A stretch of 64,000 bases of DNA from Arenicella chitinivorans (GTDB taxonomy: Bacteria; Pseudomonadota; Gammaproteobacteria; Arenicellales; Arenicellaceae): the NCBI RefSeq assembly GCF_014651515.1, contig NZ_BMXA01000002.1, forward strand, positions 310,001 through 374,000. The letters are read 5' to 3'. How positions within the stretch are numbered: position 1 is the first letter of the stretch; the number at the start of each line of letters is the position of its first letter. Shown one piece after another: positions 1-64,000 of the stretch. The notes beneath the pieces are model-generated. The model ran no database searches. It had not been told where the DNA came from and saw only the letters and a list, made by a program, of their open reading frames with translations. Position numbers and translations under genes: made by a program.

Positions 1-2
1 AT

Positions 3-86
3 AGCGCTTTCCGTGACGATGTTTCAAAAACTAACATGGCCGCCATTTTAGAGCAAAATGGCATTACCCATGTTCGCAGCTTATAA
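3..86 (+). CDS. Type III restriction-modification methyltransferase (Mod), C-terminal end only
   Basis: Only the last 27 codons are in the window, ending at the TAA at 84-86. The tail includes SKTNMAAILEQNG and ends HVRSL. It resembles the C-terminus of type III Mod subunits, which often finish with a 'KTNL-AILEQHG...VRSL'-like stretch. The restriction subunit (res) lies two genes downstream on the same strand, as expected for a mod-res operon. Mod would methylate an asymmetric site and confer specificity on the complex. The body of the gene lies outside the window, so the call rests on the tail and the context. Confidence 0.6.
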   Translation, partial: SAFRDDVSKTNMAAILEQNGITHVRSL

Positions 87-98
87 AGGAGTATAAGA

Positions 99-1790
99 AT
101 GAGCAAAAAGATCAGCGGTGCAGAGTATCCCCTTGCAAAAATATTCAGTTCGGAGTTTGAATATGTCATTCCATCCTACCAGCGTCCATACGCTTGGACT
201 GTCGACCAGGCTTCAGAGCTTTTCGATGATTTGTTTGATTTCTATAGCACTGAGCCCGACGAAGGCTATTTTTTGGGCAGTATCGTATTGATAAAAAAGG
301 AAGACAACCCATATTCCGAAGTCATTGATGGGCAACAGCGCCTTACAACACTCACAATATTGCTTGCAGTTATCACATCAAATCTTGATCCAGAAGATAG
401 AGCCGATTTTACAAACTATCTAAAAGAACCGGGTAGAAAGTCACAAGGGCTTGAACCAAAGCCACGATTAATGCTGCGGGAAAGAGATCGAGTCTTTTTT
501 ACGCAGTATATTCAAAACCAGAGTTTTGAAGCCTTGTTTGATAAAGATGAGACTCAGCTTCAAAATGAGTCCCAAAAGAACATCATGAAGAATGCACTTT
601 TACTCTCCAAAAAAATTGACTCTGCATTCAAAGGTGAGCAATCGAAGATATTAGAGTTTGGTTCGTTTTTGGTTCAGCGGTGCTTCCTTGTAGCAGTTTC
701 TACTCCAAGCCAGCAATCAGCATTTCGCGTTTTCTCAGTCATGAATAGTCGTGGCTTGGACTTACAACCAACAGATATCATTAAAGCGGATATTATCGGG
801 AAATTGCAGTCTGAGAAGGAGCGGGATGATTACAACGAACGATGGGAAGATATGGAAGTCGAGCTAACGCGCAGTGGATTCAATGATCTTTTTACCTACG
901 TTCGAATGATCTATGCGAAGGAGAAAGCCAAGCGATCATTGCTTGAAGAGTTTCGTGAGCACGTACTAAAGAAAGTATCTGAACCCAACACGCTTATCTC
1001 GGAAGTGCTCGAACCATACGCGAATGCCCTTGCCATTGTGAGGCAGAGTTCTTATGAGGCAGTGTCTCACGCCGAGGGAGTAAACAGGTATCTACGCTGG
1101 CTCAACAGGATTGATAACTCTGACTGGATTCCAACAGCGATCCAGTTTTTATCCGCAAAGAAAGACGATCCGGAATACGTGGCGTGGTTTTTCCAGAGTT
1201 TAGAGAGATTAGCCGCGTTTATGCACGTGTGCGCTCTAAATATTAACGAACGTATTGAGCGTTACAACGAGGTGCTTTTAGCGCTAGAGGGTGATCATTC
1301 CTTAGCATCCCCTGTTAAGGCGGTAGAGCTAACTGAGGTTGAAAAAGAAAAAATGCGTAATGCCCTAGCTGGTAACATTTACGAGCTTACTCCGCGGAGG
1401 CGCAATTACCTAATACTTCGCCTTGATGCATTCCTATCTGATGGGGCTGCGTCTTATGACCCAACAGTTCTGACCATTGAGCACGTATTACCGCAAACGG
1501 TGGACCCCGCTAGTGATTGGGCTTCTTTATGGCCTGATCCGCAGCAAAGGAAAGAGTGGGTACATAAGATAGCTAATCTAGTACCTTTGAACAGACGGAG
1601 AAATTCTCAAGCTCAGAACTATGACTTTGTTAGAAAGAAAGACGCTTACTTTGCTGGTAAGAAAGGAGTGTCTTCCTATGTGCTGACAACACAAGTTCTA
1701 AAAAGCTCCGAATGGACTCCGGATTATCTTGCCACGAGGCAGGATGAATTACTGGATGTTCTCGAAGACAATTGGAGGCTAAGAGCTTGA
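99..1790 (+). CDS. DUF262-DUF1524 (GmrSD-like) nuclease inside a type III RM operon
   Basis: A 563-residue protein. The N-terminal DUF262 domain carries SYQRPYAW (about residue 26) and EVIDGQQRLTTL (about 76), the DGQQR motif that defines the family. The C-terminal DUF1524 domain has the HNH-like TIEHVLPQ (about 459) and NLVPLNRRRNSQAQN (about 493). In GmrSD and BrxU proteins these two domains form nucleotide-dependent restriction enzymes that attack modified phage DNA; a role in defence here is inference. AAAGGAG about 8 bp ahead supports the start. The gene sits between the mod tail and res, with only one base separating it from res, so it is probably cotranscribed with the RM genes. Confidence 0.85.
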   Translation: MSKKISGAEYPLAKIFSSEFEYVIPSYQRPYAWTVDQASELFDDLFDFYSTEPDEGYFLGSIVLIKKEDNPYSEVIDGQQRLTTLTILLAVITSNLDPEDRADFTNYLKEPGRKSQGLEPKPRLMLRERDRVFFTQYIQNQSFEALFDKDETQLQNESQKNIMKNALLLSKKIDSAFKGEQSKILEFGSFLVQRCFLVAVSTPSQQSAFRVFSVMNSRGLDLQPTDIIKADIIGKLQSEKERDDYNERWEDMEVELTRSGFNDLFTYVRMIYAKEKAKRSLLEEFREHVLKKVSEPNTLISEVLEPYANALAIVRQSSYEAVSHAEGVNRYLRWLNRIDNSDWIPTAIQFLSAKKDDPEYVAWFFQSLERLAAFMHVCALNINERIERYNEVLLALEGDHSLASPVKAVELTEVEKEKMRNALAGNIYELTPRRRNYLILRLDAFLSDGAASYDPTVLTIEHVLPQTVDPASDWASLWPDPQQRKEWVHKIANLVPLNRRRNSQAQNYDFVRKKDAYFAGKKGVSSYVLTTQVLKSSEWTPDYLATRQDELLDVLEDNWRLRA

Positions 1791-1791
1791 T

Positions 1792-4700
1792 ATGATGAAG
1801 CTGCATTTTGAAGATGATCTCGATTATCAGAAGGCCGCGATTGATTCAGTCGTGAACCTGTTTAAAGGGCAGGAAATATCACGCTCTGAGTTCACGGTGA
1901 CGATACCCAAGGAACAAACAGCGGACTGGATAGAAACGGGCTCTGGCCGGATGGAAAGTGGTTTAGGTATTGGAAATAGACTGATATTGATTGATGAGGA
2001 AATCGAAGAAAACCTTCGTAGAACTCAGTTGATGAACGGCCTACGCCCCTCAGAAAAGCTCGCTAGTGGTGACTTTACCGTTGAGATGGAAACGGGAACG
2101 GGTAAAACCTATGTGTATTTACGTACAATATTCGAGCTGAATAAAAATTACGGTTTCACCAAATTCGTGATTGTTGTGCCATCCGTTGCCATTAAAGAAG
2201 GCACCTATAAAACATTGCAAATCACCCAAGAGCACTTTGAAGGCTTGTATCCCAAAGCAAAGGGCTATGAGTACTTTCTCTATGACTCAAAGAAGCTTGG
2301 GCAGGTGCGTAACTTTGCTACAAGTTCCAACATCCAAATTATGGTCACGACGGTTGGTGCTATTAACAAGAGGGATGTAAACAACCTCTATAAAGAAAAT
2401 GAGAATACAGGCGGCGAGAAGCCGATTGATCTGGTTCGTGCCACCAATCCAATCATTATCGTTGATGAGCCTCAGAGCGTCGATGGTGGTTTGACAGGTA
2501 AAGGGAAAGAAGCCCTAACGGCAATGAACCCGCTTTGTACCCTGCGTTACTCTGCCACCCATGTCGATAAACACCACATGGCCTTTCGCCTTGATGCGGT
2601 GGATGCCTATGAGCGTGGCTTGGTAAAACAAATCGAGATCGCATCATTAGAAATCACTTCGGGCAAAAATAAGCCCTATATACGACTATTAGAAACAAAT
2701 AACAGAAAAAATGTCATTACTGCAAAACTAGAGGTGCATGGGAAAGGTGAAAAGCCAAATATTATTACCGTGGGTGATGGCGATGACCTAGAGCAAGAAA
2801 CTGGACTACCTCTTTACGAAAATATTCAAATAGGCTCAATCACTTGCAAAAAAGGGAATGAGGCAGTTGAAGTTAAGGGTGATGGTTTTGATCAAACCCT
2901 CAAAGTGGGTGAGGCCATTGGTGGCGTAGACCCTGATGAAATAAAACGCCTCATGATCCGCCGAACGATCAAAGAGCATTTTGATAAAGAACTAACCTTT
3001 GCCGCTAATAAGCAGCCTATCAAAGTATTGAGCCTTTTCTTTATCGATAGTGTTGAGCATTACCGTCAATATGATGAACACGGCAATGTTGTCTTGGGTA
3101 AGTATGCCAAGATGTTCGAGGAAGAGTATCGCAAGCTAGCGAAGTCGGCAGACTATCAAAGCCTGTTTAAAGAAATTGACTTGGATTCTGACGCCGCTGA
3201 AGTGCATAACGGATACTTCTCTATCGACAAAAAAGGCAAGTCAGTCGAAACAGCAGAAAACAACCAAGCAGGTCGAGACAATGCAGAACGTGCCTATAGC
3301 TTGATTATGAAAGACAAAGAGAAACTGCTTAGCTTTGACACCAAGCTGAAGTTCATCTTCTCTCATTCCGCGCTGAAAGAAGGCTGGGATAACCCTAATG
3401 TATTCCAGATATGCACCTTGCGCGATATGGGCAGCGAGCGTGAAAGACGCCAAACACTTGGCCGTGGGTTGCGCCTATGTGTAGATCAAAACGGTATGCG
3501 TTTGCGAGGCAATGAGATAAACACGCTGACCGTCATCGCTACAGAAAACTACGAGAAGTTTGCTGAAAATCTGCAAAAGGAAATCGAACAAGATACAGGC
3601 ATACGGTTCGGCATTGTTGAAGAGCACCAATTTGCCGACATCAAAGTCGTATCCGATACAGGCGAGCCGCAAGCGTTTGGCTTTGATCAATCTAAAAAGG
3701 TCTGGCAGTTCTTAAAAGACGAGAACTTTGTCGATGCCAAAGGCAAAGTTCAAGATACACTTAGAGCAGCATTGAAAGATGGCACTTTTGAACTGCCTGA
3801 AGAAATTAAGCAAGAGCTGGTTGAGGCGCATGGTGAGGCACAGGCAGGAATAGTCGCGTCTGATATTCAAGGTGTATTGCGCAAGCTGGCTGGCAAGCTC
3901 GATATTAAAAATGCCGATGATCGTAGAATTATTCGTACACGGGAAGCTGTGCTGGAATCTGATGAATTCAAGGCGCTTTGGGATCGTATTAAATACAAAA
4001 CCACCTACCGCGTGGATTTTGATAACCTCAAGCTTATCAACGATTGTGCGGAAGCCATTCGTGCATGCCCACCAATTACCAAGACCCGTGCGCAATTCCG
4101 AAAGGCTGATATTGCTATTGGTAAAGGTGGTGTCACAGCAGGCGAGACGTCGGCATCTGGCTTCACTACGATTCATGAAAATGATATCGAGTTGCCGGAC
4201 ATTATCACTGACCTACAGGATAAAACCCAGCTAACACGCAAAAGTATCGTACAGATACTTCGCGATAGCCGAAGACTTCAAGACTTCACACGTAACCCGC
4301 AACAATTTATGGACTATTGCTCTGAAGCGATAAACCGCACTAAGCGCTTGGCGTTGGTAGACGGCATTCGATATACAAAAATCGGTGACGATCATTTCTA
4401 CGCTCAAGAGCTTTTCAAGCAAGAAGAACTGAAAGGCTATCTAAAGAACACCTTGGAAACGCAAAAGTCGGTTTACACCCATGTTGTCTATGACTCAGGT
4501 GGCGTGGAGAAAACCTTCGCCGAAGATTTGGAAAAGAATGAGAAGGTCAAAGTTTATGCCAAGTTACCAGCATGGTTCAAGGTTCCTACACCTCTAGGAA
4601 CCTACAACCCCGACTGGGCGGTAGTGGTAGAAGATGAGGATGAAGAAAAGCTCTACTTCGTTGTTGAAACAAAAGGCAGCACGTGGTGGGACGACCTTCG

Positions 4701-4827
4701 CCATCTTGAGAGCGCAAAAATCAAATGCGGCGAAAAACACTTCGACGAAGTTGCAAAGGATATCGATAACCCGGCGCGGTACATCAAGTCTACTGATGTT
4801 AATGGCATGTTGGGGCGTGTTGAATAG
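1792..4827 (+). CDS. Type III restriction endonuclease subunit Res
   Basis: A 1011-residue SF2 helicase-nuclease. Walker A is METGTGKT (about residues 98-105), the Walker B variant is VDEPQ (about 223), the late helicase motifs are KEGWDNPNVFQ (about 528) and RRQTLGRGLRL (about 551). A C-terminal PD-(D/E)xK nuclease is visible as NPDWAVV (about 939) plus VVETKGS (about 957). Res couples ATP-dependent sliding to cleavage between two unmethylated Mod sites and needs Mod as partner. The length is typical for the family and the frame is intact. The base composition looks more AT-rich than the metabolic genes later in the window, consistent with a transferred defence cassette (inference). Confidence 0.92.
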   Translation: MMKLHFEDDLDYQKAAIDSVVNLFKGQEISRSEFTVTIPKEQTADWIETGSGRMESGLGIGNRLILIDEEIEENLRRTQLMNGLRPSEKLASGDFTVEMETGTGKTYVYLRTIFELNKNYGFTKFVIVVPSVAIKEGTYKTLQITQEHFEGLYPKAKGYEYFLYDSKKLGQVRNFATSSNIQIMVTTVGAINKRDVNNLYKENENTGGEKPIDLVRATNPIIIVDEPQSVDGGLTGKGKEALTAMNPLCTLRYSATHVDKHHMAFRLDAVDAYERGLVKQIEIASLEITSGKNKPYIRLLETNNRKNVITAKLEVHGKGEKPNIITVGDGDDLEQETGLPLYENIQIGSITCKKGNEAVEVKGDGFDQTLKVGEAIGGVDPDEIKRLMIRRTIKEHFDKELTFAANKQPIKVLSLFFIDSVEHYRQYDEHGNVVLGKYAKMFEEEYRKLAKSADYQSLFKEIDLDSDAAEVHNGYFSIDKKGKSVETAENNQAGRDNAERAYSLIMKDKEKLLSFDTKLKFIFSHSALKEGWDNPNVFQICTLRDMGSERERRQTLGRGLRLCVDQNGMRLRGNEINTLTVIATENYEKFAENLQKEIEQDTGIRFGIVEEHQFADIKVVSDTGEPQAFGFDQSKKVWQFLKDENFVDAKGKVQDTLRAALKDGTFELPEEIKQELVEAHGEAQAGIVASDIQGVLRKLAGKLDIKNADDRRIIRTREAVLESDEFKALWDRIKYKTTYRVDFDNLKLINDCAEAIRACPPITKTRAQFRKADIAIGKGGVTAGETSASGFTTIHENDIELPDIITDLQDKTQLTRKSIVQILRDSRRLQDFTRNPQQFMDYCSEAINRTKRLALVDGIRYTKIGDDHFYAQELFKQEELKGYLKNTLETQKSVYTHVVYDSGGVEKTFAEDLEKNEKVKVYAKLPAWFKVPTPLGTYNPDWAVVVEDEDEEKLYFVVETKGSTWWDDLRHLESAKIKCGEKHFDEVAKDIDNPARYIKSTDVNGMLGRVE

Positions 4828-4870
4828 GTGCGGAGTTTATTATTGATGACTGTAAAGACGCAATTTAGTC

Positions 4871-4900
4871 GGGGGCAGAAAAACCTTCTGTATCTGACCC
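4871..4900. repeat. Imperfect inverted repeat with GGGGCAGA / TATCTGACCC ends
   Basis: GGGGGCAGA is followed closely by TCTGTATCTGACCC. The same end sequences recur at 8813-8869. Motifs of the type GGGGTCAGATACA are common around REP-associated tyrosine transposases and their non-autonomous derivatives. No transposase is present here. The element lies in the 138-bp gap between res and the first GIY-YIG gene. Confidence 0.45.
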
Positions 4901-4965
4901 TGGTTAATATGGCACGCATTTTTTGAACGTTTGAACGATTAACATAACATACAAGGAGAAGAGCC

Positions 4966-5403
4966 GTGGTTACAATTGACCAAATCGATTCAGCTGTGAA
5001 GGATTTCGAGAAGACATTTCGTCATCCTGATTTGCCCCCAATTGAGCAAAGTGACCTCTATTTACTAAGGCCATTAGGAGACCAGTTTGGGTGGCCAAGT
5101 GGGTATCCTTTTGGGGATCGCTACGGTATTTATGCAATTTGCAACGACATTCAGGTGCTGTATATAGGAAAAGCGTCACAGCAGCCTCTCTGCTATCGAA
5201 TCAGCAGTTATTTCAGATATGGAGAGGATAAAAAATCGTGTGTTGTGGCAGCGCAGCACGTTTGGTCGTCAGAGCCATCCTCAGTGGTAACATGGGCCGT
5301 TCCAGACGAATCATTTTTTGAAGCTTCTGCGCTTGAAGAATATCTTCTGGCGCGATTTATTGATGACTTGCCTGATAATCGGATAGGTCGGCGCAAAATA
5401 TAA
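4966..5403 (+). CDS. Small GIY-YIG family protein
   Basis: A 145-residue protein with a GTG start; AAGGAG about 7 bp upstream decides it. The GIY-YIG nuclease signature is visible: YGIYAIC (about residue 54), LYIGKAS (about 65), a following Arg in YRISSYF, and a Glu in ALEEYLLARF (about 123). GIY-YIG domains cleave DNA in repair, homing and restriction. This protein is little more than the catalytic domain with an N-terminal extension. It is followed after 2 bp by a second GIY-YIG gene and sits downstream of the type III RM genes, so an accessory defence role is plausible but not shown. Confidence 0.7.
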   Translation: MVTIDQIDSAVKDFEKTFRHPDLPPIEQSDLYLLRPLGDQFGWPSGYPFGDRYGIYAICNDIQVLYIGKASQQPLCYRISSYFRYGEDKKSCVVAAQHVWSSEPSSVVTWAVPDESFFEASALEEYLLARFIDDLPDNRIGRRKI

Positions 5404-5405
5404 TT

Positions 5406-6296
5406 ATGGCATACGGAAAAAGCATCAGAGTCTATCTCGCTGACGGGACCCCAACTGGCCTGAAACATGCGGAGATCGTAAATTGGACTGGCCAGGCGAT
5501 TAGTTGTCCGCGAAAACGTATCGCTGAATTACGTGAGTGGGAAGAATCAAAGTCGCCGGGCGTTTATTTCCTATTGGGTCTAGAGGAGACATCAGCAAAC
5601 CCCTTTGTCTATATTGGTGAGTCTGAGAACGTGCTTGATCGCTTGTTAAACCACTCGGTCAAAAAGGACTTTTGGCGGGAGGCTGTTTTCTTTACCAATA
5701 AAGATGAGAACTTAACTAAATCGCATATCAAGTATTTGGAGTCTCGCTTGGTGAGAATTGCCAGTGAAGTTGGGCGGTGCGTTTTGGAAAACGGTAATAT
5801 TCCTACTCAATCCTCATTGCCACGTTCAGATCGTGATTCGATGGAAGAGTTTATTGGCAATATTAAAGTGCTGATGGGTGTGTTAGGGCATCGTTTTCTA
5901 GAGCCCGTTTACACTCGAGTTTCTGAATCGAAAACAGTTGATAGCTCAAGTGGCGAGCGTGTCGATACCAGCATTCCGCTGACTTTGAATTACAAGAAAC
6001 TAAATGCGAACGCGATGCTAACTGATGAGGGTGTGGTTGTACTCAAAGGCTCAGAAGCGCTGACCGACATGGGCGAAGGCAAGCTCGCTCCGGGTTACTT
6101 GCGAATCAAACAGCAACTCGTTGACTCTGGTGGTCTTGTTACGAAAGGTGATCGGCTTGAACTGACGGTGGACTACTTATTCAATTCGCCTTCCGCTGCG
6201 TCAGCAATATTGTTGGGTCGACCTGATAACGGTCGTGTGTCCTGGCGCTCTGAGTCGGGGAAGACTTTGGCTGAGATCGAGGAGTCTGGTTTGTAG
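5406..6296 (+). CDS. GIY-YIG nuclease with C-terminal DUF4357
   Basis: A 296-residue protein. The GIY-YIG core is SPGVYFL (about residue 52), FVYIGESENV (about 69), an Arg in LDRLLNH, and YLESRLVRIA (about 110) supplying the metal-binding Glu. The C-terminal part (about 235-290) has the DUF4357 pattern with FNSPSAASAILLGR and NGRVSWRSE. This architecture is frequent in defence islands and next to restriction systems; its biochemical role is not established. It begins 2 bp after the preceding GIY-YIG gene, so the two are probably cotranscribed. ATG 5406 follows a weak ribosome-binding site, consistent with coupling. Confidence 0.82.
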   Translation: MAYGKSIRVYLADGTPTGLKHAEIVNWTGQAISCPRKRIAELREWEESKSPGVYFLLGLEETSANPFVYIGESENVLDRLLNHSVKKDFWREAVFFTNKDENLTKSHIKYLESRLVRIASEVGRCVLENGNIPTQSSLPRSDRDSMEEFIGNIKVLMGVLGHRFLEPVYTRVSESKTVDSSSGERVDTSIPLTLNYKKLNANAMLTDEGVVVLKGSEALTDMGEGKLAPGYLRIKQQLVDSGGLVTKGDRLELTVDYLFNSPSAASAILLGRPDNGRVSWRSESGKTLAEIEESGL

Positions 6297-6322
6297 ATTT
6301 CTTGCGTTGGTACCTCGTTTTC

Positions 6323-6374
6323 TGAGATTCTTCGCTGCGCTCAGAAGCGCGAAGCCTGCCCTTGGGGTATGACA
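6323..6374 (+). repeat. Dispersed REP-like repeat, family A
   Basis: One copy of a dispersed element of the form GAGATTCTTCGCTnCGCTCA, then GAAGCGCG, CTGCCCTTGGGGTATGAC. The TTCGCTnCGCT core is self-complementary. Similar copies occur near 7485, 8675, 12600, 12722, 15210 and 19836, always between genes. The rest of 6297-6518 shows no gene. Confidence 0.7.
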
Positions 6375-6518
6375 GTGTGATGGGACGGGAGAATCTTTGT
6401 TGTCCTCAAAACTGCGTAGTTCGCCCTCGGTAAGGTACTAATAACTTTCCACAAAATTACTCGAAGTTAAAAAGCACCCAAACTCCAATTCCCGATCACA
6501 TTTCTTACCAGTCTCGTA

Positions 6519-7481
6519 ATGCCAATTTCAAAATTCCTATTCACACTGTTTACCCCAAAGAAAACGGACTACAACCGCCAAGTATTAGAGTGGGTAACCG
6601 ATGAATCCGAGAGAGTTCATGGTCTTCACAGAATGAACTGGGAGGCTATTTACTCAAAGGCGGATCGTGATTTTTCAGATGTGGATCAGGATGACCTTTG
6701 GAGCAATATTGCGTATAGCTGGCTGAGGTCATTGCAGTCTGACCTGGGCGAGGCGTATGCGATTTCTGAGTCGGCTAATTTTATATTGTTGTCTTGTCAG
6801 AGTGTGCCGTTCAATAAAGCCTTGTTGAGTTCGCTTGAAACGAACCGACGGCGTTTGTTGCGGTTTTTGGAGGGTGTCGCACTCGATGATGGCGTCGGAA
6901 AGTTTGCTGTGATGGTGTTCGAAGACGCTGACCGTTATTACGACTATGTCAGTTACTTCGGCAAACAAGAAGGCACCTTTGGACTGAGCGGTGGTATGTT
7001 TGTTGATCACGGGTACGGTCATCTTATCTTTCCGCATGGCGAAATAGAAAACACTGAGGTGGTGGCTGCCCATGAAATGTCACACGCGCTCGTGCGACAC
7101 TTGAATTTGCCGCTTTGGCTGGACGAGGGCATCGCGGTTAACATGGAGGCGGTGTTAAAAGGTCACAACAGTTCACCGATTTCGCACGAAATGTTTGATC
7201 AGCATCAGAGCTTCTGGAACGAAGAAACCATACAAGAATTTTGGTCGGGTGAGTCTTTCAGTCGCCCCGATGAAGGACAGAACCTGAGCTACCAGTTGGC
7301 CCGCATACTGGTGTTCAATTTAGTCAAAGACTTTGCGGCATTTGTGGCTTTCTGTAATCAAGCCGATTGGAAAGACGCCGGAGAAAAAGCCATGTTGGAG
7401 AATTACGGTCTCTCGTTGCAGGATTTGCTGTTTAATTTTTTGGGTGAGGGGGAATGGTCGCCCGCTGTCGGAAGCTGGTAA
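6519..7481 (+). CDS. HExxH zinc-metallopeptidase-like protein (MA clan type)
   Basis: A 320-residue protein without a signal peptide. The gluzincin-type zinc site is visible as AAHEMSHALVRH (about residues 183-194), followed by LPLWLDEGIAVNME (about 199-212), whose Glu in LDEG would be the third ligand. This arrangement is typical of peptidase MA-like proteins. The N-terminal half is not recognised. The gene stands alone between two REP-like repeats, and the substrate is unknown. I am confident of the metal site, less so of proteolytic activity. Confidence 0.65.
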   Translation: MPISKFLFTLFTPKKTDYNRQVLEWVTDESERVHGLHRMNWEAIYSKADRDFSDVDQDDLWSNIAYSWLRSLQSDLGEAYAISESANFILLSCQSVPFNKALLSSLETNRRRLLRFLEGVALDDGVGKFAVMVFEDADRYYDYVSYFGKQEGTFGLSGGMFVDHGYGHLIFPHGEIENTEVVAAHEMSHALVRHLNLPLWLDEGIAVNMEAVLKGHNSSPISHEMFDQHQSFWNEETIQEFWSGESFSRPDEGQNLSYQLARILVFNLVKDFAAFVAFCNQADWKDAGEKAMLENYGLSLQDLLFNFLGEGEWSPAVGSW

Positions 7482-7484
7482 AAG

Positions 7485-7540
7485 GAGAGGTTCTTCGCTT
7501 CGCTCTGAAGCGCGTAGTCTGCCCTTGAACTATGACGGTA
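7485..7540 (+). repeat. Dispersed REP-like repeat, family A
   Basis: Contains TTCTTCGCTTCGCTCTGAAG and the tail CTGCCCTTGAACTATGACGG, directly after the stop of the HExxH gene. It matches the other family A copies in the window. Confidence 0.65.
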
Positions 7541-7574
7541 GTGTCGAACATGTAAACGGATAAATGCTCGACAA

Positions 7575-7610
7575 GTACCAAATTGAGACTTATAGTACTC
7601 AAAATGGTAC
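7575..7610. promoter_or_regulatory. Candidate operator dyad of the MNT/HEPN pair
   Basis: GTACCAAATTGAG (7575-7587) and CTCAAAATGGTAC (7598-7610) form an inverted repeat of 13 bp arms, 11 matching, with a 10-bp spacer. It lies 13 bp upstream of the ATG of the HTH-nucleotidyltransferase gene. Autorepression by that protein's winged helix is the natural inference. Confidence 0.5.
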
Positions 7611-7622
7611 CTTTTTTAAGTT

Positions 7623-8204
7623 ATGACTCATTCTTCAGTCGGCGACGCGCTCTTTACCAAAACCCAGCAACAAGTGTTGGGGGTATTGTATGGCAATCCC
7701 GCAAAAAGTTTTTATTTGAATGAGATTGTGCGCCTAACATCGGTCGGAAAGGGGGCGGTGGCCAGAGAGCTGAAAAAGCTTGTGGCGGTGGGTTTGCTAA
7801 GTCGTGTTGAACAAGGGAATCAGAGTCATTATCAGGCGAATCATCAGCACCCGATATTTGCGGAATTGCGCGGTATTGTGCGTAAAACATTTGGTGTCGT
7901 GGGGGTGGTCTCTACTGCGCTGGAAATGATCTTACCGAAGGTATCGCAGGCGTTTATATACGGTTCGGTGGCCAAAGGCAGTGAGCACGCATCCAGTGAC
8001 ATCGATGTGTTGCTTGTGGGCGACGATCTAAGCTATGCTGACGTGATGACGGCGCTAACGGAGGCCGAACATTCGCTAGCTCGTACCATCAACCCGACCT
8101 TGTTAACGTGTAAGGAGTTTGATGAACGACTCGCGGTAAATCAAAGTTTTTTAACCCGGGTAATGGAACAACCCAAATTATGGATCAAACACGCTGCGCA
8201 CTAA
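7623..8204 (+). CDS. HTH-fused minimal nucleotidyltransferase (MNT-like antitoxin)
   Basis: A 193-residue protein. Residues about 10-75 form a winged helix (KSFYLNEIVRLTSVGKGAVA then RELKKLVAVGLLSR). Residues about 110-190 form a minimal nucleotidyltransferase with YGSVAKGSEHASSDIDVLLVG, i.e. the GS-x(n)-DxD motif of the Pol-beta superfamily. In MNT-HEPN toxin-antitoxin systems such enzymes AMPylate and silence the HEPN RNase encoded next door. The partner follows after 17 bp with a GGAGG ribosome-binding site. The fused DNA-binding domain and the dyad just upstream suggest autoregulation. Confidence 0.78.
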   Translation: MTHSSVGDALFTKTQQQVLGVLYGNPAKSFYLNEIVRLTSVGKGAVARELKKLVAVGLLSRVEQGNQSHYQANHQHPIFAELRGIVRKTFGVVGVVSTALEMILPKVSQAFIYGSVAKGSEHASSDIDVLLVGDDLSYADVMTALTEAEHSLARTINPTLLTCKEFDERLAVNQSFLTRVMEQPKLWIKHAAH

Positions 8205-8221
8205 TCACGGAGGATTAGGTT

Positions 8222-8650
8222 ATGGCCAACCAATTTTTAGAAAACCTCGTCGACATTAATCAACTGCGTCGGGAGCCACCAGACCAGACAGAGTTTGATG
8301 GCATGTTGGCAGCAGCGAGGATTAAATTGAGTGACGTGACCATAGCTGGTTTGTCACCTGATAGTCAGTTCGCCTTGGCCTATGGTGCGGCTCACGCCTT
8401 GTCACTCGCTGCGTTGCGTTGGCATGGATATCGATCGGATGCACGTTATCTTGTGTTTCAGTGCTTAGAGCATACTTTGGGGCTCGAAAAAGCCAAATGG
8501 CGAATTCTGGATAAATGTCATCATCAGCGAAACCTGGCTGAATACGAAGGGCATCGGGATGTGGATGCGTATCTGCTGAAGGAGTTAATTGAGATAACGC
8601 GTGACTTGGAGGTGCTCGTGGGTGATTTGGCACCGGTTATAGGCGGCTAG
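8222..8650 (+). CDS. HEPN-like protein, probable toxin partner of the MNT protein
   Basis: A 142-residue, all-helical-looking protein. The C-terminal segment CHHQRNLAEYEGHRD resembles the conserved Arg-Asn...Glu-Tyr helix of HEPN proteins paired with nucleotidyltransferases, although the exact Rx4-6H spacing of catalytic HEPN RNases is not clear (Arg to the next His is longer). It is preceded by CGGAGG 7-8 bp before the ATG and coupled to the HTH-MNT gene. RNase activity is inferred from context. It could instead be a non-toxic four-helix partner. Confidence 0.6.
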   Translation: MANQFLENLVDINQLRREPPDQTEFDGMLAAARIKLSDVTIAGLSPDSQFALAYGAAHALSLAALRWHGYRSDARYLVFQCLEHTLGLEKAKWRILDKCHHQRNLAEYEGHRDVDAYLLKELIEITRDLEVLVGDLAPVIGG

Positions 8651-8674
8651 CGATTACCAAGGTATTTTGTGGTT

Positions 8675-8727
8675 TGAGATTCTTCGCTCCGCTCAGAAAT
8701 GCGTAGCCTGCCCTTGGAGTATGACGG
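8675..8727 (+). repeat. Dispersed REP-like repeat, family A
   Basis: GAGATTCTTCGCTCCGCTCA, GCGTAGCCTGCCCTTGGAGT and ATGACGG, directly after the HEPN-like gene. It is followed by the composite segment shared with 12722-12868. Confidence 0.65.
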
Positions 8728-8812
8728 ATGTACTTGGTTGACGGGTATGACCATTGAATCGCTCGTTATTGCGACGAGCCCAGCCATCCGGCAATCTCAT
8801 CCGTATCAAATC

Positions 8813-8869
8813 GGGGTCAGATACAAACTAAAGGTTAGTAAGGTCAAATAGAAAATCTGTATCTGCCCC
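8813..8869. repeat. 57-bp MITE-like inverted-repeat element
   Basis: GGGGTCAGATACA (8813-8825) and TGTATCTGCCCC (8858-8869) are terminal inverted repeats enclosing about 30 AT-rich bases. The ends match those at 4871-4900. Such ends are known from REP/RAYT-type mobile elements; no transposase is present. Confidence 0.5.
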
Positions 8870-9111
8870 TAAATATTATTACGATCTCTAACTGCAGGGG
8901 GGTATTTTTCTGGCGAAGTTTATTGGATACCGACTGTCGAATACTTTAAGCAATGGGCCAGATCTGGTTTGCGGATTTTTGATTCTTGCGGTCAGAATCC
9001 TTTTTCGCCGCAATAAAAGATACGAACAAACAAATCACGGCGAATGGTTTTGTTGACTTATTGGCCATCGCAGATAAGCTTTGTGCATTGAAACACGTTC
9101 CTTGATTCATC

Positions 9112-10440
9112 ATGTCCGCTGCTAAACAAGCCAAAGAAATTCACCAAGCCACCGAGCGCCTGCGTGCGTTTGTTTTGAATGACGATACGCATGTGAAACG
9201 GCTCGTGGACTACGAGAGCGAGTTGCTTGGGCCATTGGTCGAAAAGCTGGACCTGGATTTTGATGAATTGTTGGCGCTGTTTGAAGAGTATGAGCTGGCG
9301 GATATGATTCTCAATTTTGTTATGGAAGAGTCCTGCACGCTGGTTTGGCATCCCGAATCTGATTCCGTTTTACAAAAATATTTAAAGCAGAAAGGTTGGC
9401 GTGAAGGGCCTGCCGGACGCATGTATTTGCTGGCCATGCAGGAGTCTACGTTCGACGCTTGGGAAGTAGTCGACGTCAACCCGGGCAGCTGGGTAGTTAT
9501 TCGACCAGCCGGCACCGAGGGCAGAAAAATCAAAGTTGTTGAAAAGTTGGCGTCCAAGCAGTTGCAGCGCTGGGACTTGATTCTGGCCAAGCCGGTGCGC
9601 GTGGGAACGCGAACCATATTTACTCAGTCAATCTTGCCATTGCCGCGCGACGCGGTAGCCCGCATTCAAAAGCAACGCGACGAGTTTGTGACTGACATCA
9701 CAAATATGGTTAAGGAAGATATCGAACAAGGCGAACTTGACGACATGCCAGATGATTTTGAGGCAGGTGCCATTGAAGAATTTAATCACCAGTTGCCTGA
9801 TTACTACTTCCAACTTTGGGCGTCGTACACCTACGATCAAATCATATCAGAACCCCCGTCACTGGTGAATTTTGATGGTGATCAGTTAAACCAACATAAT
9901 CTGGTTAGGCCGTTGAAAGTACCTGCTGATGAGATTGTAAAGGCGCTCTCTAAGCAGCCACACTTTTTGTCTTCGAATGATCGACACTTTGATTGGATTG
10001 AAACCCGAGGAGACGACCAAATGGTAATGGGGACGGTGAATGTGGGTGAAAAAAGCATCAGCTTGCATGCCAACTCCACTGTCCGAATCGAGACGTTGAG
10101 TGACATGCTCACTGCACAATTTGGCGATCAACTCGGCGAGTCGATGGATGTGTTTAGCAACGCTCAAGGACCCAGCTTTGGAGACGTACCTGAACTTACT
10201 CCTGAAATGCAGGATCATCTCAACAGAAGGCTAAAAGAGCATTATTTGAAAACCCTCGACGAGCCAGTGCCAATGCTAGGCAATAAAACGCCACGCGAAT
10301 GCAGCCAGTCAGAGGCCGATCGACCACAGGTAATTGACTGGGTGAAAGAGCTGGAAAACTCGCAAAAAAATAATCCGAGCTTTGATTTTGATGTTAATTT
10401 TTTGCGCACAGAATTGGGTTTAGAGGACCATGAGTTTTGA
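9112..10440 (+). CDS. Conserved-looking protein of unknown function
   Basis: A 442-residue soluble, acidic protein with no signal peptide or membrane segment. A central stretch (about 112-180) contains FDAWEVVDVNPGSW then RRWDLI-like LQRWDLILAKPVR. The C-terminal part (about 375-420) contains EPVPMLGNKTPRECSQSEAD followed by a helix. The 'P-LGG-TPREA' type motif is one I associate with C-terminal segments of some SEC-C/zinc-chelation proteins, but the Cys-rich SEC-C motif itself is absent. The ATG at 9112 has no strong ribosome-binding site. Function is not assigned. Confidence 0.6.
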   Translation: MSAAKQAKEIHQATERLRAFVLNDDTHVKRLVDYESELLGPLVEKLDLDFDELLALFEEYELADMILNFVMEESCTLVWHPESDSVLQKYLKQKGWREGPAGRMYLLAMQESTFDAWEVVDVNPGSWVVIRPAGTEGRKIKVVEKLASKQLQRWDLILAKPVRVGTRTIFTQSILPLPRDAVARIQKQRDEFVTDITNMVKEDIEQGELDDMPDDFEAGAIEEFNHQLPDYYFQLWASYTYDQIISEPPSLVNFDGDQLNQHNLVRPLKVPADEIVKALSKQPHFLSSNDRHFDWIETRGDDQMVMGTVNVGEKSISLHANSTVRIETLSDMLTAQFGDQLGESMDVFSNAQGPSFGDVPELTPEMQDHLNRRLKEHYLKTLDEPVPMLGNKTPRECSQSEADRPQVIDWVKELENSQKNNPSFDFDVNFLRTELGLEDHEF

Positions 10441-10532
10441 ATGCGGGAGTAACTTAGCGGGGCTCTCTTTCCGCGTTAATATAGTAATCGGGGTCTATAC
10501 TCAGTTTTACGCTGACATCATTGTGAGTAGTC

Positions 10533-11141
10533 ATGAATTCAATCGATGACTTTGTTTTGCAATTGAGTAAAAAGAGAAATACGTCGGTCATTAAAAACCC
10601 GTATTTAGATCCGGCGCTCGCGAATAATTTGAACGCCTATTTACGAGCGATTGATCAATTGCGTTACAAGCCAATATTGCTGGTTGGCGAAGCGCTTGGT
10701 TTTAAAGGTGGAAAATTAACCGGTATTCCATTTAGTAGCGGGCAGATTTTTCAGCGGTTCGATCACCCGTTTCTTAAGTCACTCCGTTCGCAGATTACTC
10801 TGGACGTAATCGAGTCTGAAAACACGGCGACGATCATGTGGGATTATTTAACGGAAAAACAAGTTACCCCATTGTGCTGGAACGCGTATCCGTTTCATCC
10901 GCACCCGAAAGGCAATAAACATAAAAACCGCGCACCGACGACAAAAGAACTGGCTTCTGGGGCACGGTATCTAAGAAAATTACAGAGTATTTTTCAACCC
11001 GAGGTGATTGTTGGTGTGGGCAATAAGGGCACTGTGTGCGCTCAACGAGCATTTCCGAACCATCGGATACACGCTGTTCGCCACCCGTCTTACGGTGGTA
11101 AAGCGGAGTTTATCGCCGGCTTAAATCAGATTCTTGATTGA
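10533..11141 (+). CDS. Uracil-DNA glycosylase superfamily protein
   Basis: A 202-residue protein with UDG-fold motifs: ILLVGEALGFKGGKLTGIPF (about residues 49-68) resembles the GEAPG-type first motif, and VRHPSYGG (about 184-191) the HPSP-type second motif. NAYPFHPH (about 114) lies where the fold's substrate-pocket residues sit. Superfamily members excise uracil or related lesions from DNA. The exact family, and whether the catalytic acid is present, are not clear, so only the superfamily is named. It is a single gene with 92 bp upstream. Confidence 0.75.
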   Translation: MNSIDDFVLQLSKKRNTSVIKNPYLDPALANNLNAYLRAIDQLRYKPILLVGEALGFKGGKLTGIPFSSGQIFQRFDHPFLKSLRSQITLDVIESENTATIMWDYLTEKQVTPLCWNAYPFHPHPKGNKHKNRAPTTKELASGARYLRKLQSIFQPEVIVGVGNKGTVCAQRAFPNHRIHAVRHPSYGGKAEFIAGLNQILD

Positions 11142-11174
11142 TAGAAAAGCAGGGCTAGTAGTAGCACTCAAAGA

Positions 11175-11942
11175 TTAGTGCGCAACGATAAAATCTATAA
11201 GACTTTTTCTATACTCTGGCGCGCTCGATAGATTGTTGTGATCTGCTCCGTCGATGACTGTTAGCTGCGCCTGTTGATCCGCGAATGCTTGGAACAACGC
11301 GTTTGCGTGTTTTGCTGGAATAACCCGGTCATTTTCTGCCGTGATTATTAACACGGGTGCGTTTATTTGACCGGTGCGGCTCAATGAATCGTATTGGTCT
11401 TTGAGTAACAGAGACATGGGGTAGATCGGTAAAAGGTCTTGAGCAACCTGGCGGATACTGTCGTAGGGTGTGATCAATACCACGGATGTTAGCGGCCTTT
11501 GGGTGGCTAACAAGGTGGCTACGCCGCTACCCAAACTGCGGCCAATCACCGACACCGAGTCATGTGACTGATGAATCTTATCGTAGAGCGCGAGTGCGTC
11601 GGCGTACAAACCTTGCTCGGTCGGTGCCCCGGTGCTGCCGCCGTAGCCTCGGTAATTAAGCAAATAAATTGTGTGATCGGGTAGCCAGTCTGCAAAGTCT
11701 TGCGCGTTGTAGAGAACCGTTTCTGCGTTGCCACCAAAATAAAGGATCGCCTTAGCCTTTTTTGGATTGAGTGTGATCACATTGATTGTCTCATCGCCAC
11801 TTTCCAAACTCATGACCGGAAAATTATGCGAGACATCCGGCGTTGGAAAATACAAAAACTGCCTTTGAAAAATGACGAGCAGCATGGCGACAACCAGATA
11901 AATCAGGATTAGCCCAAATACGATTGTTCTTAGCGTCGTCAT
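11175..11942 (-). CDS. Alpha/beta hydrolase, ABHD13/BEM46-like, membrane-anchored
   Basis: A 255-residue protein. One N-terminal membrane helix (about 8-25, FGLILIYLVVAMLLVIFQR) is followed by QFLYFP, typical of the BEM46-like family. The nucleophile elbow is IGRSLGSG (Ser at about residue 124), a Gly-rich oxyanion region is ILYFGGNAE, the acid is likely Asp in TAENDRVIPA, and the His is in DGADHNNL. The core would face the periplasm. Substrate unknown. It is convergent with the UDG-like gene (33 bp between stops). Confidence 0.82.
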   Translation of the reverse strand: MTTLRTIVFGLILIYLVVAMLLVIFQRQFLYFPTPDVSHNFPVMSLESGDETINVITLNPKKAKAILYFGGNAETVLYNAQDFADWLPDHTIYLLNYRGYGGSTGAPTEQGLYADALALYDKIHQSHDSVSVIGRSLGSGVATLLATQRPLTSVVLITPYDSIRQVAQDLLPIYPMSLLLKDQYDSLSRTGQINAPVLIITAENDRVIPAKHANALFQAFADQQAQLTVIDGADHNNLSSAPEYRKSLIDFIVAH

Positions 11943-12128
11943 TTACTTACATCAAATCTGAGAACCAGCGTCAATGGTGTGGTTATGTTTACTGAGGTGA
12001 TCGGGGACAAGTTAAGCGCGTAAAAATTGTAATTCATCGCTTGACGTATTCGACTATGATAGTGCTTCCAAAGGCTTGAGAACAGGGTCTGGGAGAATAC
12101 AAATTTCTAATGTTAAGGAGAATGCGTC

Positions 12129-12530
12129 TTGGGACAATTAATAAAAGGGTTGGTGGTCATCGCTGTAGTTTGGTATGCGGTGCACTACTTTTATTTTCGC
12201 GAGAGAAGCGAACGTGAAATCGCTTTAGACACGGCGATCCGAATGATCAACGACCAGAAAGGTAAAATGATTGATTCGGTGACCATGCTAAAGGGTGCTT
12301 ATTCGAGTAGCGGCGGTATGGTTGTCACCTATCAGATAACGGAATACAACCCTTCTTCGCAGAGACAAAATTATCAACAGTATATTGAGCAAGTAATCGG
12401 GCCGAGACTGTGCAGCGACAGACACGTGAAGGATATGCTGGCGCTCGACGTGGTGGTTTCCTTGCACTATTTGGATCCACTCAAGAAAAAATTAGCGCAG
12501 GTGTCGTTGAATAAAGATCGTTGTCATTAA
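12129..12530 (+). CDS. Small membrane-anchored hypothetical protein
   Basis: A 133-residue protein starting at TTG. AAGGAG about 9 bp upstream supports this unusual start, and no ATG lies near in frame. One N-terminal helix (LVVIAVVWYAVHYFYF, about 7-22) is followed by a soluble domain with Cys at about 98 and 132, consistent with an exported domain carrying one disulfide. I do not recognise the family. It stands alone, upstream of a repeat-rich gap. Confidence 0.55.
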   Translation: MGQLIKGLVVIAVVWYAVHYFYFRERSEREIALDTAIRMINDQKGKMIDSVTMLKGAYSSSGGMVVTYQITEYNPSSQRQNYQQYIEQVIGPRLCSDRHVKDMLALDVVVSLHYLDPLKKKLAQVSLNKDRCH

Positions 12531-12645
12531 TGGCGTGTGGAGAGTAAGTTCGGGTTATTAGATTCTTCGCTTCCGTAAGTATTCAGATTTTGGGGTTGAG
12601 TGAGATTCTTCGCTTCGCTCAGAATGACGGTGTGATGGGTTGAAG

Positions 12646-12717
12646 GTATGACGGTGTGGCGGTGTGACGGTGTGACGGTGTGACGGTGTGACGGTGTGAC
12701 GGTGTGACGGTGTGACG
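12646..12717 (+). repeat. Microsatellite of GTGTGACG, 9 copies (7 perfect)
   Basis: Seven exact tandem copies of the octamer GTGTGACG run from 12662 to 12717, preceded by the degenerate copies GTATGACG and GTGTGGCG. The seed is the ATGACGGTGTGA end of a family A repeat, so it probably arose by slippage. It is intergenic, about 240 bp upstream of the M20 start. Confidence 0.9.
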
Positions 12718-12721
12718 CGAA

Positions 12722-12868
12722 GGGGAATCTTTGTTGTCCTCAGAAGCGCGAAGCTTGCCCTTGGGGTATGACGGATGTAATTGGTTGACGGGTATCACCA
12801 TTGAATCGCACGTCATTGAGAGGCGCGCAGCGACGTGGGGGCCGGCAATCCGGCATCTCATCCGTTAA
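12722..12868 (+). repeat. Composite family A + family B repeat
   Basis: A family A unit (AGAAGCGCGAAG then GCCCTTGGGGTATGACGGAT) is followed by TTGGTTGACGGGTATCACCA and a CGTCATTGAGAGG / GCGACGTGG palindrome ending CAATCCGGCATCTCATCCG. The same order is found at about 8675-8807, so the composite moves or is duplicated as one unit. Confidence 0.65.
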
Positions 12869-12954
12869 TCAAACACCTCACCGCGCGTTTGATTTGTAGT
12901 TTACCTTGGATGCAGGTATTAATACCTTTCCATAAAATCATTCAGGGTTGCCTT

Positions 12955-14499
12955 ATGCGTAAACGTTTTTGTTCTTTCCCTTTTTCTGTGCGCCTTGGCG
13001 TGTTGAAAACTGCCTTGTTGACCGGTTTGTTTGCGGTGACTGGAAGTGCGTCACTGGTATTCGCGTCGGATTCTGATGACTATGCGGTGATTCGTGCGGC
13101 GGCTGAGAAAGGCAAGGCGGCGTCGATTGCGCGTTTGAAGGAGTGGATCGCGTTGCCGTCGATTGCGGCGGAGGATTTGAATATGCCGGAAGGCGCGGAG
13201 TATATGCGCAAGTTGGCGTTAGATGCGGGGTTTGATGCGGCGGAGGTTGTGCCGACCGAGGGGCACCCGGGTGTGTGGGCGACCATGGACAACGGCGCCG
13301 AGCGCACGTTGGCGGTCTATTTTATGTATGACGTGAAGCAGTATGATCCGGCGGAGTGGTCGTCGCCACCGTTGGCGGGCAAGATCATTGATAAGCCTGG
13401 TTTTGGTAAAGCCATGGTTGGTCGTGGCGCGGTGAATCAGAAAGGCCCGCAGGCCATGTTGTTGGCGGGATTGCATGCCATGAAAGAAGCCGGTGTAAAG
13501 CCACCGGTGAATCTGGTGTTGGTGGCGGAAGGTGAAGAAGAGATCGGCTCACCGCATTTTAAGCAGATTGTGAGTCGCCCGGACATCATGGCGAAGCTGA
13601 AAGAGTCGGAAGGTATTTTTATTCCAATCGGCTGGCAGGACGACAAGGGCAATGTCGGCGTCAATCTGGGCGCCAAGGGCATTGTGGAGTTGGAACTGGT
13701 TGCCAGCGGTGAGAGCTGGGGACGTGGTCCTGAGAAAGACATTCATTCGAGCCTGAAAGCCATGGTCGATTCCCCGGCTTGGCGTTTGGTGCAGGCCTTG
13801 CAAACTTTGGTCACGTCGGATGGCAATACCCCAGCGATTGATGGCTGGTTCGAGAACGTGCGTCCGCTCACCGAGCGTGAAAAAGAATTGATCGGCCAAG
13901 CCGCCGCCAGCAGCGACGAAGCCACGCGCAAAAAGCTATTAGGCGTGCAACACTGGATTGATGATCTGCCGTACCAACAAGCGCTGGAGCGTTTGGCGTC
14001 GCAACCAACGGTAAACATCGAAGGTCTCGTGGCGGGCTACACTGGCCCGGGTGGCAAGACGATTCTGCCAGGCCGAGCAGTGGCGAAAATGGATCTACGT
14101 TTGGTGCCAAACCAAACACGCGCCGAAGCCGAAGCCAAACTTCGTGCGCATTTGGATGAGCGTGGATTTAAAGATGTTGAAATGAAAATCGGTGGCGGTT
14201 ACGACCCAACGGAAACCGCCGAAGACAGTCGGATTATTCAAGCTGAAATGGCGACCTATCGTCGTGCGGGCGTGAATGCCACGCTTAATCCAAGACTCGC
14301 TGGTTCATGGCCGGGTGCCATGTTCACTGCACCACCGTTGTCGTTGCCTGCCGGTCAGTTCGGTATAGGCCACGGTTCAGGCGCACACGCACCGGACGAG
14401 TATTTTGTGGTGGAGTCAACCAATCCCAAGGTTGCCGGCGCGGTGGACGCGGCGATGGCATTTGTGGACTTTTTCTATCAGGTGGCAGAGATAGAGTGA
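12955..14499 (+). CDS. Exported M20-family hydrolase with altered metal site
   Basis: A 514-residue protein. ATG 12955 is chosen over an upstream start at 12835 because it gives a signal peptide (about 1-38, ending SLVFAS) and has CAGGG ahead of it. The M20 fold is clear: GRGAVNQKGPQ (about 160), EGEEEIGSPH (about 190), HSSLKAM, and C-terminal GHGSGAHAPDEYF. The usual His-x-Asp ligand motif reads MYD within YFMYDVKQYDP, the bridging Asp in GRGAxDxKG is Asn, and the Asp expected after the EE segment is not evident. The protein may use one metal, be inactive, or belong to a distinct subfamily. The periplasmic substrate is unknown. Confidence 0.75.
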   Translation: MRKRFCSFPFSVRLGVLKTALLTGLFAVTGSASLVFASDSDDYAVIRAAAEKGKAASIARLKEWIALPSIAAEDLNMPEGAEYMRKLALDAGFDAAEVVPTEGHPGVWATMDNGAERTLAVYFMYDVKQYDPAEWSSPPLAGKIIDKPGFGKAMVGRGAVNQKGPQAMLLAGLHAMKEAGVKPPVNLVLVAEGEEEIGSPHFKQIVSRPDIMAKLKESEGIFIPIGWQDDKGNVGVNLGAKGIVELELVASGESWGRGPEKDIHSSLKAMVDSPAWRLVQALQTLVTSDGNTPAIDGWFENVRPLTEREKELIGQAAASSDEATRKKLLGVQHWIDDLPYQQALERLASQPTVNIEGLVAGYTGPGGKTILPGRAVAKMDLRLVPNQTRAEAEAKLRAHLDERGFKDVEMKIGGGYDPTETAEDSRIIQAEMATYRRAGVNATLNPRLAGSWPGAMFTAPPLSLPAGQFGIGHGSGAHAPDEYFVVESTNPKVAGAVDAAMAFVDFFYQVAEIE

Positions 14500-14544
14500 T
14501 GTCTTGACAAGAAATCGAAGTCGGATTTGCTATTGTCTCTCCGC

Positions 14545-15084
14545 ATGAAGACTTTCATAAGAGCATCGTCGGTTTTGATTTTGACATTGTTAGCCACTGC
14601 CTGCGCTACCCGCGCGCCTATGCCAACCGTGCCCACGGTTGATCTAAATCGATTTATGGGCGATTGGTATGTGATTGCCAATATTCCCACGTTTCTGGAG
14701 CGTGACGCGTACAACGCGGTGGAGAGCTACGCTTTGGATGACGACGGCAATATCCCGACCACCTTCACATTCAATAAAGGCGCGTTCGACGGTCCAAAAA
14801 AGACGTACAGGCCAAAGGGTTTTGTACGTGACACGCAAAGCAATGCCGAGTGGGGCATGCAGTTTATTTGGCCGATCAAGGCGGATTATCGAATTGTTCA
14901 CCTGAACGAGGATTACTCGCAAGTGATCATTGGTCGCAACGCCAGAGATTATGTGTGGCTCATGGCGCGAACGCCAACGATTGCGGATGCGGACTACGAA
15001 CGCTTAGTGCAGAAAATCGCGCAATTTGGTTACGATGTAACGAAGCTGAAGAAGGTGCCGCAGCAAAGTTTGGATGAGCGCTGA
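14545..15084 (+). CDS. blc: Outer-membrane lipoprotein lipocalin (Blc-like)
   Basis: A 179-residue protein. The signal has a lipobox-like LLATAC, giving a predicted lipoprotein, and is followed by the lipocalin hallmark RFMGDWYVIANIPTFLER (GxW motif, about residue 40). Later motifs YRPKGFV, YRIVHLNEDYSQVIIGR and YVWLMARTP match the Blc/ApoD pattern. Blc-type lipocalins bind fatty acids or lysophospholipids at the outer membrane. ATG 14545 is preferred over an upstream TTG at 14527 because it starts the signal peptide directly (MKTFIRASS). The gene follows the M20 gene by 45 bp. Confidence 0.9.
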   Translation: MKTFIRASSVLILTLLATACATRAPMPTVPTVDLNRFMGDWYVIANIPTFLERDAYNAVESYALDDDGNIPTTFTFNKGAFDGPKKTYRPKGFVRDTQSNAEWGMQFIWPIKADYRIVHLNEDYSQVIIGRNARDYVWLMARTPTIADADYERLVQKIAQFGYDVTKLKKVPQQSLDER

Positions 15085-15165
15085 TTGGGTTGGTGAAATT
15101 CTTTGCGGTGCTCACAAGCGTGCAACCCGCCCGAGGGAGGGCGGTACTGAGATGCTCGGCTCTCT

Positions 15166-15198
15166 GTCATTGCGAGGAGCGTAGCGACGTGGCAATCT
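15166..15198 (+). repeat. Dispersed palindromic repeat, family B
   Basis: GTCATTGCGAGGAGCGTAGC then GACGTGGCAATCT. Another copy is at 15327-15360 with GAACGAAGTGACG, and another at 18505-18538 with GCGCAGCGCGACG. The GCGAGG...CG and ATTGC/GCAAT ends are complementary, so each can fold into a hairpin. Confidence 0.75.
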
Positions 15199-15326
15199 GC
15201 TGGAATGGGCGAGGAGATCCTTCGCTGCGCTCAGGATCGCGTAGTCTGCCCCGAGGGTTTGACAGGACGAATCTCTGGGGGGCGGAAGACGGTTGAGGGT
15301 GGTTGAATGAAGTCGTTGTTCACCGC

Positions 15327-15360
15327 CGTCGTTGCGAGGAACGAAGTGACGTGGCAATCT
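15327..15360 (+). repeat. Dispersed palindromic repeat, family B
   Basis: CGTCGTTGCGAGGAACGAAG then TGACGTGGCAATCT; second copy in the same intergenic gap, 128 bp after the first. Confidence 0.75.
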
Positions 15361-15401
15361 ATGCGTCTACGTTCTAATTGAGCGCGCCTATAATTATAAG
15401 T

Positions 15402-17549
15402 ATGACCAACAGAACTTCACTTCACAAAGCCGCGCTAATCACGGTTAGCCTTCTCGTTAGCCTGTGTGCGCAGGCAAATCCGGTGGCGACTGACAATGTG
15501 GTGGCGAGTCTGGTGTCGGAGCAGGCGGTGGTGGTGCCGGGGTCTCGATTCAGTGTTGCTTTGCAATTGGACATCCGTGACGGTTGGCATACCTATTGGC
15601 GTAACCCGGGTGATTCAGGGCAAGCGACAGCAATTGCGTGGACCTTGCCAGATTCGGTCAGCGCGGGCGAGATTCAGTGGCCGTTTCCAGAGCGACAGTA
15701 TGTGGGCCCGGTGGCCAATTACGGATATCACGGAACCGCGATGCACTTGGTTGATATGCAACTGGCTGCTGACTGGCCGATCGGTGAGCCAGTGGTGCTG
15801 GCGGCGGAGGCGAATTGGCTGGTGTGCGAAGAGGAGTGCATTCCAGAGCGAGCCAGTTTACGTTTTGAAATCCCGACCGGCGCTCAAGCCAACATTGATC
15901 CGAATCAAACCGCAAAATTTGAGCAAACACGCGCCACGTTACCCCGGACGCTGGCGATCGAGTCAGCATATCAATACGCTGAAACTGGGGATCAGCTTCG
16001 CTTCGAGTTCAGTCCCGCGCAAGAGCTGATTCAAGCCGAGTCATTGGCGTATTTTCCATTTGAATGGGGCTTTGTATCCGCACCGGCAGAACAGCAGGTT
16101 GTGATTGATTCTGAGTTTGTCTCGATTACCACTCAGAAAGGCGATTTGCGTTTCTCTACGCCGATGGGCGGTGTGTTGGTCATTAACGACCCAGACGGTG
16201 GGCAACGTGCCTATGAAGTGGTGTCGTCGCCAGGACCGCTGGGTGCGTCACCACCAGTAACACCCTTGGTTGGCGAGACGTCGTCATTGAGTCTCGGTGT
16301 GGCCTTGCTGCTGGCGTTGGCCGGTGGCGTGATTCTAAATTTGATGCCGTGCGTGTTTCCTGTGCTGTTTATCAAGGCGCTGAGCTTAATGTCGCATGCC
16401 AATGACAGCGCACAACATGCAAGACAACATGGGCTGGCGTATACGGTCGGCGTGCTGGCAAGTTTTGTGGTGCTGGGTGTTTTGCTCATCACGCTGAAGG
16501 CGGCAGGCGAGCAAATCGGCTGGGGATTCCAGTTACAGTCACCGCTATTCGTAAGCTTGGTCGCGCTAGTCTTGTTTGTGCTGGCCTTGAGTTTGTCTGG
16601 CTTTGTGGAGATTGGTACGCGGTTAATGGGCCTCGGTTCAAATCTGGCGAATCAAGCCGGTTATCGCGGTTCGTTTTTTACTGGTGTGTTAGCGGTCGTG
16701 GTCGCCACGCCGTGTACGGCACCGTTTATGGGGCCGGCGGTTGGGTTTGCTGTAACGCAACCGGCACCGGTGACGATTGCTGTTTTGCTTGCGCTCGGTC
16801 TTGGATTGGCGCTGCCGTATCTGGTGTTAAGTTGGGTGCCAGCGTGGACAAGGTGGTTGCCAAAACCGGGTGTGTGGATGCAACGCGTTCAGCAGTTTTT
16901 AGCGTTTCCGATGTATGCCACCGCGGTTTGGTTGGTATGGGTACTGGGCCAGCAGGTCGGTATCAATGGTGTGTTGGCATTGTTGATGGTATTCGTACTT
17001 ACTGCATTGACCATTTGGCTTTGGCAAGTTTCGAGTGGCGAGTGGAATGCTTGGCGTATGCTCGGGCGGTTTGCTGCGGTGTTGATCATCGGCGGCATCG
17101 TCTTTCTGTTCACCTTGTTGGTGCAAGGTGATGCCGGGCAAGCAACGCAGAACATGGGCGCGGATGAGTCCGAGTTGAGCAAGGAATACGTGGTCTTCGA
17201 CGCTGAGCAGTTGTCGCAACTACAGGCGCAAGGCACGCCAGTGTTCGTGAACATGACAGCCGCGTGGTGTATCACCTGCCTGGCGAATGAAAAAGTCGCC
17301 TTGTCGTCCGCTGAGTTGCGAGACTATTTTACTGAGCATGGCATTGTATACATGAAAGGCGACTGGACGAATCAGGACGCCGCCATCACCGAGTATCTGG
17401 CATCATTTGGCCGCAACAGTGTGCCCTTGTATGTGTACTACCCGCCTGGCGATGGCGCTGCGCGAGTGCTGCCACAGCTCCTTACGGTGGCGACAGTAAT
17501 TGAGTATATTGAGCGCCAGAAGGTGGCAACTGAACCTCCTGTTTTGTAA
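15402..17549 (+). CDS. DsbD/ScsB-family thiol:disulfide interchange reductase
   Basis: A 715-residue protein: a signal peptide (to about 25), an N-terminal periplasmic domain with the Cys pair in WLVCEEECIPE (about 141-145), a DsbD membrane domain with NLMPCVFPV (about 318) and VATPCTAPFMG (about 437), and a C-terminal thioredoxin domain with AAWCITC (about 622). It carries reducing power from the cytosol to periplasmic thiols. The large N-terminal domain is closer to ScsB than to E. coli DsbD. ATG 15402 begins the signal peptide; a TATAAT box lies only 6 bp before it. It is followed after 28 bp by a redoxin, a likely client or partner. Confidence 0.9.
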   Translation: MTNRTSLHKAALITVSLLVSLCAQANPVATDNVVASLVSEQAVVVPGSRFSVALQLDIRDGWHTYWRNPGDSGQATAIAWTLPDSVSAGEIQWPFPERQYVGPVANYGYHGTAMHLVDMQLAADWPIGEPVVLAAEANWLVCEEECIPERASLRFEIPTGAQANIDPNQTAKFEQTRATLPRTLAIESAYQYAETGDQLRFEFSPAQELIQAESLAYFPFEWGFVSAPAEQQVVIDSEFVSITTQKGDLRFSTPMGGVLVINDPDGGQRAYEVVSSPGPLGASPPVTPLVGETSSLSLGVALLLALAGGVILNLMPCVFPVLFIKALSLMSHANDSAQHARQHGLAYTVGVLASFVVLGVLLITLKAAGEQIGWGFQLQSPLFVSLVALVLFVLALSLSGFVEIGTRLMGLGSNLANQAGYRGSFFTGVLAVVVATPCTAPFMGPAVGFAVTQPAPVTIAVLLALGLGLALPYLVLSWVPAWTRWLPKPGVWMQRVQQFLAFPMYATAVWLVWVLGQQVGINGVLALLMVFVLTALTIWLWQVSSGEWNAWRMLGRFAAVLIIGGIVFLFTLLVQGDAGQATQNMGADESELSKEYVVFDAEQLSQLQAQGTPVFVNMTAAWCITCLANEKVALSSAELRDYFTEHGIVYMKGDWTNQDAAITEYLASFGRNSVPLYVYYPPGDGAARVLPQLLTVATVIEYIERQKVATEPPVL

Positions 17550-17577
17550 TAACTAACCTGTAATGAGGTATGTCTAT

Positions 17578-18189
17578 ATGAATCGATTTAGCAACGTAAT
17601 CAGCGTATTTTTGGTGCTGGTGTTTGCAAGCCCAGTGTTTGCCGCCCCAGAAGTCGGCAAGCCTGCCCCTGAATTTGCCATGCAAGACACCGAAGGCAAC
17701 GACGTTAGTCTGACGGAGTTGCGTGGAAAGACGGTTGTGTTGGAATGGTTTAACGACGGCTGCCCCTACGTACGTAAACACTATGGCTCGAACAATATGC
17801 AAGCCCTGCAGAACGAAGCCGTGGCAGATGGCGTGGTCTGGGTAACGGTGATTTCGTCCGCGCCCGGCAAACAAGGCTACGTGACTGCCGAAGAAGGAAA
17901 TGCCCTGACCGCTAAACACGGCGCGTCTCCTACGCACTTATTGTTGGACCCCGAAGGGACACTTGGCAAGGCTTACGATGCCCGCACAACCCCACATATG
18001 TATATCATCGACCCCAAAGGCGAGCTGGTTTATATGGGCGGTATCGACGACAAACCTACGGCAAATCCGGCGGATATTGACGGTGCCAATAACTACGTGC
18101 GCAGCGCGCTAGCTGAGCTGAAGAGCGGCACGTCGATCACAAGTCCAACGACTCGCCCATATGGATGTAGCGTAAAGTATTCTTCCTAG
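17578..18189 (+). CDS. Exported redoxin/thioredoxin-like protein
   Basis: A 203-residue protein. A signal peptide (to about 22, ending PVFAA) precedes an AhpC/TSA-like fold (GKPAPEFAMQDTEGNDVSL). The active site FNDGCPYVRKHY has a single Cys followed by Pro where thioredoxins have CxxC. A second Cys lies near the C-terminus in YGCSVKY. The pattern fits the 'CPFVRKHY' family of periplasmic redoxins. ATG 17578 is preferred to 17563, with GAGG 9 bp ahead. Location behind the DsbD/ScsB gene suggests it receives electrons from it (inference). Confidence 0.82.
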   Translation: MNRFSNVISVFLVLVFASPVFAAPEVGKPAPEFAMQDTEGNDVSLTELRGKTVVLEWFNDGCPYVRKHYGSNNMQALQNEAVADGVVWVTVISSAPGKQGYVTAEEGNALTAKHGASPTHLLLDPEGTLGKAYDARTTPHMYIIDPKGELVYMGGIDDKPTANPADIDGANNYVRSALAELKSGTSITSPTTRPYGCSVKYSS

Positions 18190-18202
18190 GCAGGTTTGTT
18201 TG

Positions 18203-18500
18203 AGTGAGATCCTTCGCGTTGCTCGGGATGACGCATTGAGGTTGTGTCTTGAGCTGGGGAATCCTTCGCGTTGCTCGGGATGACGGACTGAGGCTGTGTC
18301 TTGAGCTGGGGAATCCTTCGCGTTGCTCGGGATGACGGACTGAGGCTGTGTCTTGAGCTGGGGAACCCTTCGCTTTGCTCGGGATGACGCATTGAGGTTG
18401 TGTCTTGAGCTGATGGATCCTTTGCTTAGTTCAGGATGACGGATAGAGGCTGCGTCTTGAGCGGACGGGATCCTTCATTGCGTTCAGGATGATGACTGTA
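18203..18500 (+). repeat. 52-bp tandem repeat array, about 5.5 units
   Basis: The CCTTCG landmark recurs at 18211, 18263, 18315, 18367, 18419 and (as CCTTCA) 18472, i.e. a period of 52 bp with one 53. Each unit has CCTTCGCGTTGCTCGGGATG, then ACGGACTGAGGCTGTGTCTTG. The first four are nearly identical; the last two are diverged. The unit core is a family A-like inverted repeat. The array fills most of the 412-bp gap between the redoxin and the next gene. Confidence 0.92.
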
Positions 18501-18504
18501 TGTC

Positions 18505-18538
18505 CGTCATTGCGAGGCGCAGCGCGACGTGGCAATCT
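18505..18538 (+). repeat. Dispersed palindromic repeat, family B
   Basis: CGTCATTGCGAGGCGCAGCG then CGACGTGGCAATCT, directly after the 52-bp array and 64 bp before the next gene. Confidence 0.75.
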
Positions 18539-18601
18539 CATGCACACCTTCTCGTATCGGCTATACTTTGACATACCGGAACCTGTTGGGAAGATTACCC
18601 G

Positions 18602-19825
18602 ATGCGAAACGTTTATTTTGCACTAGGCTTAGTGCTGCTCGCTGCGTTGTTAGCCATCTACTTCAAGCCGAAGGAGAACACGGATGCATTGCCGTCGGTG
18701 CTCTCTGTCGGTGAAGAGGACTCGATAGTCGAGGAGCCAACGGTGGTTGAGCCGCAAGTGCCACCCATATCCAAATTTGAATCTGCGGATTCATCAGTCG
18801 CCAATATGCTGCTAAACGGTGATTTTGGCCGCTCTCTAAATTCCTGGAAGGTTGAAGAGCACGTTACCTGGTCACCGACGCTCGGTTCCGACTCGAGCGG
18901 TGCCTTGGTGATTAATGCCCCGGAGCTTAGTTCGGATTCAAGAATTATCTACGCGAAAACGGCGTCTCAATGTGTGGCGTTGCATAACGGTGTGGAGTTT
19001 GACCTAGATGCTCGTTTTCAGTACCCGGAATTCACGGCTGAAAACGCGCACGCAAACCGCATCAATGTTATTTGGTTCGAGACACCAGATTGTTCGCGTG
19101 GTGGGCAGTTCGGATCTTATGCGGAACCGAAGCTCGCGCGCGGAGAATGGCAGCACGTGTCACGGCAAGGCCTAGTTCCGGCGCTCGGTGCAGTGGCGGC
19201 GAGGATTGAGATTCGTCAGACTCAGCGTGGTAATAATAACGCCAAGGCGATCTGGGACGACGTGGTTTTTACCATGACGAAGTCGAAGGTCACACTGCTC
19301 GAGGATGACATTGAGTCTGCGCAATTCACGCGTCCGGAGGGCGAGAATTATGTGCAAAACAGTGGTTTTGATTCGACGATAAGTCAGTGGTGGCCGTCGC
19401 CGTCAAAGCGACTCCGATGGCATGATTCCGGCGAGCCAGCGCGCGGCGGTGTCATGTCGGCTAGCTTGCCGAACGAGCGTGATTCAAGTATGGGCACGGG
19501 TGCGTTCAATCAGTGTATTAATATTGGTTCTCACACTCGATTCGAGCTCGGTGCCATGGTGAAAGTTTCCCCGACGTCGACGCAGCGAGGTGGTGGCCGA
19601 CTTCGCCCCACATGGTATCAAGGGTTGAACTGCACTGGGCGTCATTCAACATCGGGTAAGCATGCCGACGTGGATAAAGATGAACCCGGATGGCAAACAC
19701 TCGTGGTGCGAGATCTGACGCCGAAGTTTCAAGCCACGAGCGTGCGAATTTCAGTGATCCATTCGATTGACGGGCGTGGAGAGCATACTTTGTGGTGGGA
19801 TGATTTTTATTTTAGCGCGTATTAA
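18602..19825 (+). CDS. Membrane-anchored protein with two CBM-like beta-sandwich domains
   Basis: A 407-residue protein. An N-terminal anchor (VYFALGLVLLAALLAIYF, about 4-21) and a Pro/Glu-rich linker lead to two related domains. Domain 1 (about 68-222) begins NMLLNGDFGRSLNSWKV and contains QCVALHNGVEFDL; domain 2 (about 250-405) begins NYVQNSGFDSTISQWW and contains QCINIGSHTRFEL. Both end in an (I/L)WWDD-type strand. The pattern resembles CBM4/9-type jelly rolls, which bind polysaccharide, but no catalytic domain is attached. It probably faces the periplasm. The function is inferred from the fold only. Confidence 0.65.
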   Translation: MRNVYFALGLVLLAALLAIYFKPKENTDALPSVLSVGEEDSIVEEPTVVEPQVPPISKFESADSSVANMLLNGDFGRSLNSWKVEEHVTWSPTLGSDSSGALVINAPELSSDSRIIYAKTASQCVALHNGVEFDLDARFQYPEFTAENAHANRINVIWFETPDCSRGGQFGSYAEPKLARGEWQHVSRQGLVPALGAVAARIEIRQTQRGNNNAKAIWDDVVFTMTKSKVTLLEDDIESAQFTRPEGENYVQNSGFDSTISQWWPSPSKRLRWHDSGEPARGGVMSASLPNERDSSMGTGAFNQCINIGSHTRFELGAMVKVSPTSTQRGGGRLRPTWYQGLNCTGRHSTSGKHADVDKDEPGWQTLVVRDLTPKFQATSVRISVIHSIDGRGEHTLWWDDFYFSAY

Positions 19826-19835
19826 GACGCGTTCG

Positions 19836-19893
19836 TTCCAGAGATCCTTTGCTGCGCTCAGAAGCGCGCAGTCTGCCCTTGGGGTATGACGAC
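19836..19893 (+). repeat. Dispersed REP-like repeat, family A
   Basis: GAGATCCTTTGCTGCGCTCA, GAAGCGCGCAGTCTGCCCTT and GGGGTATGACGACG, 10 bp after the stop of the CBM-like protein gene. Confidence 0.7.
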
Positions 19894-20283
19894 GAGGTTT
19901 CTGAGGGTAATTTACAGGGACTGCTAGAATTGCCCGAAAGTGTAGGGAGTCGAGAGTGACTAGTGTAGTGAGGCCTGGTTCACGGGCCAAATGGCCGGTT
20001 GCCTGAGAGTTGAGGTCGAACTTATAGTTAGTCGCGAACCAATCGCATGGTGTTGCGGCAACGCCTACCTAATTTGCTGCATCTCTTAAGCTTTGGTTCA
20101 TACAGGGGTTGGGGCGCCAGGCTTGGATTCACAGCGAGAGGATTCGATGCCTGGTGTTCTCCAATAAAGTGACGTGGTTTGACCTGGTCATCATTTGGGT
20201 GTCAAGGTATCTAGCTTATCGCTGGCTTCAGACTGCGGACTCGAGAAGCGTAGTATGATCGTACACGGCGTGTGATCAAAGAA

Positions 20284-20323
20284 GTCAGGTCACTCAACCA
20301 GTAAACTGCCTGAATGACCTGAC
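20284..20323. terminator. Bidirectional terminator-like hairpin
   Basis: GTCAGGTCACTCA (20284-20296) pairs with TGAATGACCTGAC (20311-20323), 12 of 13 positions, across a 14-nt loop. It lies between convergent genes, 23 bp past the stop of the last fibre-locus gene. No strong U tract follows on either strand. Confidence 0.6.
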
Positions 20324-20345
20324 ATTGACCCATTAATCATCAAGC

Positions 20346-21047
20346 TCATGGGGCGACATGATTAATGCTGAGTACGCCGCGTCCTTGTGTGGAGACTCGC
20401 TTAATAAAGGATGATTGCACGAGTAGTCCGGCCGAACCGGTCCCGCCTTGGATGCTGTTTACCCGCAATTCACCAGCCGAGAGATTTGCGTTCAGTTTGA
20501 ATAAGATGGCGCTTTGCGCGATGACGCCATAGTACTGACTTGCTTCGGCGTAGTTAAGTGCCTGCACGCTACCTGCGGCTTGCGGTGCCGCATTCCAACG
20601 ATTACCGACTGCGCTCTGTGCCAAATTCTCAATCGACTGATCCGCTTTGGCGTAATTCGCAGCCTGCGTATTACTACCACCAAGGTCAGCATCTTGCGTC
20701 ATGGTGACGGATGAAAACCCCGTGGTTGCTTGCAAGGCGTTCTGTATCGACCGGCCCTCCATTAGATTTACCGCTTGGACACTGCTGTTACCATCGACGC
20801 CGGATTGCGTCATGGTGATTGATGAGAATCCGAATAGGGTGTTTTGCAACGAGTTCACCACGTCGTCATTCGCTAGATCTACTGAGATACCGTTAATAGC
20901 CTGCTTGGCATTGGCACTATTGACCTGCGTCATAGTTGGCGCGTTGCGCAGTGCGGTACTCTGAGTGATATTCCACTCCGCACTGTGCGCCGGTGCGACC
21001 AGCAGAAGGCTGACGAACAGTAGCTTGATTTGCGTATTGTGTATCAT
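20346..21047 (-). CDS. Short Q/N-rich repeat protein, probable minor fibre subunit
   Basis: A 233-residue exported protein (signal to about 22, ending PAHSA). The mature N-terminus AEWNITQS...APTMTQ...QAINGI matches the start of the larger repeat protein encoded at 22751-24169 (ADWNVTQT...APSMTQ...QALNGI), so the two are paralogues. About four repeats follow with the pattern hydrophobic-x-MTQ ... (N/S)xQAxNxxxA, e.g. SSVTMTQDADLGGSNTQAAN. The spacing of Gln and Asn recalls curlin and HfaD-type beta-solenoid repeats. The short/long pair resembles the nucleator/major-subunit division of curli CsgB/CsgA (inference). ATG 21047 has AGGTGG 5 bp ahead. It follows the CsgG-like gene by 18 bp. Confidence 0.72.
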   Translation of the reverse strand: MIHNTQIKLLFVSLLLVAPAHSAEWNITQSTALRNAPTMTQVNSANAKQAINGISVDLANDDVVNSLQNTLFGFSSITMTQSGVDGNSSVQAVNLMEGRSIQNALQATTGFSSVTMTQDADLGGSNTQAANYAKADQSIENLAQSAVGNRWNAAPQAAGSVQALNYAEASQYYGVIAQSAILFKLNANLSAGELRVNSIQGGTGSAGLLVQSSFIKRVSTQGRGVLSINHVAP

Positions 21048-21065
21048 GATGACCACCTCACCGTG

Positions 21066-22199
21066 CTATTCGCAGTTTGCGCGGTTGTCATCGTCGCACA
21101 CTCGCCAGTCACGTGCGACAGCTTTGTGCACGTAATCTTCGAGTTCTAAGGGTTGCTTCTCATCGTCTTCGAATTTAAGTTCCGCCTCGATTTCAGCGTA
21201 GCTTACTTCTGGCTGCTCCTGAGTATCAGCACGGTCAGCCAGGCGGTCTGCTGCACGTTGACGTGAATCACGACCAACGGCGACCGTGTCCGGATTATCA
21301 AAGCAAGGTGAGAAGTCCACTTTATTGCCAAACGCATTATCCAGGATCCAAACCGCGGCACCATCGAGCAGTGTTTGTTGTGCGGCATGTAATGTTTCGA
21401 CACGGACATCGGTGTTTGAAAAGCCGTAGTAATAGTTGTCCACAGCAACGCGGAAACGTGCGGTTTTGCTGTTGCTGTAGTACTTCAGGTCGAATGCTTC
21501 GGTACCGATCACTACATTAGTTTGCGGGTCAATGATATTGACCACCAGCGTGACCGAACGTTCTGAACCAGAGTCACCAAAATCGATAGCAGCACTTTTC
21601 TCTTCCTCGACGTCGCCGCGATAGCCACCGTTTTGGCCGTAACCTTTAGACCGTTGGTGTGAGCTGTCGTTGCGCGTAAATGCACCGTCGATGATCAAAG
21701 GCGTGACTTCGCTGACGTCGTTCATGCCGCGAGCGTTACGATTGGTGTTTGCGACCGAGGTTATGCGTGGCAGAAAACTTGATAAGTTTGATTGCGACGG
21801 AAAACCGAAGCGATCCAGCCCAACTTGCTCGCTGATGATCGGTTGAAACATCAGTGGAAACTGGTCGATTACAATGCCGTAGCTTGGGTGCGTGTGGGCA
21901 CTCAAGGTTGAAATCATTTGAATTCGGCCCGAATCCGACAGTGGACCATCAGAGTAGTTGTTGTGCTTAATGGTGCCGTCGATGATGTCCCGCACCATAA
22001 ATACGTACGCACTGGGGTTCACCAGGTTGTTGTCGAGCTCTTGGCGCAAGCATTGTAGCGCTTCGGACATTTTGGTTTTGGATTTCTCGGGTGCGGCATC
22101 AAAATCAGTATCCAATGTGTATCGTGATACCGTCGAGCAGCCGGACATGACTAGTGCTGCTGCGCCTGAGATAACTAAATTTTTAATCTGCGTTTTCAT
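21066..22199 (-). CDS. CsgG/HfaB-family outer-membrane secretion lipoprotein
   Basis: A 377-residue protein. The signal ends in the lipobox VMSGC. The body follows CsgG: AYVFMVRDIIDGTIKHN (about 65-81), TPLIIDGAFTRND (about 166), then the beta-hairpin region SVTLVVNIIDPQTNVVIGTE (about 215) and C-terminal VETLHAAQQTLLDGAAVWIL. CsgG forms the nonameric pore that exports curli subunits; HfaB is its relative in holdfast anchoring. A C-terminal acidic/Arg-rich tail of about 80 residues with a Cys pair (CDDDNRANC) is extra. It is third of four genes, with 17 and 18 bp gaps on either side, so it is probably the exporter of the flanking repeat proteins. Confidence 0.82.
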   Translation of the reverse strand: MKTQIKNLVISGAAALVMSGCSTVSRYTLDTDFDAAPEKSKTKMSEALQCLRQELDNNLVNPSAYVFMVRDIIDGTIKHNNYSDGPLSDSGRIQMISTLSAHTHPSYGIVIDQFPLMFQPIISEQVGLDRFGFPSQSNLSSFLPRITSVANTNRNARGMNDVSEVTPLIIDGAFTRNDSSHQRSKGYGQNGGYRGDVEEEKSAAIDFGDSGSERSVTLVVNIIDPQTNVVIGTEAFDLKYYSNSKTARFRVAVDNYYYGFSNTDVRVETLHAAQQTLLDGAAVWILDNAFGNKVDFSPCFDNPDTVAVGRDSRQRAADRLADRADTQEQPEVSYAEIEAELKFEDDEKQPLELEDYVHKAVARDWRVCDDDNRANCE

Positions 22200-22216
22200 G
22201 GGTGTTCTCGTAAAAA

Positions 22217-22648
22217 TTAATAGCAGTCGTAGAAGTCAACTTGTTCGATATACACGTTGCTGACCACCGTCGCTGTAGGGTTGACTTGGAGCGGATCGCC
22301 TGAAGACTCAATGTATTGAGCGACAATCGCGCAGTTCGGTTTTTCAATGTTGTCGACGTAGAAGACTTCGCCATCGGGTCCGATTACCTGGTAGCCGCGC
22401 GTATTGCCGACAATCAGGTTGTTGGTAGTCAGATAGTTCAGACTCTCACCAGCTTCTGCCAGAAGTTTGGTGTTGTTGACTTCACTGTAGGCAAAACTGG
22501 GTTGTTGCAGTGAGGGGATCGTTGCCCAACCTGGATGAAACTCCTGTAACTCCTGTACATTAATTTCATTGACCGTTTGTGCCATGGCAGTTGTGATGGT
22601 CGCACCGAAGATCAGCGCGACAGCAAGTTTTTGTGCGTTCATGTTCAT
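22217..22648 (-). CDS. Small exported protein of the fibre locus
   Basis: A 143-residue protein with a signal peptide (to about 23, ending TAMAQ). The mature part contains GWATIPSLQQPSFAYSEVNN, TTNNLIVGNTRGYQVIGPDG and two Cys (NCAIV and the penultimate DCY). It has no repeats. By position, between the large repeat protein and the CsgG-like pore, it could play the part of CsgE/CsgF or HfaA. I see no firm similarity to any of them, so the role is inferred from context only. It ends 17 bp before the CsgG-like gene. Confidence 0.62.
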   Translation of the reverse strand: MNMNAQKLAVALIFGATITTAMAQTVNEINVQELQEFHPGWATIPSLQQPSFAYSEVNNTKLLAEAGESLNYLTTNNLIVGNTRGYQVIGPDGEVFYVDNIEKPNCAIVAQYIESSGDPLQVNPTATVVSNVYIEQVDFYDCY

Positions 22649-22689
22649 GCCAATTTGCCTAAGTTAAAAGTGAATGATTAAGGTTAAAG

Positions 22690-22736
22690 TAGCCTGGTTG
22701 GCCAAACGCCGTTGTGGAGCTTGACCAACCAGCCTA
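22690..22736 (-). promoter_or_regulatory. Intercistronic hairpin between repeat protein and downstream genes
   Basis: TAGCCTGGTTGG (22690-22701) pairs with CCAACCAGCCTA (22725-22736), 11 of 12 positions. It sits 15 bp past the stop of the major repeat gene and upstream of the next start. Such stem-loops commonly protect or partly terminate the message so that an abundant subunit is made in excess of secretion proteins. Confidence 0.55.
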
Positions 22737-22750
22737 TCTGCGACGCGGTG

Positions 22751-24169
22751 TTAGAATTTCACGCCAACAAAGTTGCCATACTGGCCAGAACCCGTAATGT
22801 TGTCTTGAACCATACTGAAGGTCGCTGCCGTCACATTCAGCACTTGGCTGACTGTGCCGCCGCTTCCTGAGCCAGCGTTATCGACAATCGCGTTTAAGGC
22901 CTGCAAATTACCAGACGCCGCACTCAGACCGTTTTGGGCCATCGACAAAGCACCGCCGCCAACAGTAAACGACTGCGTTGTGCCAGAATCGTCAATGTTG
23001 CCGTTAGTGATATCGATCAAGTTACCCGCTTGGATCAACGTGCTACTGGCGCTTTCCTGATTGAAGTCAGTCACCAGGTTTGAACCGATGAAGGATTGCG
23101 AGATTTCATCGATGCTGTCTGTCGTGCCCGTTGCTAGAACGGCCATGTTGCCAGCTTGAACATTGGAGGACGCGGTCGGTGTTTGATCGAAATCAACTGC
23201 CTGTGCGCCGGAGGCTATAAAGGATTGCGTCAGATCTGCAATGTCGCCATCCGAACTTGCCAGGTTTCCTGCCTGAATGTTGTTGGATGCACTGGCGGTT
23301 TGCTCGAAGATAGCGTCGCCTGACGCGATGGTGGTGGTTTGAATTGTGGAGCCAGCTGATACGCCGATGTCGCCGCCGACTTCGGTTTTCATGAAGTTAG
23401 TGGCTTGAACATTGTTCGTGCCCGACACAGCTTGCGTTACGATCAGGTCATTGGTTGTAGCTGTGAAAGACTGTACTGTCTCATCCAGCTCGCCCGTGGT
23501 AGCCACCGCGCCGTTGCCGACCTGGGTATTACTACCGCCACTGTTACCCGCACCTTGTGTCATGCGTGCTTCACCATCGACATCGATAGACTGAGTGAGT
23601 CCGACCGTGGCCACATTGACGCCTTTCGCATAGTTAACACCTTGCACGTTTCCGCTGGTTGTCATGACTGACTGCGTCATCTCCAATTCGCCACTCTCGT
23701 TGTAGTCCTGCACCAATCGGTCAATGTCAACTGTGGCATTTGCTAAGTTCGCCGCTTGTACGTTCGCACCTGCTGATGAGGTGTCTGACTGTGTCAACGA
23801 CGTCGTGCTGACGTCTGTTTGATTGACGACTTGCGAGATGACGCTGGTTGAACCGATGTTTTGACCATCGATAAAGTTGATGGCTTGGTTTGATGCATCA
23901 ACAAATGCGCCCTGATTTAAATTAACACCAACCGACGAGGCGAGATTCGCGGTTTGTGAACCTGACGCAAGATCATCTTCAGTGTTGTCGAGGGCGATAC
24001 CGTTGAGTGCCTGATTACTGCTGGCAACGTTAGTGACTGCACCCTGTGTCATGCTTGGCGCAGGCACGGTTACATCCGCTGTCTGGGTTACATTCCAGTC
24101 AGCGGCATGTGCGCCTGACGCCAGTAGGGAAGCGCCGACGAATGCTGCAATTTTGGTCATTTTTTTCAT
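22751..24169 (-). CDS. Large Q/N-rich repeat protein, probable major fibre subunit
   Basis: A 472-residue exported protein. ATG 24169 (MKKMTKIAAF) is chosen because GAGG lies 9 bp ahead and it begins a clean signal peptide ending ASGAHAA. After the N-terminal block shared with its paralogue, about ten degenerate repeats of about 35-40 residues follow, each with TQSF/TQS ... a hydrophobic-x-x-Q strand, then SxNxQAxNxA, e.g. DIADLTQSFIASGAQAVDFD and SSNVQAGNMA. Charged residues other than Asp/Glu are rare. This resembles the stacked beta-strands of curlin/HfaD-type amyloids; formation of a surface fibre is inference. It is the first gene of the operon, with a structured leader and a shared palindrome upstream. 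Confidence 0.75.
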   Translation of the reverse strand: MKKMTKIAAFVGASLLASGAHAADWNVTQTADVTVPAPSMTQGAVTNVASSNQALNGIALDNTEDDLASGSQTANLASSVGVNLNQGAFVDASNQAINFIDGQNIGSTSVISQVVNQTDVSTTSLTQSDTSSAGANVQAANLANATVDIDRLVQDYNESGELEMTQSVMTTSGNVQGVNYAKGVNVATVGLTQSIDVDGEARMTQGAGNSGGSNTQVGNGAVATTGELDETVQSFTATTNDLIVTQAVSGTNNVQATNFMKTEVGGDIGVSAGSTIQTTTIASGDAIFEQTASASNNIQAGNLASSDGDIADLTQSFIASGAQAVDFDQTPTASSNVQAGNMAVLATGTTDSIDEISQSFIGSNLVTDFNQESASSTLIQAGNLIDITNGNIDDSGTTQSFTVGGGALSMAQNGLSAASGNLQALNAIVDNAGSGSGGTVSQVLNVTAATFSMVQDNITGSGQYGNFVGVKF

Positions 24170-24290
24170 TTGGAAATTCCTCATGAGTAATAAATTAAGT
24201 GAGTGAATACATCGCATTAAGAACGGCTACCGAAGTACAGAGCGCGGAAATGCGCGGGGGGACTTGGACAATCGTTATTAATTCGTGCTA

Positions 24291-24311
24291 CCAGCCAACC
24301 CATTTGGCTGG
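24291..24311. promoter_or_regulatory. 8-bp perfect hairpin in the fibre-operon leader
   Basis: CCAGCCAA (24291-24298) and TTGGCTGG (24304-24311) form a perfect 8-bp stem with a 5-nt loop, adjacent to the larger hairpin. No U run follows, so a terminator is unlikely. Confidence 0.5.
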
Positions 24312-24315
24312 ATGC

Positions 24316-24385
24316 GGTTCTCGCTAGGCCGTGTAACGCAAATGACTGCGGGTTTGCGTCCGAATCTACACGCCCTGCGAGAACC
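24316..24385 (-). promoter_or_regulatory. 70-nt nested hairpin, candidate structured 5' leader
   Basis: Three nested complementary blocks line up on one axis: GGTTCTCGC (24316-24324) with GCGAGAACC (24377-24385), GTGTA (24331-24335) with TACAC (24367-24371), and ACGCAAA (24336-24342) with TTTGCGT (24353-24359). Together they give 21 base pairs around a 10-nt loop, interrupted by one internal loop. It would be transcribed as part of the leader of the fibre operon. Confidence 0.6.
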
Positions 24386-24450
24386 GACGAGGCAAGAATA
24401 GGCGTTTAAATTGGATTGAAAAATAGTCCAAAAAACCTATCCCGGTTGGC

Positions 24451-24467
24451 CTATAACCTAGGTTTAG
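24451..24467. promoter_or_regulatory. 17-bp palindrome, site 1 (fibre operon)
   Basis: CTATAACCTAGGTTTAG; its complement reads CTAAACCTAGGTTATAG. This matches 14 of 17 positions of the sites at 24653 and 32804 and is itself nearly palindromic around CCTAGG. It is a candidate binding site for the LuxR-type regulator at 30254 (inference). Confidence 0.6.
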
Positions 24468-24652
24468 TGCGGTTCTACGGTGATTTCAGGAGTTGATTGT
24501 GAGGTGCAGCCAGTTGCCGAGCGAGAGTGCGTTCGAGTGAAAAGGCCAATTAAATCAATACGGAAAAATCATCTAGGTGCGATGATTTGAGTGGGCATGA
24601 GCTGGCGAGTCGTGATTATTGAGGTGAGGTTCAGACCGTAAAAAAGCTCGAA

Positions 24653-24669
24653 CTAAACCAAAGTTATAG
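24653..24669. promoter_or_regulatory. 17-bp site 2 (phosphoesterase/GMC operon)
   Basis: CTAAACCAAAGTTATAG, identical at all 17 positions to 32804-32820 upstream of the histidine kinase gene, 111 bp ahead of ATG 24780. Confidence 0.65.
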
Positions 24670-24779
24670 CCGCACGGTTTAGGCTGAGTCGCTAGGGTTA
24701 TGGCGCAAAATGGCCTATGATCGATTCACCAGCAGTGCTGGGCAGGTGTCAAACTAGGGTTATAAAACGGGAAATTATC

Positions 24780-26282
24780 ATGCCCCTTTCTTCTTATGTA
24801 TGCATTTCAGACCTCCATCTGGGTGCACGTTATAGTATTTTGTCGAGTCGAGATGCGTTACATCGTTTTGATGTGGACCAGGCATCGGATTGTTTGCTTG
24901 AGTTGGTGGATGCACTGCGGAATTACATTCCAAAGGTATTTGGCGACGAGCTACCGCAATTGGTGTTGCTGGGCGACTTGGTGGATTTTGATTTTGCGTC
25001 GATGACGGATATCGTGCGGTCGATGAATGTGTTGGTCGAAGCATTGTTCGATCCGGATAAACCGGCTTTGTTTAGTAAAAACATCATTCTGGTGCCAGGG
25101 AATCACGATCACCACTTTTGGCAGACCGAGAAAGATGCTTTGTTTCTGGAGCGGTTTAATGGGCATGCAAGGCGGCCCGCAGAGCGAATTCCGTATCAAA
25201 CGACGGACTTGTTTCGTCAGGCTTCGCTGAGTTCCACGTTGTTAAACCAATTACCCCATGCCAAAAAGCTGAATCTGAATTTTGAATTAAGGTACCCGAA
25301 TTGGGGTTTGTGGCAGGCTGGTCAGAGCGGCGAGCGCGACAAGCAAGTCATCTTTCATCATGGGCATTATGTAGAGCCTCTGTATCGGATGGTTACGACC
25401 GTTAATCAGATCATGAGCGACATCGCGGATCCGGATATCGAGGAATTGGAACGTCAGAATGGCGGCTGGATTAATTTTTTCTGGTCCAGTCTTGGCGCGT
25501 CACCAGCGCAACGCGATAACACCGTCATGTTGTTTGACATCATGCAAAATCCCGCGGCGACCTACCGCTACTCGCAGCGACTCGCTGCTCTGGTCAGTGA
25601 CTATTTAAGCCGCCAGTCCGGCACCTCACCAAGCAACACCTTGATTAACAATCTGTCGCTGGAAAAAGTGCTAACCGGGATTTTTAGTGCGACCTTGGGG
25701 CGTGGATTTCAAGCCGAACGCGCCAGCAACCACCGAACCTTGTCAGAGGACGGTTGGGATGGTCTGGACTGGTACTTGTCTAAACCCTTGCACCAGCAAA
25801 TCCTGGCGGATGCGCCATCATCAGGATCGGGGCATCAAACCGATCCTGGCATAGTGGAAACTGAGACAACATTTGTTTTTGGCCATACGCATAAGCCATT
25901 CCAGGACATCGTCGGTGTGGCAGGCTATCAGCAGCCGGTTAAGGTGTTTAATTCGGGTGGCTGGGTGGTCGATCAACCGGATTTCAGTGCTGCGCAAGGT
26001 GGCGCCGTCGTATTGGTCGATGCGGAGCTTAACGTTGCCTCGCTGCGACTTTTTCAAGCCCCGGTGAATGGTCAAATGCCGACAGTAGCGGCAACCGGTT
26101 CGCATCCTGGTGAGCGGGCCGATAACCCGCTGTTAAAGCGGATGCAGGACAATATAGATCAGAGCCATTGGCAGGCATTTCAGGACAGCGCCTGCCAAGC
26201 TATGCAACAGCGTGCGATGGAAGTGCGAGATCAATTCTTTGATCGCAACTCAAGTGATGGAGTGAAGCAACATGGGCACTAA
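24780..26282 (+). CDS. Calcineurin-like metallophosphoesterase
   Basis: A 500-residue protein with the full metallophosphoesterase motif set: ISDLHLGAR (about residue 9), LLGDLVDFD (about 62), VPGNHDHHF (about 104), FHHGHYVEP (about 191) and FGHTHKPF (about 367). It would be a two-metal phosphodiesterase or phosphatase. The substrate is unknown, and the length exceeds the roughly 250-residue core through insertions in the middle. ATG 24780 is preferred to 24717 because the first motif normally lies within a few residues of the start. Its 3' end overlaps the GMC-fusion gene by 11 bp, so the two are translationally coupled and likely act together. Confidence 0.85.
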   Translation: MPLSSYVCISDLHLGARYSILSSRDALHRFDVDQASDCLLELVDALRNYIPKVFGDELPQLVLLGDLVDFDFASMTDIVRSMNVLVEALFDPDKPALFSKNIILVPGNHDHHFWQTEKDALFLERFNGHARRPAERIPYQTTDLFRQASLSSTLLNQLPHAKKLNLNFELRYPNWGLWQAGQSGERDKQVIFHHGHYVEPLYRMVTTVNQIMSDIADPDIEELERQNGGWINFFWSSLGASPAQRDNTVMLFDIMQNPAATYRYSQRLAALVSDYLSRQSGTSPSNTLINNLSLEKVLTGIFSATLGRGFQAERASNHRTLSEDGWDGLDWYLSKPLHQQILADAPSSGSGHQTDPGIVETETTFVFGHTHKPFQDIVGVAGYQQPVKVFNSGGWVVDQPDFSAAQGGAVVLVDAELNVASLRLFQAPVNGQMPTVAATGSHPGERADNPLLKRMQDNIDQSHWQAFQDSACQAMQQRAMEVRDQFFDRNSSDGVKQHGH

Positions 26283-29200
26283 TACACAGAATAAGGATGC
26301 CGCTGCGCTCAATTTGCAGCACCATATTGCGACTGATTACAGCAAAATCGAAAAGCGCAAATCCTGCAAGATCCTGGTTATCGGCTCTGGGTATGGTGGC
26401 AGTATCGTGGCATCGCGATTGGCCCGTGCCGGGCAGCGAGTCTGCCTGCTGGAGCGTGGGCAGGAATTACGTCCCGGTGAATATCCAACGGATTTGGCTG
26501 GTGTGCAGGAACAAACGCAGGTGCGCACCGATAACCCGGATCATCCGGTTATTGGTAAGCACTCGGCGTTGTTTGATTTGCGTATCAACGAAGACATGAG
26601 CGCACTGATTGGCTGTGGTCTCGGCGGCACCTCGCTAATCAACGCCAACGTGGCACTAAAGCTCGACGAAGCAGTGTTTGAACGCGACGGGTTAGCCTGG
26701 CCGCAGGTGTTTCGTGATCAACCTGGGCTGTTGGAACCATATTACAAACTGGCTCGAGAGGCGTTGGGTTCTAACCCGTACCCAATGGCGGATGATCCGC
26801 GCGCGCCCGGTTACAAACCGTTGAATAAACTCAAGGCGCTCGAAAAGTCGGCGTTGACACTCGGCGTTGAAGTACAGCGGCCGGATATTAATGTCACGTT
26901 TGATGGCGCGCGTCCAAATCATTTCGGGTTCCAGCAAAAGCCGTGTAATCTGTGTGGCGATTGCTGCTCTGGCTGCAATGAAGGTGCAAAAAACACCACT
27001 CTAATGAACTATTTACCTGACGCGAAAGCACACGGTGCAGAGCTCTACTGCAATACCACGGTACACCACATTGAGCAGCACTCGAAGGGCTGGTCAGTAC
27101 ACGTACGTGCCACGGAGCGGCCGGAAAAGAAAGACCGTTCGTATGGCAATAAGGTTATTACTGCGGATATTGTGGTGCTGGCTTGCGGTAGTCTGGGGTC
27201 GACCGAGATCATGTTGCGATCCAAGGCGGCAGGTCTGACCTGTTCCGAGCGGCTTGGCAAGCAATTCTCTGGCAATGGCGACTTGCTGGCTTTTGGTTAC
27301 AATAGCTACTGGCTGGACAACGACAAGTTCACCAATCGCTTATTGCGTGAAGACAGCAAGGCGCAGTTTGAGAGCATTTACGGAGTTGGCAAGGGCAGTA
27401 ATCAAATCAGTGATGAGCAACTGCCCGGGCCGTGTATTACCGGTGTGATTGATCTGCGCGACAACAGCCGAACGGACGAACACCAACTCATTGTTGAGGA
27501 AGGGGTCATTCCCGGTGCGCTCGCCACGGTGATGTCGGCTACCATGGTATTTGGTGCCGCTGGCAACGCCAATTTTCTGCGCTATGGTGTTGATCAGGCA
27601 GAAACTCGATTGCGTGACATTGAAGCAATTGCGACGACCATGCAGCATAATCCGGCGGGCTTAACTGATTGCGCCTATGTGGGGGCCATCAGCCGCACTC
27701 AAACCTACTTAGTGATGAGCATGGATGCCTCAGAGGGCGAATTGCAACTGGATCGGGATCGACTCAAAATTCATTGGCCCGGTGCTGGTAAAAGTAGTGC
27801 CATCAACGGTCACCATGACACCTTGGCTCGGATCAACGACGCCGTGCAAGGGCAACTAATTACCAATCCTTTGCTAAATGATGCCTTTGGTAATAAGCTG
27901 ATTACCGTGCATCCGCTGGGCGGTTGTGGCATGGGTGATACGATTGCGGAAGGCGTGGTGAATGACCGAGGTCAGGTGTTTAGCGGTTTAACCGACGATT
28001 CGGTACATGCTGGGTTGTACGTCTGTGATGGGTCGATTATTCCAGGTGCGGTTGGTGTGAACCCATTGTTGACGATTTCTGCGTTAGCAGAACGTTGCAG
28101 CGAATTGATGGCGAAAGATTATGGCTGGACGATCGACTACCTGAGTCGTGTACCCGCATCGATCGTCGAGCAGAATGAAGACGACGATGGTGACGACGAC
28201 GATGACTTGATGGAATTGAGCTTTGCTGACGAAATCGAAAGTGAGTTGTTGGGCGACGACTTTGATGATTCGGACCCGGCAACGTCGCAGGCCGAAAAAG
28301 CATTGTTGCAAGGACTGGGCAGTGCGGCGACCTCGTTTATTGACCTTAAGTCCGACATACTCAAGTCCAGTTGTCAGTTCTCCGAGGAAATGCGTGGTTT
28401 CGCGCACTCAATCAACAACGGTCTGCCCAATCCAACACTACGCCGTCATGATTATGAACGAGCTTTTGCCAGCGGCCGCGCGGCCAAGCGTGCGCTGAAA
28501 TTGAATCTGACCGTGCATATACCAGACGTGGTACTGCTCACGGCAGAGCGCCAGACGGCATGCAATATCACTGGTGGGACACTCCAGTATGGCGATGATC
28601 GTTACGATATTCGAAAAGGCACATTCCGCTTGTTGCCGCCGGATGGCCATGCCTCCGAGCGTTGGCTGATGGTCTACGAACTCGAGTGCGGCCAAAAGCG
28701 TCGCGATGGTTTCACGCTGGTCGGTCGCAAATACCTGCATGGTAAACCCGGTTCGCATTGGTGGACCGATTTGACGACCTTGTATGTGGACTTATTCCGT
28801 GCAGATACTGGTCAAGAGACGCGATTTGCAAGTGGTATCGTGTCGTTGACGTTACAGGATTTTGTACGTCAATTGAGTACCTTTGAAACCGACTTGCCGG
28901 CAAAAGCTCTGCGTAAAGCCTTGGGCGATATGTTGTACCTTGCGATCGGTGCCGCTGGCAAAGTGGACGCAATGAAGACTGGGGTTGGCTTGTACCAAGT
29001 TGCCAAACTCGGCGCATCACTGGCAGAAACCGTGTTCCGCGCGTATGGTGGGCTACTCGCGACGTTGAATAATTTTCCCAAGCAGGACGCCACTCGGTTG
29101 CCAGGCCGCTCAATGCCTAGCGGGCGTGAGTACGCCGAGATCGAAAGTCAGGCGGGCTTTACGATTAAGCTGACACGATATCGCGCCACGCACAAGTCCG

Positions 29201-30204
29201 ACAGCGCCTGTTATCCGGTGATTCTGGCCCCTGGTATGGGGGTCACGGCATCGTCCTTCGCCACCACCACCGTGGCGTGTAATTTGGTGGAATTTTTGAC
29301 TGCCAAAGGGCACGAAGTCTGGTTGCTAGATTACCGAGCCAGTGCGGATTCAGGATCGTCAACCAAGTCGTTCAGTGTGGATGAAATTGCTCAGTACGAC
29401 TGGCCAACCGCGATTGATTTTGTGTTACGTAAATCGCCCCTTGATCAGGTGCACATTGTGGCACACTGCGTTGGTTCAATGAGCCTGCTAATGGCTTTGC
29501 TGAAGCGGTTTGTTGATAAACAGACTATACGCTCGCTGGTGTCTTCGCAACTGACCTTGCATCCGGTTTCCAACTGGTTGAATAATGCCAAAGCAGATCT
29601 TGACGTTATCAACCAATTGGAGAGCATTCCGCTGATGAAACAAATGGGGAATGTGGTGACCATGCGGGCTGGCAAAACTGGGTTTGATCGTATGTTCGAC
29701 GTGATGGCGTATCAGGTGCCGACACCTGAAGGTGAAGAGTGTACTAACCCGACTTGTCATCGCGTTTTGTCGGTGTATGGGCCGTCGTATTTGCACGCAC
29801 AACTTAATCGTGCAACGCATATCAAATTGGCTGATTGGTTTGGCCCGATTCACTTGGATGCATTTCGCCAGATCACACACATCATTCGCGCAGGTCACGT
29901 GGTTGATTCCGAGGGAAAAAATACTTACTTGCAGGACATTCCGGCGGTCACGTCCAAGTCAGAAAACACCATCGAGCAGCTCGATCTTCCGATCATGTTT
30001 CTGGCCGGCGCATTGAATCTTGAGTTCTTACCACAAACCTCAGCGCGCACCTATCATTGGTTGTGTGCGCATAATCCGCTGAGTGTGGACAAGTATCACC
30101 GACATGTTTTTACTGATTACGGTCATATGGACTGCTTTATTGGTAAAAACGCTAGTCGGGATATCTTCCCTGAGCTGTATACTTGGATCGAGAAGTATCA
30201 ATAA
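26272..30204 (+). CDS. Giant GMC oxidoreductase - alpha/beta hydrolase fusion
   Basis: A 1310-residue protein. Residues about 33-600 are a GMC/cholesterol-oxidase-like flavoprotein: FAD motif VIGSGYGGSIVASRLARAG, a GCGLGGTSLINAN segment, a Cys cluster CNLCGDCCSGCNEGAK (about 224) and the C-terminal DGSIIPGAVGVNPLLTISAL (about 584). An Asp/Glu linker (about 630-670) and an unassigned middle domain follow. Residues about 975-1310 are an alpha/beta hydrolase with PGMGVTASSF, LLDYRAS and the elbow VAHCVGSMS, whose nucleophile position is Cys1066 rather than Ser, and TDYGHMDCF with the likely His. Oxidation of a sterol or alcohol followed by ester/lactone cleavage is plausible. It is coupled to the phosphoesterase and followed by the LuxR gene. 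Confidence 0.88.
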   Translation: MGTNTQNKDAAALNLQHHIATDYSKIEKRKSCKILVIGSGYGGSIVASRLARAGQRVCLLERGQELRPGEYPTDLAGVQEQTQVRTDNPDHPVIGKHSALFDLRINEDMSALIGCGLGGTSLINANVALKLDEAVFERDGLAWPQVFRDQPGLLEPYYKLAREALGSNPYPMADDPRAPGYKPLNKLKALEKSALTLGVEVQRPDINVTFDGARPNHFGFQQKPCNLCGDCCSGCNEGAKNTTLMNYLPDAKAHGAELYCNTTVHHIEQHSKGWSVHVRATERPEKKDRSYGNKVITADIVVLACGSLGSTEIMLRSKAAGLTCSERLGKQFSGNGDLLAFGYNSYWLDNDKFTNRLLREDSKAQFESIYGVGKGSNQISDEQLPGPCITGVIDLRDNSRTDEHQLIVEEGVIPGALATVMSATMVFGAAGNANFLRYGVDQAETRLRDIEAIATTMQHNPAGLTDCAYVGAISRTQTYLVMSMDASEGELQLDRDRLKIHWPGAGKSSAINGHHDTLARINDAVQGQLITNPLLNDAFGNKLITVHPLGGCGMGDTIAEGVVNDRGQVFSGLTDDSVHAGLYVCDGSIIPGAVGVNPLLTISALAERCSELMAKDYGWTIDYLSRVPASIVEQNEDDDGDDDDDLMELSFADEIESELLGDDFDDSDPATSQAEKALLQGLGSAATSFIDLKSDILKSSCQFSEEMRGFAHSINNGLPNPTLRRHDYERAFASGRAAKRALKLNLTVHIPDVVLLTAERQTACNITGGTLQYGDDRYDIRKGTFRLLPPDGHASERWLMVYELECGQKRRDGFTLVGRKYLHGKPGSHWWTDLTTLYVDLFRADTGQETRFASGIVSLTLQDFVRQLSTFETDLPAKALRKALGDMLYLAIGAAGKVDAMKTGVGLYQVAKLGASLAETVFRAYGGLLATLNNFPKQDATRLPGRSMPSGREYAEIESQAGFTIKLTRYRATHKSDSACYPVILAPGMGVTASSFATTTVACNLVEFLTAKGHEVWLLDYRASADSGSSTKSFSVDEIAQYDWPTAIDFVLRKSPLDQVHIVAHCVGSMSLLMALLKRFVDKQTIRSLVSSQLTLHPVSNWLNNAKADLDVINQLESIPLMKQMGNVVTMRAGKTGFDRMFDVMAYQVPTPEGEECTNPTCHRVLSVYGPSYLHAQLNRATHIKLADWFGPIHLDAFRQITHIIRAGHVVDSEGKNTYLQDIPAVTSKSENTIEQLDLPIMFLAGALNLEFLPQTSARTYHWLCAHNPLSVDKYHRHVFTDYGHMDCFIGKNASRDIFPELYTWIEKYQ

Positions 30205-30253
30205 CGACGCCATCTTATTCAGGAAACACAATGGAACCCCAGCGTAACGAGAT

Positions 30254-30961
30254 ATGTCCGGATTAGCGATTTTATTAGTAGATGACCACGCCTTATTTCG
30301 CAGTGGTTTGTGCTACTTGCTGAATGGGCTTGATCAGGCGCTGGACATTTCTGAAGCAGAGACGTTTGAGCAGGCGATGCGCGTCTGTCAGCCGAGCACA
30401 GAGTTGGTGCTGCTCGATTATCATCTGCCCGACAGTGCCGGATCGTTTAGTGCGTTACAGCAATTGAAGCAGGCATTTCCTTCGATCACTGTGGTGTTGC
30501 TGTCGAGTGAGGACAATCCACATATTATCCGTGGTGCGATCGACGCGGGTGCCGCTGGCTTTATACCGAAGTCGTCGACGCCTAATATTATGATTGCGGC
30601 GCTAAAGCTTATTTTGGCTGGTGGCACATATTTGCCACCCATTGCGTACGCCGACTCCGATGTGGAGTCCCGATTCGCTGCGCGCGCAGCCAAACCCGCC
30701 ATGACTGAGGCCACCAATCCGTTTATGGAAATGGAGGGGGATTTGCCCTTGAATCATTCGCAAGTGGCGCAGTTATCTAAACGACAATTTGAAGTCTTGA
30801 CCGGTGCTATTAAGGGCAAGTCCAACAAAGTGATCGCGCGCGAACTTGATATTGCCGAAGGTACCGTCAAGGCGCATTTGTCGATGGCCTATAAAATTAT
30901 CGACGTCAAGAATCGCACCGAGGCGGTCTACATGGCTGCCAAGCTTAAGTTTGGTCTTTAG
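30254..30961 (+). CDS. LuxR/NarL-family response regulator
   Basis: A 235-residue protein. The receiver domain has the acidic pair in LLVDDHALF (about residue 7), phospho-acceptor Asp55 in LLDYHLP, a Ser in VVLLSSED and Lys in FIPKSS. The C-terminal LuxR HTH has LSKRQFEVLTGAIKGKSNKV and GTVKAHLSMAYKII. It is a transcription factor activated by phosphorylation. It starts 49 bp after the GMC-fusion gene on the same strand and is convergent with a hybrid histidine kinase (7 bp between stops), its probable partner. The 17-bp palindromes in front of the kinase, phosphoesterase and fibre genes are its best candidate targets (inference). Confidence 0.9.
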   Translation: MSGLAILLVDDHALFRSGLCYLLNGLDQALDISEAETFEQAMRVCQPSTELVLLDYHLPDSAGSFSALQQLKQAFPSITVVLLSSEDNPHIIRGAIDAGAAGFIPKSSTPNIMIAALKLILAGGTYLPPIAYADSDVESRFAARAAKPAMTEATNPFMEMEGDLPLNHSQVAQLSKRQFEVLTGAIKGKSNKVIARELDIAEGTVKAHLSMAYKIIDVKNRTEAVYMAAKLKFGL

Positions 30962-30968
30962 CCGGCGA

Positions 30969-32741
30969 TTAGCCTGCCGCCCCATTTTGCAAGGCGTTGC
31001 GGATTGCGGTTTGCAGTTGCTCTGAGTAAATCGGCTTGTGCAGCAGTTTGGCGCGTGCTTGGGACGCTTCCTGCAGGCGGTCCGGTGCGGTGTCGCCAGT
31101 AACCAAAATGGCGGGAATATTCGGATGAATGCTGCGAATGCCCTGCAGCGCATCAATCCCACTGGTGTGATCACGTAGTCGTAAATCCACAATCGCGAGT
31201 TCTGGCGAATCGGTTTTGGCGATTTGAATCGCCTCTTCGATGGTTTCTGCCGGGAGTACCACGCAGTCGAGGGCTTCTAAGTACACTTGGGTCGCAAGCA
31301 GGATATCGGTCTCATCATCGACAACCAGCACGCGCAGTCGATTAAACGAGTAACTCGGTTTGTTTGCGTGGGCCTGAGTGAGGGTATCGCTGCCACGATT
31401 GAGATGTAGAATAAACTCCGTCCCGTGGCCGACGGCAGAGCGGAGCGTGAGGCGTATATCCAACAGAGTGCATAAGCGACTGACAATCGACAGCCCAAGG
31501 CCCAGGCCTTTGCTGCGATCACGGTGTGGATTATCAACTTGATAAAACTCTTCGAATACCAGCTTTTGCTGATCCTTAGCGATGCCGATGCCTGTGTCTT
31601 TCACGCTGACGATAACGTCGTCTTCGCACCACACGCTGATCACCACACTGCCTGCCTCCGTATACTTAATCGCGTTGGCTAACAGATTTCGTAACAGTCG
31701 CTCCAATAAGGTCGGATCGGTGTACGCAGGGGCTCGGTCCGGCGTTTCGATCTGGATGGTGAGTCCTTTTTCAGTCGCAAAAGGTAAGAACTCAGACTTA
31801 AGACGGCGCACCGTGGCGGTGACGTCGGTATCCGACAAGTTTGGAGTGACAATCCCCGCATCAAGTTTTGAAATGTCGAGTAAAGAATCCAATTGAACAG
31901 CGAGGCTATGCAGGGCTTTGTCCATGGTGCCCGTGATTTCGGTGATTCGCTCATCATTATTATCGCTGGTGGCGTTGCGTGAGATCAGCGCAGCAGTAAG
32001 TAGCGAGAGCGTGTGTACCGGTTGACGTAGGTCGTGACTCGCGGCCGCGAGAAAACGCGTTTTCGCGGCATTTGCTGCTTGAGATTCGCCCAATGTTTCG
32101 GAGAGGCGATGATTAATATCGGCGTATTTTTGTCGCATCTCGACGGAGTTACGAAACAAGTGATTGATTTCTTTTGAGATGCTTAGCAATGCATAGTTCA
32201 TGAAAACAAGAAACGAGCTAAGCACATAGACCTTCCAAACGCCTTGCCCCTCCGATGGCGGAAACACTGACCACATCAACGCGAGGGATGAGAGTACCAA
32301 GGTCACGTAGGGTGCTGTGGCTTTCATAAACCCGGCATTGGTGATCACCACGCCAATCACAAGGTAACCCATTACCAAGGTCACCAAGACGGCGTCCACC
32401 ACGCTCATGTTAGGAAAAAAAAACAGTGACAAGCAGAGTATCACGGCGTTCGCGAAGCTCAACCAGTAAATAAATCGCAGGCGCTGCGCTTCGCGATAGC
32501 GATCCTGCCGCAGTACATAGCGAATACACCAAGCCCGCCCAAACAGCGCCAGGATTGATAAGGTCAGCCAAGCCAGTACCCAGCCAGCAGAGGAATCACC
32601 AATGGCGGCGGTCGCAATCACAATCAAGCCGATAAACACGGGCAGAGGGTTGCGGCGCAAGTTGTTTCGCGACAGGACTAGAAACTCCTGCTCGAGACTG
32701 CGCGGCATTGTTTGCTTATTGCGAAGCGAAGAATCGCTCAT
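30969..32741 (-). CDS. Hybrid sensor histidine kinase with C-terminal receiver
   Basis: A 590-residue protein. About six N-terminal membrane helices (about 30-190) are followed by a short coiled region, HisKA with FLAAASHDLRQPVHTLSLL (phospho-His about 235), a HATPase domain with NLLANAIKYTEAG, VSVKDTGIGIA and GLGLGLSIVSRL, and a receiver with VLVVDDETD, AIVDLRLRDHTSG and a conserved Lys in LLHKP. The sensed signal is unknown and no periplasmic domain is evident. ATG 32741 (MSDSSLRNK) has GAGAGG at good spacing; starts at 32786 and 32750 are less likely. The 17-bp site lies 63 bp upstream. It probably phosphorylates the convergent LuxR regulator. Confidence 0.9.
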   Translation of the reverse strand: MSDSSLRNKQTMPRSLEQEFLVLSRNNLRRNPLPVFIGLIVIATAAIGDSSAGWVLAWLTLSILALFGRAWCIRYVLRQDRYREAQRLRFIYWLSFANAVILCLSLFFFPNMSVVDAVLVTLVMGYLVIGVVITNAGFMKATAPYVTLVLSSLALMWSVFPPSEGQGVWKVYVLSSFLVFMNYALLSISKEINHLFRNSVEMRQKYADINHRLSETLGESQAANAAKTRFLAAASHDLRQPVHTLSLLTAALISRNATSDNNDERITEITGTMDKALHSLAVQLDSLLDISKLDAGIVTPNLSDTDVTATVRRLKSEFLPFATEKGLTIQIETPDRAPAYTDPTLLERLLRNLLANAIKYTEAGSVVISVWCEDDVIVSVKDTGIGIAKDQQKLVFEEFYQVDNPHRDRSKGLGLGLSIVSRLCTLLDIRLTLRSAVGHGTEFILHLNRGSDTLTQAHANKPSYSFNRLRVLVVDDETDILLATQVYLEALDCVVLPAETIEEAIQIAKTDSPELAIVDLRLRDHTSGIDALQGIRSIHPNIPAILVTGDTAPDRLQEASQARAKLLHKPIYSEQLQTAIRNALQNGAAG

Positions 32742-32803
32742 CGTATCCATCCTCTCTAGTTCATTCTGTCTACGATTGTGCATCACCGGCTAGGGCAATA
32801 CCA

Positions 32804-32820
32804 CTAAACCAAAGTTATAG
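32804..32820. promoter_or_regulatory. 17-bp site 3 (histidine kinase gene)
   Basis: CTAAACCAAAGTTATAG, identical to site 2. It lies 63-79 bp upstream of the kinase start, a position compatible with promoter control. Confidence 0.65.
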
Positions 32821-32961
32821 TTAGACGATGATGTTGCCTTTAGTGCGATGTTAACGGGTTGATATCGCTCAGATTTCTACCGATGTTAAAGGCTGTTATG
32901 ACACTGCAACCAATTTTATAAGGTCGTCCTTCCATAGTGGCGTGTCGAGCAGCTGGAAGTG

Positions 32962-33822
32962 CTATTGTGCTCGATCGGTTCGAGTTGCGGCCAGATTCTT
33001 TTTAATGGCTTTGATATTCTTCTCGACGCGGTCTCCAAGTTTAAGTGCCACTGTGGTCGCCAGCATATCAATGACGGCTAGATGAATAATGCGCGAGGTC
33101 ATGGGCGTGAACAGGTCGGTGTCTTCGGCCGTTACGGCGTTCAGCACATACTTGCATTGTCCAGCGAGAATCGATGATTGGGACGTGATGCCGATGACCG
33201 TGGCGCCCCCTTTTCTTGCGAGCTCGGCATTGATGATCATGGCATCAGTGCGCCCAGTGTATGAGATAAATACCGCGACATCGTCGCTGTCCATCATTGA
33301 GCAGGCCATACGCTGGTTGATGTAGTCGGTGTGTGCGATTACCGGCATGCCAAAGCGAAAAAACTTGTGCTGTGCGTCCAAGGCAACCGAGCTGGACGCG
33401 CCCATTCCGAAAAAATGCACACTTTTGCATTTAGCAATTGCGCTGGCGGCGGCGTCCAGTACGTCTGGGTTAATCGTATTTGCAAGTGACTGAATACTGC
33501 CCTGAATCGACGTCATGATTTTTTTGATCACCATCGAGCTATCGTCATCGCGACTCAGGTTCTCGACGAACAGTTGACCATTGGATGAAATCTCTTGTGC
33601 GAGCCGGAGTTTAAAATCCGGATAGCCATCGCAGCCAAGTTTGTGGCAGAAGCGATTTACCGTCGGTTCGCTCACTTCGGCCGCAGACGCAAGAGACGCG
33701 ATCGACTGATGGATTACCGATGATGGGTCAGCTTGAATAATCACCGCCAGTTTACGGTCGGATTTGCTCAGGCGAACAATGTCGCTATTCATTAGCTGAA
33801 GTAATGATGTCTGTGCTTGCAT
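32962..33822 (-). CDS. hexR: HexR, RpiR-family regulator of central sugar metabolism
   Basis: A 286-residue protein. The N-terminal RpiR HTH (about 1-77) contains SIASLASAAEVSEPTVNRFC and HKLGCDGYPDFKLRLAQ; the SIS domain (about 115-250) contains VHFFGMGASSSVALDAQHKF and ISYTGRTD, the sugar-phosphate site. HexR represses Entner-Doudoroff and related genes and is released by KDPG. ATG 33822 (MQAQTSLL) is chosen over 33861 because AAGGGG lies just ahead. It is divergent from gap, with HexR-like boxes between them. The neighbourhood (gap, zwf-pgl-edd-eda, glk) is its classic regulon. Confidence 0.92.
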   Translation of the reverse strand: MQAQTSLLQLMNSDIVRLSKSDRKLAVIIQADPSSVIHQSIASLASAAEVSEPTVNRFCHKLGCDGYPDFKLRLAQEISSNGQLFVENLSRDDDSSMVIKKIMTSIQGSIQSLANTINPDVLDAAASAIAKCKSVHFFGMGASSSVALDAQHKFFRFGMPVIAHTDYINQRMACSMMDSDDVAVFISYTGRTDAMIINAELARKGGATVIGITSQSSILAGQCKYVLNAVTAEDTDLFTPMTSRIIHLAVIDMLATTVALKLGDRVEKNIKAIKKNLAATRTDRAQ

Positions 33823-33864
33823 GCTGGTCCCCTTCTCACGGTATGTGACACGCGGTCGCATTTT

Positions 33865-33879
33865 TGTAATTAACTTTCA
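33865..33879. promoter_or_regulatory. HexR box, hexR side
   Basis: TGTAATTAACTTTCA, close to the HexR consensus known from gammaproteobacteria (TGTAATTAAATTACA). It lies 43 bp upstream of the hexR start, suggesting autoregulation. Confidence 0.6.
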
Positions 33880-34010
33880 ATAATAGCCGAATATCCTGTA
33901 TTTATCAGGCTAAATTGAAAGTCATGCGATTCCATGCAGTTTTCGGGCCACTGCGCGTGATATTTTCTATGTAGCTAGATTACAGAAAATTGGTTTTTTA
34001 ACTAATAAAT

Positions 34011-34025
34011 TGTAATTAACTTACA
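34011..34025. promoter_or_regulatory. HexR box, gap side
   Basis: TGTAATTAACTTACA matches the HexR consensus at 14 of 15 positions, 140 bp ahead of the gap ATG. The rest of the 342-bp hexR-gap region holds no gene. Confidence 0.75.
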
Positions 34026-34164
34026 GTCTGTGCTAATCTTTGACTTATAGCGTGGTGGCGAGTTCACCAAAACGCACAACTTTAACTCGGTATTTGTTGA
34101 GCAGAACGCAGATTCGAGCGCCTCGCGTCAACAAAACCTTACGCACTTAAGAGCAGGTATCAGG

Positions 34165-35196
34165 ATGTATAAAATTGCGATTAATGGGTTTGGCCGTATC
34201 GGACGGAACGTGCTTCGCGCGATGTACGAGTATCGCAAGCATGATCAAATTCAGGTGGTTGCTATTAACGACTTGGGTGAGGCGGCGATCAATGCCCATT
34301 TATTGAAGTATGACACTGTGCACGGCGAGTTTGCGTCGAGCGTCAGCGTTGATGGTGACAACTTGATTGTTGCAGGCGACAAAATTCGCGTGCTGGCTGA
34401 ACGCAACCCAGCTGATTTACCTTGGGCCGAAATGGGCGTTGATCTGGTGCTGGAATGCACCGGTTTATTCACTACCCGCGAAGCCGCCAGTGCCCATCTT
34501 GACGCGGGTGCGAAGAAAGTATTGGTTTCTGCACCAGGTAAAAATATGGACGCCACCGTTGTGTACGGCGTTAACGACGATGTGCTGACACCAGCGCATC
34601 GCATTGTTTCAAATGCGTCATGCACCACCAACTGCCTCGCGCCGATTGCTAAGGCTCTGCATGAGTCACTCGGCATTGAGAAAGGCTTGGCTAATACCGT
34701 GCACTCCTATACTAACGATCAGCGTTTAAACGATGTCTATCACACCGATCTGCGTCGCGCGCGCGCTGCTGCGCACTCAATGATTCCGAGCAAAACTGGT
34801 GCTGCTGCGGCCATTGGCTTGGTAGTGCCTGAGTTGGATGGCAAGCTGGATGGTTTATCTGTCCGAGTTCCAACCTTGAATGTGAGCTTATTGGATTTGA
34901 CGGTAACGGTGTCACGTGAGACCACTGTCGAAGAAGTGAATGAAATCTTAGCGAAAGCGGTTGCGACCACCAAAGAAGACGTGTTCAAAACCAATGAATT
35001 GCCGTTGGTCTCAAGCGACTTTAATCACAACCCAGCGTCCAGCATTGCGGATGTAACGCAAACGCGTGTCTTTGGCGACATGGTTAAGATTCTAGCTTGG
35101 TATGACAATGAGTGGGGTTTCTCGAACCGCATGATTGACACCGCCAACCGGATGTTGGAGTTGGGTGTAGACCTGGAGCTGTCAAAAGCCAGCTAA
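34165..35196 (+). CDS. gap: Glyceraldehyde-3-phosphate dehydrogenase, type I
   Basis: A 343-residue protein. The NAD-binding start is [19 protein letters not shown]; the catalytic Cys lies in [12 protein letters not shown] (about residue 152); HSYTNDQR and [12 protein letters not shown] are the usual signatures. [20 protein letters not shown] is the pattern of the Pseudomonas-type Gap found beside Entner-Doudoroff genes and distinguishes it from erythrose-4-phosphate dehydrogenase. It oxidises the triose phosphate released by KDPG aldolase. GAGCAGG ahead of the ATG serves as ribosome-binding site. It is divergent from hexR and likely HexR-controlled. Confidence 0.93.
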
Positions 35197-35229
35197 AAAA
35201 ACATGCGATGACACAGACATCATCGCGTG
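35196..35229 (-). terminator. Intrinsic terminator on the minus strand
   Basis: Bases 35202-35211 pair with 35220-35229 (core GCGATGA / TCATCGC, one G-U pair). On the minus strand the stem is followed at once by seven T. It would end minus-strand transcripts coming from the alpha-glucosidase gene, whose stop is 277 bp upstream in that direction. It may also stop gap transcription. Confidence 0.75.
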
Positions 35230-35505
35230 CTCCGGTCAAGCGCTAAATTGCATGGTGCGGAGATGTTAAGAGAATGCAACTGTTTAGACAGTGACAACGA
35301 TTTCGTGGAATGGACGTGTTGTTAGCAAGGATGCTGTTTTCTCTCTTTTTAATTCCTCGTTTTTGACAGCATCGCGCTCACCTGGTGAGCGAAGCCACCT
35401 TTGCACAGGCGGTCACGGTTGCCAGACGACAAACCTGCCAGCGGGAAACCCGGTACGGTCCTGCGCCCCGACGACATCAGTGACGCGCAGGGTTGCCCCA
35501 CTAAG
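35230..35505 (-). other. GC-rich structured segment, long 3' UTR or small RNA
   Basis: Between the alpha-glucosidase stop and its terminator. It has perfect stems CGCTCACC/GGTGAGCG (35375-35382 with 35384-35391) and CCTGCGC/GCGCAGG (35460-35466 with 35485-35491), plus a short CGGG/CCCG hairpin near 35442. No ORF with a credible start is seen. I cannot match it to a known RNA family. Confidence 0.45.
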
Positions 35506-37176
35506 TTAGATACAGAGTGCGAAGCCATATGGCCCTAGCTCGATAGTGCCATTGTCGTTGCGTTTAGCGCCATTGCCGAGTGCAATTTGACTACCAGCGG
35601 CCGCGTTCCAAACGGCTGTAGAATCGCTCAAATTGAAGCAGGCATGAATCTCAGTGTCATGGTTAGTGCGCCGAAATACCAGCAGTTGATCGGTGCTCGA
35701 GCTGGTGTTCAAATTGATCTCACCACTCACCAAAGCGGGCATGGTGCGACGCCATTGTAAGAACTGTTTGTAAAAATTCAGCACTGACTCAGGGTCTTGT
35801 TGTTGCACACTGACATTGTTGCGGCGATGGGCGTCGTCGACAGGTAGCCACGGCTTGCCATCTGAAAAGCCGGCATTGGTCGATGAGGTGTCCCAGGCCA
35901 TTGGCGTGCGACACCCATCGCGCCCCTTAAAGTCTGGCCAGAATTCAATACCAAACGGGTCTTGTAAGTCCTCGCGCGCAATATCGGCTTGAGTAAAACC
36001 GAGTTCTTCGCCTTGATACACGCAGAGCGTGCCGCGCAAGCTGGCTGCGAGCACGAGTGCCATTTTGGCGAAGTCATTATTGTGCTTGCCAGAACCCCAA
36101 CGCGAAACTACGCGTGTTACATCATGGTTGCTAACGGCCCAGCATGGCCAGCCTTCGCCAATTACTTCTTCAAGCGCGCCGACGGTGTGCAGAAAGTGAT
36201 GCGGGGAAAACTCATCAGCCAACAATTCAAAGTTATACCCCATGTGCAATCGAGTCTTGCCTTGGGTGTATTCAGCCAGCGTTTTGAGGGAGTCTTCAGA
36301 ATTAATTTCGCCCAATGTCACTGTGCCAGGATAACGATCGAGCAAGGCGCGCACCGACTCCAGAAAAGCGATGTTCTCGCTTTGTGTGTTGTCGTAAAGA
36401 TGATATTGCGCAGCATAAGGGTTGTCAGGAGAAAACCCGCGACCGGTACGTTTTTCGACTGGCTTGAATGGGTTGTCTCGTAGTGATTGGTCGTGGTAGC
36501 AGAAATTAATCGCGTCCAGTCGAAAGCCATCAACGCCGCGCTGTAACCAGAATTCGAGTTCGTGCAGGATCTGCTGTCGCAGTGCGTCGCTGTGGAAGTT
36601 GAGGTCGGGCTGAGACTTTAGAAAGTTGTGGAGATAGTACTGTTGTCGACCTTCGTGCCACTCCCATGCTGAGCCCCCAAAAATTGAAATCCAGTTGTTG
36701 GGTGGCGAACCGTCGGCCTTGGCGTCGGCCCAAACGTACCAGTCTGCTTTGGGGTTTGTTTTCGAGCGACTGCTTTCTTGAAACCACGCATGTTGGTCAG
36801 AGGTGTGACTGAGCACTTGGTCAATCACGATCTTGAGCCCATGTTGTTTGGCCTTGGCGATCAGTTCATCGAAATCAGTGAGCTTTCCGAAGATTGGATC
36901 AACATCGCGGTAGTCGCTGATGTCATAACCAAAGTCTTTCATAGGCGACTTGAAAAACGGAGACACCCATAACGCGTCGACGCCAAGTTCGGCAATGTAA
37001 TCGAGTTTTTTTATTATTCCTTGTATATCACCAATCCCATCACCGTTGGTGTCGCAAAAACTGCGCGGATACACTTGATAAATGACGGCACCGCGCCACC
37101 ATTCGTGCTGCGCTTGGGTCGCGTTGGATTCAGTTATTGACAGGCTGTGGCCTGACTTTAAAGATACATTTTTCAC
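35506..37176 (-). CDS. GH13 alpha-glucosidase (cytoplasmic)
   Basis: A 556-residue protein without a signal peptide. GH13 regions: GVDALWVSPFFKSPMKDFGY, IVIDQVLSHTS, nucleophile in GFRLDAINF (about residue 221), acid/base in TLGEINSE (about 283) and transition-state residue in VSNHDVTR (about 346). The start WWRGAVIYQVYPRSFCDTNG is typical of oligo-1,6-/alpha-1,4-glucosidases. It would release glucose from maltose and maltodextrins for the adjacent glucokinase and Entner-Doudoroff genes. It is divergent from the exported amylase gene. Exact linkage specificity is not determinable by eye. Confidence 0.9.
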   Translation of the reverse strand: MKNVSLKSGHSLSITESNATQAQHEWWRGAVIYQVYPRSFCDTNGDGIGDIQGIIKKLDYIAELGVDALWVSPFFKSPMKDFGYDISDYRDVDPIFGKLTDFDELIAKAKQHGLKIVIDQVLSHTSDQHAWFQESSRSKTNPKADWYVWADAKADGSPPNNWISIFGGSAWEWHEGRQQYYLHNFLKSQPDLNFHSDALRQQILHELEFWLQRGVDGFRLDAINFCYHDQSLRDNPFKPVEKRTGRGFSPDNPYAAQYHLYDNTQSENIAFLESVRALLDRYPGTVTLGEINSEDSLKTLAEYTQGKTRLHMGYNFELLADEFSPHHFLHTVGALEEVIGEGWPCWAVSNHDVTRVVSRWGSGKHNNDFAKMALVLAASLRGTLCVYQGEELGFTQADIAREDLQDPFGIEFWPDFKGRDGCRTPMAWDTSSTNAGFSDGKPWLPVDDAHRRNNVSVQQQDPESVLNFYKQFLQWRRTMPALVSGEINLNTSSSTDQLLVFRRTNHDTEIHACFNLSDSTAVWNAAAGSQIALGNGAKRNDNGTIELGPYGFALCI

Positions 37177-37326
37177 AACAATTTATAGTTCTTTTGTTTC
37201 CTGACTCGCCGATTATTGGGGGCTGGCAGCGGTAATACCGCGAATCACCGTCAACCGCGAGTGCTTCTCCACCTTATGCGCTCCATAGTAGTGCGATAAG
37301 CTGATTATGGGGAGATACCAAGGCTT

Positions 37327-37374
37327 TGAATACGTATGTAACGTGGGTTGCAAGTGATGAATACGTATGTAACG
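37327..37374. promoter_or_regulatory. Paired 17-bp operators TGAATACGTATGTAACG
   Basis: Two identical copies, at 37327-37343 and 37358-37374, start-to-start distance 31 bp (about three helical turns). Each contains the palindrome ATACGTAT with a central CG, as is usual for LacI-family operators. They lie between the divergent alpha-glucosidase and amylase genes; the LacI protein at 41144 is the obvious candidate ligand. Confidence 0.6.
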
Positions 37375-37585
37375 ACTTTCAGCCTGCAGCAACTGTGCGT
37401 AAGCTGTGATGATGCAATTTGGCTAAGTTGTGCGTGCAATGTTGGTATTCGGCGTACTGAAAGTTGTTATTGGGATTCCGTGCTAAGCCTGATCTTGGAA
37501 AAGGCAAGCATGAGAAAGCGACTGACAAACCCGCAACGGCTCACTTAACTATCCATTCTCATTATTTTCTAGCTCCCTTCGAGTT

Positions 37586-37622
37586 AATCCCGTTTACCAA
37601 TTGAGGCAGCGGGATTTTTTTT
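37586..37622 (+). terminator. Orphan intrinsic terminator
   Basis: AATCCCG (37586-37592) and CGGGATT (37610-37616) flank a 17-nt loop and run into a T tract of eight. It is 100 bp upstream of the amylase start, on the same strand, with no gene ahead of it. Confidence 0.75.
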
Positions 37623-37721
37623 AAGCTCCAAGGCATATTTACCCGAGCGAGAAATTGTTTGATGATGAAACAGACTTGCCACCTTGCATAACCACCAACC
37701 ACTATTGCAGGAGACCATAAG

Positions 37722-39584
37722 ATGCATAAAGCACGTGTCCAGACCCTATTTATCGCGATTTTGATTTTTAGTTTGACTCGAGCCGCCTACGCGGAAAGTC
37801 TAATTGACCGCATCGAACCGCCGTTCTGGTGGACTGGAATGGCCGAGCAGACGGTGCAGTTGATGGTTTACGGCAAGAGTATTGGCAAAGCCACGGTTAC
37901 GTCATCGAACCCCAGTATTATTGTCCAAAACGTCCACACCACAGACAATCCCAACTATATATTTGTTGATCTGACAACGGAACTTGAGCAGGGTGAGGCC
38001 AACACAGCGCTCCGGTTTGAATTGGATGACGGCGCACAGCAAACGGTTCGTTATACGTTCAACGCGCGTGCTGCCGGATCGGCAGAGCGTGCCGGCTTTT
38101 CATCCAAAGATGTGGTTTATTTGCTGACGCCGGACAGGTTTGCTAATGGCAACCCGAACAACGATGCGGTCGCTGGCTTAACCGAACAGCCCAATCGGTC
38201 GCACCCTGGTGGACGGCATGGTGGAGACCTGCAGGGAATAACGCAAAACCTGGCATACCTTGCGAACCTGGGTATCACTCAGTTGTGGTTGAATCCAATT
38301 CAGGAAAACAATGAGGCGACGTACTCATATCATGGCTACGCCATCAGTGACTTATATCAAGTTGATGCGCGCCTGGGTGGAAATCAAGCTTTGCTAAGCA
38401 TGACAGCTCGTGCTCGCGAACTCGGAATTGGTGTAATCATGGACAGCATTCCCAATCACATTGGTGCCGAGCACTGGTGGATGCGCGACCTGCCAAGTAA
38501 AGATTGGATTCATAATGAGGGGAAATTTACCCAAACCTCGCATCGGCATGAAATGATCCAGGATCCCTATGCGCCAGAAAGTGAGCGTCGGGAATTCAAC
38601 GACGGCTGGTTTGTACCGAGCATGCCGGATCTGAATCAATCCAATCCGCTGCTGGCAAATTACATTGTGCAAAACACCATTTGGTGGATCGAGTATGCCG
38701 GTTTGAGCGGTTTGCGAGTCGACACTTTGCCGTATGCGGACAAGCACTTCACTCGTGATTACAATCAGCGCATTTTGGCCGAATACCCCAACCTCAATAT
38801 TGTTGGTGAAGAATGGAGTACCAATCCGGCCGTTGTCGCTTATTGGCAGCGCGGCAAACTAAACCAGGATGGTTTTGATGCCGGTTCGCCAAGTTTGATG
38901 GATTTTCCGTTGCAGGAAGCGCTAATTCAAGCCTTAACTGAACCCGAAGCCGACCGCAAAGGCTTAATGCGTTTGCATGTCATGCTGGCGAATGATTTTC
39001 AGTATCCAGATGCCGATAACCTCGTGGTGTTGAGTGATAATCACGATATGAACCGCGTGCACACCTGGCTCAAGCAGGATGTGGCGTTGACAAAAATGGC
39101 GCTTGGGTTTTTGTTTACCATTCGCGGTATCCCTCAGTTGTTCTATGGCACCGAGATTTTGATGGATAATACCGGTACCGACGACCACGGCGTGATTCGC
39201 AGTGACTATCCCGGTGGCTGGGTCGGAGATACGGTAAACGCATTCACCGGTCAAGGCCTTACCCAAGCGCAGCTCGACATGCAGAATACGGTTCGCGAAT
39301 TGCTGAATTGGCGTAAGCACAGCGTCGCTATCCACTCGGGAGAGTTGGTGCACTACGTGCCGAAAGATGGCGTGTATGTGTATTTTCGAGTCCACAAGGA
39401 TGACGTGGTAATGGTGTTGATGAATAAGAACGAGCAAACTAAGCAAATCAATACGGCGCGCTTCAAAGAGACGCTCGGCGCGCATACTCGCTGGCAGGAT
39501 GTATTAACGCAGGCCACCGGTGAATTGGCGACGGGCATTTCGGTTCCCGCTAAAACCACGATGATTGTCGAACTAAAACAATAA
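37722..39584 (+). CDS. Exported GH13 cyclomaltodextrinase/alpha-amylase (SusA-like)
   Basis: A 620-residue protein. The signal peptide (to about 24, ending AAYA) is followed by an N-terminal beta domain (about 28-115) like that of cyclomaltodextrinases, then the catalytic barrel: DVVYLLTPDRFANGNPNND, GVIMDSIPNHIG, nucleophile in GLRVDTLPYADKHF (about residue 333), acid/base in IVGEEWSTNP (about 364) and VLSDNHDMNR (about 437). A C-terminal beta domain follows. It would act in the periplasm on imported maltodextrins or cyclodextrins. It is followed by an SLC45-like transporter, so the pair forms an uptake unit. GCAGGAGA before the ATG is a good ribosome-binding site. Confidence 0.9.
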   Translation: MHKARVQTLFIAILIFSLTRAAYAESLIDRIEPPFWWTGMAEQTVQLMVYGKSIGKATVTSSNPSIIVQNVHTTDNPNYIFVDLTTELEQGEANTALRFELDDGAQQTVRYTFNARAAGSAERAGFSSKDVVYLLTPDRFANGNPNNDAVAGLTEQPNRSHPGGRHGGDLQGITQNLAYLANLGITQLWLNPIQENNEATYSYHGYAISDLYQVDARLGGNQALLSMTARARELGIGVIMDSIPNHIGAEHWWMRDLPSKDWIHNEGKFTQTSHRHEMIQDPYAPESERREFNDGWFVPSMPDLNQSNPLLANYIVQNTIWWIEYAGLSGLRVDTLPYADKHFTRDYNQRILAEYPNLNIVGEEWSTNPAVVAYWQRGKLNQDGFDAGSPSLMDFPLQEALIQALTEPEADRKGLMRLHVMLANDFQYPDADNLVVLSDNHDMNRVHTWLKQDVALTKMALGFLFTIRGIPQLFYGTEILMDNTGTDDHGVIRSDYPGGWVGDTVNAFTGQGLTQAQLDMQNTVRELLNWRKHSVAIHSGELVHYVPKDGVYVYFRVHKDDVVMVLMNKNEQTKQINTARFKETLGAHTRWQDVLTQATGELATGISVPAKTTMIVELKQ

Positions 39585-39630
39585 ACCGCCTGCTGCTGTG
39601 AGCACAGCGCACTGCTGAGGAGAATAACCA

Positions 39631-41139
39631 ATGTCCGTAAATCAACGACAAAAACCGGCATTAAGCTTTTGGCAAATCTGGAATATGTGCTTTGGCTTTC
39701 TGGGTATCCAGTTTGGCTTTGCGTTACAGAACGCTAACACCAGTCGTATTTTTCAAACCTTGGGCGCCGACATGGACGCCATCCCGCTGCTGTTCATTGC
39801 AGCACCGTTGACCGGCTTGATTGTGCAACCCATAGTTGGTCACTTTAGTGACAAAACCTGGAACGGTCTAGGGCGACGTCGTCCGTATTTCTTCTGGGGC
39901 GCATTGTTGACCACGCTGGCGTTGATCGTAATGCCGAGTTCACCAACCCTTTGGGTGGCAGCGGGCATGTTATGGATTCTGGATGCGTCGATCAATGTCA
40001 CGATGGAACCGTTTCGTGCGTTCGTCGGAGACATGTTGCCCAGCTCGCAGCGTACATTCGGCTACGTGATGCAGACATTCTTTATCGGCGTCGGTGCGGT
40101 GGTAGCCTCGATGCTGCCATGGATATTTACCAACCTTTTGGATGTGGCAAACACCGCGCCGGAAGGTCAGATTCCAGACTCGGTGCGCTATTCGTTTTAT
40201 CTCGGTGCCGCCGCTGTGGCACTGGCGGTTGGTTGGACGATTCTGCGCACGCGGGAATACAGCCCTGCGGAGCTGGCGAATTTCGCTGAGCCCGAAAATG
40301 CCGCGAAAGCTGTGCAAGCGCAAAATGAAGTGGACGGGCAAGCGGTTTTTTCAGTTTCGTCTGCGATGGTTTGGGTCTTGGCAGGAGCTTTAAGTACGGC
40401 TGCTATCTACGGTTTTAACTGGGCGTATCAACTGTATATCCTGACGATCGGAATCGCTATTTATGGGTTGATTCAATGGTACTCTGCGCGGTTGGAAGCG
40501 GCGGGTCGCAGTAACGGATTTTACGCGGCATGCCGGAGTGTGGTGTTAATGCCGACCACTATGCGTAAGCTCGCGGTAGTGCAGTTCTTCTCTTGGTTTG
40601 CCTTGTTCGCGATGTGGATTTACACCACGCCCGCGGTAACCTCACACCATTTTGGCAGTAGCGACCCGCTGAGTGAAGCCTACAACCAAGGTGCCGACTG
40701 GGTTGGCATGTTATTCGCTGGTTATAATGCATTCTCTATTCTGGCGGCGATGTTGATTCCCATGATGGTGCGGATTTGCGGTTTGAAGCTGACCCATCAG
40801 GTTAACCTCCTACTGGGCGCGCTGGGTTTTGCATCAATGATCCTCATTCAAGATCCAAACTGGTTGTTGGTCTCAATGATTGGCGTGGGCTTTGCGTGGG
40901 CTTCAATTTTGTCGATTCCCTACGCTATTCTGTCAGACTCTGTGCCATCCAATAAGATGGGTATCTACATGGGCGTGTTCAATTTCTTTATTGTGATTCC
41001 CCAGCTGGTCGCAGCCAGTTTGCTGGGTCTGGCGTCGCGCTTCCTGTTCCCTGATAAACCAATCTACATCCTCGGCTTGGCGGCCGGCTTATGGGTGGTG
41101 GCTGCACTGGCAATGAGTTTTGTGAAGCACGACGACTGA
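39631..41139 (+). CDS. SLC45/GPH-type MFS sugar transporter
   Basis: A 502-residue membrane protein with about 12 helices. The segment LSFWQIWNMCFGFLGIQFG and the loop IVGHFSDKTWNGLGRRRPYF are characteristic of bacterial relatives of the SLC45 sucrose/maltose symporters, as is TMEPFRAFVGDMLP. It is likely a proton-coupled maltose/maltodextrin importer for products of the exported amylase encoded 46 bp upstream. GAGGAG precedes the ATG. It ends 4 bp before the stop of the convergent LacI gene. Confidence 0.87.
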   Translation: MSVNQRQKPALSFWQIWNMCFGFLGIQFGFALQNANTSRIFQTLGADMDAIPLLFIAAPLTGLIVQPIVGHFSDKTWNGLGRRRPYFFWGALLTTLALIVMPSSPTLWVAAGMLWILDASINVTMEPFRAFVGDMLPSSQRTFGYVMQTFFIGVGAVVASMLPWIFTNLLDVANTAPEGQIPDSVRYSFYLGAAAVALAVGWTILRTREYSPAELANFAEPENAAKAVQAQNEVDGQAVFSVSSAMVWVLAGALSTAAIYGFNWAYQLYILTIGIAIYGLIQWYSARLEAAGRSNGFYAACRSVVLMPTTMRKLAVVQFFSWFALFAMWIYTTPAVTSHHFGSSDPLSEAYNQGADWVGMLFAGYNAFSILAAMLIPMMVRICGLKLTHQVNLLLGALGFASMILIQDPNWLLVSMIGVGFAWASILSIPYAILSDSVPSNKMGIYMGVFNFFIVIPQLVAASLLGLASRFLFPDKPIYILGLAAGLWVVAALAMSFVKHDD

Positions 41140-41143
41140 GTGC

Positions 41144-42190
41144 TTACTGTTTGATCTGAACTTTGGCACCAGAAGAGTCTCTCACCACGAGGCGTGTGGG
41201 CAGCAGAATTGATTTTGCCGGCTCACCGTTGATGGAGCGAATCACGCTTTCCACCAGAGCTTGACCTGCTGCGAAGGTGTCTTGTTGGATGGTGGTCAGC
41301 GATGGTGCCAGATGTTCGGCGGTGGGGATGTCATCAAAACCGACGATGGCTTTGTCTCGTGGCACGCGTAATCCATGCTCACGTAAGGCCTTGATGGCGC
41401 CAATGGCAATCAAGTCGCTGGCACAGCTGATGGCGGTAAATTCCACGCCGCTCATGGCTAATTGGTGAGCGGCTTTGTAACCGCATTCCTCAGAAAAGAA
41501 CGCGTTGACGCGCAGGCGAGGATCCACCTCGAGGCCGTGTTCCGCGTGGGCACGGCAGTACCCAGCATATCGGTCACGAAACTCTGGATAATCATTCGAT
41601 TGGTCGCCCAGAAAAGCAATCCGCGTGTGATTCATGCGAATCAGATGGTCGGCGGCAAGGTAGCCACCGAGTTCATTATCGCTGCCGATAAACAACCCAG
41701 GCTGGTCTTTGATCACCGGTCCCCAGGTAACGAAGTGAGCGCCTTCCTGATCGAGTTTGGAAATGCGTTCGATATAGCTTGGGTAATCGCCATAGCCTAG
41801 AAAAATGATGCCATCGGCTTTGTTGGCATCCTCGTATTCCGCATTCCAGTCGTCGCTGAGCTGTTGAAACGAAATCAGTAAATCATAGCCATGCTGCGCC
41901 GAGGCACGAGTAATGCTGCCCAACATGGAAAGAAAGAACGGGTTTATAAATGCTTCATGCTCGTCGCTGTCCTCAAACAACAGCAGGGCGAGCGTGTTGG
42001 TGCGCTGTGAGCGTAGGTTGCGCGCATTAACATCTACCTTGTAGTTCAGTTCGCGCGCGATACGCTGTACGCGTTTGCGCGTCTCTAGGCTTACCAAGGG
42101 GCTGTCTCGCAGCGCTCGGGAGACCGTGGGCTGCGACACGCCAGCTAGATGAGCGATGTCAACGGATGTGGGTTTGTTCTTGCCTTTCAT
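41144..42190 (-). CDS. LacI-family transcriptional regulator
   Basis: A 348-residue protein. The HTH is VDIAHLAGVSQPTVSRALRD, followed by the hinge NARNLRSQ. The periplasmic-binding-protein-like domain has LFIGSDNELGGYLAADHLI, RIAFLGDQSNDYPEFRDRYA and AIVGFDDIPTAEHLAPSLTT. It probably senses a sugar and controls the GH13/transporter genes. The CG-centred direct repeats at 37327-37374 are plausible operators. A HexR-like box lies just upstream of its start. Confidence 0.9.
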   Translation of the reverse strand: MKGKNKPTSVDIAHLAGVSQPTVSRALRDSPLVSLETRKRVQRIARELNYKVDVNARNLRSQRTNTLALLLFEDSDEHEAFINPFFLSMLGSITRASAQHGYDLLISFQQLSDDWNAEYEDANKADGIIFLGYGDYPSYIERISKLDQEGAHFVTWGPVIKDQPGLFIGSDNELGGYLAADHLIRMNHTRIAFLGDQSNDYPEFRDRYAGYCRAHAEHGLEVDPRLRVNAFFSEECGYKAAHQLAMSGVEFTAISCASDLIAIGAIKALREHGLRVPRDKAIVGFDDIPTAEHLAPSLTTIQQDTFAAGQALVESVIRSINGEPAKSILLPTRLVVRDSSGAKVQIKQ

Positions 42191-42205
42191 AGGTGGATGG
42201 ATTTA

Positions 42206-42220
42206 TGTAAATAAATTACA
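42206..42220. promoter_or_regulatory. HexR-like box between lacI-type gene and gluP
   Basis: TGTAAATAAATTACA, 13-14 of 15 matches to the HexR consensus. It is 16 bp from the LacI-type start and 332 bp from the GluP start. The remainder of the 361-bp gap 42191-42551 shows no further gene or repeat. Confidence 0.55.
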
Positions 42221-42551
42221 TTATTAGTTGCCGCTTACTTGTAACTTGTTGACCATCTTATTATTCTCACAGGCGGAGAGGGTTCGCTCGCTCGTAAGAG
42301 CAGAGTAGCACTAATGCTGTGAATATGGCTAACTTGGAACGAGGATTAGCCCGCAATTTGTCTGCCGCCGAGTCGCATTGTAGCGTGTGTTGGCAGTCAA
42401 CACAGCAGAAAGTAAGAGGATGGAAGGTCGTTGATTGTCATGCCACTGGTGGCACTGGCCAGGCAACTTTCCGCAACAAGTAGATCGATTTTGAGCTTCG
42501 TGCTTAATAATCGAGCGCTTATATAACACTAATAACGAAAGAGAACTCACC

Positions 42552-43805
42552 ATGGCTCAAACACCAAACTGGAAGGCCCCCGACACTTCGCTCGGCGAGG
42601 GCGAAAATACCAATTATCTGGTTCCCCTGATTATTTTGACATCGTTGTTTTTTATGTGGGGTTTTTTAACCTCGCTGAATGACGTCTTGATTCCTTACTT
42701 TAAGAAGCTGTTTGATTTAAATTATACGCAGGCCTTGCTAATTCAATTCTGCTTTTTTACCGCGTACGGTGTATGCAGTATTCCATCCGGCACGCTGGTT
42801 AAGCGGATCGGCTATCAACGTGGTGCTGTGGTTGGGCTGGCAGTGGCCGCAGTCGGTTGTTTTCTGTTTGTGCCAGCGGCAAATAATTTGAACTACAACC
42901 TGTTTCTGGGCGCCTTGTTTGTGTTGGCGTCGGGAATTACCTTGTTACAGGTATCGGCCAATCCTTATGTGGCACAGTTAGGCCCTGCTGCGACGGCGCC
43001 ACGACGATTAACGTTAACCCAAGCATTTAATTCCTTTGGTGCTTTTTTGGGACCAAAAATAGGCGGTTCGTTGTTACTCGGTGCAGCGGTGTCGGCGACC
43101 GTACTGTCAGCAGACGCTGTGAAAATGCCGTACGTAAATCTCGGGATCGCGCTGTTAGTCATGGCCGTGGTTTTTATGTTCGTGAAGTTGCCAAATTTGA
43201 GCGACGAGTCTCACAAGGGCAGTTACAAAGATGCACTCGGGTTTCGCCATTTGGTGCTGGGTGTGATTGCTATTTTTGTCTACGTTGGTGCGGAAGTGGC
43301 GATCGGCAGCCTGATTATCAATTTTATGGCTGACCCAGCGATAGCGGGTATGCCGGAAGAGCAAGCGGCGGACTTTGTGGCGTATTACTGGGGGCTGGCA
43401 CTAATCGGCCGCTTCGTTGGCGTGGCGCTGATGTTTGTCATTCCGGGTAACCGTATGCTGCTGATCAATGCTTTGTGTGCAGTGGCGCTGTTGGTGGTTA
43501 CCATCACTACCGGCGGTAAGCCTGCGTATCTGGCATTGGTGGCGGTCGGTTTCTTCAACTCGCTGATGTTTCCAACTATTTTCAGTCTGGCCATTGCCAA
43601 ACTCGGCCCGTTGGCCAGTCGCGGTTCCGGATTGTTGTGTACGGCGATTATTGGTGGGGCATTGATTCCACTGCTACAAGGCGTGGTGGCAGACAATGCT
43701 GGTTTACAGATTTCTTTCCTGATTCCCTTAGTTTGCTACGTGTACATTGCCTTCTACGGTGCCAAAGGGTGGCGACCATCGGGCCCAGGCGTTAGCGAAG
43801 CCTAG
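42552..43805 (+). CDS. gluP: Glucose/galactose MFS transporter (GluP/FucP family)
   Basis: A 417-residue membrane protein with about 12 helices. LTSLFFMWGFLTSLNDVLIP and QVSANPYVAQLGP are family signatures of the FHS subfamily (FucP, GluP), as is SRGSGLLCTAIIGGALIPLL. It imports hexose by proton symport. It is followed by a strong terminator and then the convergent glucokinase gene, so glucose brought in could be phosphorylated directly. FucP-type specificity for fucose cannot be excluded, but no fucose genes are nearby. Confidence 0.87.
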   Translation: MAQTPNWKAPDTSLGEGENTNYLVPLIILTSLFFMWGFLTSLNDVLIPYFKKLFDLNYTQALLIQFCFFTAYGVCSIPSGTLVKRIGYQRGAVVGLAVAAVGCFLFVPAANNLNYNLFLGALFVLASGITLLQVSANPYVAQLGPAATAPRRLTLTQAFNSFGAFLGPKIGGSLLLGAAVSATVLSADAVKMPYVNLGIALLVMAVVFMFVKLPNLSDESHKGSYKDALGFRHLVLGVIAIFVYVGAEVAIGSLIINFMADPAIAGMPEEQAADFVAYYWGLALIGRFVGVALMFVIPGNRMLLINALCAVALLVVTITTGGKPAYLALVAVGFFNSLMFPTIFSLAIAKLGPLASRGSGLLCTAIIGGALIPLLQGVVADNAGLQISFLIPLVCYVYIAFYGAKGWRPSGPGVSEA

Positions 43806-43831
43806 GTGCTCGGATTTGTCGAGTTTCAAGC

Positions 43832-43865
43832 AAAAAGCCCCGATGCAAAACATCGGGGCTTTTTT
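43832..43865. terminator. Bidirectional intrinsic terminator
   Basis: AAAAAGCCCCGATG, loop CAAAA, CATCGGGGCTTTTTT: a long perfect stem with A and T tracts on both sides. It serves the convergent gluP and glk genes. Confidence 0.95.
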
Positions 43866-43887
43866 GTGTTGACATACGTTGGCTGAT

Positions 43888-44859
43888 TTAAAGATTGGTT
43901 TGCGCGAATACGCTGGCGCCGAGCAGACCCGGGTTTTTATGCGTGATTAACCAGGTCGGGATGTCTTTCATCAAGGGGCTGTGTCGGCCTTTGTTTTCGA
44001 ATCCTTTGCGGAAACGACTTGCCAACAGTTGATTTGGGTAGCGCTGGCAAATTCCACCGCCGATAAAAATACCGTCGTTGGCACCGAGCGCCAAGGCGAT
44101 ATCACCGGCGACTTGTCCCAGTACTTCGAAAAATAGGTCGAAGGTTTCTTCGCAGATTGGATCCGTTTTATTGATGCCTGCTACGGCGATGTCGGCAGCG
44201 ATGAGGCCTGGGTTTTCCTGGCCATGGATCTCGCACAAGGCTTCATGGATATTCACCAGTCCCGGACCCGAAAGCAGTCGTTCTCGAGAAATGCGGTCAT
44301 CAAATTTTTGATGCAAATAGGCCAGGATTTCGCCTTGCAACTGATTCTCAGGTGAGAAGCCCGCGTGGCCACCTTCGGTTACCAGCGGAATTAAAACGTC
44401 ATTGCGGCGCAGTAGGCCAGACATGCCCAGGCCACTGCCCGGTCCGAGCGCACCAACCGTATAATCGCTATCCGGCAGACCGTCCCAGGTGCCACCTATA
44501 TTGATGAGATCACCAGAGTCTAGGCAGCTCAAGCTGTAGGAGATTGCTTCCCAATCATTGAGCAGCTTGACGTGGTCGGTGTGGTAACGCGCTCGCAGTG
44601 AGTGACAATCAATCGACCAGTGACTGTTCGGAAACGTGACTTTGCCGTCCCTGATCGGGCCGGCGACAGCCAGCGAAATTGCTTTCAGCTGTTTTATGTT
44701 ATGCGAATGCAGATACGTGTCGATGGCATCCGACACGTGTTCGAATTCAGCGGCTTCCAGCGTTTGTGCCTGCTGGAAGTAACGCGGTGCATCGGTGGTC
44801 AGCGCAAATCGCGCGTTGGTGCCGCCAATGTCTGCGATTAGCGTCGGGTTGTCACTCAT
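43888..44859 (-). CDS. glk: Glucokinase
   Basis: A 323-residue protein of the GlkA (Pfam glucokinase) type: phosphate-binding IADIGGTNARFAL (about residue 8), LLNDWEAISYSL (about 98, catalytic Asp), LGPGSGLGMSGL (about 136), EGGHAGFSP (about 160) and GIFIGGGICQRY (about 262). It phosphorylates glucose from the alpha-glucosidase or GluP to glucose-6-phosphate for Zwf. It is divergent from zwf, with HexR boxes in the shared region. Confidence 0.95.
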   Translation of the reverse strand: MSDNPTLIADIGGTNARFALTTDAPRYFQQAQTLEAAEFEHVSDAIDTYLHSHNIKQLKAISLAVAGPIRDGKVTFPNSHWSIDCHSLRARYHTDHVKLLNDWEAISYSLSCLDSGDLINIGGTWDGLPDSDYTVGALGPGSGLGMSGLLRRNDVLIPLVTEGGHAGFSPENQLQGEILAYLHQKFDDRISRERLLSGPGLVNIHEALCEIHGQENPGLIAADIAVAGINKTDPICEETFDLFFEVLGQVAGDIALALGANDGIFIGGGICQRYPNQLLASRFRKGFENKGRHSPLMKDIPTWLITHKNPGLLGASVFAQTNL

Positions 44860-45065
44860 GGGTCCTCGCTCCTTATTATGGTCGCCGCTATGGTACTCTG
44901 ATTGCGCGGTCTTAAGGTCAGAAATGTGGGTTAGTGCCCGCGTGGGCCGGTGTTGTACGCATTACTTGCGCTTAGGCGTCAACGGGTTAGTATGCTTTAG
45001 CGTTAACGTGTAGTCTTTGCGGTGCGCTCTGCCCGAGTATATGCTCGATCTGGCGTGCAAATTTT

Positions 45066-45080
45066 TGTAATAAAATAACA
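45066..45080. promoter_or_regulatory. HexR-like box, distal, zwf/glk region
   Basis: TGTAATAAAATAACA, 12-13 of 15 matches to the HexR consensus. It is one of two sites in the 368-bp region 44860-45227, which has no other feature I can support. Confidence 0.5.
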
Positions 45081-45116
45081 TTCAATTTGAAATAATTTAA
45101 CATTATCCCTAAAATA

Positions 45117-45131
45117 TGTAAATTAATTACA
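45117..45131. promoter_or_regulatory. HexR box, zwf promoter
   Basis: TGTAAATTAATTACA, 97 bp upstream of the zwf ATG and nearly perfectly palindromic. Confidence 0.7.
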
Positions 45132-45227
45132 TAAATCTGATTGGCCAGTGAAACTTTCAATCGTGGAAACCGACCTGTTTTCCGCTGTCGTTTGAAGTAG
45201 GTCGTCAGCGTTGGATTGGAGCAACAA

Positions 45228-46688
45228 ATGCTTAACACCTGTAACATCGTGATTGTTGGCGGCGAAGGCGACCTCGCCTTCCGGAAATTATACCCGGCGC
45301 TGTACAGTCTTCACAAAGAGTCTTTACTGGCGGACTGCTCGAAAGTCGTGGGCTTTGGTCGTGGCAAATACACTGCCGAGGCATTTGTCGATAATATGCG
45401 CAAATGGACGGAGGACAGTGATTACGTAAAAGGGGTCGACGATGAGACTTGGGCCAGCTTTGCTGACCGTATCTTGCATTTTGTTGGTGATGCGACCGAT
45501 CCAGGCGACATTAAGCGTTTGCAAAAAGAGATGGGGGAAGGCGAAATCGTATTCTACCTTTCGACGCCACCGTCAATTTTTGCGCCGATCTGTAAGGCTA
45601 TGGGCGAGGCTGGTGCGGTCACCGATACCACACGATTGGTGGTTGAGAAGCCATTAGGGTCTTCTCGTGAGTCCTTCAACGAGATCAATAACACGCTGTT
45701 TGAGACATTCGAAGAGCAGCAGATTTATCGTATCGATCACTATCTTGGTAAGGAAACTGTTCAAAACCTGCTGGCGCTGCGATTTTCTAATATCTTTTTC
45801 GAGCCGCTGTGGAATCGACATTATATCGACCATGTACAGGTTACCGTGGCTGAGAGCGTTGGTGCTGGAGGTCGTTGGGCTTACTATGATGAGTCTGGTG
45901 CATTACGCGATATGGTGCAGAACCATTTGTTGCAACTTGTGTGTCTGGTGGCGATGGAGTTTCCGTCGCGTAATAAGGCAGATGATATTCGCGATGAGAA
46001 GCTGAAAGTTATTCGCAGCCTAAAACCGATTGATGCCTCAAACGTGCAAACGCTCACGGTGCGAGGGCAATATACCGAAGGCTCGGTCGGCCAAGAGTTG
46101 GTTCCAGGATACAGTCAGGAAGACGATGCATCAGGCGAGTCGGATACTGAAACCTTCGTTGCGATCAAGGCTGAGATCGAGAACAACCGCTGGCAGGGTG
46201 TTCCGTTTTATTTACGTACTGGCAAGCGGATGGCGAATCGCTATTCCGAAATCGTTATTCAATTTAAGCCAGTGATCTTCAAGTTTATTGATATTGACCC
46301 AAACGCAATCAATAACAATCAGTTAGTGATTCGTCTACAGCCTAACGAGGGTGTGGAAATGAAGTTAATGAACAAGGTGCCAGGGCTGAGTGAGAAGACA
46401 ACCTTGCAAAACGTGGGCCTGAACCTGTCATTCGAAGAAGCGTTCGAGGATCACCGTAGCCCGAGTGCGTACGAGCGATTGATTCTGGATGTGACACGCG
46501 GCGACCAGACCCTGTTTATGCGATCCGACGAATTGCGCGGCGCCTGGCGCTGGGTTGATGGCATGATCGATGGTTGGAAGACGACGCAGCAAAAACCACA
46601 AAAATACAAGGCCGGTTCGACTGGGCCGGATGATGCGCTTGGGCTGCTGATTAAAGATGGCCGCAAGTGGCAGGATTATGGTGGCTAA
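45228..46688 (+). CDS. zwf: Glucose-6-phosphate 1-dehydrogenase
   Basis: A 486-residue protein. NADP-binding IVGGEGDLAFRKLYPALY (about 6-23), substrate and active-site RIDHYLGKETVQN (about 175-187), and C-terminal features RTGKRM and FMRSDELRGAWRW are the family signatures. ATG 45228 is chosen with GGAG 6 bp ahead; a TTG at 45216 would place the start before that site. It makes 6-phosphogluconolactone and is the first gene of zwf-pgl-edd-eda, overlapping pgl. Confidence 0.95.
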   Translation: MLNTCNIVIVGGEGDLAFRKLYPALYSLHKESLLADCSKVVGFGRGKYTAEAFVDNMRKWTEDSDYVKGVDDETWASFADRILHFVGDATDPGDIKRLQKEMGEGEIVFYLSTPPSIFAPICKAMGEAGAVTDTTRLVVEKPLGSSRESFNEINNTLFETFEEQQIYRIDHYLGKETVQNLLALRFSNIFFEPLWNRHYIDHVQVTVAESVGAGGRWAYYDESGALRDMVQNHLLQLVCLVAMEFPSRNKADDIRDEKLKVIRSLKPIDASNVQTLTVRGQYTEGSVGQELVPGYSQEDDASGESDTETFVAIKAEIENNRWQGVPFYLRTGKRMANRYSEIVIQFKPVIFKFIDIDPNAINNNQLVIRLQPNEGVEMKLMNKVPGLSEKTTLQNVGLNLSFEEAFEDHRSPSAYERLILDVTRGDQTLFMRSDELRGAWRWVDGMIDGWKTTQQKPQKYKAGSTGPDDALGLLIKDGRKWQDYGG

Positions 46689-47415
46689 GATGGACGCAAA
46701 CTTCGATTGGCATCAAGGTAGTGATGCCGACAGTCTGGCAGATAACTTAGCAGGTGAGTTGGTGGTCAAACTCAGTGAAGCCATTGCCCGAAATGGTATC
46801 GCCGTGATGGCGCTGTCGGGTGGTTCCACACCTAAACCGTTATTTAAAGCGCTAGCCGACCACGATGTAGATTGGTCGAAAGTCGTCATTACGCTGGTGG
46901 ACGAGCGCTGGGTGCCGGAAACGCATGAGCTCTCAAATGCTGCATTTATGCATCGCTATTTGTTAGACGCCTTGCCGGACAGCGTGCGTTTTGTGCCGCT
47001 GTACCAGCCTGCACAGAGCGTGGTGGCTTCTTACTCGGCCGTGTTGGGTAATTATTGTGTGGCGACTTCGTCGTCGATGGACGCCCCACGCCCATTTGAT
47101 ATTGTTATTTTAGGTATGGGTGGTGATGGTCATACCGCGTCGTTTTTTCCGGATGCAGACAATGTGGCGGAATTGGTTGATCCGGCGTCGTCGTCGCTCT
47201 TGCTGACGTGCGAAAGCCCCACTACTCAGGTTCCACGTATTACCTGGAGCTTACCCGCATTACTAAATACTCAGTTTTTGGCTTTGCATTTCACGGGCGC
47301 GGAGAAGCGCCGTGTGTTTGAGCAAGCGTGTGCTGGGACGGACGCCACTGAGCTGCCTATCCGAAGTGCTATTTTTCAGCAACAGATTCCATTACAGGTT
47401 TACTACGCAGACTAG
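46678..47415 (+). CDS. pgl: 6-phosphogluconolactonase
   Basis: A 245-residue protein of the DevB type: MALSGGSTPKPLF (about 37), TLVDERWVPETHELSN (about 71), ILGMGGDGHTASFFP (about 145). It hydrolyses the Zwf product to 6-phosphogluconate. The start at ATG 46678 overlaps the zwf stop by 11 bp, indicating translational coupling; 46690 is an alternative start. It ends 18 bp before edd. Confidence 0.93.
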   Translation: MVAKMDANFDWHQGSDADSLADNLAGELVVKLSEAIARNGIAVMALSGGSTPKPLFKALADHDVDWSKVVITLVDERWVPETHELSNAAFMHRYLLDALPDSVRFVPLYQPAQSVVASYSAVLGNYCVATSSSMDAPRPFDIVILGMGGDGHTASFFPDADNVAELVDPASSSLLLTCESPTTQVPRITWSLPALLNTQFLALHFTGAEKRRVFEQACAGTDATELPIRSAIFQQQIPLQVYYAD

Positions 47416-47433
47416 TTTGGACTGCTTCCAATT

Positions 47434-49263
47434 ATGACGATTAAACAAATTACCGACAGAATCATCGAGCGCAGTAGGGACACCCGTGCTGAATACCTTG
47501 CAATGGTCGACGCCATGCGAAATGCGCCACCAGCACCGGATCGATTGTCCTGCAGTAACTGGGCGCACGTGGTGGCCGCCGAATCGGAAGCTGATAAAAA
47601 AGCGATGCCAGCCGGTCAAGGGGCTAACATCGGAATTGTGACTGCGTATAACGATATGCTGTCTGCGCACCAACCGTTTGCAAGCTACCCCAATATCATC
47701 AAACTGACAGCGCGTGACATGGGGGCCACCGCGCAGGTTGCTGGTGGTGTGCCCGCGATGTGTGATGGGGTAACGCAGGGTCAGCCGGGCATGGAGTTAA
47801 GCCTGTTTAGTCGCGATGTGATTGCGCTCGCGACCGCAGTGTCGTTGTCACACGACGTCTACGATGGTGTGATGTGTTTGGGCGTGTGTGACAAGATCGT
47901 TCCCGGTTTGGTGATGGGCGCTTTACAATTTGGTCACTTGCCGGTGATGTTTGTTCCGGCTGGACCGATGCCCTCCGGAATTCCGAATAAAGAAAAAGCG
48001 CTGGCACGACAAAAATTTGCCGCCGGCGAAATTGATAAGGCCAAACTATTGGAATCGGAGTCCGCGTCCTATCACAGTGCCGGTACCTGTACGTTCTACG
48101 GTACTGCGAACACCAATCAAACTTTGATGGAAGCCATGGGCCTGCAATTGGCGGGTACATCGTTTGTTAATCCAGGGACACTGCTGCGCACCGAATTGAC
48201 CAAAGAGTCGGTGCGCCGACTGTTGGATCAAACCACGAAAGGCGCGAACTATCGCCCGATGGCTGAAGTGGTGACTGAGCAGTCCGTGGTGAACGCGATT
48301 GTGATGATGATGGCGACCGGTGGGTCGACCAACCTCACCCTGCATTTGATCGCCATGGCAGCAGCAGCAGGAATTCAGATTAGCTGGGAAGATATGGACG
48401 AAGTCTCGCGGATGACGCCGTTGCTAGCCCGGGTTTACCCAAATGGTCAAGCCGACGTGAATCACTTCGAGCAGGCCGGAGGGCTGGCTTATGTGGTGTA
48501 TCAATTGCGTCGCAAAGGATTATTGAACGAAGATGTTGTGAACGTAATGGGTGAGGGTCTGGATGCGTACACTCGAAAGCCTGAGCTCGATGGGGAACGC
48601 GTAATTTCATGGGGACAGCCGGTCGCCGAAAGTGGCGACGATACGATTCTATCTCCGATTGAAGCGCCGTTTGCACCAGAAGGCGGGATGCGCACGGTAA
48701 CTGGAAACCTTGGGACGGGTGTGGTGAAGATATCTGCCGTAGACGAGCAATACCAGGTTATTGAGGCACCGTGTAAGATTTTTGATACGCAAGAAGCGCT
48801 AAAAACCGCGTTTGATGCGGGAGAGTTAGGTTGTGACCATGTTGCCGTCGTCCGTTTTCAAGGTCCTTCGGCCAATGGGATGCCGGAACTACATAAACTT
48901 ACTCCTTATCTCGGAATCCTGCAGGATCGCGGCCACAAAGTTGCGTTAGTGACCGATGGTCGCATGTCTGGTGCCTCTGGTAAGGTGTTGACGGCGATGC
49001 ATGTCACACCGGAGGCGAAAAAGGGTGGGTTACTGGCGTACTTAAACGACGGTGATGTGGTGCGTATTAACTGCCATACCGGCGAATTGGAAGCACTAGT
49101 GGATGGGTCTGAATTAGCGAGCCGGACACCGGCAGTCGAGCCTCTGACACCGAATACACTGGGGCGAGGACTATTTGAGAAGATGCGAGAAGTGGTTGGT
49201 GATTCAACGCACGGCGCATCATTTATTGGCAAAGCAAATGAACGTATTGGAAATAGCGAATGA
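47434..49263 (+). CDS. edd: Phosphogluconate dehydratase (Entner-Doudoroff)
   Basis: A 609-residue IlvD/Edd-family protein. NIGIVTAYNDMLSAHQPF, GGVPAMCDGVTQGQPGMELS (Cys for the Fe-S cluster), GVCDKIVPGLVMGAL and TDGRMSGASGKV are diagnostic, and the length matches Edd rather than the shorter IlvD. It converts 6-phosphogluconate to KDPG, the HexR effector. Its stop overlaps the first possible eda start (ATGA). Confidence 0.96.
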   Translation: MTIKQITDRIIERSRDTRAEYLAMVDAMRNAPPAPDRLSCSNWAHVVAAESEADKKAMPAGQGANIGIVTAYNDMLSAHQPFASYPNIIKLTARDMGATAQVAGGVPAMCDGVTQGQPGMELSLFSRDVIALATAVSLSHDVYDGVMCLGVCDKIVPGLVMGALQFGHLPVMFVPAGPMPSGIPNKEKALARQKFAAGEIDKAKLLESESASYHSAGTCTFYGTANTNQTLMEAMGLQLAGTSFVNPGTLLRTELTKESVRRLLDQTTKGANYRPMAEVVTEQSVVNAIVMMMATGGSTNLTLHLIAMAAAAGIQISWEDMDEVSRMTPLLARVYPNGQADVNHFEQAGGLAYVVYQLRRKGLLNEDVVNVMGEGLDAYTRKPELDGERVISWGQPVAESGDDTILSPIEAPFAPEGGMRTVTGNLGTGVVKISAVDEQYQVIEAPCKIFDTQEALKTAFDAGELGCDHVAVVRFQGPSANGMPELHKLTPYLGILQDRGHKVALVTDGRMSGASGKVLTAMHVTPEAKKGGLLAYLNDGDVVRINCHTGELEALVDGSELASRTPAVEPLTPNTLGRGLFEKMREVVGDSTHGASFIGKANERIGNSE

Positions 49264-49934
49264 AAGCATCTGCAGCGATATTAGAGAGCACTGAGGGAGA
49301 AACAATTGTGAACAATCTGCCAGTCGTCAGTAAGTTACTGGGTAATCAACAGGTTGTGCCTGTTGTTGTAATCGAAGATGAGGCTCAAGCTCATGGTCTT
49401 GCGGGCGCATTGCTGGCTGGCGGGGTATCGGTTATCGAAATCACGTTACGAAATGAGTACGGAATAAAAGCCATTGAGTTGATCAAACAATCCTACCCAG
49501 AGATGATGGTGTTGGCCGGAACGGTAAATTCCGCTGCACAGATGGCCGCGGTCGTTAAAGCAGGGGTTGATGGGGTTATCAGCCCAGGCTTGACACGCAA
49601 GCTGGTGGAGGCTGCGCAGGAGCTCGGTGTGCCGTATTTGCCTGGGGTGGCGAGTGCCTCAGAGGTGCTGCTAGCCATCGAATATGGTTTGACCGAATGC
49701 AAATTGTTCCCGGCCACCGTGGTCGGTGGAATCGGTGCTTTAAAAGCGTTTAATGGCCCGTTCCCAAAAATTCGATTCTGTCCGACCGGTGGGGTGAGCG
49801 AGTCAAATTACCGTGAGTTTCTTGCATTGCCGAACGTCATGTGCGTGGGTGGCAGTTGGTTGGCGCCGACTGATCTCGTCAGAAAAGGTGACTGGGCAGC
49901 CATTACCGAACTGTGTAAAGCGGTGACCGCATAA
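49260..49934 (+). CDS. eda: KDPG/KHG aldolase
   Basis: A 224-residue class I aldolase: VVPVVVIEDEAQAHGLAGAL, GVSVIEITLRNEYG with the catalytic Glu, GVDGVISPG, and Schiff-base Lys in ECKLFPATVVGG (about residue 150), then CPTGGV. It splits KDPG into pyruvate and glyceraldehyde-3-phosphate. ATG 49260 overlaps the edd stop; a GTG at 49308 with GAGGGAGA ahead would give a 208-residue protein closer to the usual length and is a real alternative. Confidence 0.94.
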   Translation: MKASAAILESTEGETIVNNLPVVSKLLGNQQVVPVVVIEDEAQAHGLAGALLAGGVSVIEITLRNEYGIKAIELIKQSYPEMMVLAGTVNSAAQMAAVVKAGVDGVISPGLTRKLVEAAQELGVPYLPGVASASEVLLAIEYGLTECKLFPATVVGGIGALKAFNGPFPKIRFCPTGGVSESNYREFLALPNVMCVGGSWLAPTDLVRKGDWAAITELCKAVTA

Positions 49935-50040
49935 AGCGAAACAATTCAGTTTCGGTCTTGTAATTTCGCCTTCGGCTCCCATTGATATTGTAGGTGCGCT
50001 GTTTGGAAGCGGCGCTTAACGACATTATTTGGAGCGCAGC

Positions 50041-51009
50041 ATGGCTTTTCTACGACATCCTCTGGTTATCGGTGTTTTATCTATTATCGGCTTGGTATTA
50101 ATTTCGGGCTGGTACTTGGACGATGAGCCTGAATTTCAGCAGCTGAATCAGTCCACCGACGCTGAACGCACGGTTGTCGGTTCGGCTACGACGGAGATGC
50201 TAATCAAAACGGCCGAAACGCTGCTCGAGAAGCGTGGTGGCTACATGAGTAATGACATCATGCCACCGATGGTGATGATGGATAACGTGCCAAATTGGGA
50301 GTTTGGTGTTCTGCAACAAATTCGTGATCTGGTTAAGGCGATGCGGAATGATTATAGCCGTTCACAGACTCAGTCTCTTGCCGACCCTGATTTGGAAATC
50401 GCGGAGCCCAAGTTCAATGTCGACAGTGATGCCTGGATGTTTCCTTCGGCCGAAGGCGAGTACAAGGAGGGGATTAAAGCACTGCGTAAATATGAGCTGC
50501 GGTTACGGGATCCAAATCAGCAGAATGCACAGTTTTATGCGCGCGCCGATAATCTTGGTGAATGGTTGGGCTTGGTAGAGAAACGGCTGGGGTCTCTGTC
50601 TCAACGGTTAAGTCAAGCGCGTCCGCAAGTGCGTGTGAATACTGATTTAGCCGGCGATGCGCGAGCTCAACAGTCGACTTCGGCAGCCGATGAAGTGCTG
50701 GCCAAAACCTCCTGGTTCGATATCGATGATAACTTTTATGAAGCGCGAGGCACGGCCTGGGCCCTTATCCATTATCTGCGCGCCGCCGAAATTGATTTCC
50801 GACCTGTTCTTGAAGACAAGAACGCGGTCCCCACACTGCGGCAAATTATTCGTGAACTGGAATCAACTCAGCAGGATGTTGATAGTCCAATGATTCTCAA
50901 TGGTAGCGGCATGGGGATGTTCGCTAACCATTCTCTGGTCATGAGTTCGTATATTGGTCGTGCGAATTCAGCGATTGCGGATTTGCGCCGACTGCTGGCC
51001 GATGGTTGA
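50041..51009 (+). CDS. DUF2333 family membrane-anchored protein
   Basis: A 322-residue protein. One N-terminal helix (LVIGVLSIIGLVLISGWYL, about 7-25) is followed by a soluble alpha-rich domain with RGGYMSNDIMPP, WEFGVLQQIRDLVKAMRNDY, YARADNLGEWL and SSYIGRANSAIADLRRLL. The pattern fits DUF2333, common in gammaproteobacteria, of unknown function. ATG 50041 is chosen over 50029 because TTGGAG precedes it. It is separated from eda by 106 bp and convergent with the alanine symporter gene. Confidence 0.8.
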   Translation: MAFLRHPLVIGVLSIIGLVLISGWYLDDEPEFQQLNQSTDAERTVVGSATTEMLIKTAETLLEKRGGYMSNDIMPPMVMMDNVPNWEFGVLQQIRDLVKAMRNDYSRSQTQSLADPDLEIAEPKFNVDSDAWMFPSAEGEYKEGIKALRKYELRLRDPNQQNAQFYARADNLGEWLGLVEKRLGSLSQRLSQARPQVRVNTDLAGDARAQQSTSAADEVLAKTSWFDIDDNFYEARGTAWALIHYLRAAEIDFRPVLEDKNAVPTLRQIIRELESTQQDVDSPMILNGSGMGMFANHSLVMSSYIGRANSAIADLRRLLADG

Positions 51010-51022
51010 TGATCGGTGCAGA

Positions 51023-51061
51023 CCGATTCGGCGATACGTTGTAATGCGCACGCCGAATCGG
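51023..51061. terminator. Bidirectional hairpin terminator
   Basis: CCGATTCGGCG (51023-51033) and CGCCGAATCGG (51051-51061) form a perfect 11-bp stem with a 17-nt loop between convergent stops at 51009 and 51071. Confidence 0.75.
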
Positions 51062-51070
51062 GAGTAGCCG

Positions 51071-52552
51071 CTATGAGTTCTGTTTATCTTCCCAATAATC
51101 TGCATTTTTGATCCCCAACGCTTTGGGGTCAAAAGAGAAGCTCGTTGCACCGGCATTGCGTTGTCTTTCATAATCCTTAAGGGCTTTTAGCGCAGGACGC
51201 CCCATAAAGAAAATGATCAAGATGCCGACGATGTTGACCCAAGCCATCAGCCCGACGCCAATATCGCCCAACGACCAAGCGAGGCTGGCTGCTTTTACGG
51301 TGCCATAAAATACCGCCAGCATCAGCCCTACCTTGAGTACGGTGATGGCACCTGGGATGCGTACAAAACGGCTAATGTAGGCCACGTTGCTTTCTGCGAT
51401 ATAGTAGTACGCCATCAGAGTGGTGAAAGAGAAGAAAAACAGTGCGATTGCCACAAATGGGTTCCCAATCCCGGGCATCACGCTCTCAATGGCCATTTGA
51501 GTAAACGCAGGGCTACTAATTTCCGTTCCTGCGGCGACGTTTTGTACGATCAGTGCGCCGGTATTGTCGGCCACGTTATACATGCCCGTGATCAGGATCA
51601 TAAACGCGGTGGCAGTACACACAAACAGCGTGTCAATGTAGATTGAAAAAGACTGCACCAGCCCTTGTTGTGCCGGATGTTCAACCTCGGCGGCCGCGGC
51701 CGCATGTGGCGCTGTACCTTGTCCGGCCTCGTTTGAATAGATTCCACGTTTTACGCCCCAACCGATGGCCGCACCAAACCCCGCCATGGGTGTAAATGCG
51801 TCACCAACAATCAGCATAAAGATGCGCGGTAATTCGCTTAAGTTAAGGGCAATGATAGCCAAGGCGAAGACGATATAGGCGATCGCCATAAACGGGACCA
51901 CGAATTGCGCGAAGCCCGCGATTCGTTTTACGCCACCAAAAATAATAAAACCCAGAACCGTCACGATCACGGCACCGGTAATGATTTTGGTCGAGCTCAG
52001 TGTGCCCGCTGCAGTATCCACCAGAGAGCCTTGGCCCAGCGTTTGAACTACCGCGTTGCCAATCGCATTCGATTGCACTGTGGGCAACAAGAATCCGCAT
52101 GCAATGATCGTGGCAATGGCGAAAACCCATGAATACCAAGTCTGGCCCATGGCTTTTTCGATGTAATAGGCCGGTCCACCACGATACTCGCCGTTGTGAA
52201 CTTCTTTGTATATCTGTGCGAGGGTCGCTTCGATGTAGGCTGTGGCGGCGCCGAAGATGGCGACAATCCACATCCAGAACACCGCGCCCGGACCGCCAAA
52301 ACCGATCGCCGCGGCAACCCCGGCGATATTACCAGTTCCTACTCGGCCAGACAGCGAGACGGCTAATGCTTGGAATGGCGAGATACCTTGCTCCGAGCCT
52401 CTGCCGGATTTTAGTAGGCGAATCATCTCACCGAAAAGGCGCACCTGAAGGCCGCGAGTAAGAATGGTATAGAACAGGCCGGCTGCCAGACACAAATACA
52501 CCAGTGCTGGGCTCCAGATGATGCTGTTCAGAAAATTTACGGTTTCTTGCAT
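51071..52552 (-). CDS. Sodium:alanine symporter (AGCS family)
   Basis: A 493-residue membrane protein with about 10-11 helices. ALAVSLSGRVGTGNIAGVAA, GGPGAVFWMWIVAIFGAATAY, YRGGPAYYIEK and RGIYSNEAGQGTAPHAAAAA are the AGCS signatures. It imports alanine or glycine with Na+. The start MQETVNFLNSIIW begins in the first helix, as is normal in the family. It lies downstream of the TonB receptor gene with a terminator between them, so it is probably a separate transcript. Confidence 0.93.
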   Translation of the reverse strand: MQETVNFLNSIIWSPALVYLCLAAGLFYTILTRGLQVRLFGEMIRLLKSGRGSEQGISPFQALAVSLSGRVGTGNIAGVAAAIGFGGPGAVFWMWIVAIFGAATAYIEATLAQIYKEVHNGEYRGGPAYYIEKAMGQTWYSWVFAIATIIACGFLLPTVQSNAIGNAVVQTLGQGSLVDTAAGTLSSTKIITGAVIVTVLGFIIFGGVKRIAGFAQFVVPFMAIAYIVFALAIIALNLSELPRIFMLIVGDAFTPMAGFGAAIGWGVKRGIYSNEAGQGTAPHAAAAAEVEHPAQQGLVQSFSIYIDTLFVCTATAFMILITGMYNVADNTGALIVQNVAAGTEISSPAFTQMAIESVMPGIGNPFVAIALFFFSFTTLMAYYYIAESNVAYISRFVRIPGAITVLKVGLMLAVFYGTVKAASLAWSLGDIGVGLMAWVNIVGILIIFFMGRPALKALKDYERQRNAGATSFSFDPKALGIKNADYWEDKQNS

Positions 52553-52619
52553 AGCAAAACGAGGAATTGTTGTTATTCGAAGCGGTCAGTATACGGGATT
52601 TGTTCCTGACCAGTAGGCA

Positions 52620-52650
52620 AAAAAAACGGGCGTCGAATGCGACGCCCGTT
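52620..52650 (-). terminator. Intrinsic terminator of the TonB receptor gene
   Basis: AACGGGCGTCG (52625-52635) pairs perfectly with CGACGCCCGTT (52640-52650), 4-nt loop. On the minus strand it runs into an uninterrupted T tract. Confidence 0.92.
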
Positions 52651-52674
52651 CTCTAGGACTTGCCGTAGCTAGGT

Positions 52675-55167
52675 CTAGAAGTTGTAGGTTGCGCGAGCGT
52701 ACACGAACGTGCCGTTAAATCCGAAAGGACTGAACTGGCTGTAAGGTAAGCCCAATGCGTTGGCCGGTGTTTGACCACATACGTTGGTTGAACAGCCTTG
52801 CTCATCAGTCACGTTTCGAGCGCCCAATGTCAGGGTTAACGCGTCCGAGTAATTGTAACCTGCTTCCAGGTCCAGCAATACGTTTGAGTCAAACTCGCCG
52901 CCAGCTTCGTTATCATAGAATTCGCCGTAGTAACTTACGCGAGCTAACAAACGAACCTTTTCAAGCTGATGGTTGGCTGTGAAATTCCAGCGTGTATCTG
53001 GCGTGCCGTTTTCGATCAAGTTGACGCGATTGTCGTTCAACAAGTTCGGGTTGCGACGCGTCACTTCCGTATCCGTGTAGTTGTAAGCGACGTTCCAGTT
53101 AGTGGATCCACCTAGCCAATCTGTGTTCCAAGACGCAACGACATCGAAGCCGCTGGTGTTGGTGTCGAATTGGTTGGTGAAGAAGCGGAACTGCGAGATG
53201 TCAGACGCATCGATACCTTGGCCTGCCAACGTTTCCAGATCTTCAGGTGTCAACACGAAGTCATTAGACAGACTCAAGCGGTCGTCCACATCAATGTCGA
53301 AGTAGTCCAGTGTCACGTCAACTGGGCCAGCCGAGAAATACGCACCCAGTGTGAAGTTCTGCGACTCTTCCGGGCCTAGTGGACCGCCGCCACGCAAGCG
53401 TGCTGCGGGGCTATCGGGTGGAATCACGCCTTGGTTGGTCAACACGCCTTGAATGATCTGTGTTGAGATATTCGACGCATTTGACTGGCCTGGTGTTGGT
53501 GCTTTGAAGCCAGAACTCACTGTGGCACGCATACCGAAAGTGTCGGTGAACGCGTAGTTCATGCCCAGTTTGTAGTTGGTGGTGCTACCAAAGTCATCAA
53601 AGTCTTCGTAACGCAACGCTGCCGCTACGATCAATGCATCACTTGCTTGCCATTCCAGGTCGGTATAGACCGAGGTGTTGGCACGATCAAATGAGCCGGC
53701 GATCGTGGGTGAAAAGCCAGGGAAGCCATTGGTTGACGTCGAGAAGCCTTGAGTACCTAAGCCGCCGTCGATGTAAGACTCTGCTTGACCAGCAACGATG
53801 GAGAACTCCTCATTACGATATTCCGCACCGAAAGCCAATGTCACTGTGTCTGACAACGGCATGCTGAAGTCAGCGTTCAGATTTAGGTCTTGCTGTTCGT
53901 AGGCGCCTGGATTGAAATCACGTGGTGTGTTCGGACCAAGGCTGGCGTTGACCGTATTGTTGATGAAGAAATCCGCTTCATTAGCACCGTAGTAACCGGT
54001 GACTGACCAGAACAAACCGCCGTCAGTTTCGCCACGCAAGCCCAGTAACAAAGATTGATCCGTTACGTCACCACCAAAGTTTGGTGTGAAGCCACCTGGA
54101 ATCAGCTCTTGGAATGAGAAGCAGTTCGGGTCGGAAGCCACTTGTGCGAACGCATCTGGGTCTGGTGTAACGCCATTCAATGTGACCACTGGGCAGTCAA
54201 CACCGTCATTTGGAGTGAGGTCGCCAATTAACAGGGTTTCGCCGCCGTCCGCGCTGTAAACACCGCCGCGATTGGTAGGGTTACGATAGTAGAAACCACC
54301 GGTCACTGTTTTGGTGTTGTAATTTGCATTACCGAATAGTTCAACGCTTTCGGTAAGTTGTGTGCCGAAGTTTGCCCACAACTTAATGTCACCGTCAATT
54401 TCTGGGCTGCCCCAGACCTGTGCTGGGTCGTTTACGCCCTGGTAACCAGCCGCAATTAAGCCGGCGGCGTCGGAACGTTGTACTGAACGGTCAGTTGCTT
54501 CTGCTTCAGAAAATTCAGCCGTCAGGTTTAAGAAACCATCGCCAATTGCGAAGCCTTGGTTATAGGCCAAAGTGTATTGGTATTCGCCCTCGGTGTATTG
54601 GCCGTAACGCGCTTCAACTGAGCCTTCAGAGTCTGAGTTTTTGAGGTTGAAGTTGATTACGCCTGCAATCGCGTCAGAACCGTATTGTGCAGCCGCACCG
54701 TCGCGGAGTACCTCAACGCTTTGCAATGCCAGTGCTGGAATAGCAGCGATGTCTGGGCCTTGAGAGCCATCGGAGATTCCGTTACCCAGCCAGGTGATGA
54801 CGGCCGCGCGGTGACGTCGCTGTCCATTAACCAGTACCAACGTGTGGTCTGGGGCCAGGCCGCGTAGGTTAGCGGGGCGAACGAGAGTAGCAGCATCCGA
54901 GATTGGCTGGTCGTTCACGTTGAATGAAGGGACGACATTACGCAGTAGGTTGCTAGTGTCGACACCGCCTTGAGAAACAAAATCGCTGGCCGAGATGACG
55001 TCTACCGCAGCAACTGAGTCGGTTGCTGATCGCGGTTTACCGCGTGTGCCGATAGTCACGATCTCTTCGATCAAACGATCTTCTTGAGCGAAGCTTGGCG
55101 TTGTGACGCTGCCTAGAGAAGCGACAGCAACCGCCAGGGCAAGTGCTCTGGGTTGGAATTTTCTCAT
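52675..55167 (-). CDS. TonB-dependent outer-membrane receptor
   Basis: An 830-residue protein. A signal peptide (to about 27, ending SFAQ) is followed by the TonB-box-like EEIVTIGTRGKPRS, a plug domain (about 45-165) with LRGLAPDHTLVLVNGQRRH and VEVLRDGAAAQYGSDAIAGV, then a 22-strand-type barrel ending in the aromatic YARATYNF. NVTDEQGC, GQTPANALGLP and C-terminal phenylalanine are typical. The ligand is unknown. GAACCGGTTC lies 19-28 bp upstream of the ATG, next to AGGAGAG, and could be a LacI-type operator. No substrate genes adjoin. Confidence 0.93.
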   Translation of the reverse strand: MRKFQPRALALAVAVASLGSVTTPSFAQEDRLIEEIVTIGTRGKPRSATDSVAAVDVISASDFVSQGGVDTSNLLRNVVPSFNVNDQPISDAATLVRPANLRGLAPDHTLVLVNGQRRHRAAVITWLGNGISDGSQGPDIAAIPALALQSVEVLRDGAAAQYGSDAIAGVINFNLKNSDSEGSVEARYGQYTEGEYQYTLAYNQGFAIGDGFLNLTAEFSEAEATDRSVQRSDAAGLIAAGYQGVNDPAQVWGSPEIDGDIKLWANFGTQLTESVELFGNANYNTKTVTGGFYYRNPTNRGGVYSADGGETLLIGDLTPNDGVDCPVVTLNGVTPDPDAFAQVASDPNCFSFQELIPGGFTPNFGGDVTDQSLLLGLRGETDGGLFWSVTGYYGANEADFFINNTVNASLGPNTPRDFNPGAYEQQDLNLNADFSMPLSDTVTLAFGAEYRNEEFSIVAGQAESYIDGGLGTQGFSTSTNGFPGFSPTIAGSFDRANTSVYTDLEWQASDALIVAAALRYEDFDDFGSTTNYKLGMNYAFTDTFGMRATVSSGFKAPTPGQSNASNISTQIIQGVLTNQGVIPPDSPAARLRGGGPLGPEESQNFTLGAYFSAGPVDVTLDYFDIDVDDRLSLSNDFVLTPEDLETLAGQGIDASDISQFRFFTNQFDTNTSGFDVVASWNTDWLGGSTNWNVAYNYTDTEVTRRNPNLLNDNRVNLIENGTPDTRWNFTANHQLEKVRLLARVSYYGEFYDNEAGGEFDSNVLLDLEAGYNYSDALTLTLGARNVTDEQGCSTNVCGQTPANALGLPYSQFSPFGFNGTFVYARATYNF

Positions 55168-55554
55168 AACTAATTACTCTCCTGTGAACCGGTTCGATTC
55201 ACTGTTATTCAGGTTATGTCTGGTAGTCTGTTGTTTTGAGGTCAAATTGTTGCAACAAAACCACCAACTTTTAATCCTACGCCAGTTTTTCCTTGTCAAC
55301 AAGGTAAATCTGGTTTAGATCAGTGGTTTACAAGTTGTAAGTCCTGGTGGCTCAAAACAGCAATTCACGACCCGCGCCAGAATGGCGTCTGGCTGGCGAG
55401 TTTCACGCGCTTCTGTACATTTTCGTCGAGGTATACGATTATCCGAATACCGCAAATGAATCTTGAGAAGTTTGAAATTCACTGGGTCGCTCTTTACTTG
55501 TGAGAATTCCCCTCACAAAATCCACCACTAGAAAAACTAAAAAAGACTAATTTT
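55168..55554. other. 387-bp region between divergent TonB receptor and NhaC genes
   Basis: The only distinct element is the 10-bp palindrome GAACCGGTTC at 55186-55195 in the leader of the receptor gene. The rest is AT-rich and contains no gene I can support. Confidence 0.5.
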
Positions 55555-57042
55555 ATGGATATTGACACTACTTCGGCTCAACGAAGCACACCAGATATGC
55601 CTTTGTGGCTCGCATTTTTACCTGTGTTGGTGCTGATCTCTGCGCTTTCTTGGAATGTTTGGGTGTATGGTGATGATGCCCTGAGTGGCTCAACTCAGGT
55701 GATCATTATTTTGGTGACCGGTTTTGCCGCTGCCATTGGGCTGCTACGGGGAACGCCTTGGCATAAGCAGCAAGTGAGTGTCATCGCGACCATCAGTAAT
55801 GCGATGCCATCGATCCTGATTCTTATGTTGGTCGGTGCCTTGGCCAGTATCTGGCTGTTGTGCGGCACGGTGCCGATGTTGGTGTACTACGGCGTTAAAA
55901 TACTCAACCCCACGATTTTTCTATTGGCCTGCTGTATTGCCTGTGCCTTGACATCGTTGATGAGTGGCGGTTCTTGGTCAACAGCGGCCACCATTGGTCT
56001 GGCGATGGTCGGTGTGGGGCGGGCGCTGGAAATACCGGATGGTTTGATTGGTGGGGCCATTATTTCTGGTGCCTACTTTGGCGATAAAATTTCACCGCTA
56101 TCAGACACGACCAATCTGGCGGCAGCGGTGACCGAGACGCCGCTGTTCACACACATTCGGTATTTGTTTTTGACCACCGGTCCATCGATGGGTATTACCC
56201 TGGTTTTATTTACGGTGATCGGGCTAAATATTGATACCTCCGCGACCGAAGTGGATGTGGCCAATGTATTGGGGGCGATCGAGCAACGATTTAACATTCA
56301 CATCGGGTTGCTATTGCCACCCATTATTACATTGGGCTTGATTATGCGCCGCGTGGACGCGATCCCTGCTCTGTTTGCTGGCGTGTTAGCCGGTATTGCC
56401 TGTGCCTTGCTTTTTCAACGTGAATTGGTGGCAGATCTTATGCAACCCGGTGAACCCTACGCATTGTACTCGATCATCATGACCACCCTATTTGGCGGCG
56501 TGGACATCCCGACCAACAACGAAATGCTGAACGATCTATTTAGTGCCTCGGGTATGCGCGGTATGTTGGAAACCGTGTGGTTGATTTTGGCCGCGATGGC
56601 GTTCGGTGGAGTGATGGAAGCCTGCGGCATGTTGCAGCGTATCATGGAGGCAGTTAAATCATTGGTGAGCGGTTTTTTCAGCCTAGTGGCATGCACCGCG
56701 GGAACCTGTATCGTGACCAATCTGAGTACATCAGATCAATATATTTCCGTGGCGATCCCAGGTCGTATGTATGCCGGTTTGTATAAAGAGATGGGGTATA
56801 AATCTGAGAATCTGAGTCGAACGCTAGAGGACACGGGCACCGTGACGTCGGTCCTGATTCCATGGAATACGTGTGGTGCCTATCATGCAGCTGTGTTGGG
56901 TATCGGTACGATGACCTATTTACCGTTTTGCTTTTTCAATTTGCTGAGCCCGTTAATGACCTTGCTCTTTGCGTGGTTCATGATCAAGATTCGTCGCCTT
57001 GAGCCTATAGCGGAAAATGCAGATGAGGCGGTGCGGGCTTAA
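55555..57042 (+). CDS. nhaC: Na+/H+ antiporter NhaC family
   Basis: A 495-residue membrane protein with about 11-12 helices. GSWSTAATIGLAMVGVGRAL, GAIISGAYFGDKISPLSDTT and GVDIPTNNEMLNDL are the NhaC family signatures, the conserved Asp residues in GDKISPLSDTTN being part of the ion path. It expels Na+ in exchange for H+, or carries a related substrate such as malate in some family members. Its stop codon overlaps that of the convergent formyltransferase gene. Confidence 0.9.
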   Translation: MDIDTTSAQRSTPDMPLWLAFLPVLVLISALSWNVWVYGDDALSGSTQVIIILVTGFAAAIGLLRGTPWHKQQVSVIATISNAMPSILILMLVGALASIWLLCGTVPMLVYYGVKILNPTIFLLACCIACALTSLMSGGSWSTAATIGLAMVGVGRALEIPDGLIGGAIISGAYFGDKISPLSDTTNLAAAVTETPLFTHIRYLFLTTGPSMGITLVLFTVIGLNIDTSATEVDVANVLGAIEQRFNIHIGLLLPPIITLGLIMRRVDAIPALFAGVLAGIACALLFQRELVADLMQPGEPYALYSIIMTTLFGGVDIPTNNEMLNDLFSASGMRGMLETVWLILAAMAFGGVMEACGMLQRIMEAVKSLVSGFFSLVACTAGTCIVTNLSTSDQYISVAIPGRMYAGLYKEMGYKSENLSRTLEDTGTVTSVLIPWNTCGAYHAAVLGIGTMTYLPFCFFNLLSPLMTLLFAWFMIKIRRLEPIAENADEAVRA

Positions 57043-57767
57043 TGTGCTCGGCGAGGTAGAAAGCGCGTTAGGGTGTCGCTTGGATCAAACAACGGCAGTT
57101 GGAAGCTTGTCAGTGCCGCGTGATCCGGAAAGCTAAAATACGCGCCTCCGCCAGCTTGTGCGCGTGCATCGAGGGGCTCGCCATTGTGCAGTCGGCCCAC
57201 GGCGTCGATGACGTTAGCGCACCCTGCTGAATAGATATTTAACACATTCCATAAATACGAATGATCGTAGCGTGCAGGCGTGTGGCTGCTGGCAATAATG
57301 GCGCCCTGATCTATGGCCGAGTTCTCAATGTAGTGTAACGTTGTTCCTAAGTGCTCTTCTTGATTGAGGAGCGCCCAGAATGTCGCCATCACACCTTGGT
57401 ATGCGGGTAGGGCGCCGGAGTGAAGGTTAATAACACCGTGTTTAGGTACCGCGATGGCGGCATCGTGCAGAATACGCATATGGCGAATGCTGATTACCAA
57501 GTCAGGCTTAGTTTGCTGGTAGCGCGCAAAATCCACGCCATTGATGTCATCCAGTCTCTCCAGTGAGAATGCCGCAATCGCGGATTCGGCTTGATGCGTC
57601 AATTTGGCATCGAATTGACTCAGGTCGGCTAGCATCGGCGAAACAGTCACTTTGGCAGTGTGGCGTGTATAGAAAACACAAACTTGGTGTTTAGATAAAG
57701 CTGGTTGTAGATATGCGAGCGCCAATAGTGCCGCCGCGTCGTAGTTGATCAGCAGGGTGATCCGCAT
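57039..57767 (-). CDS. Formyltransferase-fold protein
   Basis: A 242-residue protein. ATG 57767 (MRITLLINYD) is chosen because its start overlaps the stop of the DUF1456 gene (TAATG). The catalytic region HGVINLHSGALPAYQGVMAT (about residues 112-131) contains the Asn and His of the N-H-D triad, and the Asp is in ENSAIDQGAII. This is the fold of Fmt, PurN and ArnA-type formyltransferases; the acceptor here is unknown, and it is too short for Fmt with its C-terminal domain. It is last in a coupled metX-metW-DUF1456 operon. Confidence 0.83.
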   Translation of the reverse strand: MRITLLINYDAAALLALAYLQPALSKHQVCVFYTRHTAKVTVSPMLADLSQFDAKLTHQAESAIAAFSLERLDDINGVDFARYQQTKPDLVISIRHMRILHDAAIAVPKHGVINLHSGALPAYQGVMATFWALLNQEEHLGTTLHYIENSAIDQGAIIASSHTPARYDHSYLWNVLNIYSAGCANVIDAVGRLHNGEPLDARAQAGGGAYFSFPDHAALTSFQLPLFDPSDTLTRFLPRRAH

Positions 57768-58246
57768 TACGCTCTTTGACGGGTGGTCAGACCTTTTATG
57801 AAGTTTCGCAACACTTGATTGCCGCAAGCGCGGTAGTGCTTGTGGGATGGGTTTCGAAACAAAGCGCCCAATTCACTTTTGGACATATCGGTGCCGCCCT
57901 CAGCCAAGGTCTCCAGCATGTCTTCCTCGCGGTAAGCCAGCGCGATTCGTAGCTTCTTCAGGATATCGTTCTTGGTCAAGTGAAAGTTGGTCGGCTTTGC
58001 AGTGGCTGGCGGGGCGTTATCGCGGAGGCCGCGTTTGTGCACGATTAGGCCATCCAAAAACGCACACAACTCAATGTCGGTGCAAGCAACAAAGTCCGGA
58101 TCTTCATCCTTGGCCAAGCGCCGCACAAAGTCGTCCTTGGTCATCGCCACGCTCGACGCTGGGTCGAGGCTAAAGAGCTTGACGGCTTGTGGGTCAGAAA
58201 AATCGAATGCAAAGCGGATGCGGCGAAGTATGTCGTTATTGTTCAT
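57767..58246 (-). CDS. yehS: DUF1456 family protein (YehS-like)
   Basis: A 159-residue protein with two copies of the DUF1456 helix repeat. Each begins with a NNDILRRIRFAF / KNDILKKLRIAL segment (about 3-14 and 92-103) and contains MTKDDFVRRL / MSKSELGALFR and a C-terminal LCAFLDGLI / LRNFIKGL. The function is unknown. It overlaps metW by four bases (ATGA) and its stop overlaps the start of the formyltransferase gene, so it is translated within the metX-metW operon. Confidence 0.85.
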   Translation of the reverse strand: MNNNDILRRIRFAFDFSDPQAVKLFSLDPASSVAMTKDDFVRRLAKDEDPDFVACTDIELCAFLDGLIVHKRGLRDNAPPATAKPTNFHLTKNDILKKLRIALAYREEDMLETLAEGGTDMSKSELGALFRNPSHKHYRACGNQVLRNFIKGLTTRQRA

Positions 58247-58884
58247 GTGCTGTATCTAATGGTGTTTTTACTGAATCGGCACAGCGCAATTTCACCGAAT
58301 AGGTTTGGCATCAGTTTCAGGCTGAGACCTTGACGACCTGTTCGATGAACCGCAAGTGACGATTCGATGCTGAAATCAAGTTGCTCGCACAATGCGCGAA
58401 AATCTTTGATTGTGCACAAATGGATGTTGGGTGTGTCGTACCACTTGTGAGGTAATTCCTCGCTCACAGGCATGTAGCCGCCGAGACCTAACTGTAATCG
58501 GTTGCGCCAGTGCGCAAAGTTCGGGAAGGTCACAATACCTTGTTTTCCGACTCGCATCATTTCCTGAAGTAGCGCTTTAGGGTTGCGCATGGCTTGCAAT
58601 GTCAGTGATAGAATAACGTAATCGAAGTCGTCGGTATTAAAGTGATCCAACCCTTGGTCGAGGTTGGTTTGAATGACATTTACCCCATTCTCAATGCACT
58701 GAGCGATCTTGCTAGGATCGAGCTCGACACCATAGCCTGTGACGTTCTTCTCCTGCTGCAGGTGTTTTAACAGTGCGCCGTTACCACACCCAAGGTCCAT
58801 AACGTGGCTGTTTGGGGCAATCCAATCACTGATGACCTGGTAGTCATGTCGGGTCAGGCCAGTCTGATGAAGAATCTTGCTCAC
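58243..58884 (-). CDS. metW: Methionine biosynthesis protein MetW
   Basis: A 213-residue class I methyltransferase-fold protein: [16 protein letters not shown] (about 29-44), [30 protein letters not shown] and [19 protein letters not shown] are the MetW hallmarks. MetW pairs with MetX in many proteobacteria and is needed for full acyltransferase function. It overlaps metX by four bases (ATGA). Confidence 0.95.
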
Positions 58885-60041
58885 CCTGTTACCTCCCCGT
58901 AGCTGTTGAGATCGTGGTGTATACGGTTCATATAGGCGCGCAAAACACTGGTATAGTGATCTATCGACAATAGAAAGGAATCATGGCCATGCGGAGACTC
59001 AACCTCTGCGTAGCTGACGTTCAGTTTATTACTTTGCAGTGCGCGCACGATTTCGCGTGAGCGCTCGACCGAAAATCGCCAATCACTGGTAAAGGAGACC
59101 ACCAAGAAGTTAGCACTGGCCGCACTCAGGGCGCCGCTCAGCGTGCCGTCTGCGTCGGCCGCAGGGTCAAAGTAATCCAGCGCCTTGGTCATGAGTAAAT
59201 ACGTATTGGCGTCAAAGCGGTCGACAAATTGATCGCCTTTGTAGCGCAGGTAAGATTCGACTTCGAACTCGGGCGTGAATTCATAGTCGAACTTGGCTTT
59301 TTGTTGCAGACTGCGACCGAATTTATGCGCCATTGAGTCGTCCGATAAATAGGTTATGTGGCCGAGCATTCGGGCGACACGCAGCCCGCGGCGGGGGCGA
59401 GTACCGTGTTGATAGTAGTTGCCATCGAAGAACTCCGGGTCGGTGCGGATGGCTTGGCGAGCTACATCGTTGAAGCCGATATTCTGGGCAGTCAGCTTGG
59501 CGGTAGAGGCGATGACGATAGCGTGTCGAACGCGCTCCGGGAAGCTGATGCTCCACTGCAATACCTGCATGCCACCGAGGCTGCCGCCGATGACGGCTGC
59601 CCACTGCTGAATCCCAAGTTGATCACTTAAGCGAGCCTGTGATTCAACCCAGTCCGATACCGTGACAATTGGAAAGTCTGGGCCATATGGCTTATTGGTA
59701 TCCGGATTTATGCTGCTAGGCCCAGTGCTGCCACTGCAACCGCCAAGATTGTTGCTGCAGACAATAAAGAATCGTTCGGTGTCCAGTGGCTTGCCGGGTC
59801 CGACCAGTGCATCCCACCAACCCGTCGACTGTTTTTGTCCGGCGTGGCGTCCAGCCGCATGGTGATCGCTGCTCAGAGCGTGGCACACCAATACGGCATT
59901 GCTGGCGTCTGAGTTCAATTCGCCATAGGTCTCGTACACCAGTTGATATTGGTCGAGACGACTTTTGCTGGTCAGTTCCAGTGGCGAATCGAAGTGCGCA
60001 ACTTTCGGCTCAACGATGCCGACTGAATGTGGCTTATTCAT
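58881..60041 (-). CDS. metX: Homoserine O-acyltransferase MetX
   Basis: A 386-residue alpha/beta-hydrolase-fold enzyme: [36 protein letters not shown], nucleophile Ser in [14 protein letters not shown] (about 153), Asp in SFTSDWRFS and His in ESPHGHDSF. It activates homoserine for methionine synthesis. The association with MetW and the GGSLGG context fits proteobacterial MetX, which may use succinyl-CoA rather than acetyl-CoA; I cannot settle the donor by eye. It is the first gene of the coupled four-gene operon, 17 bp after yggT. Confidence 0.95.
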
Positions 60042-60058
60042 CGTTGGATTAAACCTGT

Positions 60059-60610
60059 TTAGATAGGTATCGGAGCAAGGTACTCCCAGATCAAATACAG
60101 ACTCGCCTGTAACAGAAGCAGAACCACGACCGGAGAAAAATCAAGCCCCGCTAACGGCGGGATCAAGCGTTGCGCGGGTGCTAACAGTGGGGCGCTGATT
60201 GAGCGAGCCACCATAACCACGGGATGGTATGTGTGAGGGTTGACCCAGCTTGCGATGATGCCAACTAAAATCGCGCCAATAAACAAATAAATGCTGTATC
60301 GGAGCACCAGTCCAATGCTGATCATTAGAATGGTAACTAGATTCGCACTGGCGCCGTGCAAGGCAACGTAAACCGTGAGCTTAATCGCCGCAATAAGCAG
60401 CGCCAGTACGACTGTGGCAGTGTCGATGGTGCCAATGCTGGGCAAAATTTTGCGCAACGGTATGACAATCGGGTTGGTCATCGCGATGATAAACTGCCCA
60501 AGCTGGTTACGAAAATCTGCGCGCACCCATTGCATCCAGAAGCGCAGTAACACAACATACAGCGCCAGTGAGAGTACGGCTTGGATTAAGAAATGAGCGG
60601 CGTTTTGCAT
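60059..60610 (-). CDS. yggT: YggT family membrane protein
   Basis: A 183-residue membrane protein made of two YggT repeats, each a pair of helices around a conserved loop: [20 protein letters not shown] then [17 protein letters not shown], and [12 protein letters not shown] then [18 protein letters not shown]. Family members are linked to osmotic tolerance and cell-envelope processes. ATG 60610 ([10 protein letters not shown]) is preferred to 60682, which would add a charged, non-conserved leader and overlap proC. Confidence 0.9.
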
Positions 60611-60678
60611 ATCTAATTCAGGGTGTTGGTTAACAGTATTGTTGTGACACGACGGTGTATGAAGCGGTTTTGTCCATC

Positions 60679-61497
60679 TCAACCAAGTTCGTCGGCGAGT
60701 TCGGTAGCGCGGCGGTGAGCTGCATCAAATGCAGTTGCAACCAGTTTGTCCAGACCATGTGTACGAAATTGCTGCATCGCCTGTTCGGTGGTGCCGCCGG
60801 GGGAAGTCACCTTGTCGATTAGTGCTGGTAATGAATCGCTGCTGGATTTGATTAGTTTAGCTGAACCTTCGGCGGTCTGGACCGCGAGGCTAAGTGCTGT
60901 ATCTGGGTTGAGACCGGCCTTGACGGCCGCGTTGACCAGTGATTCGATAAATAGCATGAAGTACGCTGGACCACTGCCTGACAGTGCGGTTACCGCGTCG
61001 ATATCCGATTCATTGTCGACCCAGAAGGTCAAGCCGACCGTATTCAGCAGTTGTTCGGCCTGCTGGCGTTGAGCCGCACTAACCAACTCAGTGGAGTACA
61101 GCCCGCTAGCACCAGCGCCGATTAACGCTGGCGTATTGGGCATCACACGAACGATGGCGTGGCGTTGCGCTAACCAGCCATCAATTGAATCGGCACGAAT
61201 GCCGGCGACTACTGAAATAAGCAGTGGGCGTTTGGCATTGAATGACGCCGCTAAAGGCGTAAGTACCGACGACATGACCTGGGGCTTAATGGCGATCACC
61301 ACCACATCGCAACTACGGATCAGTGCATTGTTGTCCTCACAGCAGCGCAGACCGAACTGGGTTCGCAGATCCTGCATGCGTGCGGCACTGGGGTCGAATA
61401 CGCAAATTTGCGTGGCATCAACGCCGCTAGTGATCATGCCGCCAATCATGCTGGTAGCCATATTGCCACCGCCAATAAATCCGATTGTTGTGCTCAC
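60679..61497 (-). CDS. proC: Pyrroline-5-carboxylate reductase
   Basis: A 272-residue protein with a GTG start at 61497, supported by AAGGAAA upstream and by the NAD-binding motif TTIGFIGGGNMATSMIGG directly after it. VVVIAIKPQVM, VRVMPNTPALIGAGASGLY and ALSGSGPAYFMLFIESLVNA are ProC signatures, as is VTSPGGTTEQAM. It makes proline from P5C. It lies between yggS and yggT, the usual gammaproteobacterial order. Confidence 0.95.
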   Translation of the reverse strand: MSTTIGFIGGGNMATSMIGGMITSGVDATQICVFDPSAARMQDLRTQFGLRCCEDNNALIRSCDVVVIAIKPQVMSSVLTPLAASFNAKRPLLISVVAGIRADSIDGWLAQRHAIVRVMPNTPALIGAGASGLYSTELVSAAQRQQAEQLLNTVGLTFWVDNESDIDAVTALSGSGPAYFMLFIESLVNAAVKAGLNPDTALSLAVQTAEGSAKLIKSSSDSLPALIDKVTSPGGTTEQAMQQFRTHGLDKLVATAFDAAHRRATELADELG

Positions 61498-61600
61498 GGG
61501 CGTGTGTTTCCTTCTGGGTTTAAGAAAGTGGTTGCAGACAACTGATTGTATCGCTATTTGCCCGATTGCGCGATGCGCTTCGAGGACCTTAGTCACTTGT

Positions 61601-62296
61601 TTAGGTGCGCGCCCCAAACAAATCTGTGCCGATTCGAACTTGGGTGCTGCCTTCGAGAATTGCCTGCTCCAGGTCGTTAGACATGCCCATCGAGAGCTCT
61701 GACAGGCTCAGGCCATGGTGTTGATTAATCTGGCTTAGCAGCTCGCGTGCTTGGGCAAAGGTGGCACGTTGCCGTTCGGGACTGGATTGGGGCGCAGGAA
61801 TCATCATCAAGCCGGTTAACGTTAACCGCTCTAATTCACTGATCTGGGCGCAGAGATCGGGCGCTGCTTGCGCGCTAACGCCCGCCTTACTTTGTTCGTC
61901 ATCAATATTAATCTGTACCAATACCTTCAGTGGTGCACGTTCTGCCGACATATGCTGGTTTAGCCGACGTGCGACCTTAAGGCGATCAACGCCATGAACC
62001 CAGCTGAAATGTTCGGCAATGGCTTTGCATTTATTTGACTGAATTTGCCCGATGTAGTGCCACTTCAGTGTTGTATCGCTGAGCTTTGATTGCTTTTCTT
62101 GGGCTTCCTGCAGATAGTTCTCACCGACGTCATGCAAGCCGGCCTCTGCAAAGTCACGTATTAATCTGGCAGACTGGTGTTTGCTGGCGCCTACCAAGCG
62201 CACCGTGCTGGGGTCGCGTCCGGCCTTGGTGCAGGCATTTTGTATACGTGTCAATACCTTAGCCAGTTGTGTTGATGCGTAATCGCGGTTACTCAT
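61601..62296 (-). CDS. yggS: PLP homeostasis protein YggS/PROSC
   Basis: A 231-residue PLP-binding protein: VRLVGASKHQSARLIRDF (PLP Lys about residue 39), DVGENYLQEAQEK, WHYIGQIQSNKCKAI, VLVQINIDDEQSKAGV, LSMGMSNDLEQAI and VRIGTDLFGAR. The order of motifs is complete. It buffers cellular PLP. It is divergent from pilT and followed by proC. Confidence 0.95.
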   Translation of the reverse strand: MSNRDYASTQLAKVLTRIQNACTKAGRDPSTVRLVGASKHQSARLIRDFAEAGLHDVGENYLQEAQEKQSKLSDTTLKWHYIGQIQSNKCKAIAEHFSWVHGVDRLKVARRLNQHMSAERAPLKVLVQINIDDEQSKAGVSAQAAPDLCAQISELERLTLTGLMMIPAPQSSPERQRATFAQARELLSQINQHHGLSLSELSMGMSNDLEQAILEGSTQVRIGTDLFGART

Positions 62297-62368
62297 TCGC
62301 TGAATTTGTGGGTATACTTGGTGAACTATTGAATTCTAAATTGTATCGCACAAATCCTCGGAGAAGGT

Positions 62369-63406
62369 ATGGACATTGCTGAACTGCTCGCATTTGCTCA
62401 CAAAAATAAAGCTTCTGACTTACATCTTTCATCGGGCATGCCGCCGATGATTCGAGTTGATGGTGAGATGAAGCGTATCGATTTGCCGGTTTTGGAGTCG
62501 GAGACCGTGATCGCCATGATTTTTGACATCATGAATGACCAGCAACGTAAAACCTACGAAGAAAACCTCGAGGTGGATTTCTCGTTTGAAATTCCAAATG
62601 TGTCGCGTTTCCGTGTTAACGCATTTAACCAGGATCGTGGCCCAGCGGCCGTGTTCCGGACCATTCCTTCGGTGGTATTGAGTCTGGAAGATTTGAATGC
62701 GCCGCAGATCTTTGGTGAACTGGTGATGAAGCCGCGCGGCTTGATTTTGGTGACCGGGCCAACGGGCTCGGGTAAATCCACCACGCTGGCGGCGATGGTG
62801 GATTATATCAACGAAAAGCAGCGTTCTCATATTTTGACCGTGGAAGACCCGATCGAGTTTGTCCACAAGAGTAAGAAGTGTCTGATCAACCAACGAGAGT
62901 TACACAAAGACACACACAGTTTTGAAAATGCCCTTAAGTCCGCGCTTCGTGAAGACCCTGATGTCATACTGGTGGGCGAGTTGCGAGACCTCGAAACCAT
63001 TCGTTTGGCGATGACTGCGGCGGAGACCGGTCACTTGGTGTTAGCAACGCTGCACACTAGCTCGGCGCCAAAAACCATTGACCGGGTTGTGGATGTTTTT
63101 CCAGCAGAGGAGAAATCCATGGTGCGATCAATGCTGTCTGAATCCATACAGTCGGTGATCTCACAAACACTGATTAAGCGTGTTGGGGGCGGTCGTGTGG
63201 CAGCGCACGAAATTATGGTTGGCACCTCGGCGATTCGTAACTTGATCCGGGAAGATAAAATTGCCCAAATGTATTCGATGATCCAAACCGGTCAGAATGA
63301 GGGAATGCAAACGCTGGATCAGTGTTTGGAAAAACTGGTTCGAGACCGTCTGATTACCCCAGCCGATGCGCGATCTCGCGCGGTTGATAAGAGTAAGTTC
63401 CTGTAG
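62369..63406 (+). CDS. pilT: Type IV pilus retraction ATPase PilT
   Basis: A 345-residue GspE/PulE-type ATPase. It starts MDIAELLAFAHKNKASDLHL and has Walker A LVTGPTGSGKSTTLAAMVDY (about residue 127), an Asp box LTVEDPIEFVH, a His box and Walker B VILVGELRDLETIRLAM, and LATLHTSSA. The AIRNLIREDKIAQMYSMIQT segment near the C-terminus (about 290) is the PilT-specific AIRNLIRE motif required for retraction. TCGGAGAAGG precedes the ATG. It is followed by pilU after 42 bp. Confidence 0.97.
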   Translation: MDIAELLAFAHKNKASDLHLSSGMPPMIRVDGEMKRIDLPVLESETVIAMIFDIMNDQQRKTYEENLEVDFSFEIPNVSRFRVNAFNQDRGPAAVFRTIPSVVLSLEDLNAPQIFGELVMKPRGLILVTGPTGSGKSTTLAAMVDYINEKQRSHILTVEDPIEFVHKSKKCLINQRELHKDTHSFENALKSALREDPDVILVGELRDLETIRLAMTAAETGHLVLATLHTSSAPKTIDRVVDVFPAEEKSMVRSMLSESIQSVISQTLIKRVGGGRVAAHEIMVGTSAIRNLIREDKIAQMYSMIQTGQNEGMQTLDQCLEKLVRDRLITPADARSRAVDKSKFL

Positions 63407-63448
63407 ATGATCCGCCAATCAAACCGTTAATTAGAGGAGTTGTAAATC

Positions 63449-64000
63449 ATGTATAAGATGGCTGACTTGTTGCGCGCCATGATGGTGAAAAACGCATCGG
63501 ACTTGTTCATCACTGCAAACGCTACCCCGAGCTTTAAAGTGGATGGCAAAATCTATCCGATTGCGGGCACACCCTTAACTGGGAAAGATTCGCAAGAGCT
63601 CTGTTACAGCATCATGAATGAAGAGCAACGCCGCATTTTTGAGGGTGAGAAAGAATGTAACTTCGCGATTCATCCCAAACAAATCGGTCGCTTCCGTGTC
63701 AACGTGTTCATTCAACAGGACTGTGTTGGCATGGTGTTGCGGGCGATTAAAACCAACATTCCAAGCACTGACGAACTGCAAATCCCCGATGTGTTAAAGA
63801 AAATGATCATGAAAAAACGTGGTCTATTGATCTTCGTTGGGGGTACCGGTACTGGTAAAAGTACCTCGATGGCAGCGCTGGTGGATTATCGCAACCGCAA
63901 TGCGCAGGATCACATCATCACGATCGAAGACCCGATTGAGTATTTGCATACGCATAAGAAATCGATTGTGACGCAGCGAGAAGTCGGCGTGGATACCGAT
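63449..64000 (+). CDS. pilU: Type IV pilus ATPase PilU, 5' part (cut by window end)
   Basis: The first 184 codons are present. MYKMADLLRAMMVKNASDLF resembles PilU rather than PilT. Walker A is FVGGTGTGKSTSMAALVDYR (about residue 127) with the variant GGTGTGKS, and the Asp box is ITIEDPIEYLH. PilU assists PilT in pilus retraction. GAGGAG lies about 10 bp before the ATG. The gene is open at the window edge. Confidence 0.93.
   Translation, partial: MYKMADLLRAMMVKNASDLFITANATPSFKVDGKIYPIAGTPLTGKDSQELCYSIMNEEQRRIFEGEKECNFAIHPKQIGRFRVNVFIQQDCVGMVLRAIKTNIPSTDELQIPDVLKKMIMKKRGLLIFVGGTGTGKSTSMAALVDYRNRNAQDHIITIEDPIEYLHTHKKSIVTQREVGVDTD

What the first reader, a model, noticed from the sequence alone, without database searches (positions are those of the whole stretch)
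20346..24169. CsgG-type secretion locus with two paralogous Q/N-rich repeat proteins: candidate new surface fibre system
Four exported products are encoded in one direction: a 472-residue repeat protein, a small Cys-containing protein, a CsgG/HfaB-like lipoprotein, and a 233-residue repeat protein. The two repeat proteins share their mature N-terminus ((A)xWNxTQ...APxMTQ...QAxNGI) and a repeat with regularly spaced Gln and Asn, but do not follow the strict curlin consensus. No CsgD, CsgE or CsgF is recognisable. CsgG and HfaB are known to export curli and holdfast anchor proteins; that this locus makes an amyloid-like fibre or anchor is inference.
Basis: partly seen in the sequence, partly recalled or inferred. 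Interest (0 to 1): 0.82.

Follow-up and report, generated by a model that had tools for sequence, protein, structure and literature searches.

The report
Divergent CsgG/HfaB-type surface-protein export locus
Four neighbouring bacterial genes appear to make a very divergent outer-membrane export pore and two related glutamine/asparagine-rich repeat proteins that it probably delivers to the cell surface, a rare cousin of the curli and holdfast-anchor systems.

Summary
Four exported products are encoded on the minus strand: rep1 (472 aa), a 143-aa protein with two Cys, a 377-aa lipoprotein and rep2 (233-236 aa). The order is conserved in three genomes of one genus; lipoprotein and rep2 also sit together in a fourth genome of the order. 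The repeat proteins are true paralogs with a ~41-residue unit that is not the curlin repeat.

Weaker evidence still suggests a very divergent CsgG/HfaB relative: an end-to-end profile alignment to HfaB above all 100 shuffles (not so without the signal peptide), an HfaB-type two-cysteine signature, and CsgG leading the structural comparison, though from a poor model (pLDDT 36). No homology to curlin, HfaD, HfaA, CsgE or CsgF was detected.

Best reading: an HfaB-like pore exporting two new repeat proteins as surface fibre or anchor. Pore and export are inferred; amyloid or beta-solenoid is unproven. A hairpin behind rep1, kept in three genomes, suggests rep1 is the abundant subunit.

The parts
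22751..24169 (-). rep1: exported 472-aa Q/N-rich repeat protein, about ten units of ~41 aa; probable major surface subunit
   Evidence: orthologs in L008 and L006
22690..22736 (-). stem-loop between rep1 and the small gene, folding in three genomes; 6 of 19 predicted pairs kept through changes on both sides, 6 of 19 broken in one sequence; possible RNA stabiliser or expression divider
22217..22648 (-). 143-aa exported protein with two conserved C-terminal Cys; sits where hfaA sits before hfaB but no detectable relation to HfaA, CsgE or CsgF
21066..22199 (-). 377-aa lipoprotein, very divergent CsgG/HfaB-like, candidate outer-membrane export pore; C-terminal tail variable (a SPOR domain in L009)
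20346..21056 (-). rep2: exported 233-236-aa paralog of rep1, candidate minor subunit, nucleator or anchor
24314..24388 (-). large hairpin in the leader upstream of rep1; near-identical sequence in L008, not seen in L006

Best explanation
The locus encodes a dedicated surface-export system of the HfaB/CsgG kind. The lipoprotein is exported, lipidated and placed in the outer membrane, where it oligomerises into a pore. rep1 and rep2 leave through Sec, are recognised in the periplasm by their shared mature N-terminus (AxWNxTQ...APxMTQ), pass the pore unfolded, and fold outside through their ~41-residue Q/N-ladder repeats into a beta-rich fibre or anchor. rep1 is the abundant subunit and rep2 the minor, cell-proximal one. 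The 143-aa protein is an accessory, perhaps a chaperone or pore cap. Shown: the genes, their conservation, the rep1/rep2 paralogy, the repeat, and a hairpin after rep1 kept in three genomes. Supported but not proven: the lipoprotein's kinship to HfaB/CsgG. Inferred: pore, substrate recognition, surface location, fibre, subunit ranks and the role of the small protein.
For: Kinship. (1) The lipoprotein core aligned to 18 proteins found with the HfaB model (11 above its cut-off, 7 below) scores 45.1 over residues 3-302; 100 column shuffles that keep the signal peptide average 30.1, best 35.2. With the first 10 of them it is 35.4 against a best of 28.7 in 20 shuffles. (2) Without the signal peptide it beats all 100 shuffles against the 23-row CsgG set (26.7 against best 22.8). 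(3) An HfaB box (T-x-[YML]-[STD]-x-x-[LR]-x-C, or the shorter T-x-[YM]-[ST]-x-C) is in 4 of 4 lipoproteins, 17 of 18 HfaB-type and 1 of 23 of the CsgG set, that one (L037) being the HfaB-type protein of G485 seen again in L089; 50 of 20,000 shuffles of the window protein have it. A late Cys is also shared (17 of 18 trimmed HfaB-type rows; in the 18th it was trimmed off and is seen), and one search aligns both Cys unprompted. (4) In VIA-align, CsgG takes the six best rows, Z 5.1-6.2 over model residues 35-315; 12 of Foldseek rows 2-21 are CsgG. System. (5) The four-gene order is conserved in 3 genomes. (6) A C-terminal SPOR domain in L009 (E 1.9e-12) fits a periplasmic C-terminus. (7) rep1/rep2 paralogy. 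(8) Hairpin behind rep1 with compensatory changes.
Against: No CsgG or HfaB model matches it. Without the signal peptide the HfaB comparison is not above shuffles (21.8 against best 24.0), and the first CsgG comparison was barely so (38.7 against best 36.0 in 20). Curli CsgG and HfaB resemble each other far more (124.8) than either resembles this protein. Foldseek's first row is not CsgG and none is below E 0.001. VIA-align rows within 1 of each other are tied, so only the first CsgG row (6.2) stands clear of the best other protein (4.9), and Z under 8 may be a common arrangement. The segment aligned with CsgG's first membrane hairpin is acidic (VEEEKSAAIDF), not an obvious membrane strand. 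Neighbours show no homology to HfaA, HfaD, CsgE or CsgF. The rep1 model is unconfident. The Cys box was chosen after seeing the HfaB sequences.
Confidence: 0.55

Rival explanations
1. A gammaproteobacterial counterpart of the HfaABD holdfast anchor: the repeat proteins form no long fibres but sit on the surface at the pore and tether an exopolysaccharide.
For: The HfaB-type cysteine signature rather than that of curli CsgG; the order small protein - lipoprotein - repeat protein mirrors hfaA-hfaB-hfaD as seen in L073, L074, L075, L078; repeat proteins accompany HfaB-type genes in the further loci read by eye.
Against: No detectable homology of the small protein to HfaA or of rep1/rep2 to HfaD; in L085, L086 and L089 the order beside the HfaB-type gene is different; polysaccharide genes were not searched for; an extra, larger repeat protein comes first.
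Confidence: 0.2
2. The lipoprotein is not a pore but a structural lipoprotein of the envelope; the repeat proteins are exported in another way or stay in the periplasm.
For: No CsgG/HfaB model match; an acidic stretch where CsgG has its first membrane hairpin; other lipoproteins (LptE, PelC) follow CsgG in the structure list at Z up to about 4.
Against: Whole-length HfaB alignment above shuffles, shared Cys box, CsgG rows at the top of the structure list.
Confidence: 0.2
3. A true but strongly diverged curli system.
For: Paralogous larger and smaller repeat proteins plus a CsgG-like lipoprotein; strands of the form hydrophobic-x-hydrophobic-x-Gln occur 10 times in rep1 (500 shuffles: mean 3.2, best 9).
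Against: No Pfam hit, no Q-x-G-x-x-N, full curlin kernel not above shuffles (3; best 5), unit of ~41 rather than about 23 aa, no CsgE or CsgF among the four, HfaB-type rather than CsgG-type Cys pattern.
Confidence: 0.05

Closest known systems
HfaABD holdfast anchor of Caulobacter and relatives (HfaB = putative CsgG-like translocon; PMC6707917: outline with abstract, introduction and discussion read)
   Same: lipoprotein with the two HfaB-type cysteines; a small exported protein directly before it and a repeat protein directly after it
   Different: no HfaB model match; small and repeat proteins not detectably homologous to HfaA/HfaD; a larger paralogous repeat protein first in the cluster
Curli (csgBAC/csgDEFG; PMC3521004 and PMC10192328, passages seen)
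   Same: paralogous larger and smaller repeat proteins beside a CsgG-like lipoprotein; Gln/Asn ladder; some strands end in hydrophobic-x-hydrophobic-x-Gln
   Different: unit ~41 aa with N-x-Q-A-x-N, not the ~23-aa curlin unit; no CsgE/CsgF among the four; lipoprotein outside the CsgG family model
Lone CsgG-domain protein of the same genome (G000:C2:293218-293781, L004)
   Same: same genome; clear CsgG match (E 4.0e-47)
   Different: unlinked, 235 aa, no lipobox by eye, no repeat protein among the ORFs listed beside it

Membership tests
CsgG family (PF03783) | match to the family model over its cut-off | tested here: not met
   no hit at E<=10; in the own genome PF03783 finds only the unlinked protein
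CsgG family (PF03783) | CsgG fold | tested here: inconclusive
   model pLDDT 36.0; CsgG in the six best VIA-align rows, Z 5.1-6.2, next 4.9; Foldseek E about 0.03
CsgG family (PF03783) | oligomeric outer-membrane pore | not testable with these tools
   needs purification and electron microscopy
HfaB (NF037935) | match to the family model | tested here: not met
   no hit at E<=10; none in the own genome at E<=0.001
HfaB (NF037935) | N-terminal TxYSxALxC-like box and late Cys (signature derived here after inspection, from 18 sequences) | tested here: met
   4 of 4 lipoproteins
HfaABD system | HfaA and HfaD homologs beside it | tested here: not met
   profile comparisons within shuffle range; no NCBIfam hit of such a name, though I did not check that HfaA and HfaD models are in that library
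HfaABD system | linked function with a holdfast polysaccharide | not tested
   hfs genes were not searched for
Curli / curlin | curlin repeat | tested here: not met
   no Pfam hit; 0 Q-x-G-x-x-N against 5 in each of E. coli CsgA and CsgB
Curli / curlin | CsgE and CsgF in the locus | tested here: not met
   no Pfam hit for the four proteins; small protein against CsgE and CsgF profiles within shuffle range; not searched genome-wide
Beta-solenoid / amyloid subunit | confident beta-solenoid or amyloid fibre | tested here: inconclusive
   rep1 model pLDDT 36.6, strands in the second two thirds; six Foldseek rows at E 5-10; fibre formation not testable here

The most novel reading that the evidence does not exclude
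A new, rare branch of CsgG/HfaB-type secretion with its own substrates: two paralogous proteins built from a three-strand, ~41-residue Q/N-ladder unit that fold into a new kind of extracellular beta-solenoid or amyloid-like fibre, helped by a new small accessory protein, with subunit dosage set by a conserved hairpin after the major gene.
Probability: 0.3. Interest if true: 0.7.

Novelty: new variant of a known kind. Interest (0 to 1): 0.5.

Why it matters
CsgG-type pores are among the simplest known protein exporters and are used in nanopore sequencing (recalled). A member this far from CsgG and HfaB, with substrates that are not curlins, would show which parts of the pore and of the export signal are essential, and would give a new repeat for surface-fibre studies.

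Tried and rejected
Family libraries. Pfam gave no hit at E<=10 for the four window proteins. NCBIfam gave none for three; rep2 had two far below cut-off (a sugar transporter, E 0.0083, 15.1 of 401 bits; a cytochrome c-550, E 0.086). Orthologs had sub-cut-off Pfam hits (L003 rep2: microcin V, E 0.26; L006 rep1: DUF2749, E 0.067). PHROGs gave only weak hits of unknown function (small protein E 0.017 and 0.1, lipoprotein 0.4). None was pursued.

Other searches. PDB sequence searches gave nothing relevant for the lipoprotein (none; ferredoxin-NADP reductase, E 0.25), rep1 or the small protein (best E 1.5); rep2 was not searched there. The lipoprotein had no match in plasmids or viral contigs, rep1 none in phages.

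Discarded weak genome hits. G366 (E 0.002) lies in frame in an ORF that by eye is a membrane-fusion (adaptor) protein; my note wrongly calls it out of frame. G449 (E 0.008) lies in an ORF that by eye is a glycerol kinase. Nine further A3 hits (E 0.004-0.05) and three further A6 hits (E 0.005) are short partial matches, some with stops; I did not open them.

Comparisons that failed. rep1 and rep2 against HfaD, small against HfaA: within shuffles. Small against CsgE: within shuffles; against CsgF 17.8 with the best of 40 shuffles 20.8. Six Foldseek rows for rep1 (SufB/SufD, LpxD, pectin methylesterase) are to my knowledge all beta-helical, but E 5-10 is no evidence. Rfam gave one sub-threshold match inside the small gene (ASdes, 21 of 40 bits). 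A leader comparison used a sequence cut too short and is not used. In the HfaB alignment the script trimmed some rows badly (L074 lost its C-terminal part; L086 and L089 kept extra N-terminal residues).

Literature. HfaB + holdfast anchor + Gammaproteobacteria: 0 papers. At least three of curli-like, novel amyloid, CsgG, metagenome-assembled: 0 papers. No listed title described such a locus (12 listed; 15 of 29 listed) or (20 of 560 listed, mostly unrelated hFABP papers). Only open-licence PMC papers were searched.
Full report
What is there. On the minus strand of the window lie rep1 (22751-24169, 472 aa), a small exported protein (22217-22648, 143 aa), a lipoprotein (21066-22199, 377 aa) and rep2 (20346-21056, 233-236 aa). 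By eye all begin with signal peptides, the lipoprotein with MSGC|S. Gaps are 102, 17 and 9 bases, so the last three genes are probably one transcript with rep1 in front.

Conservation and spread. The four-gene cluster is present in the same order in G007 (L002; the same contig, by length and identity, as the named record JAUHZM010000052.1, L008) and in G017 (L003, L006). In L009 (JAHRAW010000113.1, same length as the G417 contig) the lipoprotein and rep2 lie at a contig edge, so upstream genes cannot be judged. The lipoprotein occurs in 3 of 21 genomes of the family and 4 of 109 of the order. In an even sample of the class 3 of 369 genomes had a hit; one, G366, I discarded as an unrelated adaptor protein, leaving 2, both of the own genus. 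A capped scan of genome contigs found only L008 and L009. No match was found in the plasmid collection or viral contigs. The locus is thus rare in what was searched. The phosphoesterase gene on the rep1 side (24717-26282) is found in the same three genomes and as a fragment in G003, of 21 searched; the fragment appears to end with its contig, judged from the locus length, and G003 also has the next gene. The genes on the other side differ. This suggests shared gain or loss of a block.

The repeat proteins. rep1 and rep2 are paralogs: profile score 120 against a best of 18.9 in 30 shuffles, over 163 columns. In a pairwise alignment identity is 21 of 50 in the N-terminal segment of rep2, then 13 of 50, 18 of 46 and 9 of 34. 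rep1 can be cut by hand into ten units, the nine spacings being 38-44 residues: N-[VIT]-Q-[AGV]-x-N, then ...Q-S-F, then hydrophobic-x-hydrophobic-x-Q. Two further Q-[AGV]-x-N matches (mature positions 91 and 420) fall off this register and were left out. The motif [NS]-x-Q-[AGV]-x-N occurs 9 times against at most 3 in 500 shuffles. The curlin signature Q-x-G-x-x-N is absent (0, against 5 in each of CsgA and CsgB), and curlin units average 23 residues (PMC10192328, passage). The full curlin kernel is not enriched beyond shuffles (3; mean 1.2, best 5). AlphaFold of rep1 with a two-row alignment gave pLDDT 36.6, with no structure in the first 134 residues or so, one helix, and strands from there on. 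That neither confirms nor refutes a solenoid.

The lipoprotein. No Pfam or NCBIfam model matches it. The Pfam CsgG model finds in this genome only another, unlinked protein. The HfaB model finds nothing in this genome although it rings in Caulobacter. A distant relation was then tested in three ways. First, profile comparison. Against 23 CsgG-set proteins a local match covers residues 168-250 with score 38.7, but shuffles that keep the signal peptide reach 36.0. Against 18 proteins found with the HfaB model (11 above its cut-off, 7 below) the alignment runs from residue 3 to 302 with score 45.1, all 100 shuffles being at or below 35.2. Without the signal peptide the HfaB score falls to 21.8 (shuffles up to 24.0), while the CsgG-set score is 26.7 (shuffles up to 22.8). 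As a yardstick, curli CsgG against HfaB scores 124.8. Second, cysteines. HfaB-type proteins carry a Cys in a box like TPYSxALxC and another near the end of the domain. All four lipoproteins have both (TKMSEALQC or TKLTDALRC, and DFS[PA]C). The box is in 17 of 18 HfaB-type proteins and, of the 23-row CsgG set, only in L037, which is itself an HfaB-type protein. The motif was chosen after inspection, so its rate of 50 in 20,000 shuffles is only a guide. Third, fold. The AlphaFold model is poor (pLDDT 36.0, pTM 0.40). Foldseek against the PDB lists an H. pylori adhesin first (E 0.01); 12 of the next 20 rows are CsgG (E 0.03-0.12), and none is below 0.001. VIA-align places CsgG in ranks 1-6 (Z 5.1-6.2); rank 7 is another lipoprotein at 4.9, rank 8 FlgT at 4.6, and rank 9 again CsgG at 4.3. 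Rows within 1 are tied, so only the first stands clear, and the tool warns that Z under 8 may reflect a common arrangement. Together these make a CsgG/HfaB-like protomer likely, about 0.75 in my judgement, but not established. The C-terminal tail after about residue 315 is variable, and L009 carries a SPOR domain there (E 1.9e-12), which fits a periplasmic C-terminus and contact with peptidoglycan.

The small protein. It is the most conserved of the four with the nearest relative (96%), with two C-terminal cysteines invariant in three sequences. It shows no detectable relation to HfaA, CsgE or CsgF, and beyond the genus only short weak hits in a sample of the class.

RNA. The gap between rep1 and the small gene folds into a hairpin in all three genomes (z -3.1, -2.5 and -3.1; 0, 2 and 1 of 200 shuffles fold as well). 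In the three-row alignment 6 of 19 predicted pairs are kept through changes on both sides, mostly in the one diverged row (L006), and 6 of 19 are broken in one sequence. It has no U tract. By analogy with fimbrial operons (recalled) it may stabilise the rep1 message and make rep1 the abundant subunit. A larger hairpin (24314-24388; 121-nt fold at -51.6 kcal/mol, z -4.4) sits in the rep1 leader; its sequence is near-identical in L008 and not seen in L006. Rfam has no match at either place.

How it most likely works. Sec exports all four. The lipoprotein forms an outer-membrane pore like HfaB or CsgG. The shared mature N-terminus of rep1 and rep2 is the targeting signal, as the N-terminal segment of E. 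coli CsgA is for CsgG (PMC10192328, passage). The repeats fold outside. Whether the product is a fibre or a short anchor cannot be decided; surface placement of HfaA and HfaD depends on HfaB (PMC6707917, introduction and discussion), so both readings have precedent. The pore, export and surface steps are inference.

Place among known systems. It works like the HfaABD and curli systems but is not a member of either by the defining tests that could be run (see Membership tests). The lipoprotein lies nearer HfaB in its cysteines. Dueholm and colleagues noted that CsgG belongs to a larger family with many paralogs outside curli loci (PMC3521004, passage), so a further branch is not in itself unexpected. 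I file it as a new variant of a known kind.

Noticed in passing
window 22690-22736, minus strand; L008 7440-7560; L006 7670-7790: Intercistronic hairpin behind rep1, folding in three genomes, with compensatory changes in 6 of 19 pairs.
   Followed up: partly
window 24314-24388, minus strand: Large hairpin in the leader of rep1, near-identical in L008 and not seen in L006; no Rfam match.
   Followed up: partly
L009 68-1405: Ortholog of the lipoprotein with a C-terminal SPOR domain in place of the variable tail.
   Followed up: partly
window 24717-30204: Metallophosphoesterase gene and a 1310-aa protein with GMC oxidoreductase and alpha/beta hydrolase parts; the phosphoesterase is found in the same three genomes as the locus plus a fragment in G003.
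   Followed up: partly
window 30254-30961: Response regulator with a LuxR-type output domain about 6 kb from the locus; a regulatory link was not tested.
   Followed up: no
G000:C2:293218-293781 (L004), outside the window: The only match of the Pfam CsgG model in the genome, a 235-aa protein without a lipobox by eye and without repeat proteins among the listed neighbours.
   Followed up: partly
window 18602-19825: 407-aa protein with two halves that look alike by eye (NMLLNGDFG... and NYVQNSGFD...), no Pfam or NCBIfam match.
   Followed up: no
L083 470-3544, L084 76-3165: Repeat-rich proteins of over 1000 aa beside HfaB-type genes in two genomes of one genus, possible extended HfaD-like anchors.
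   Followed up: no
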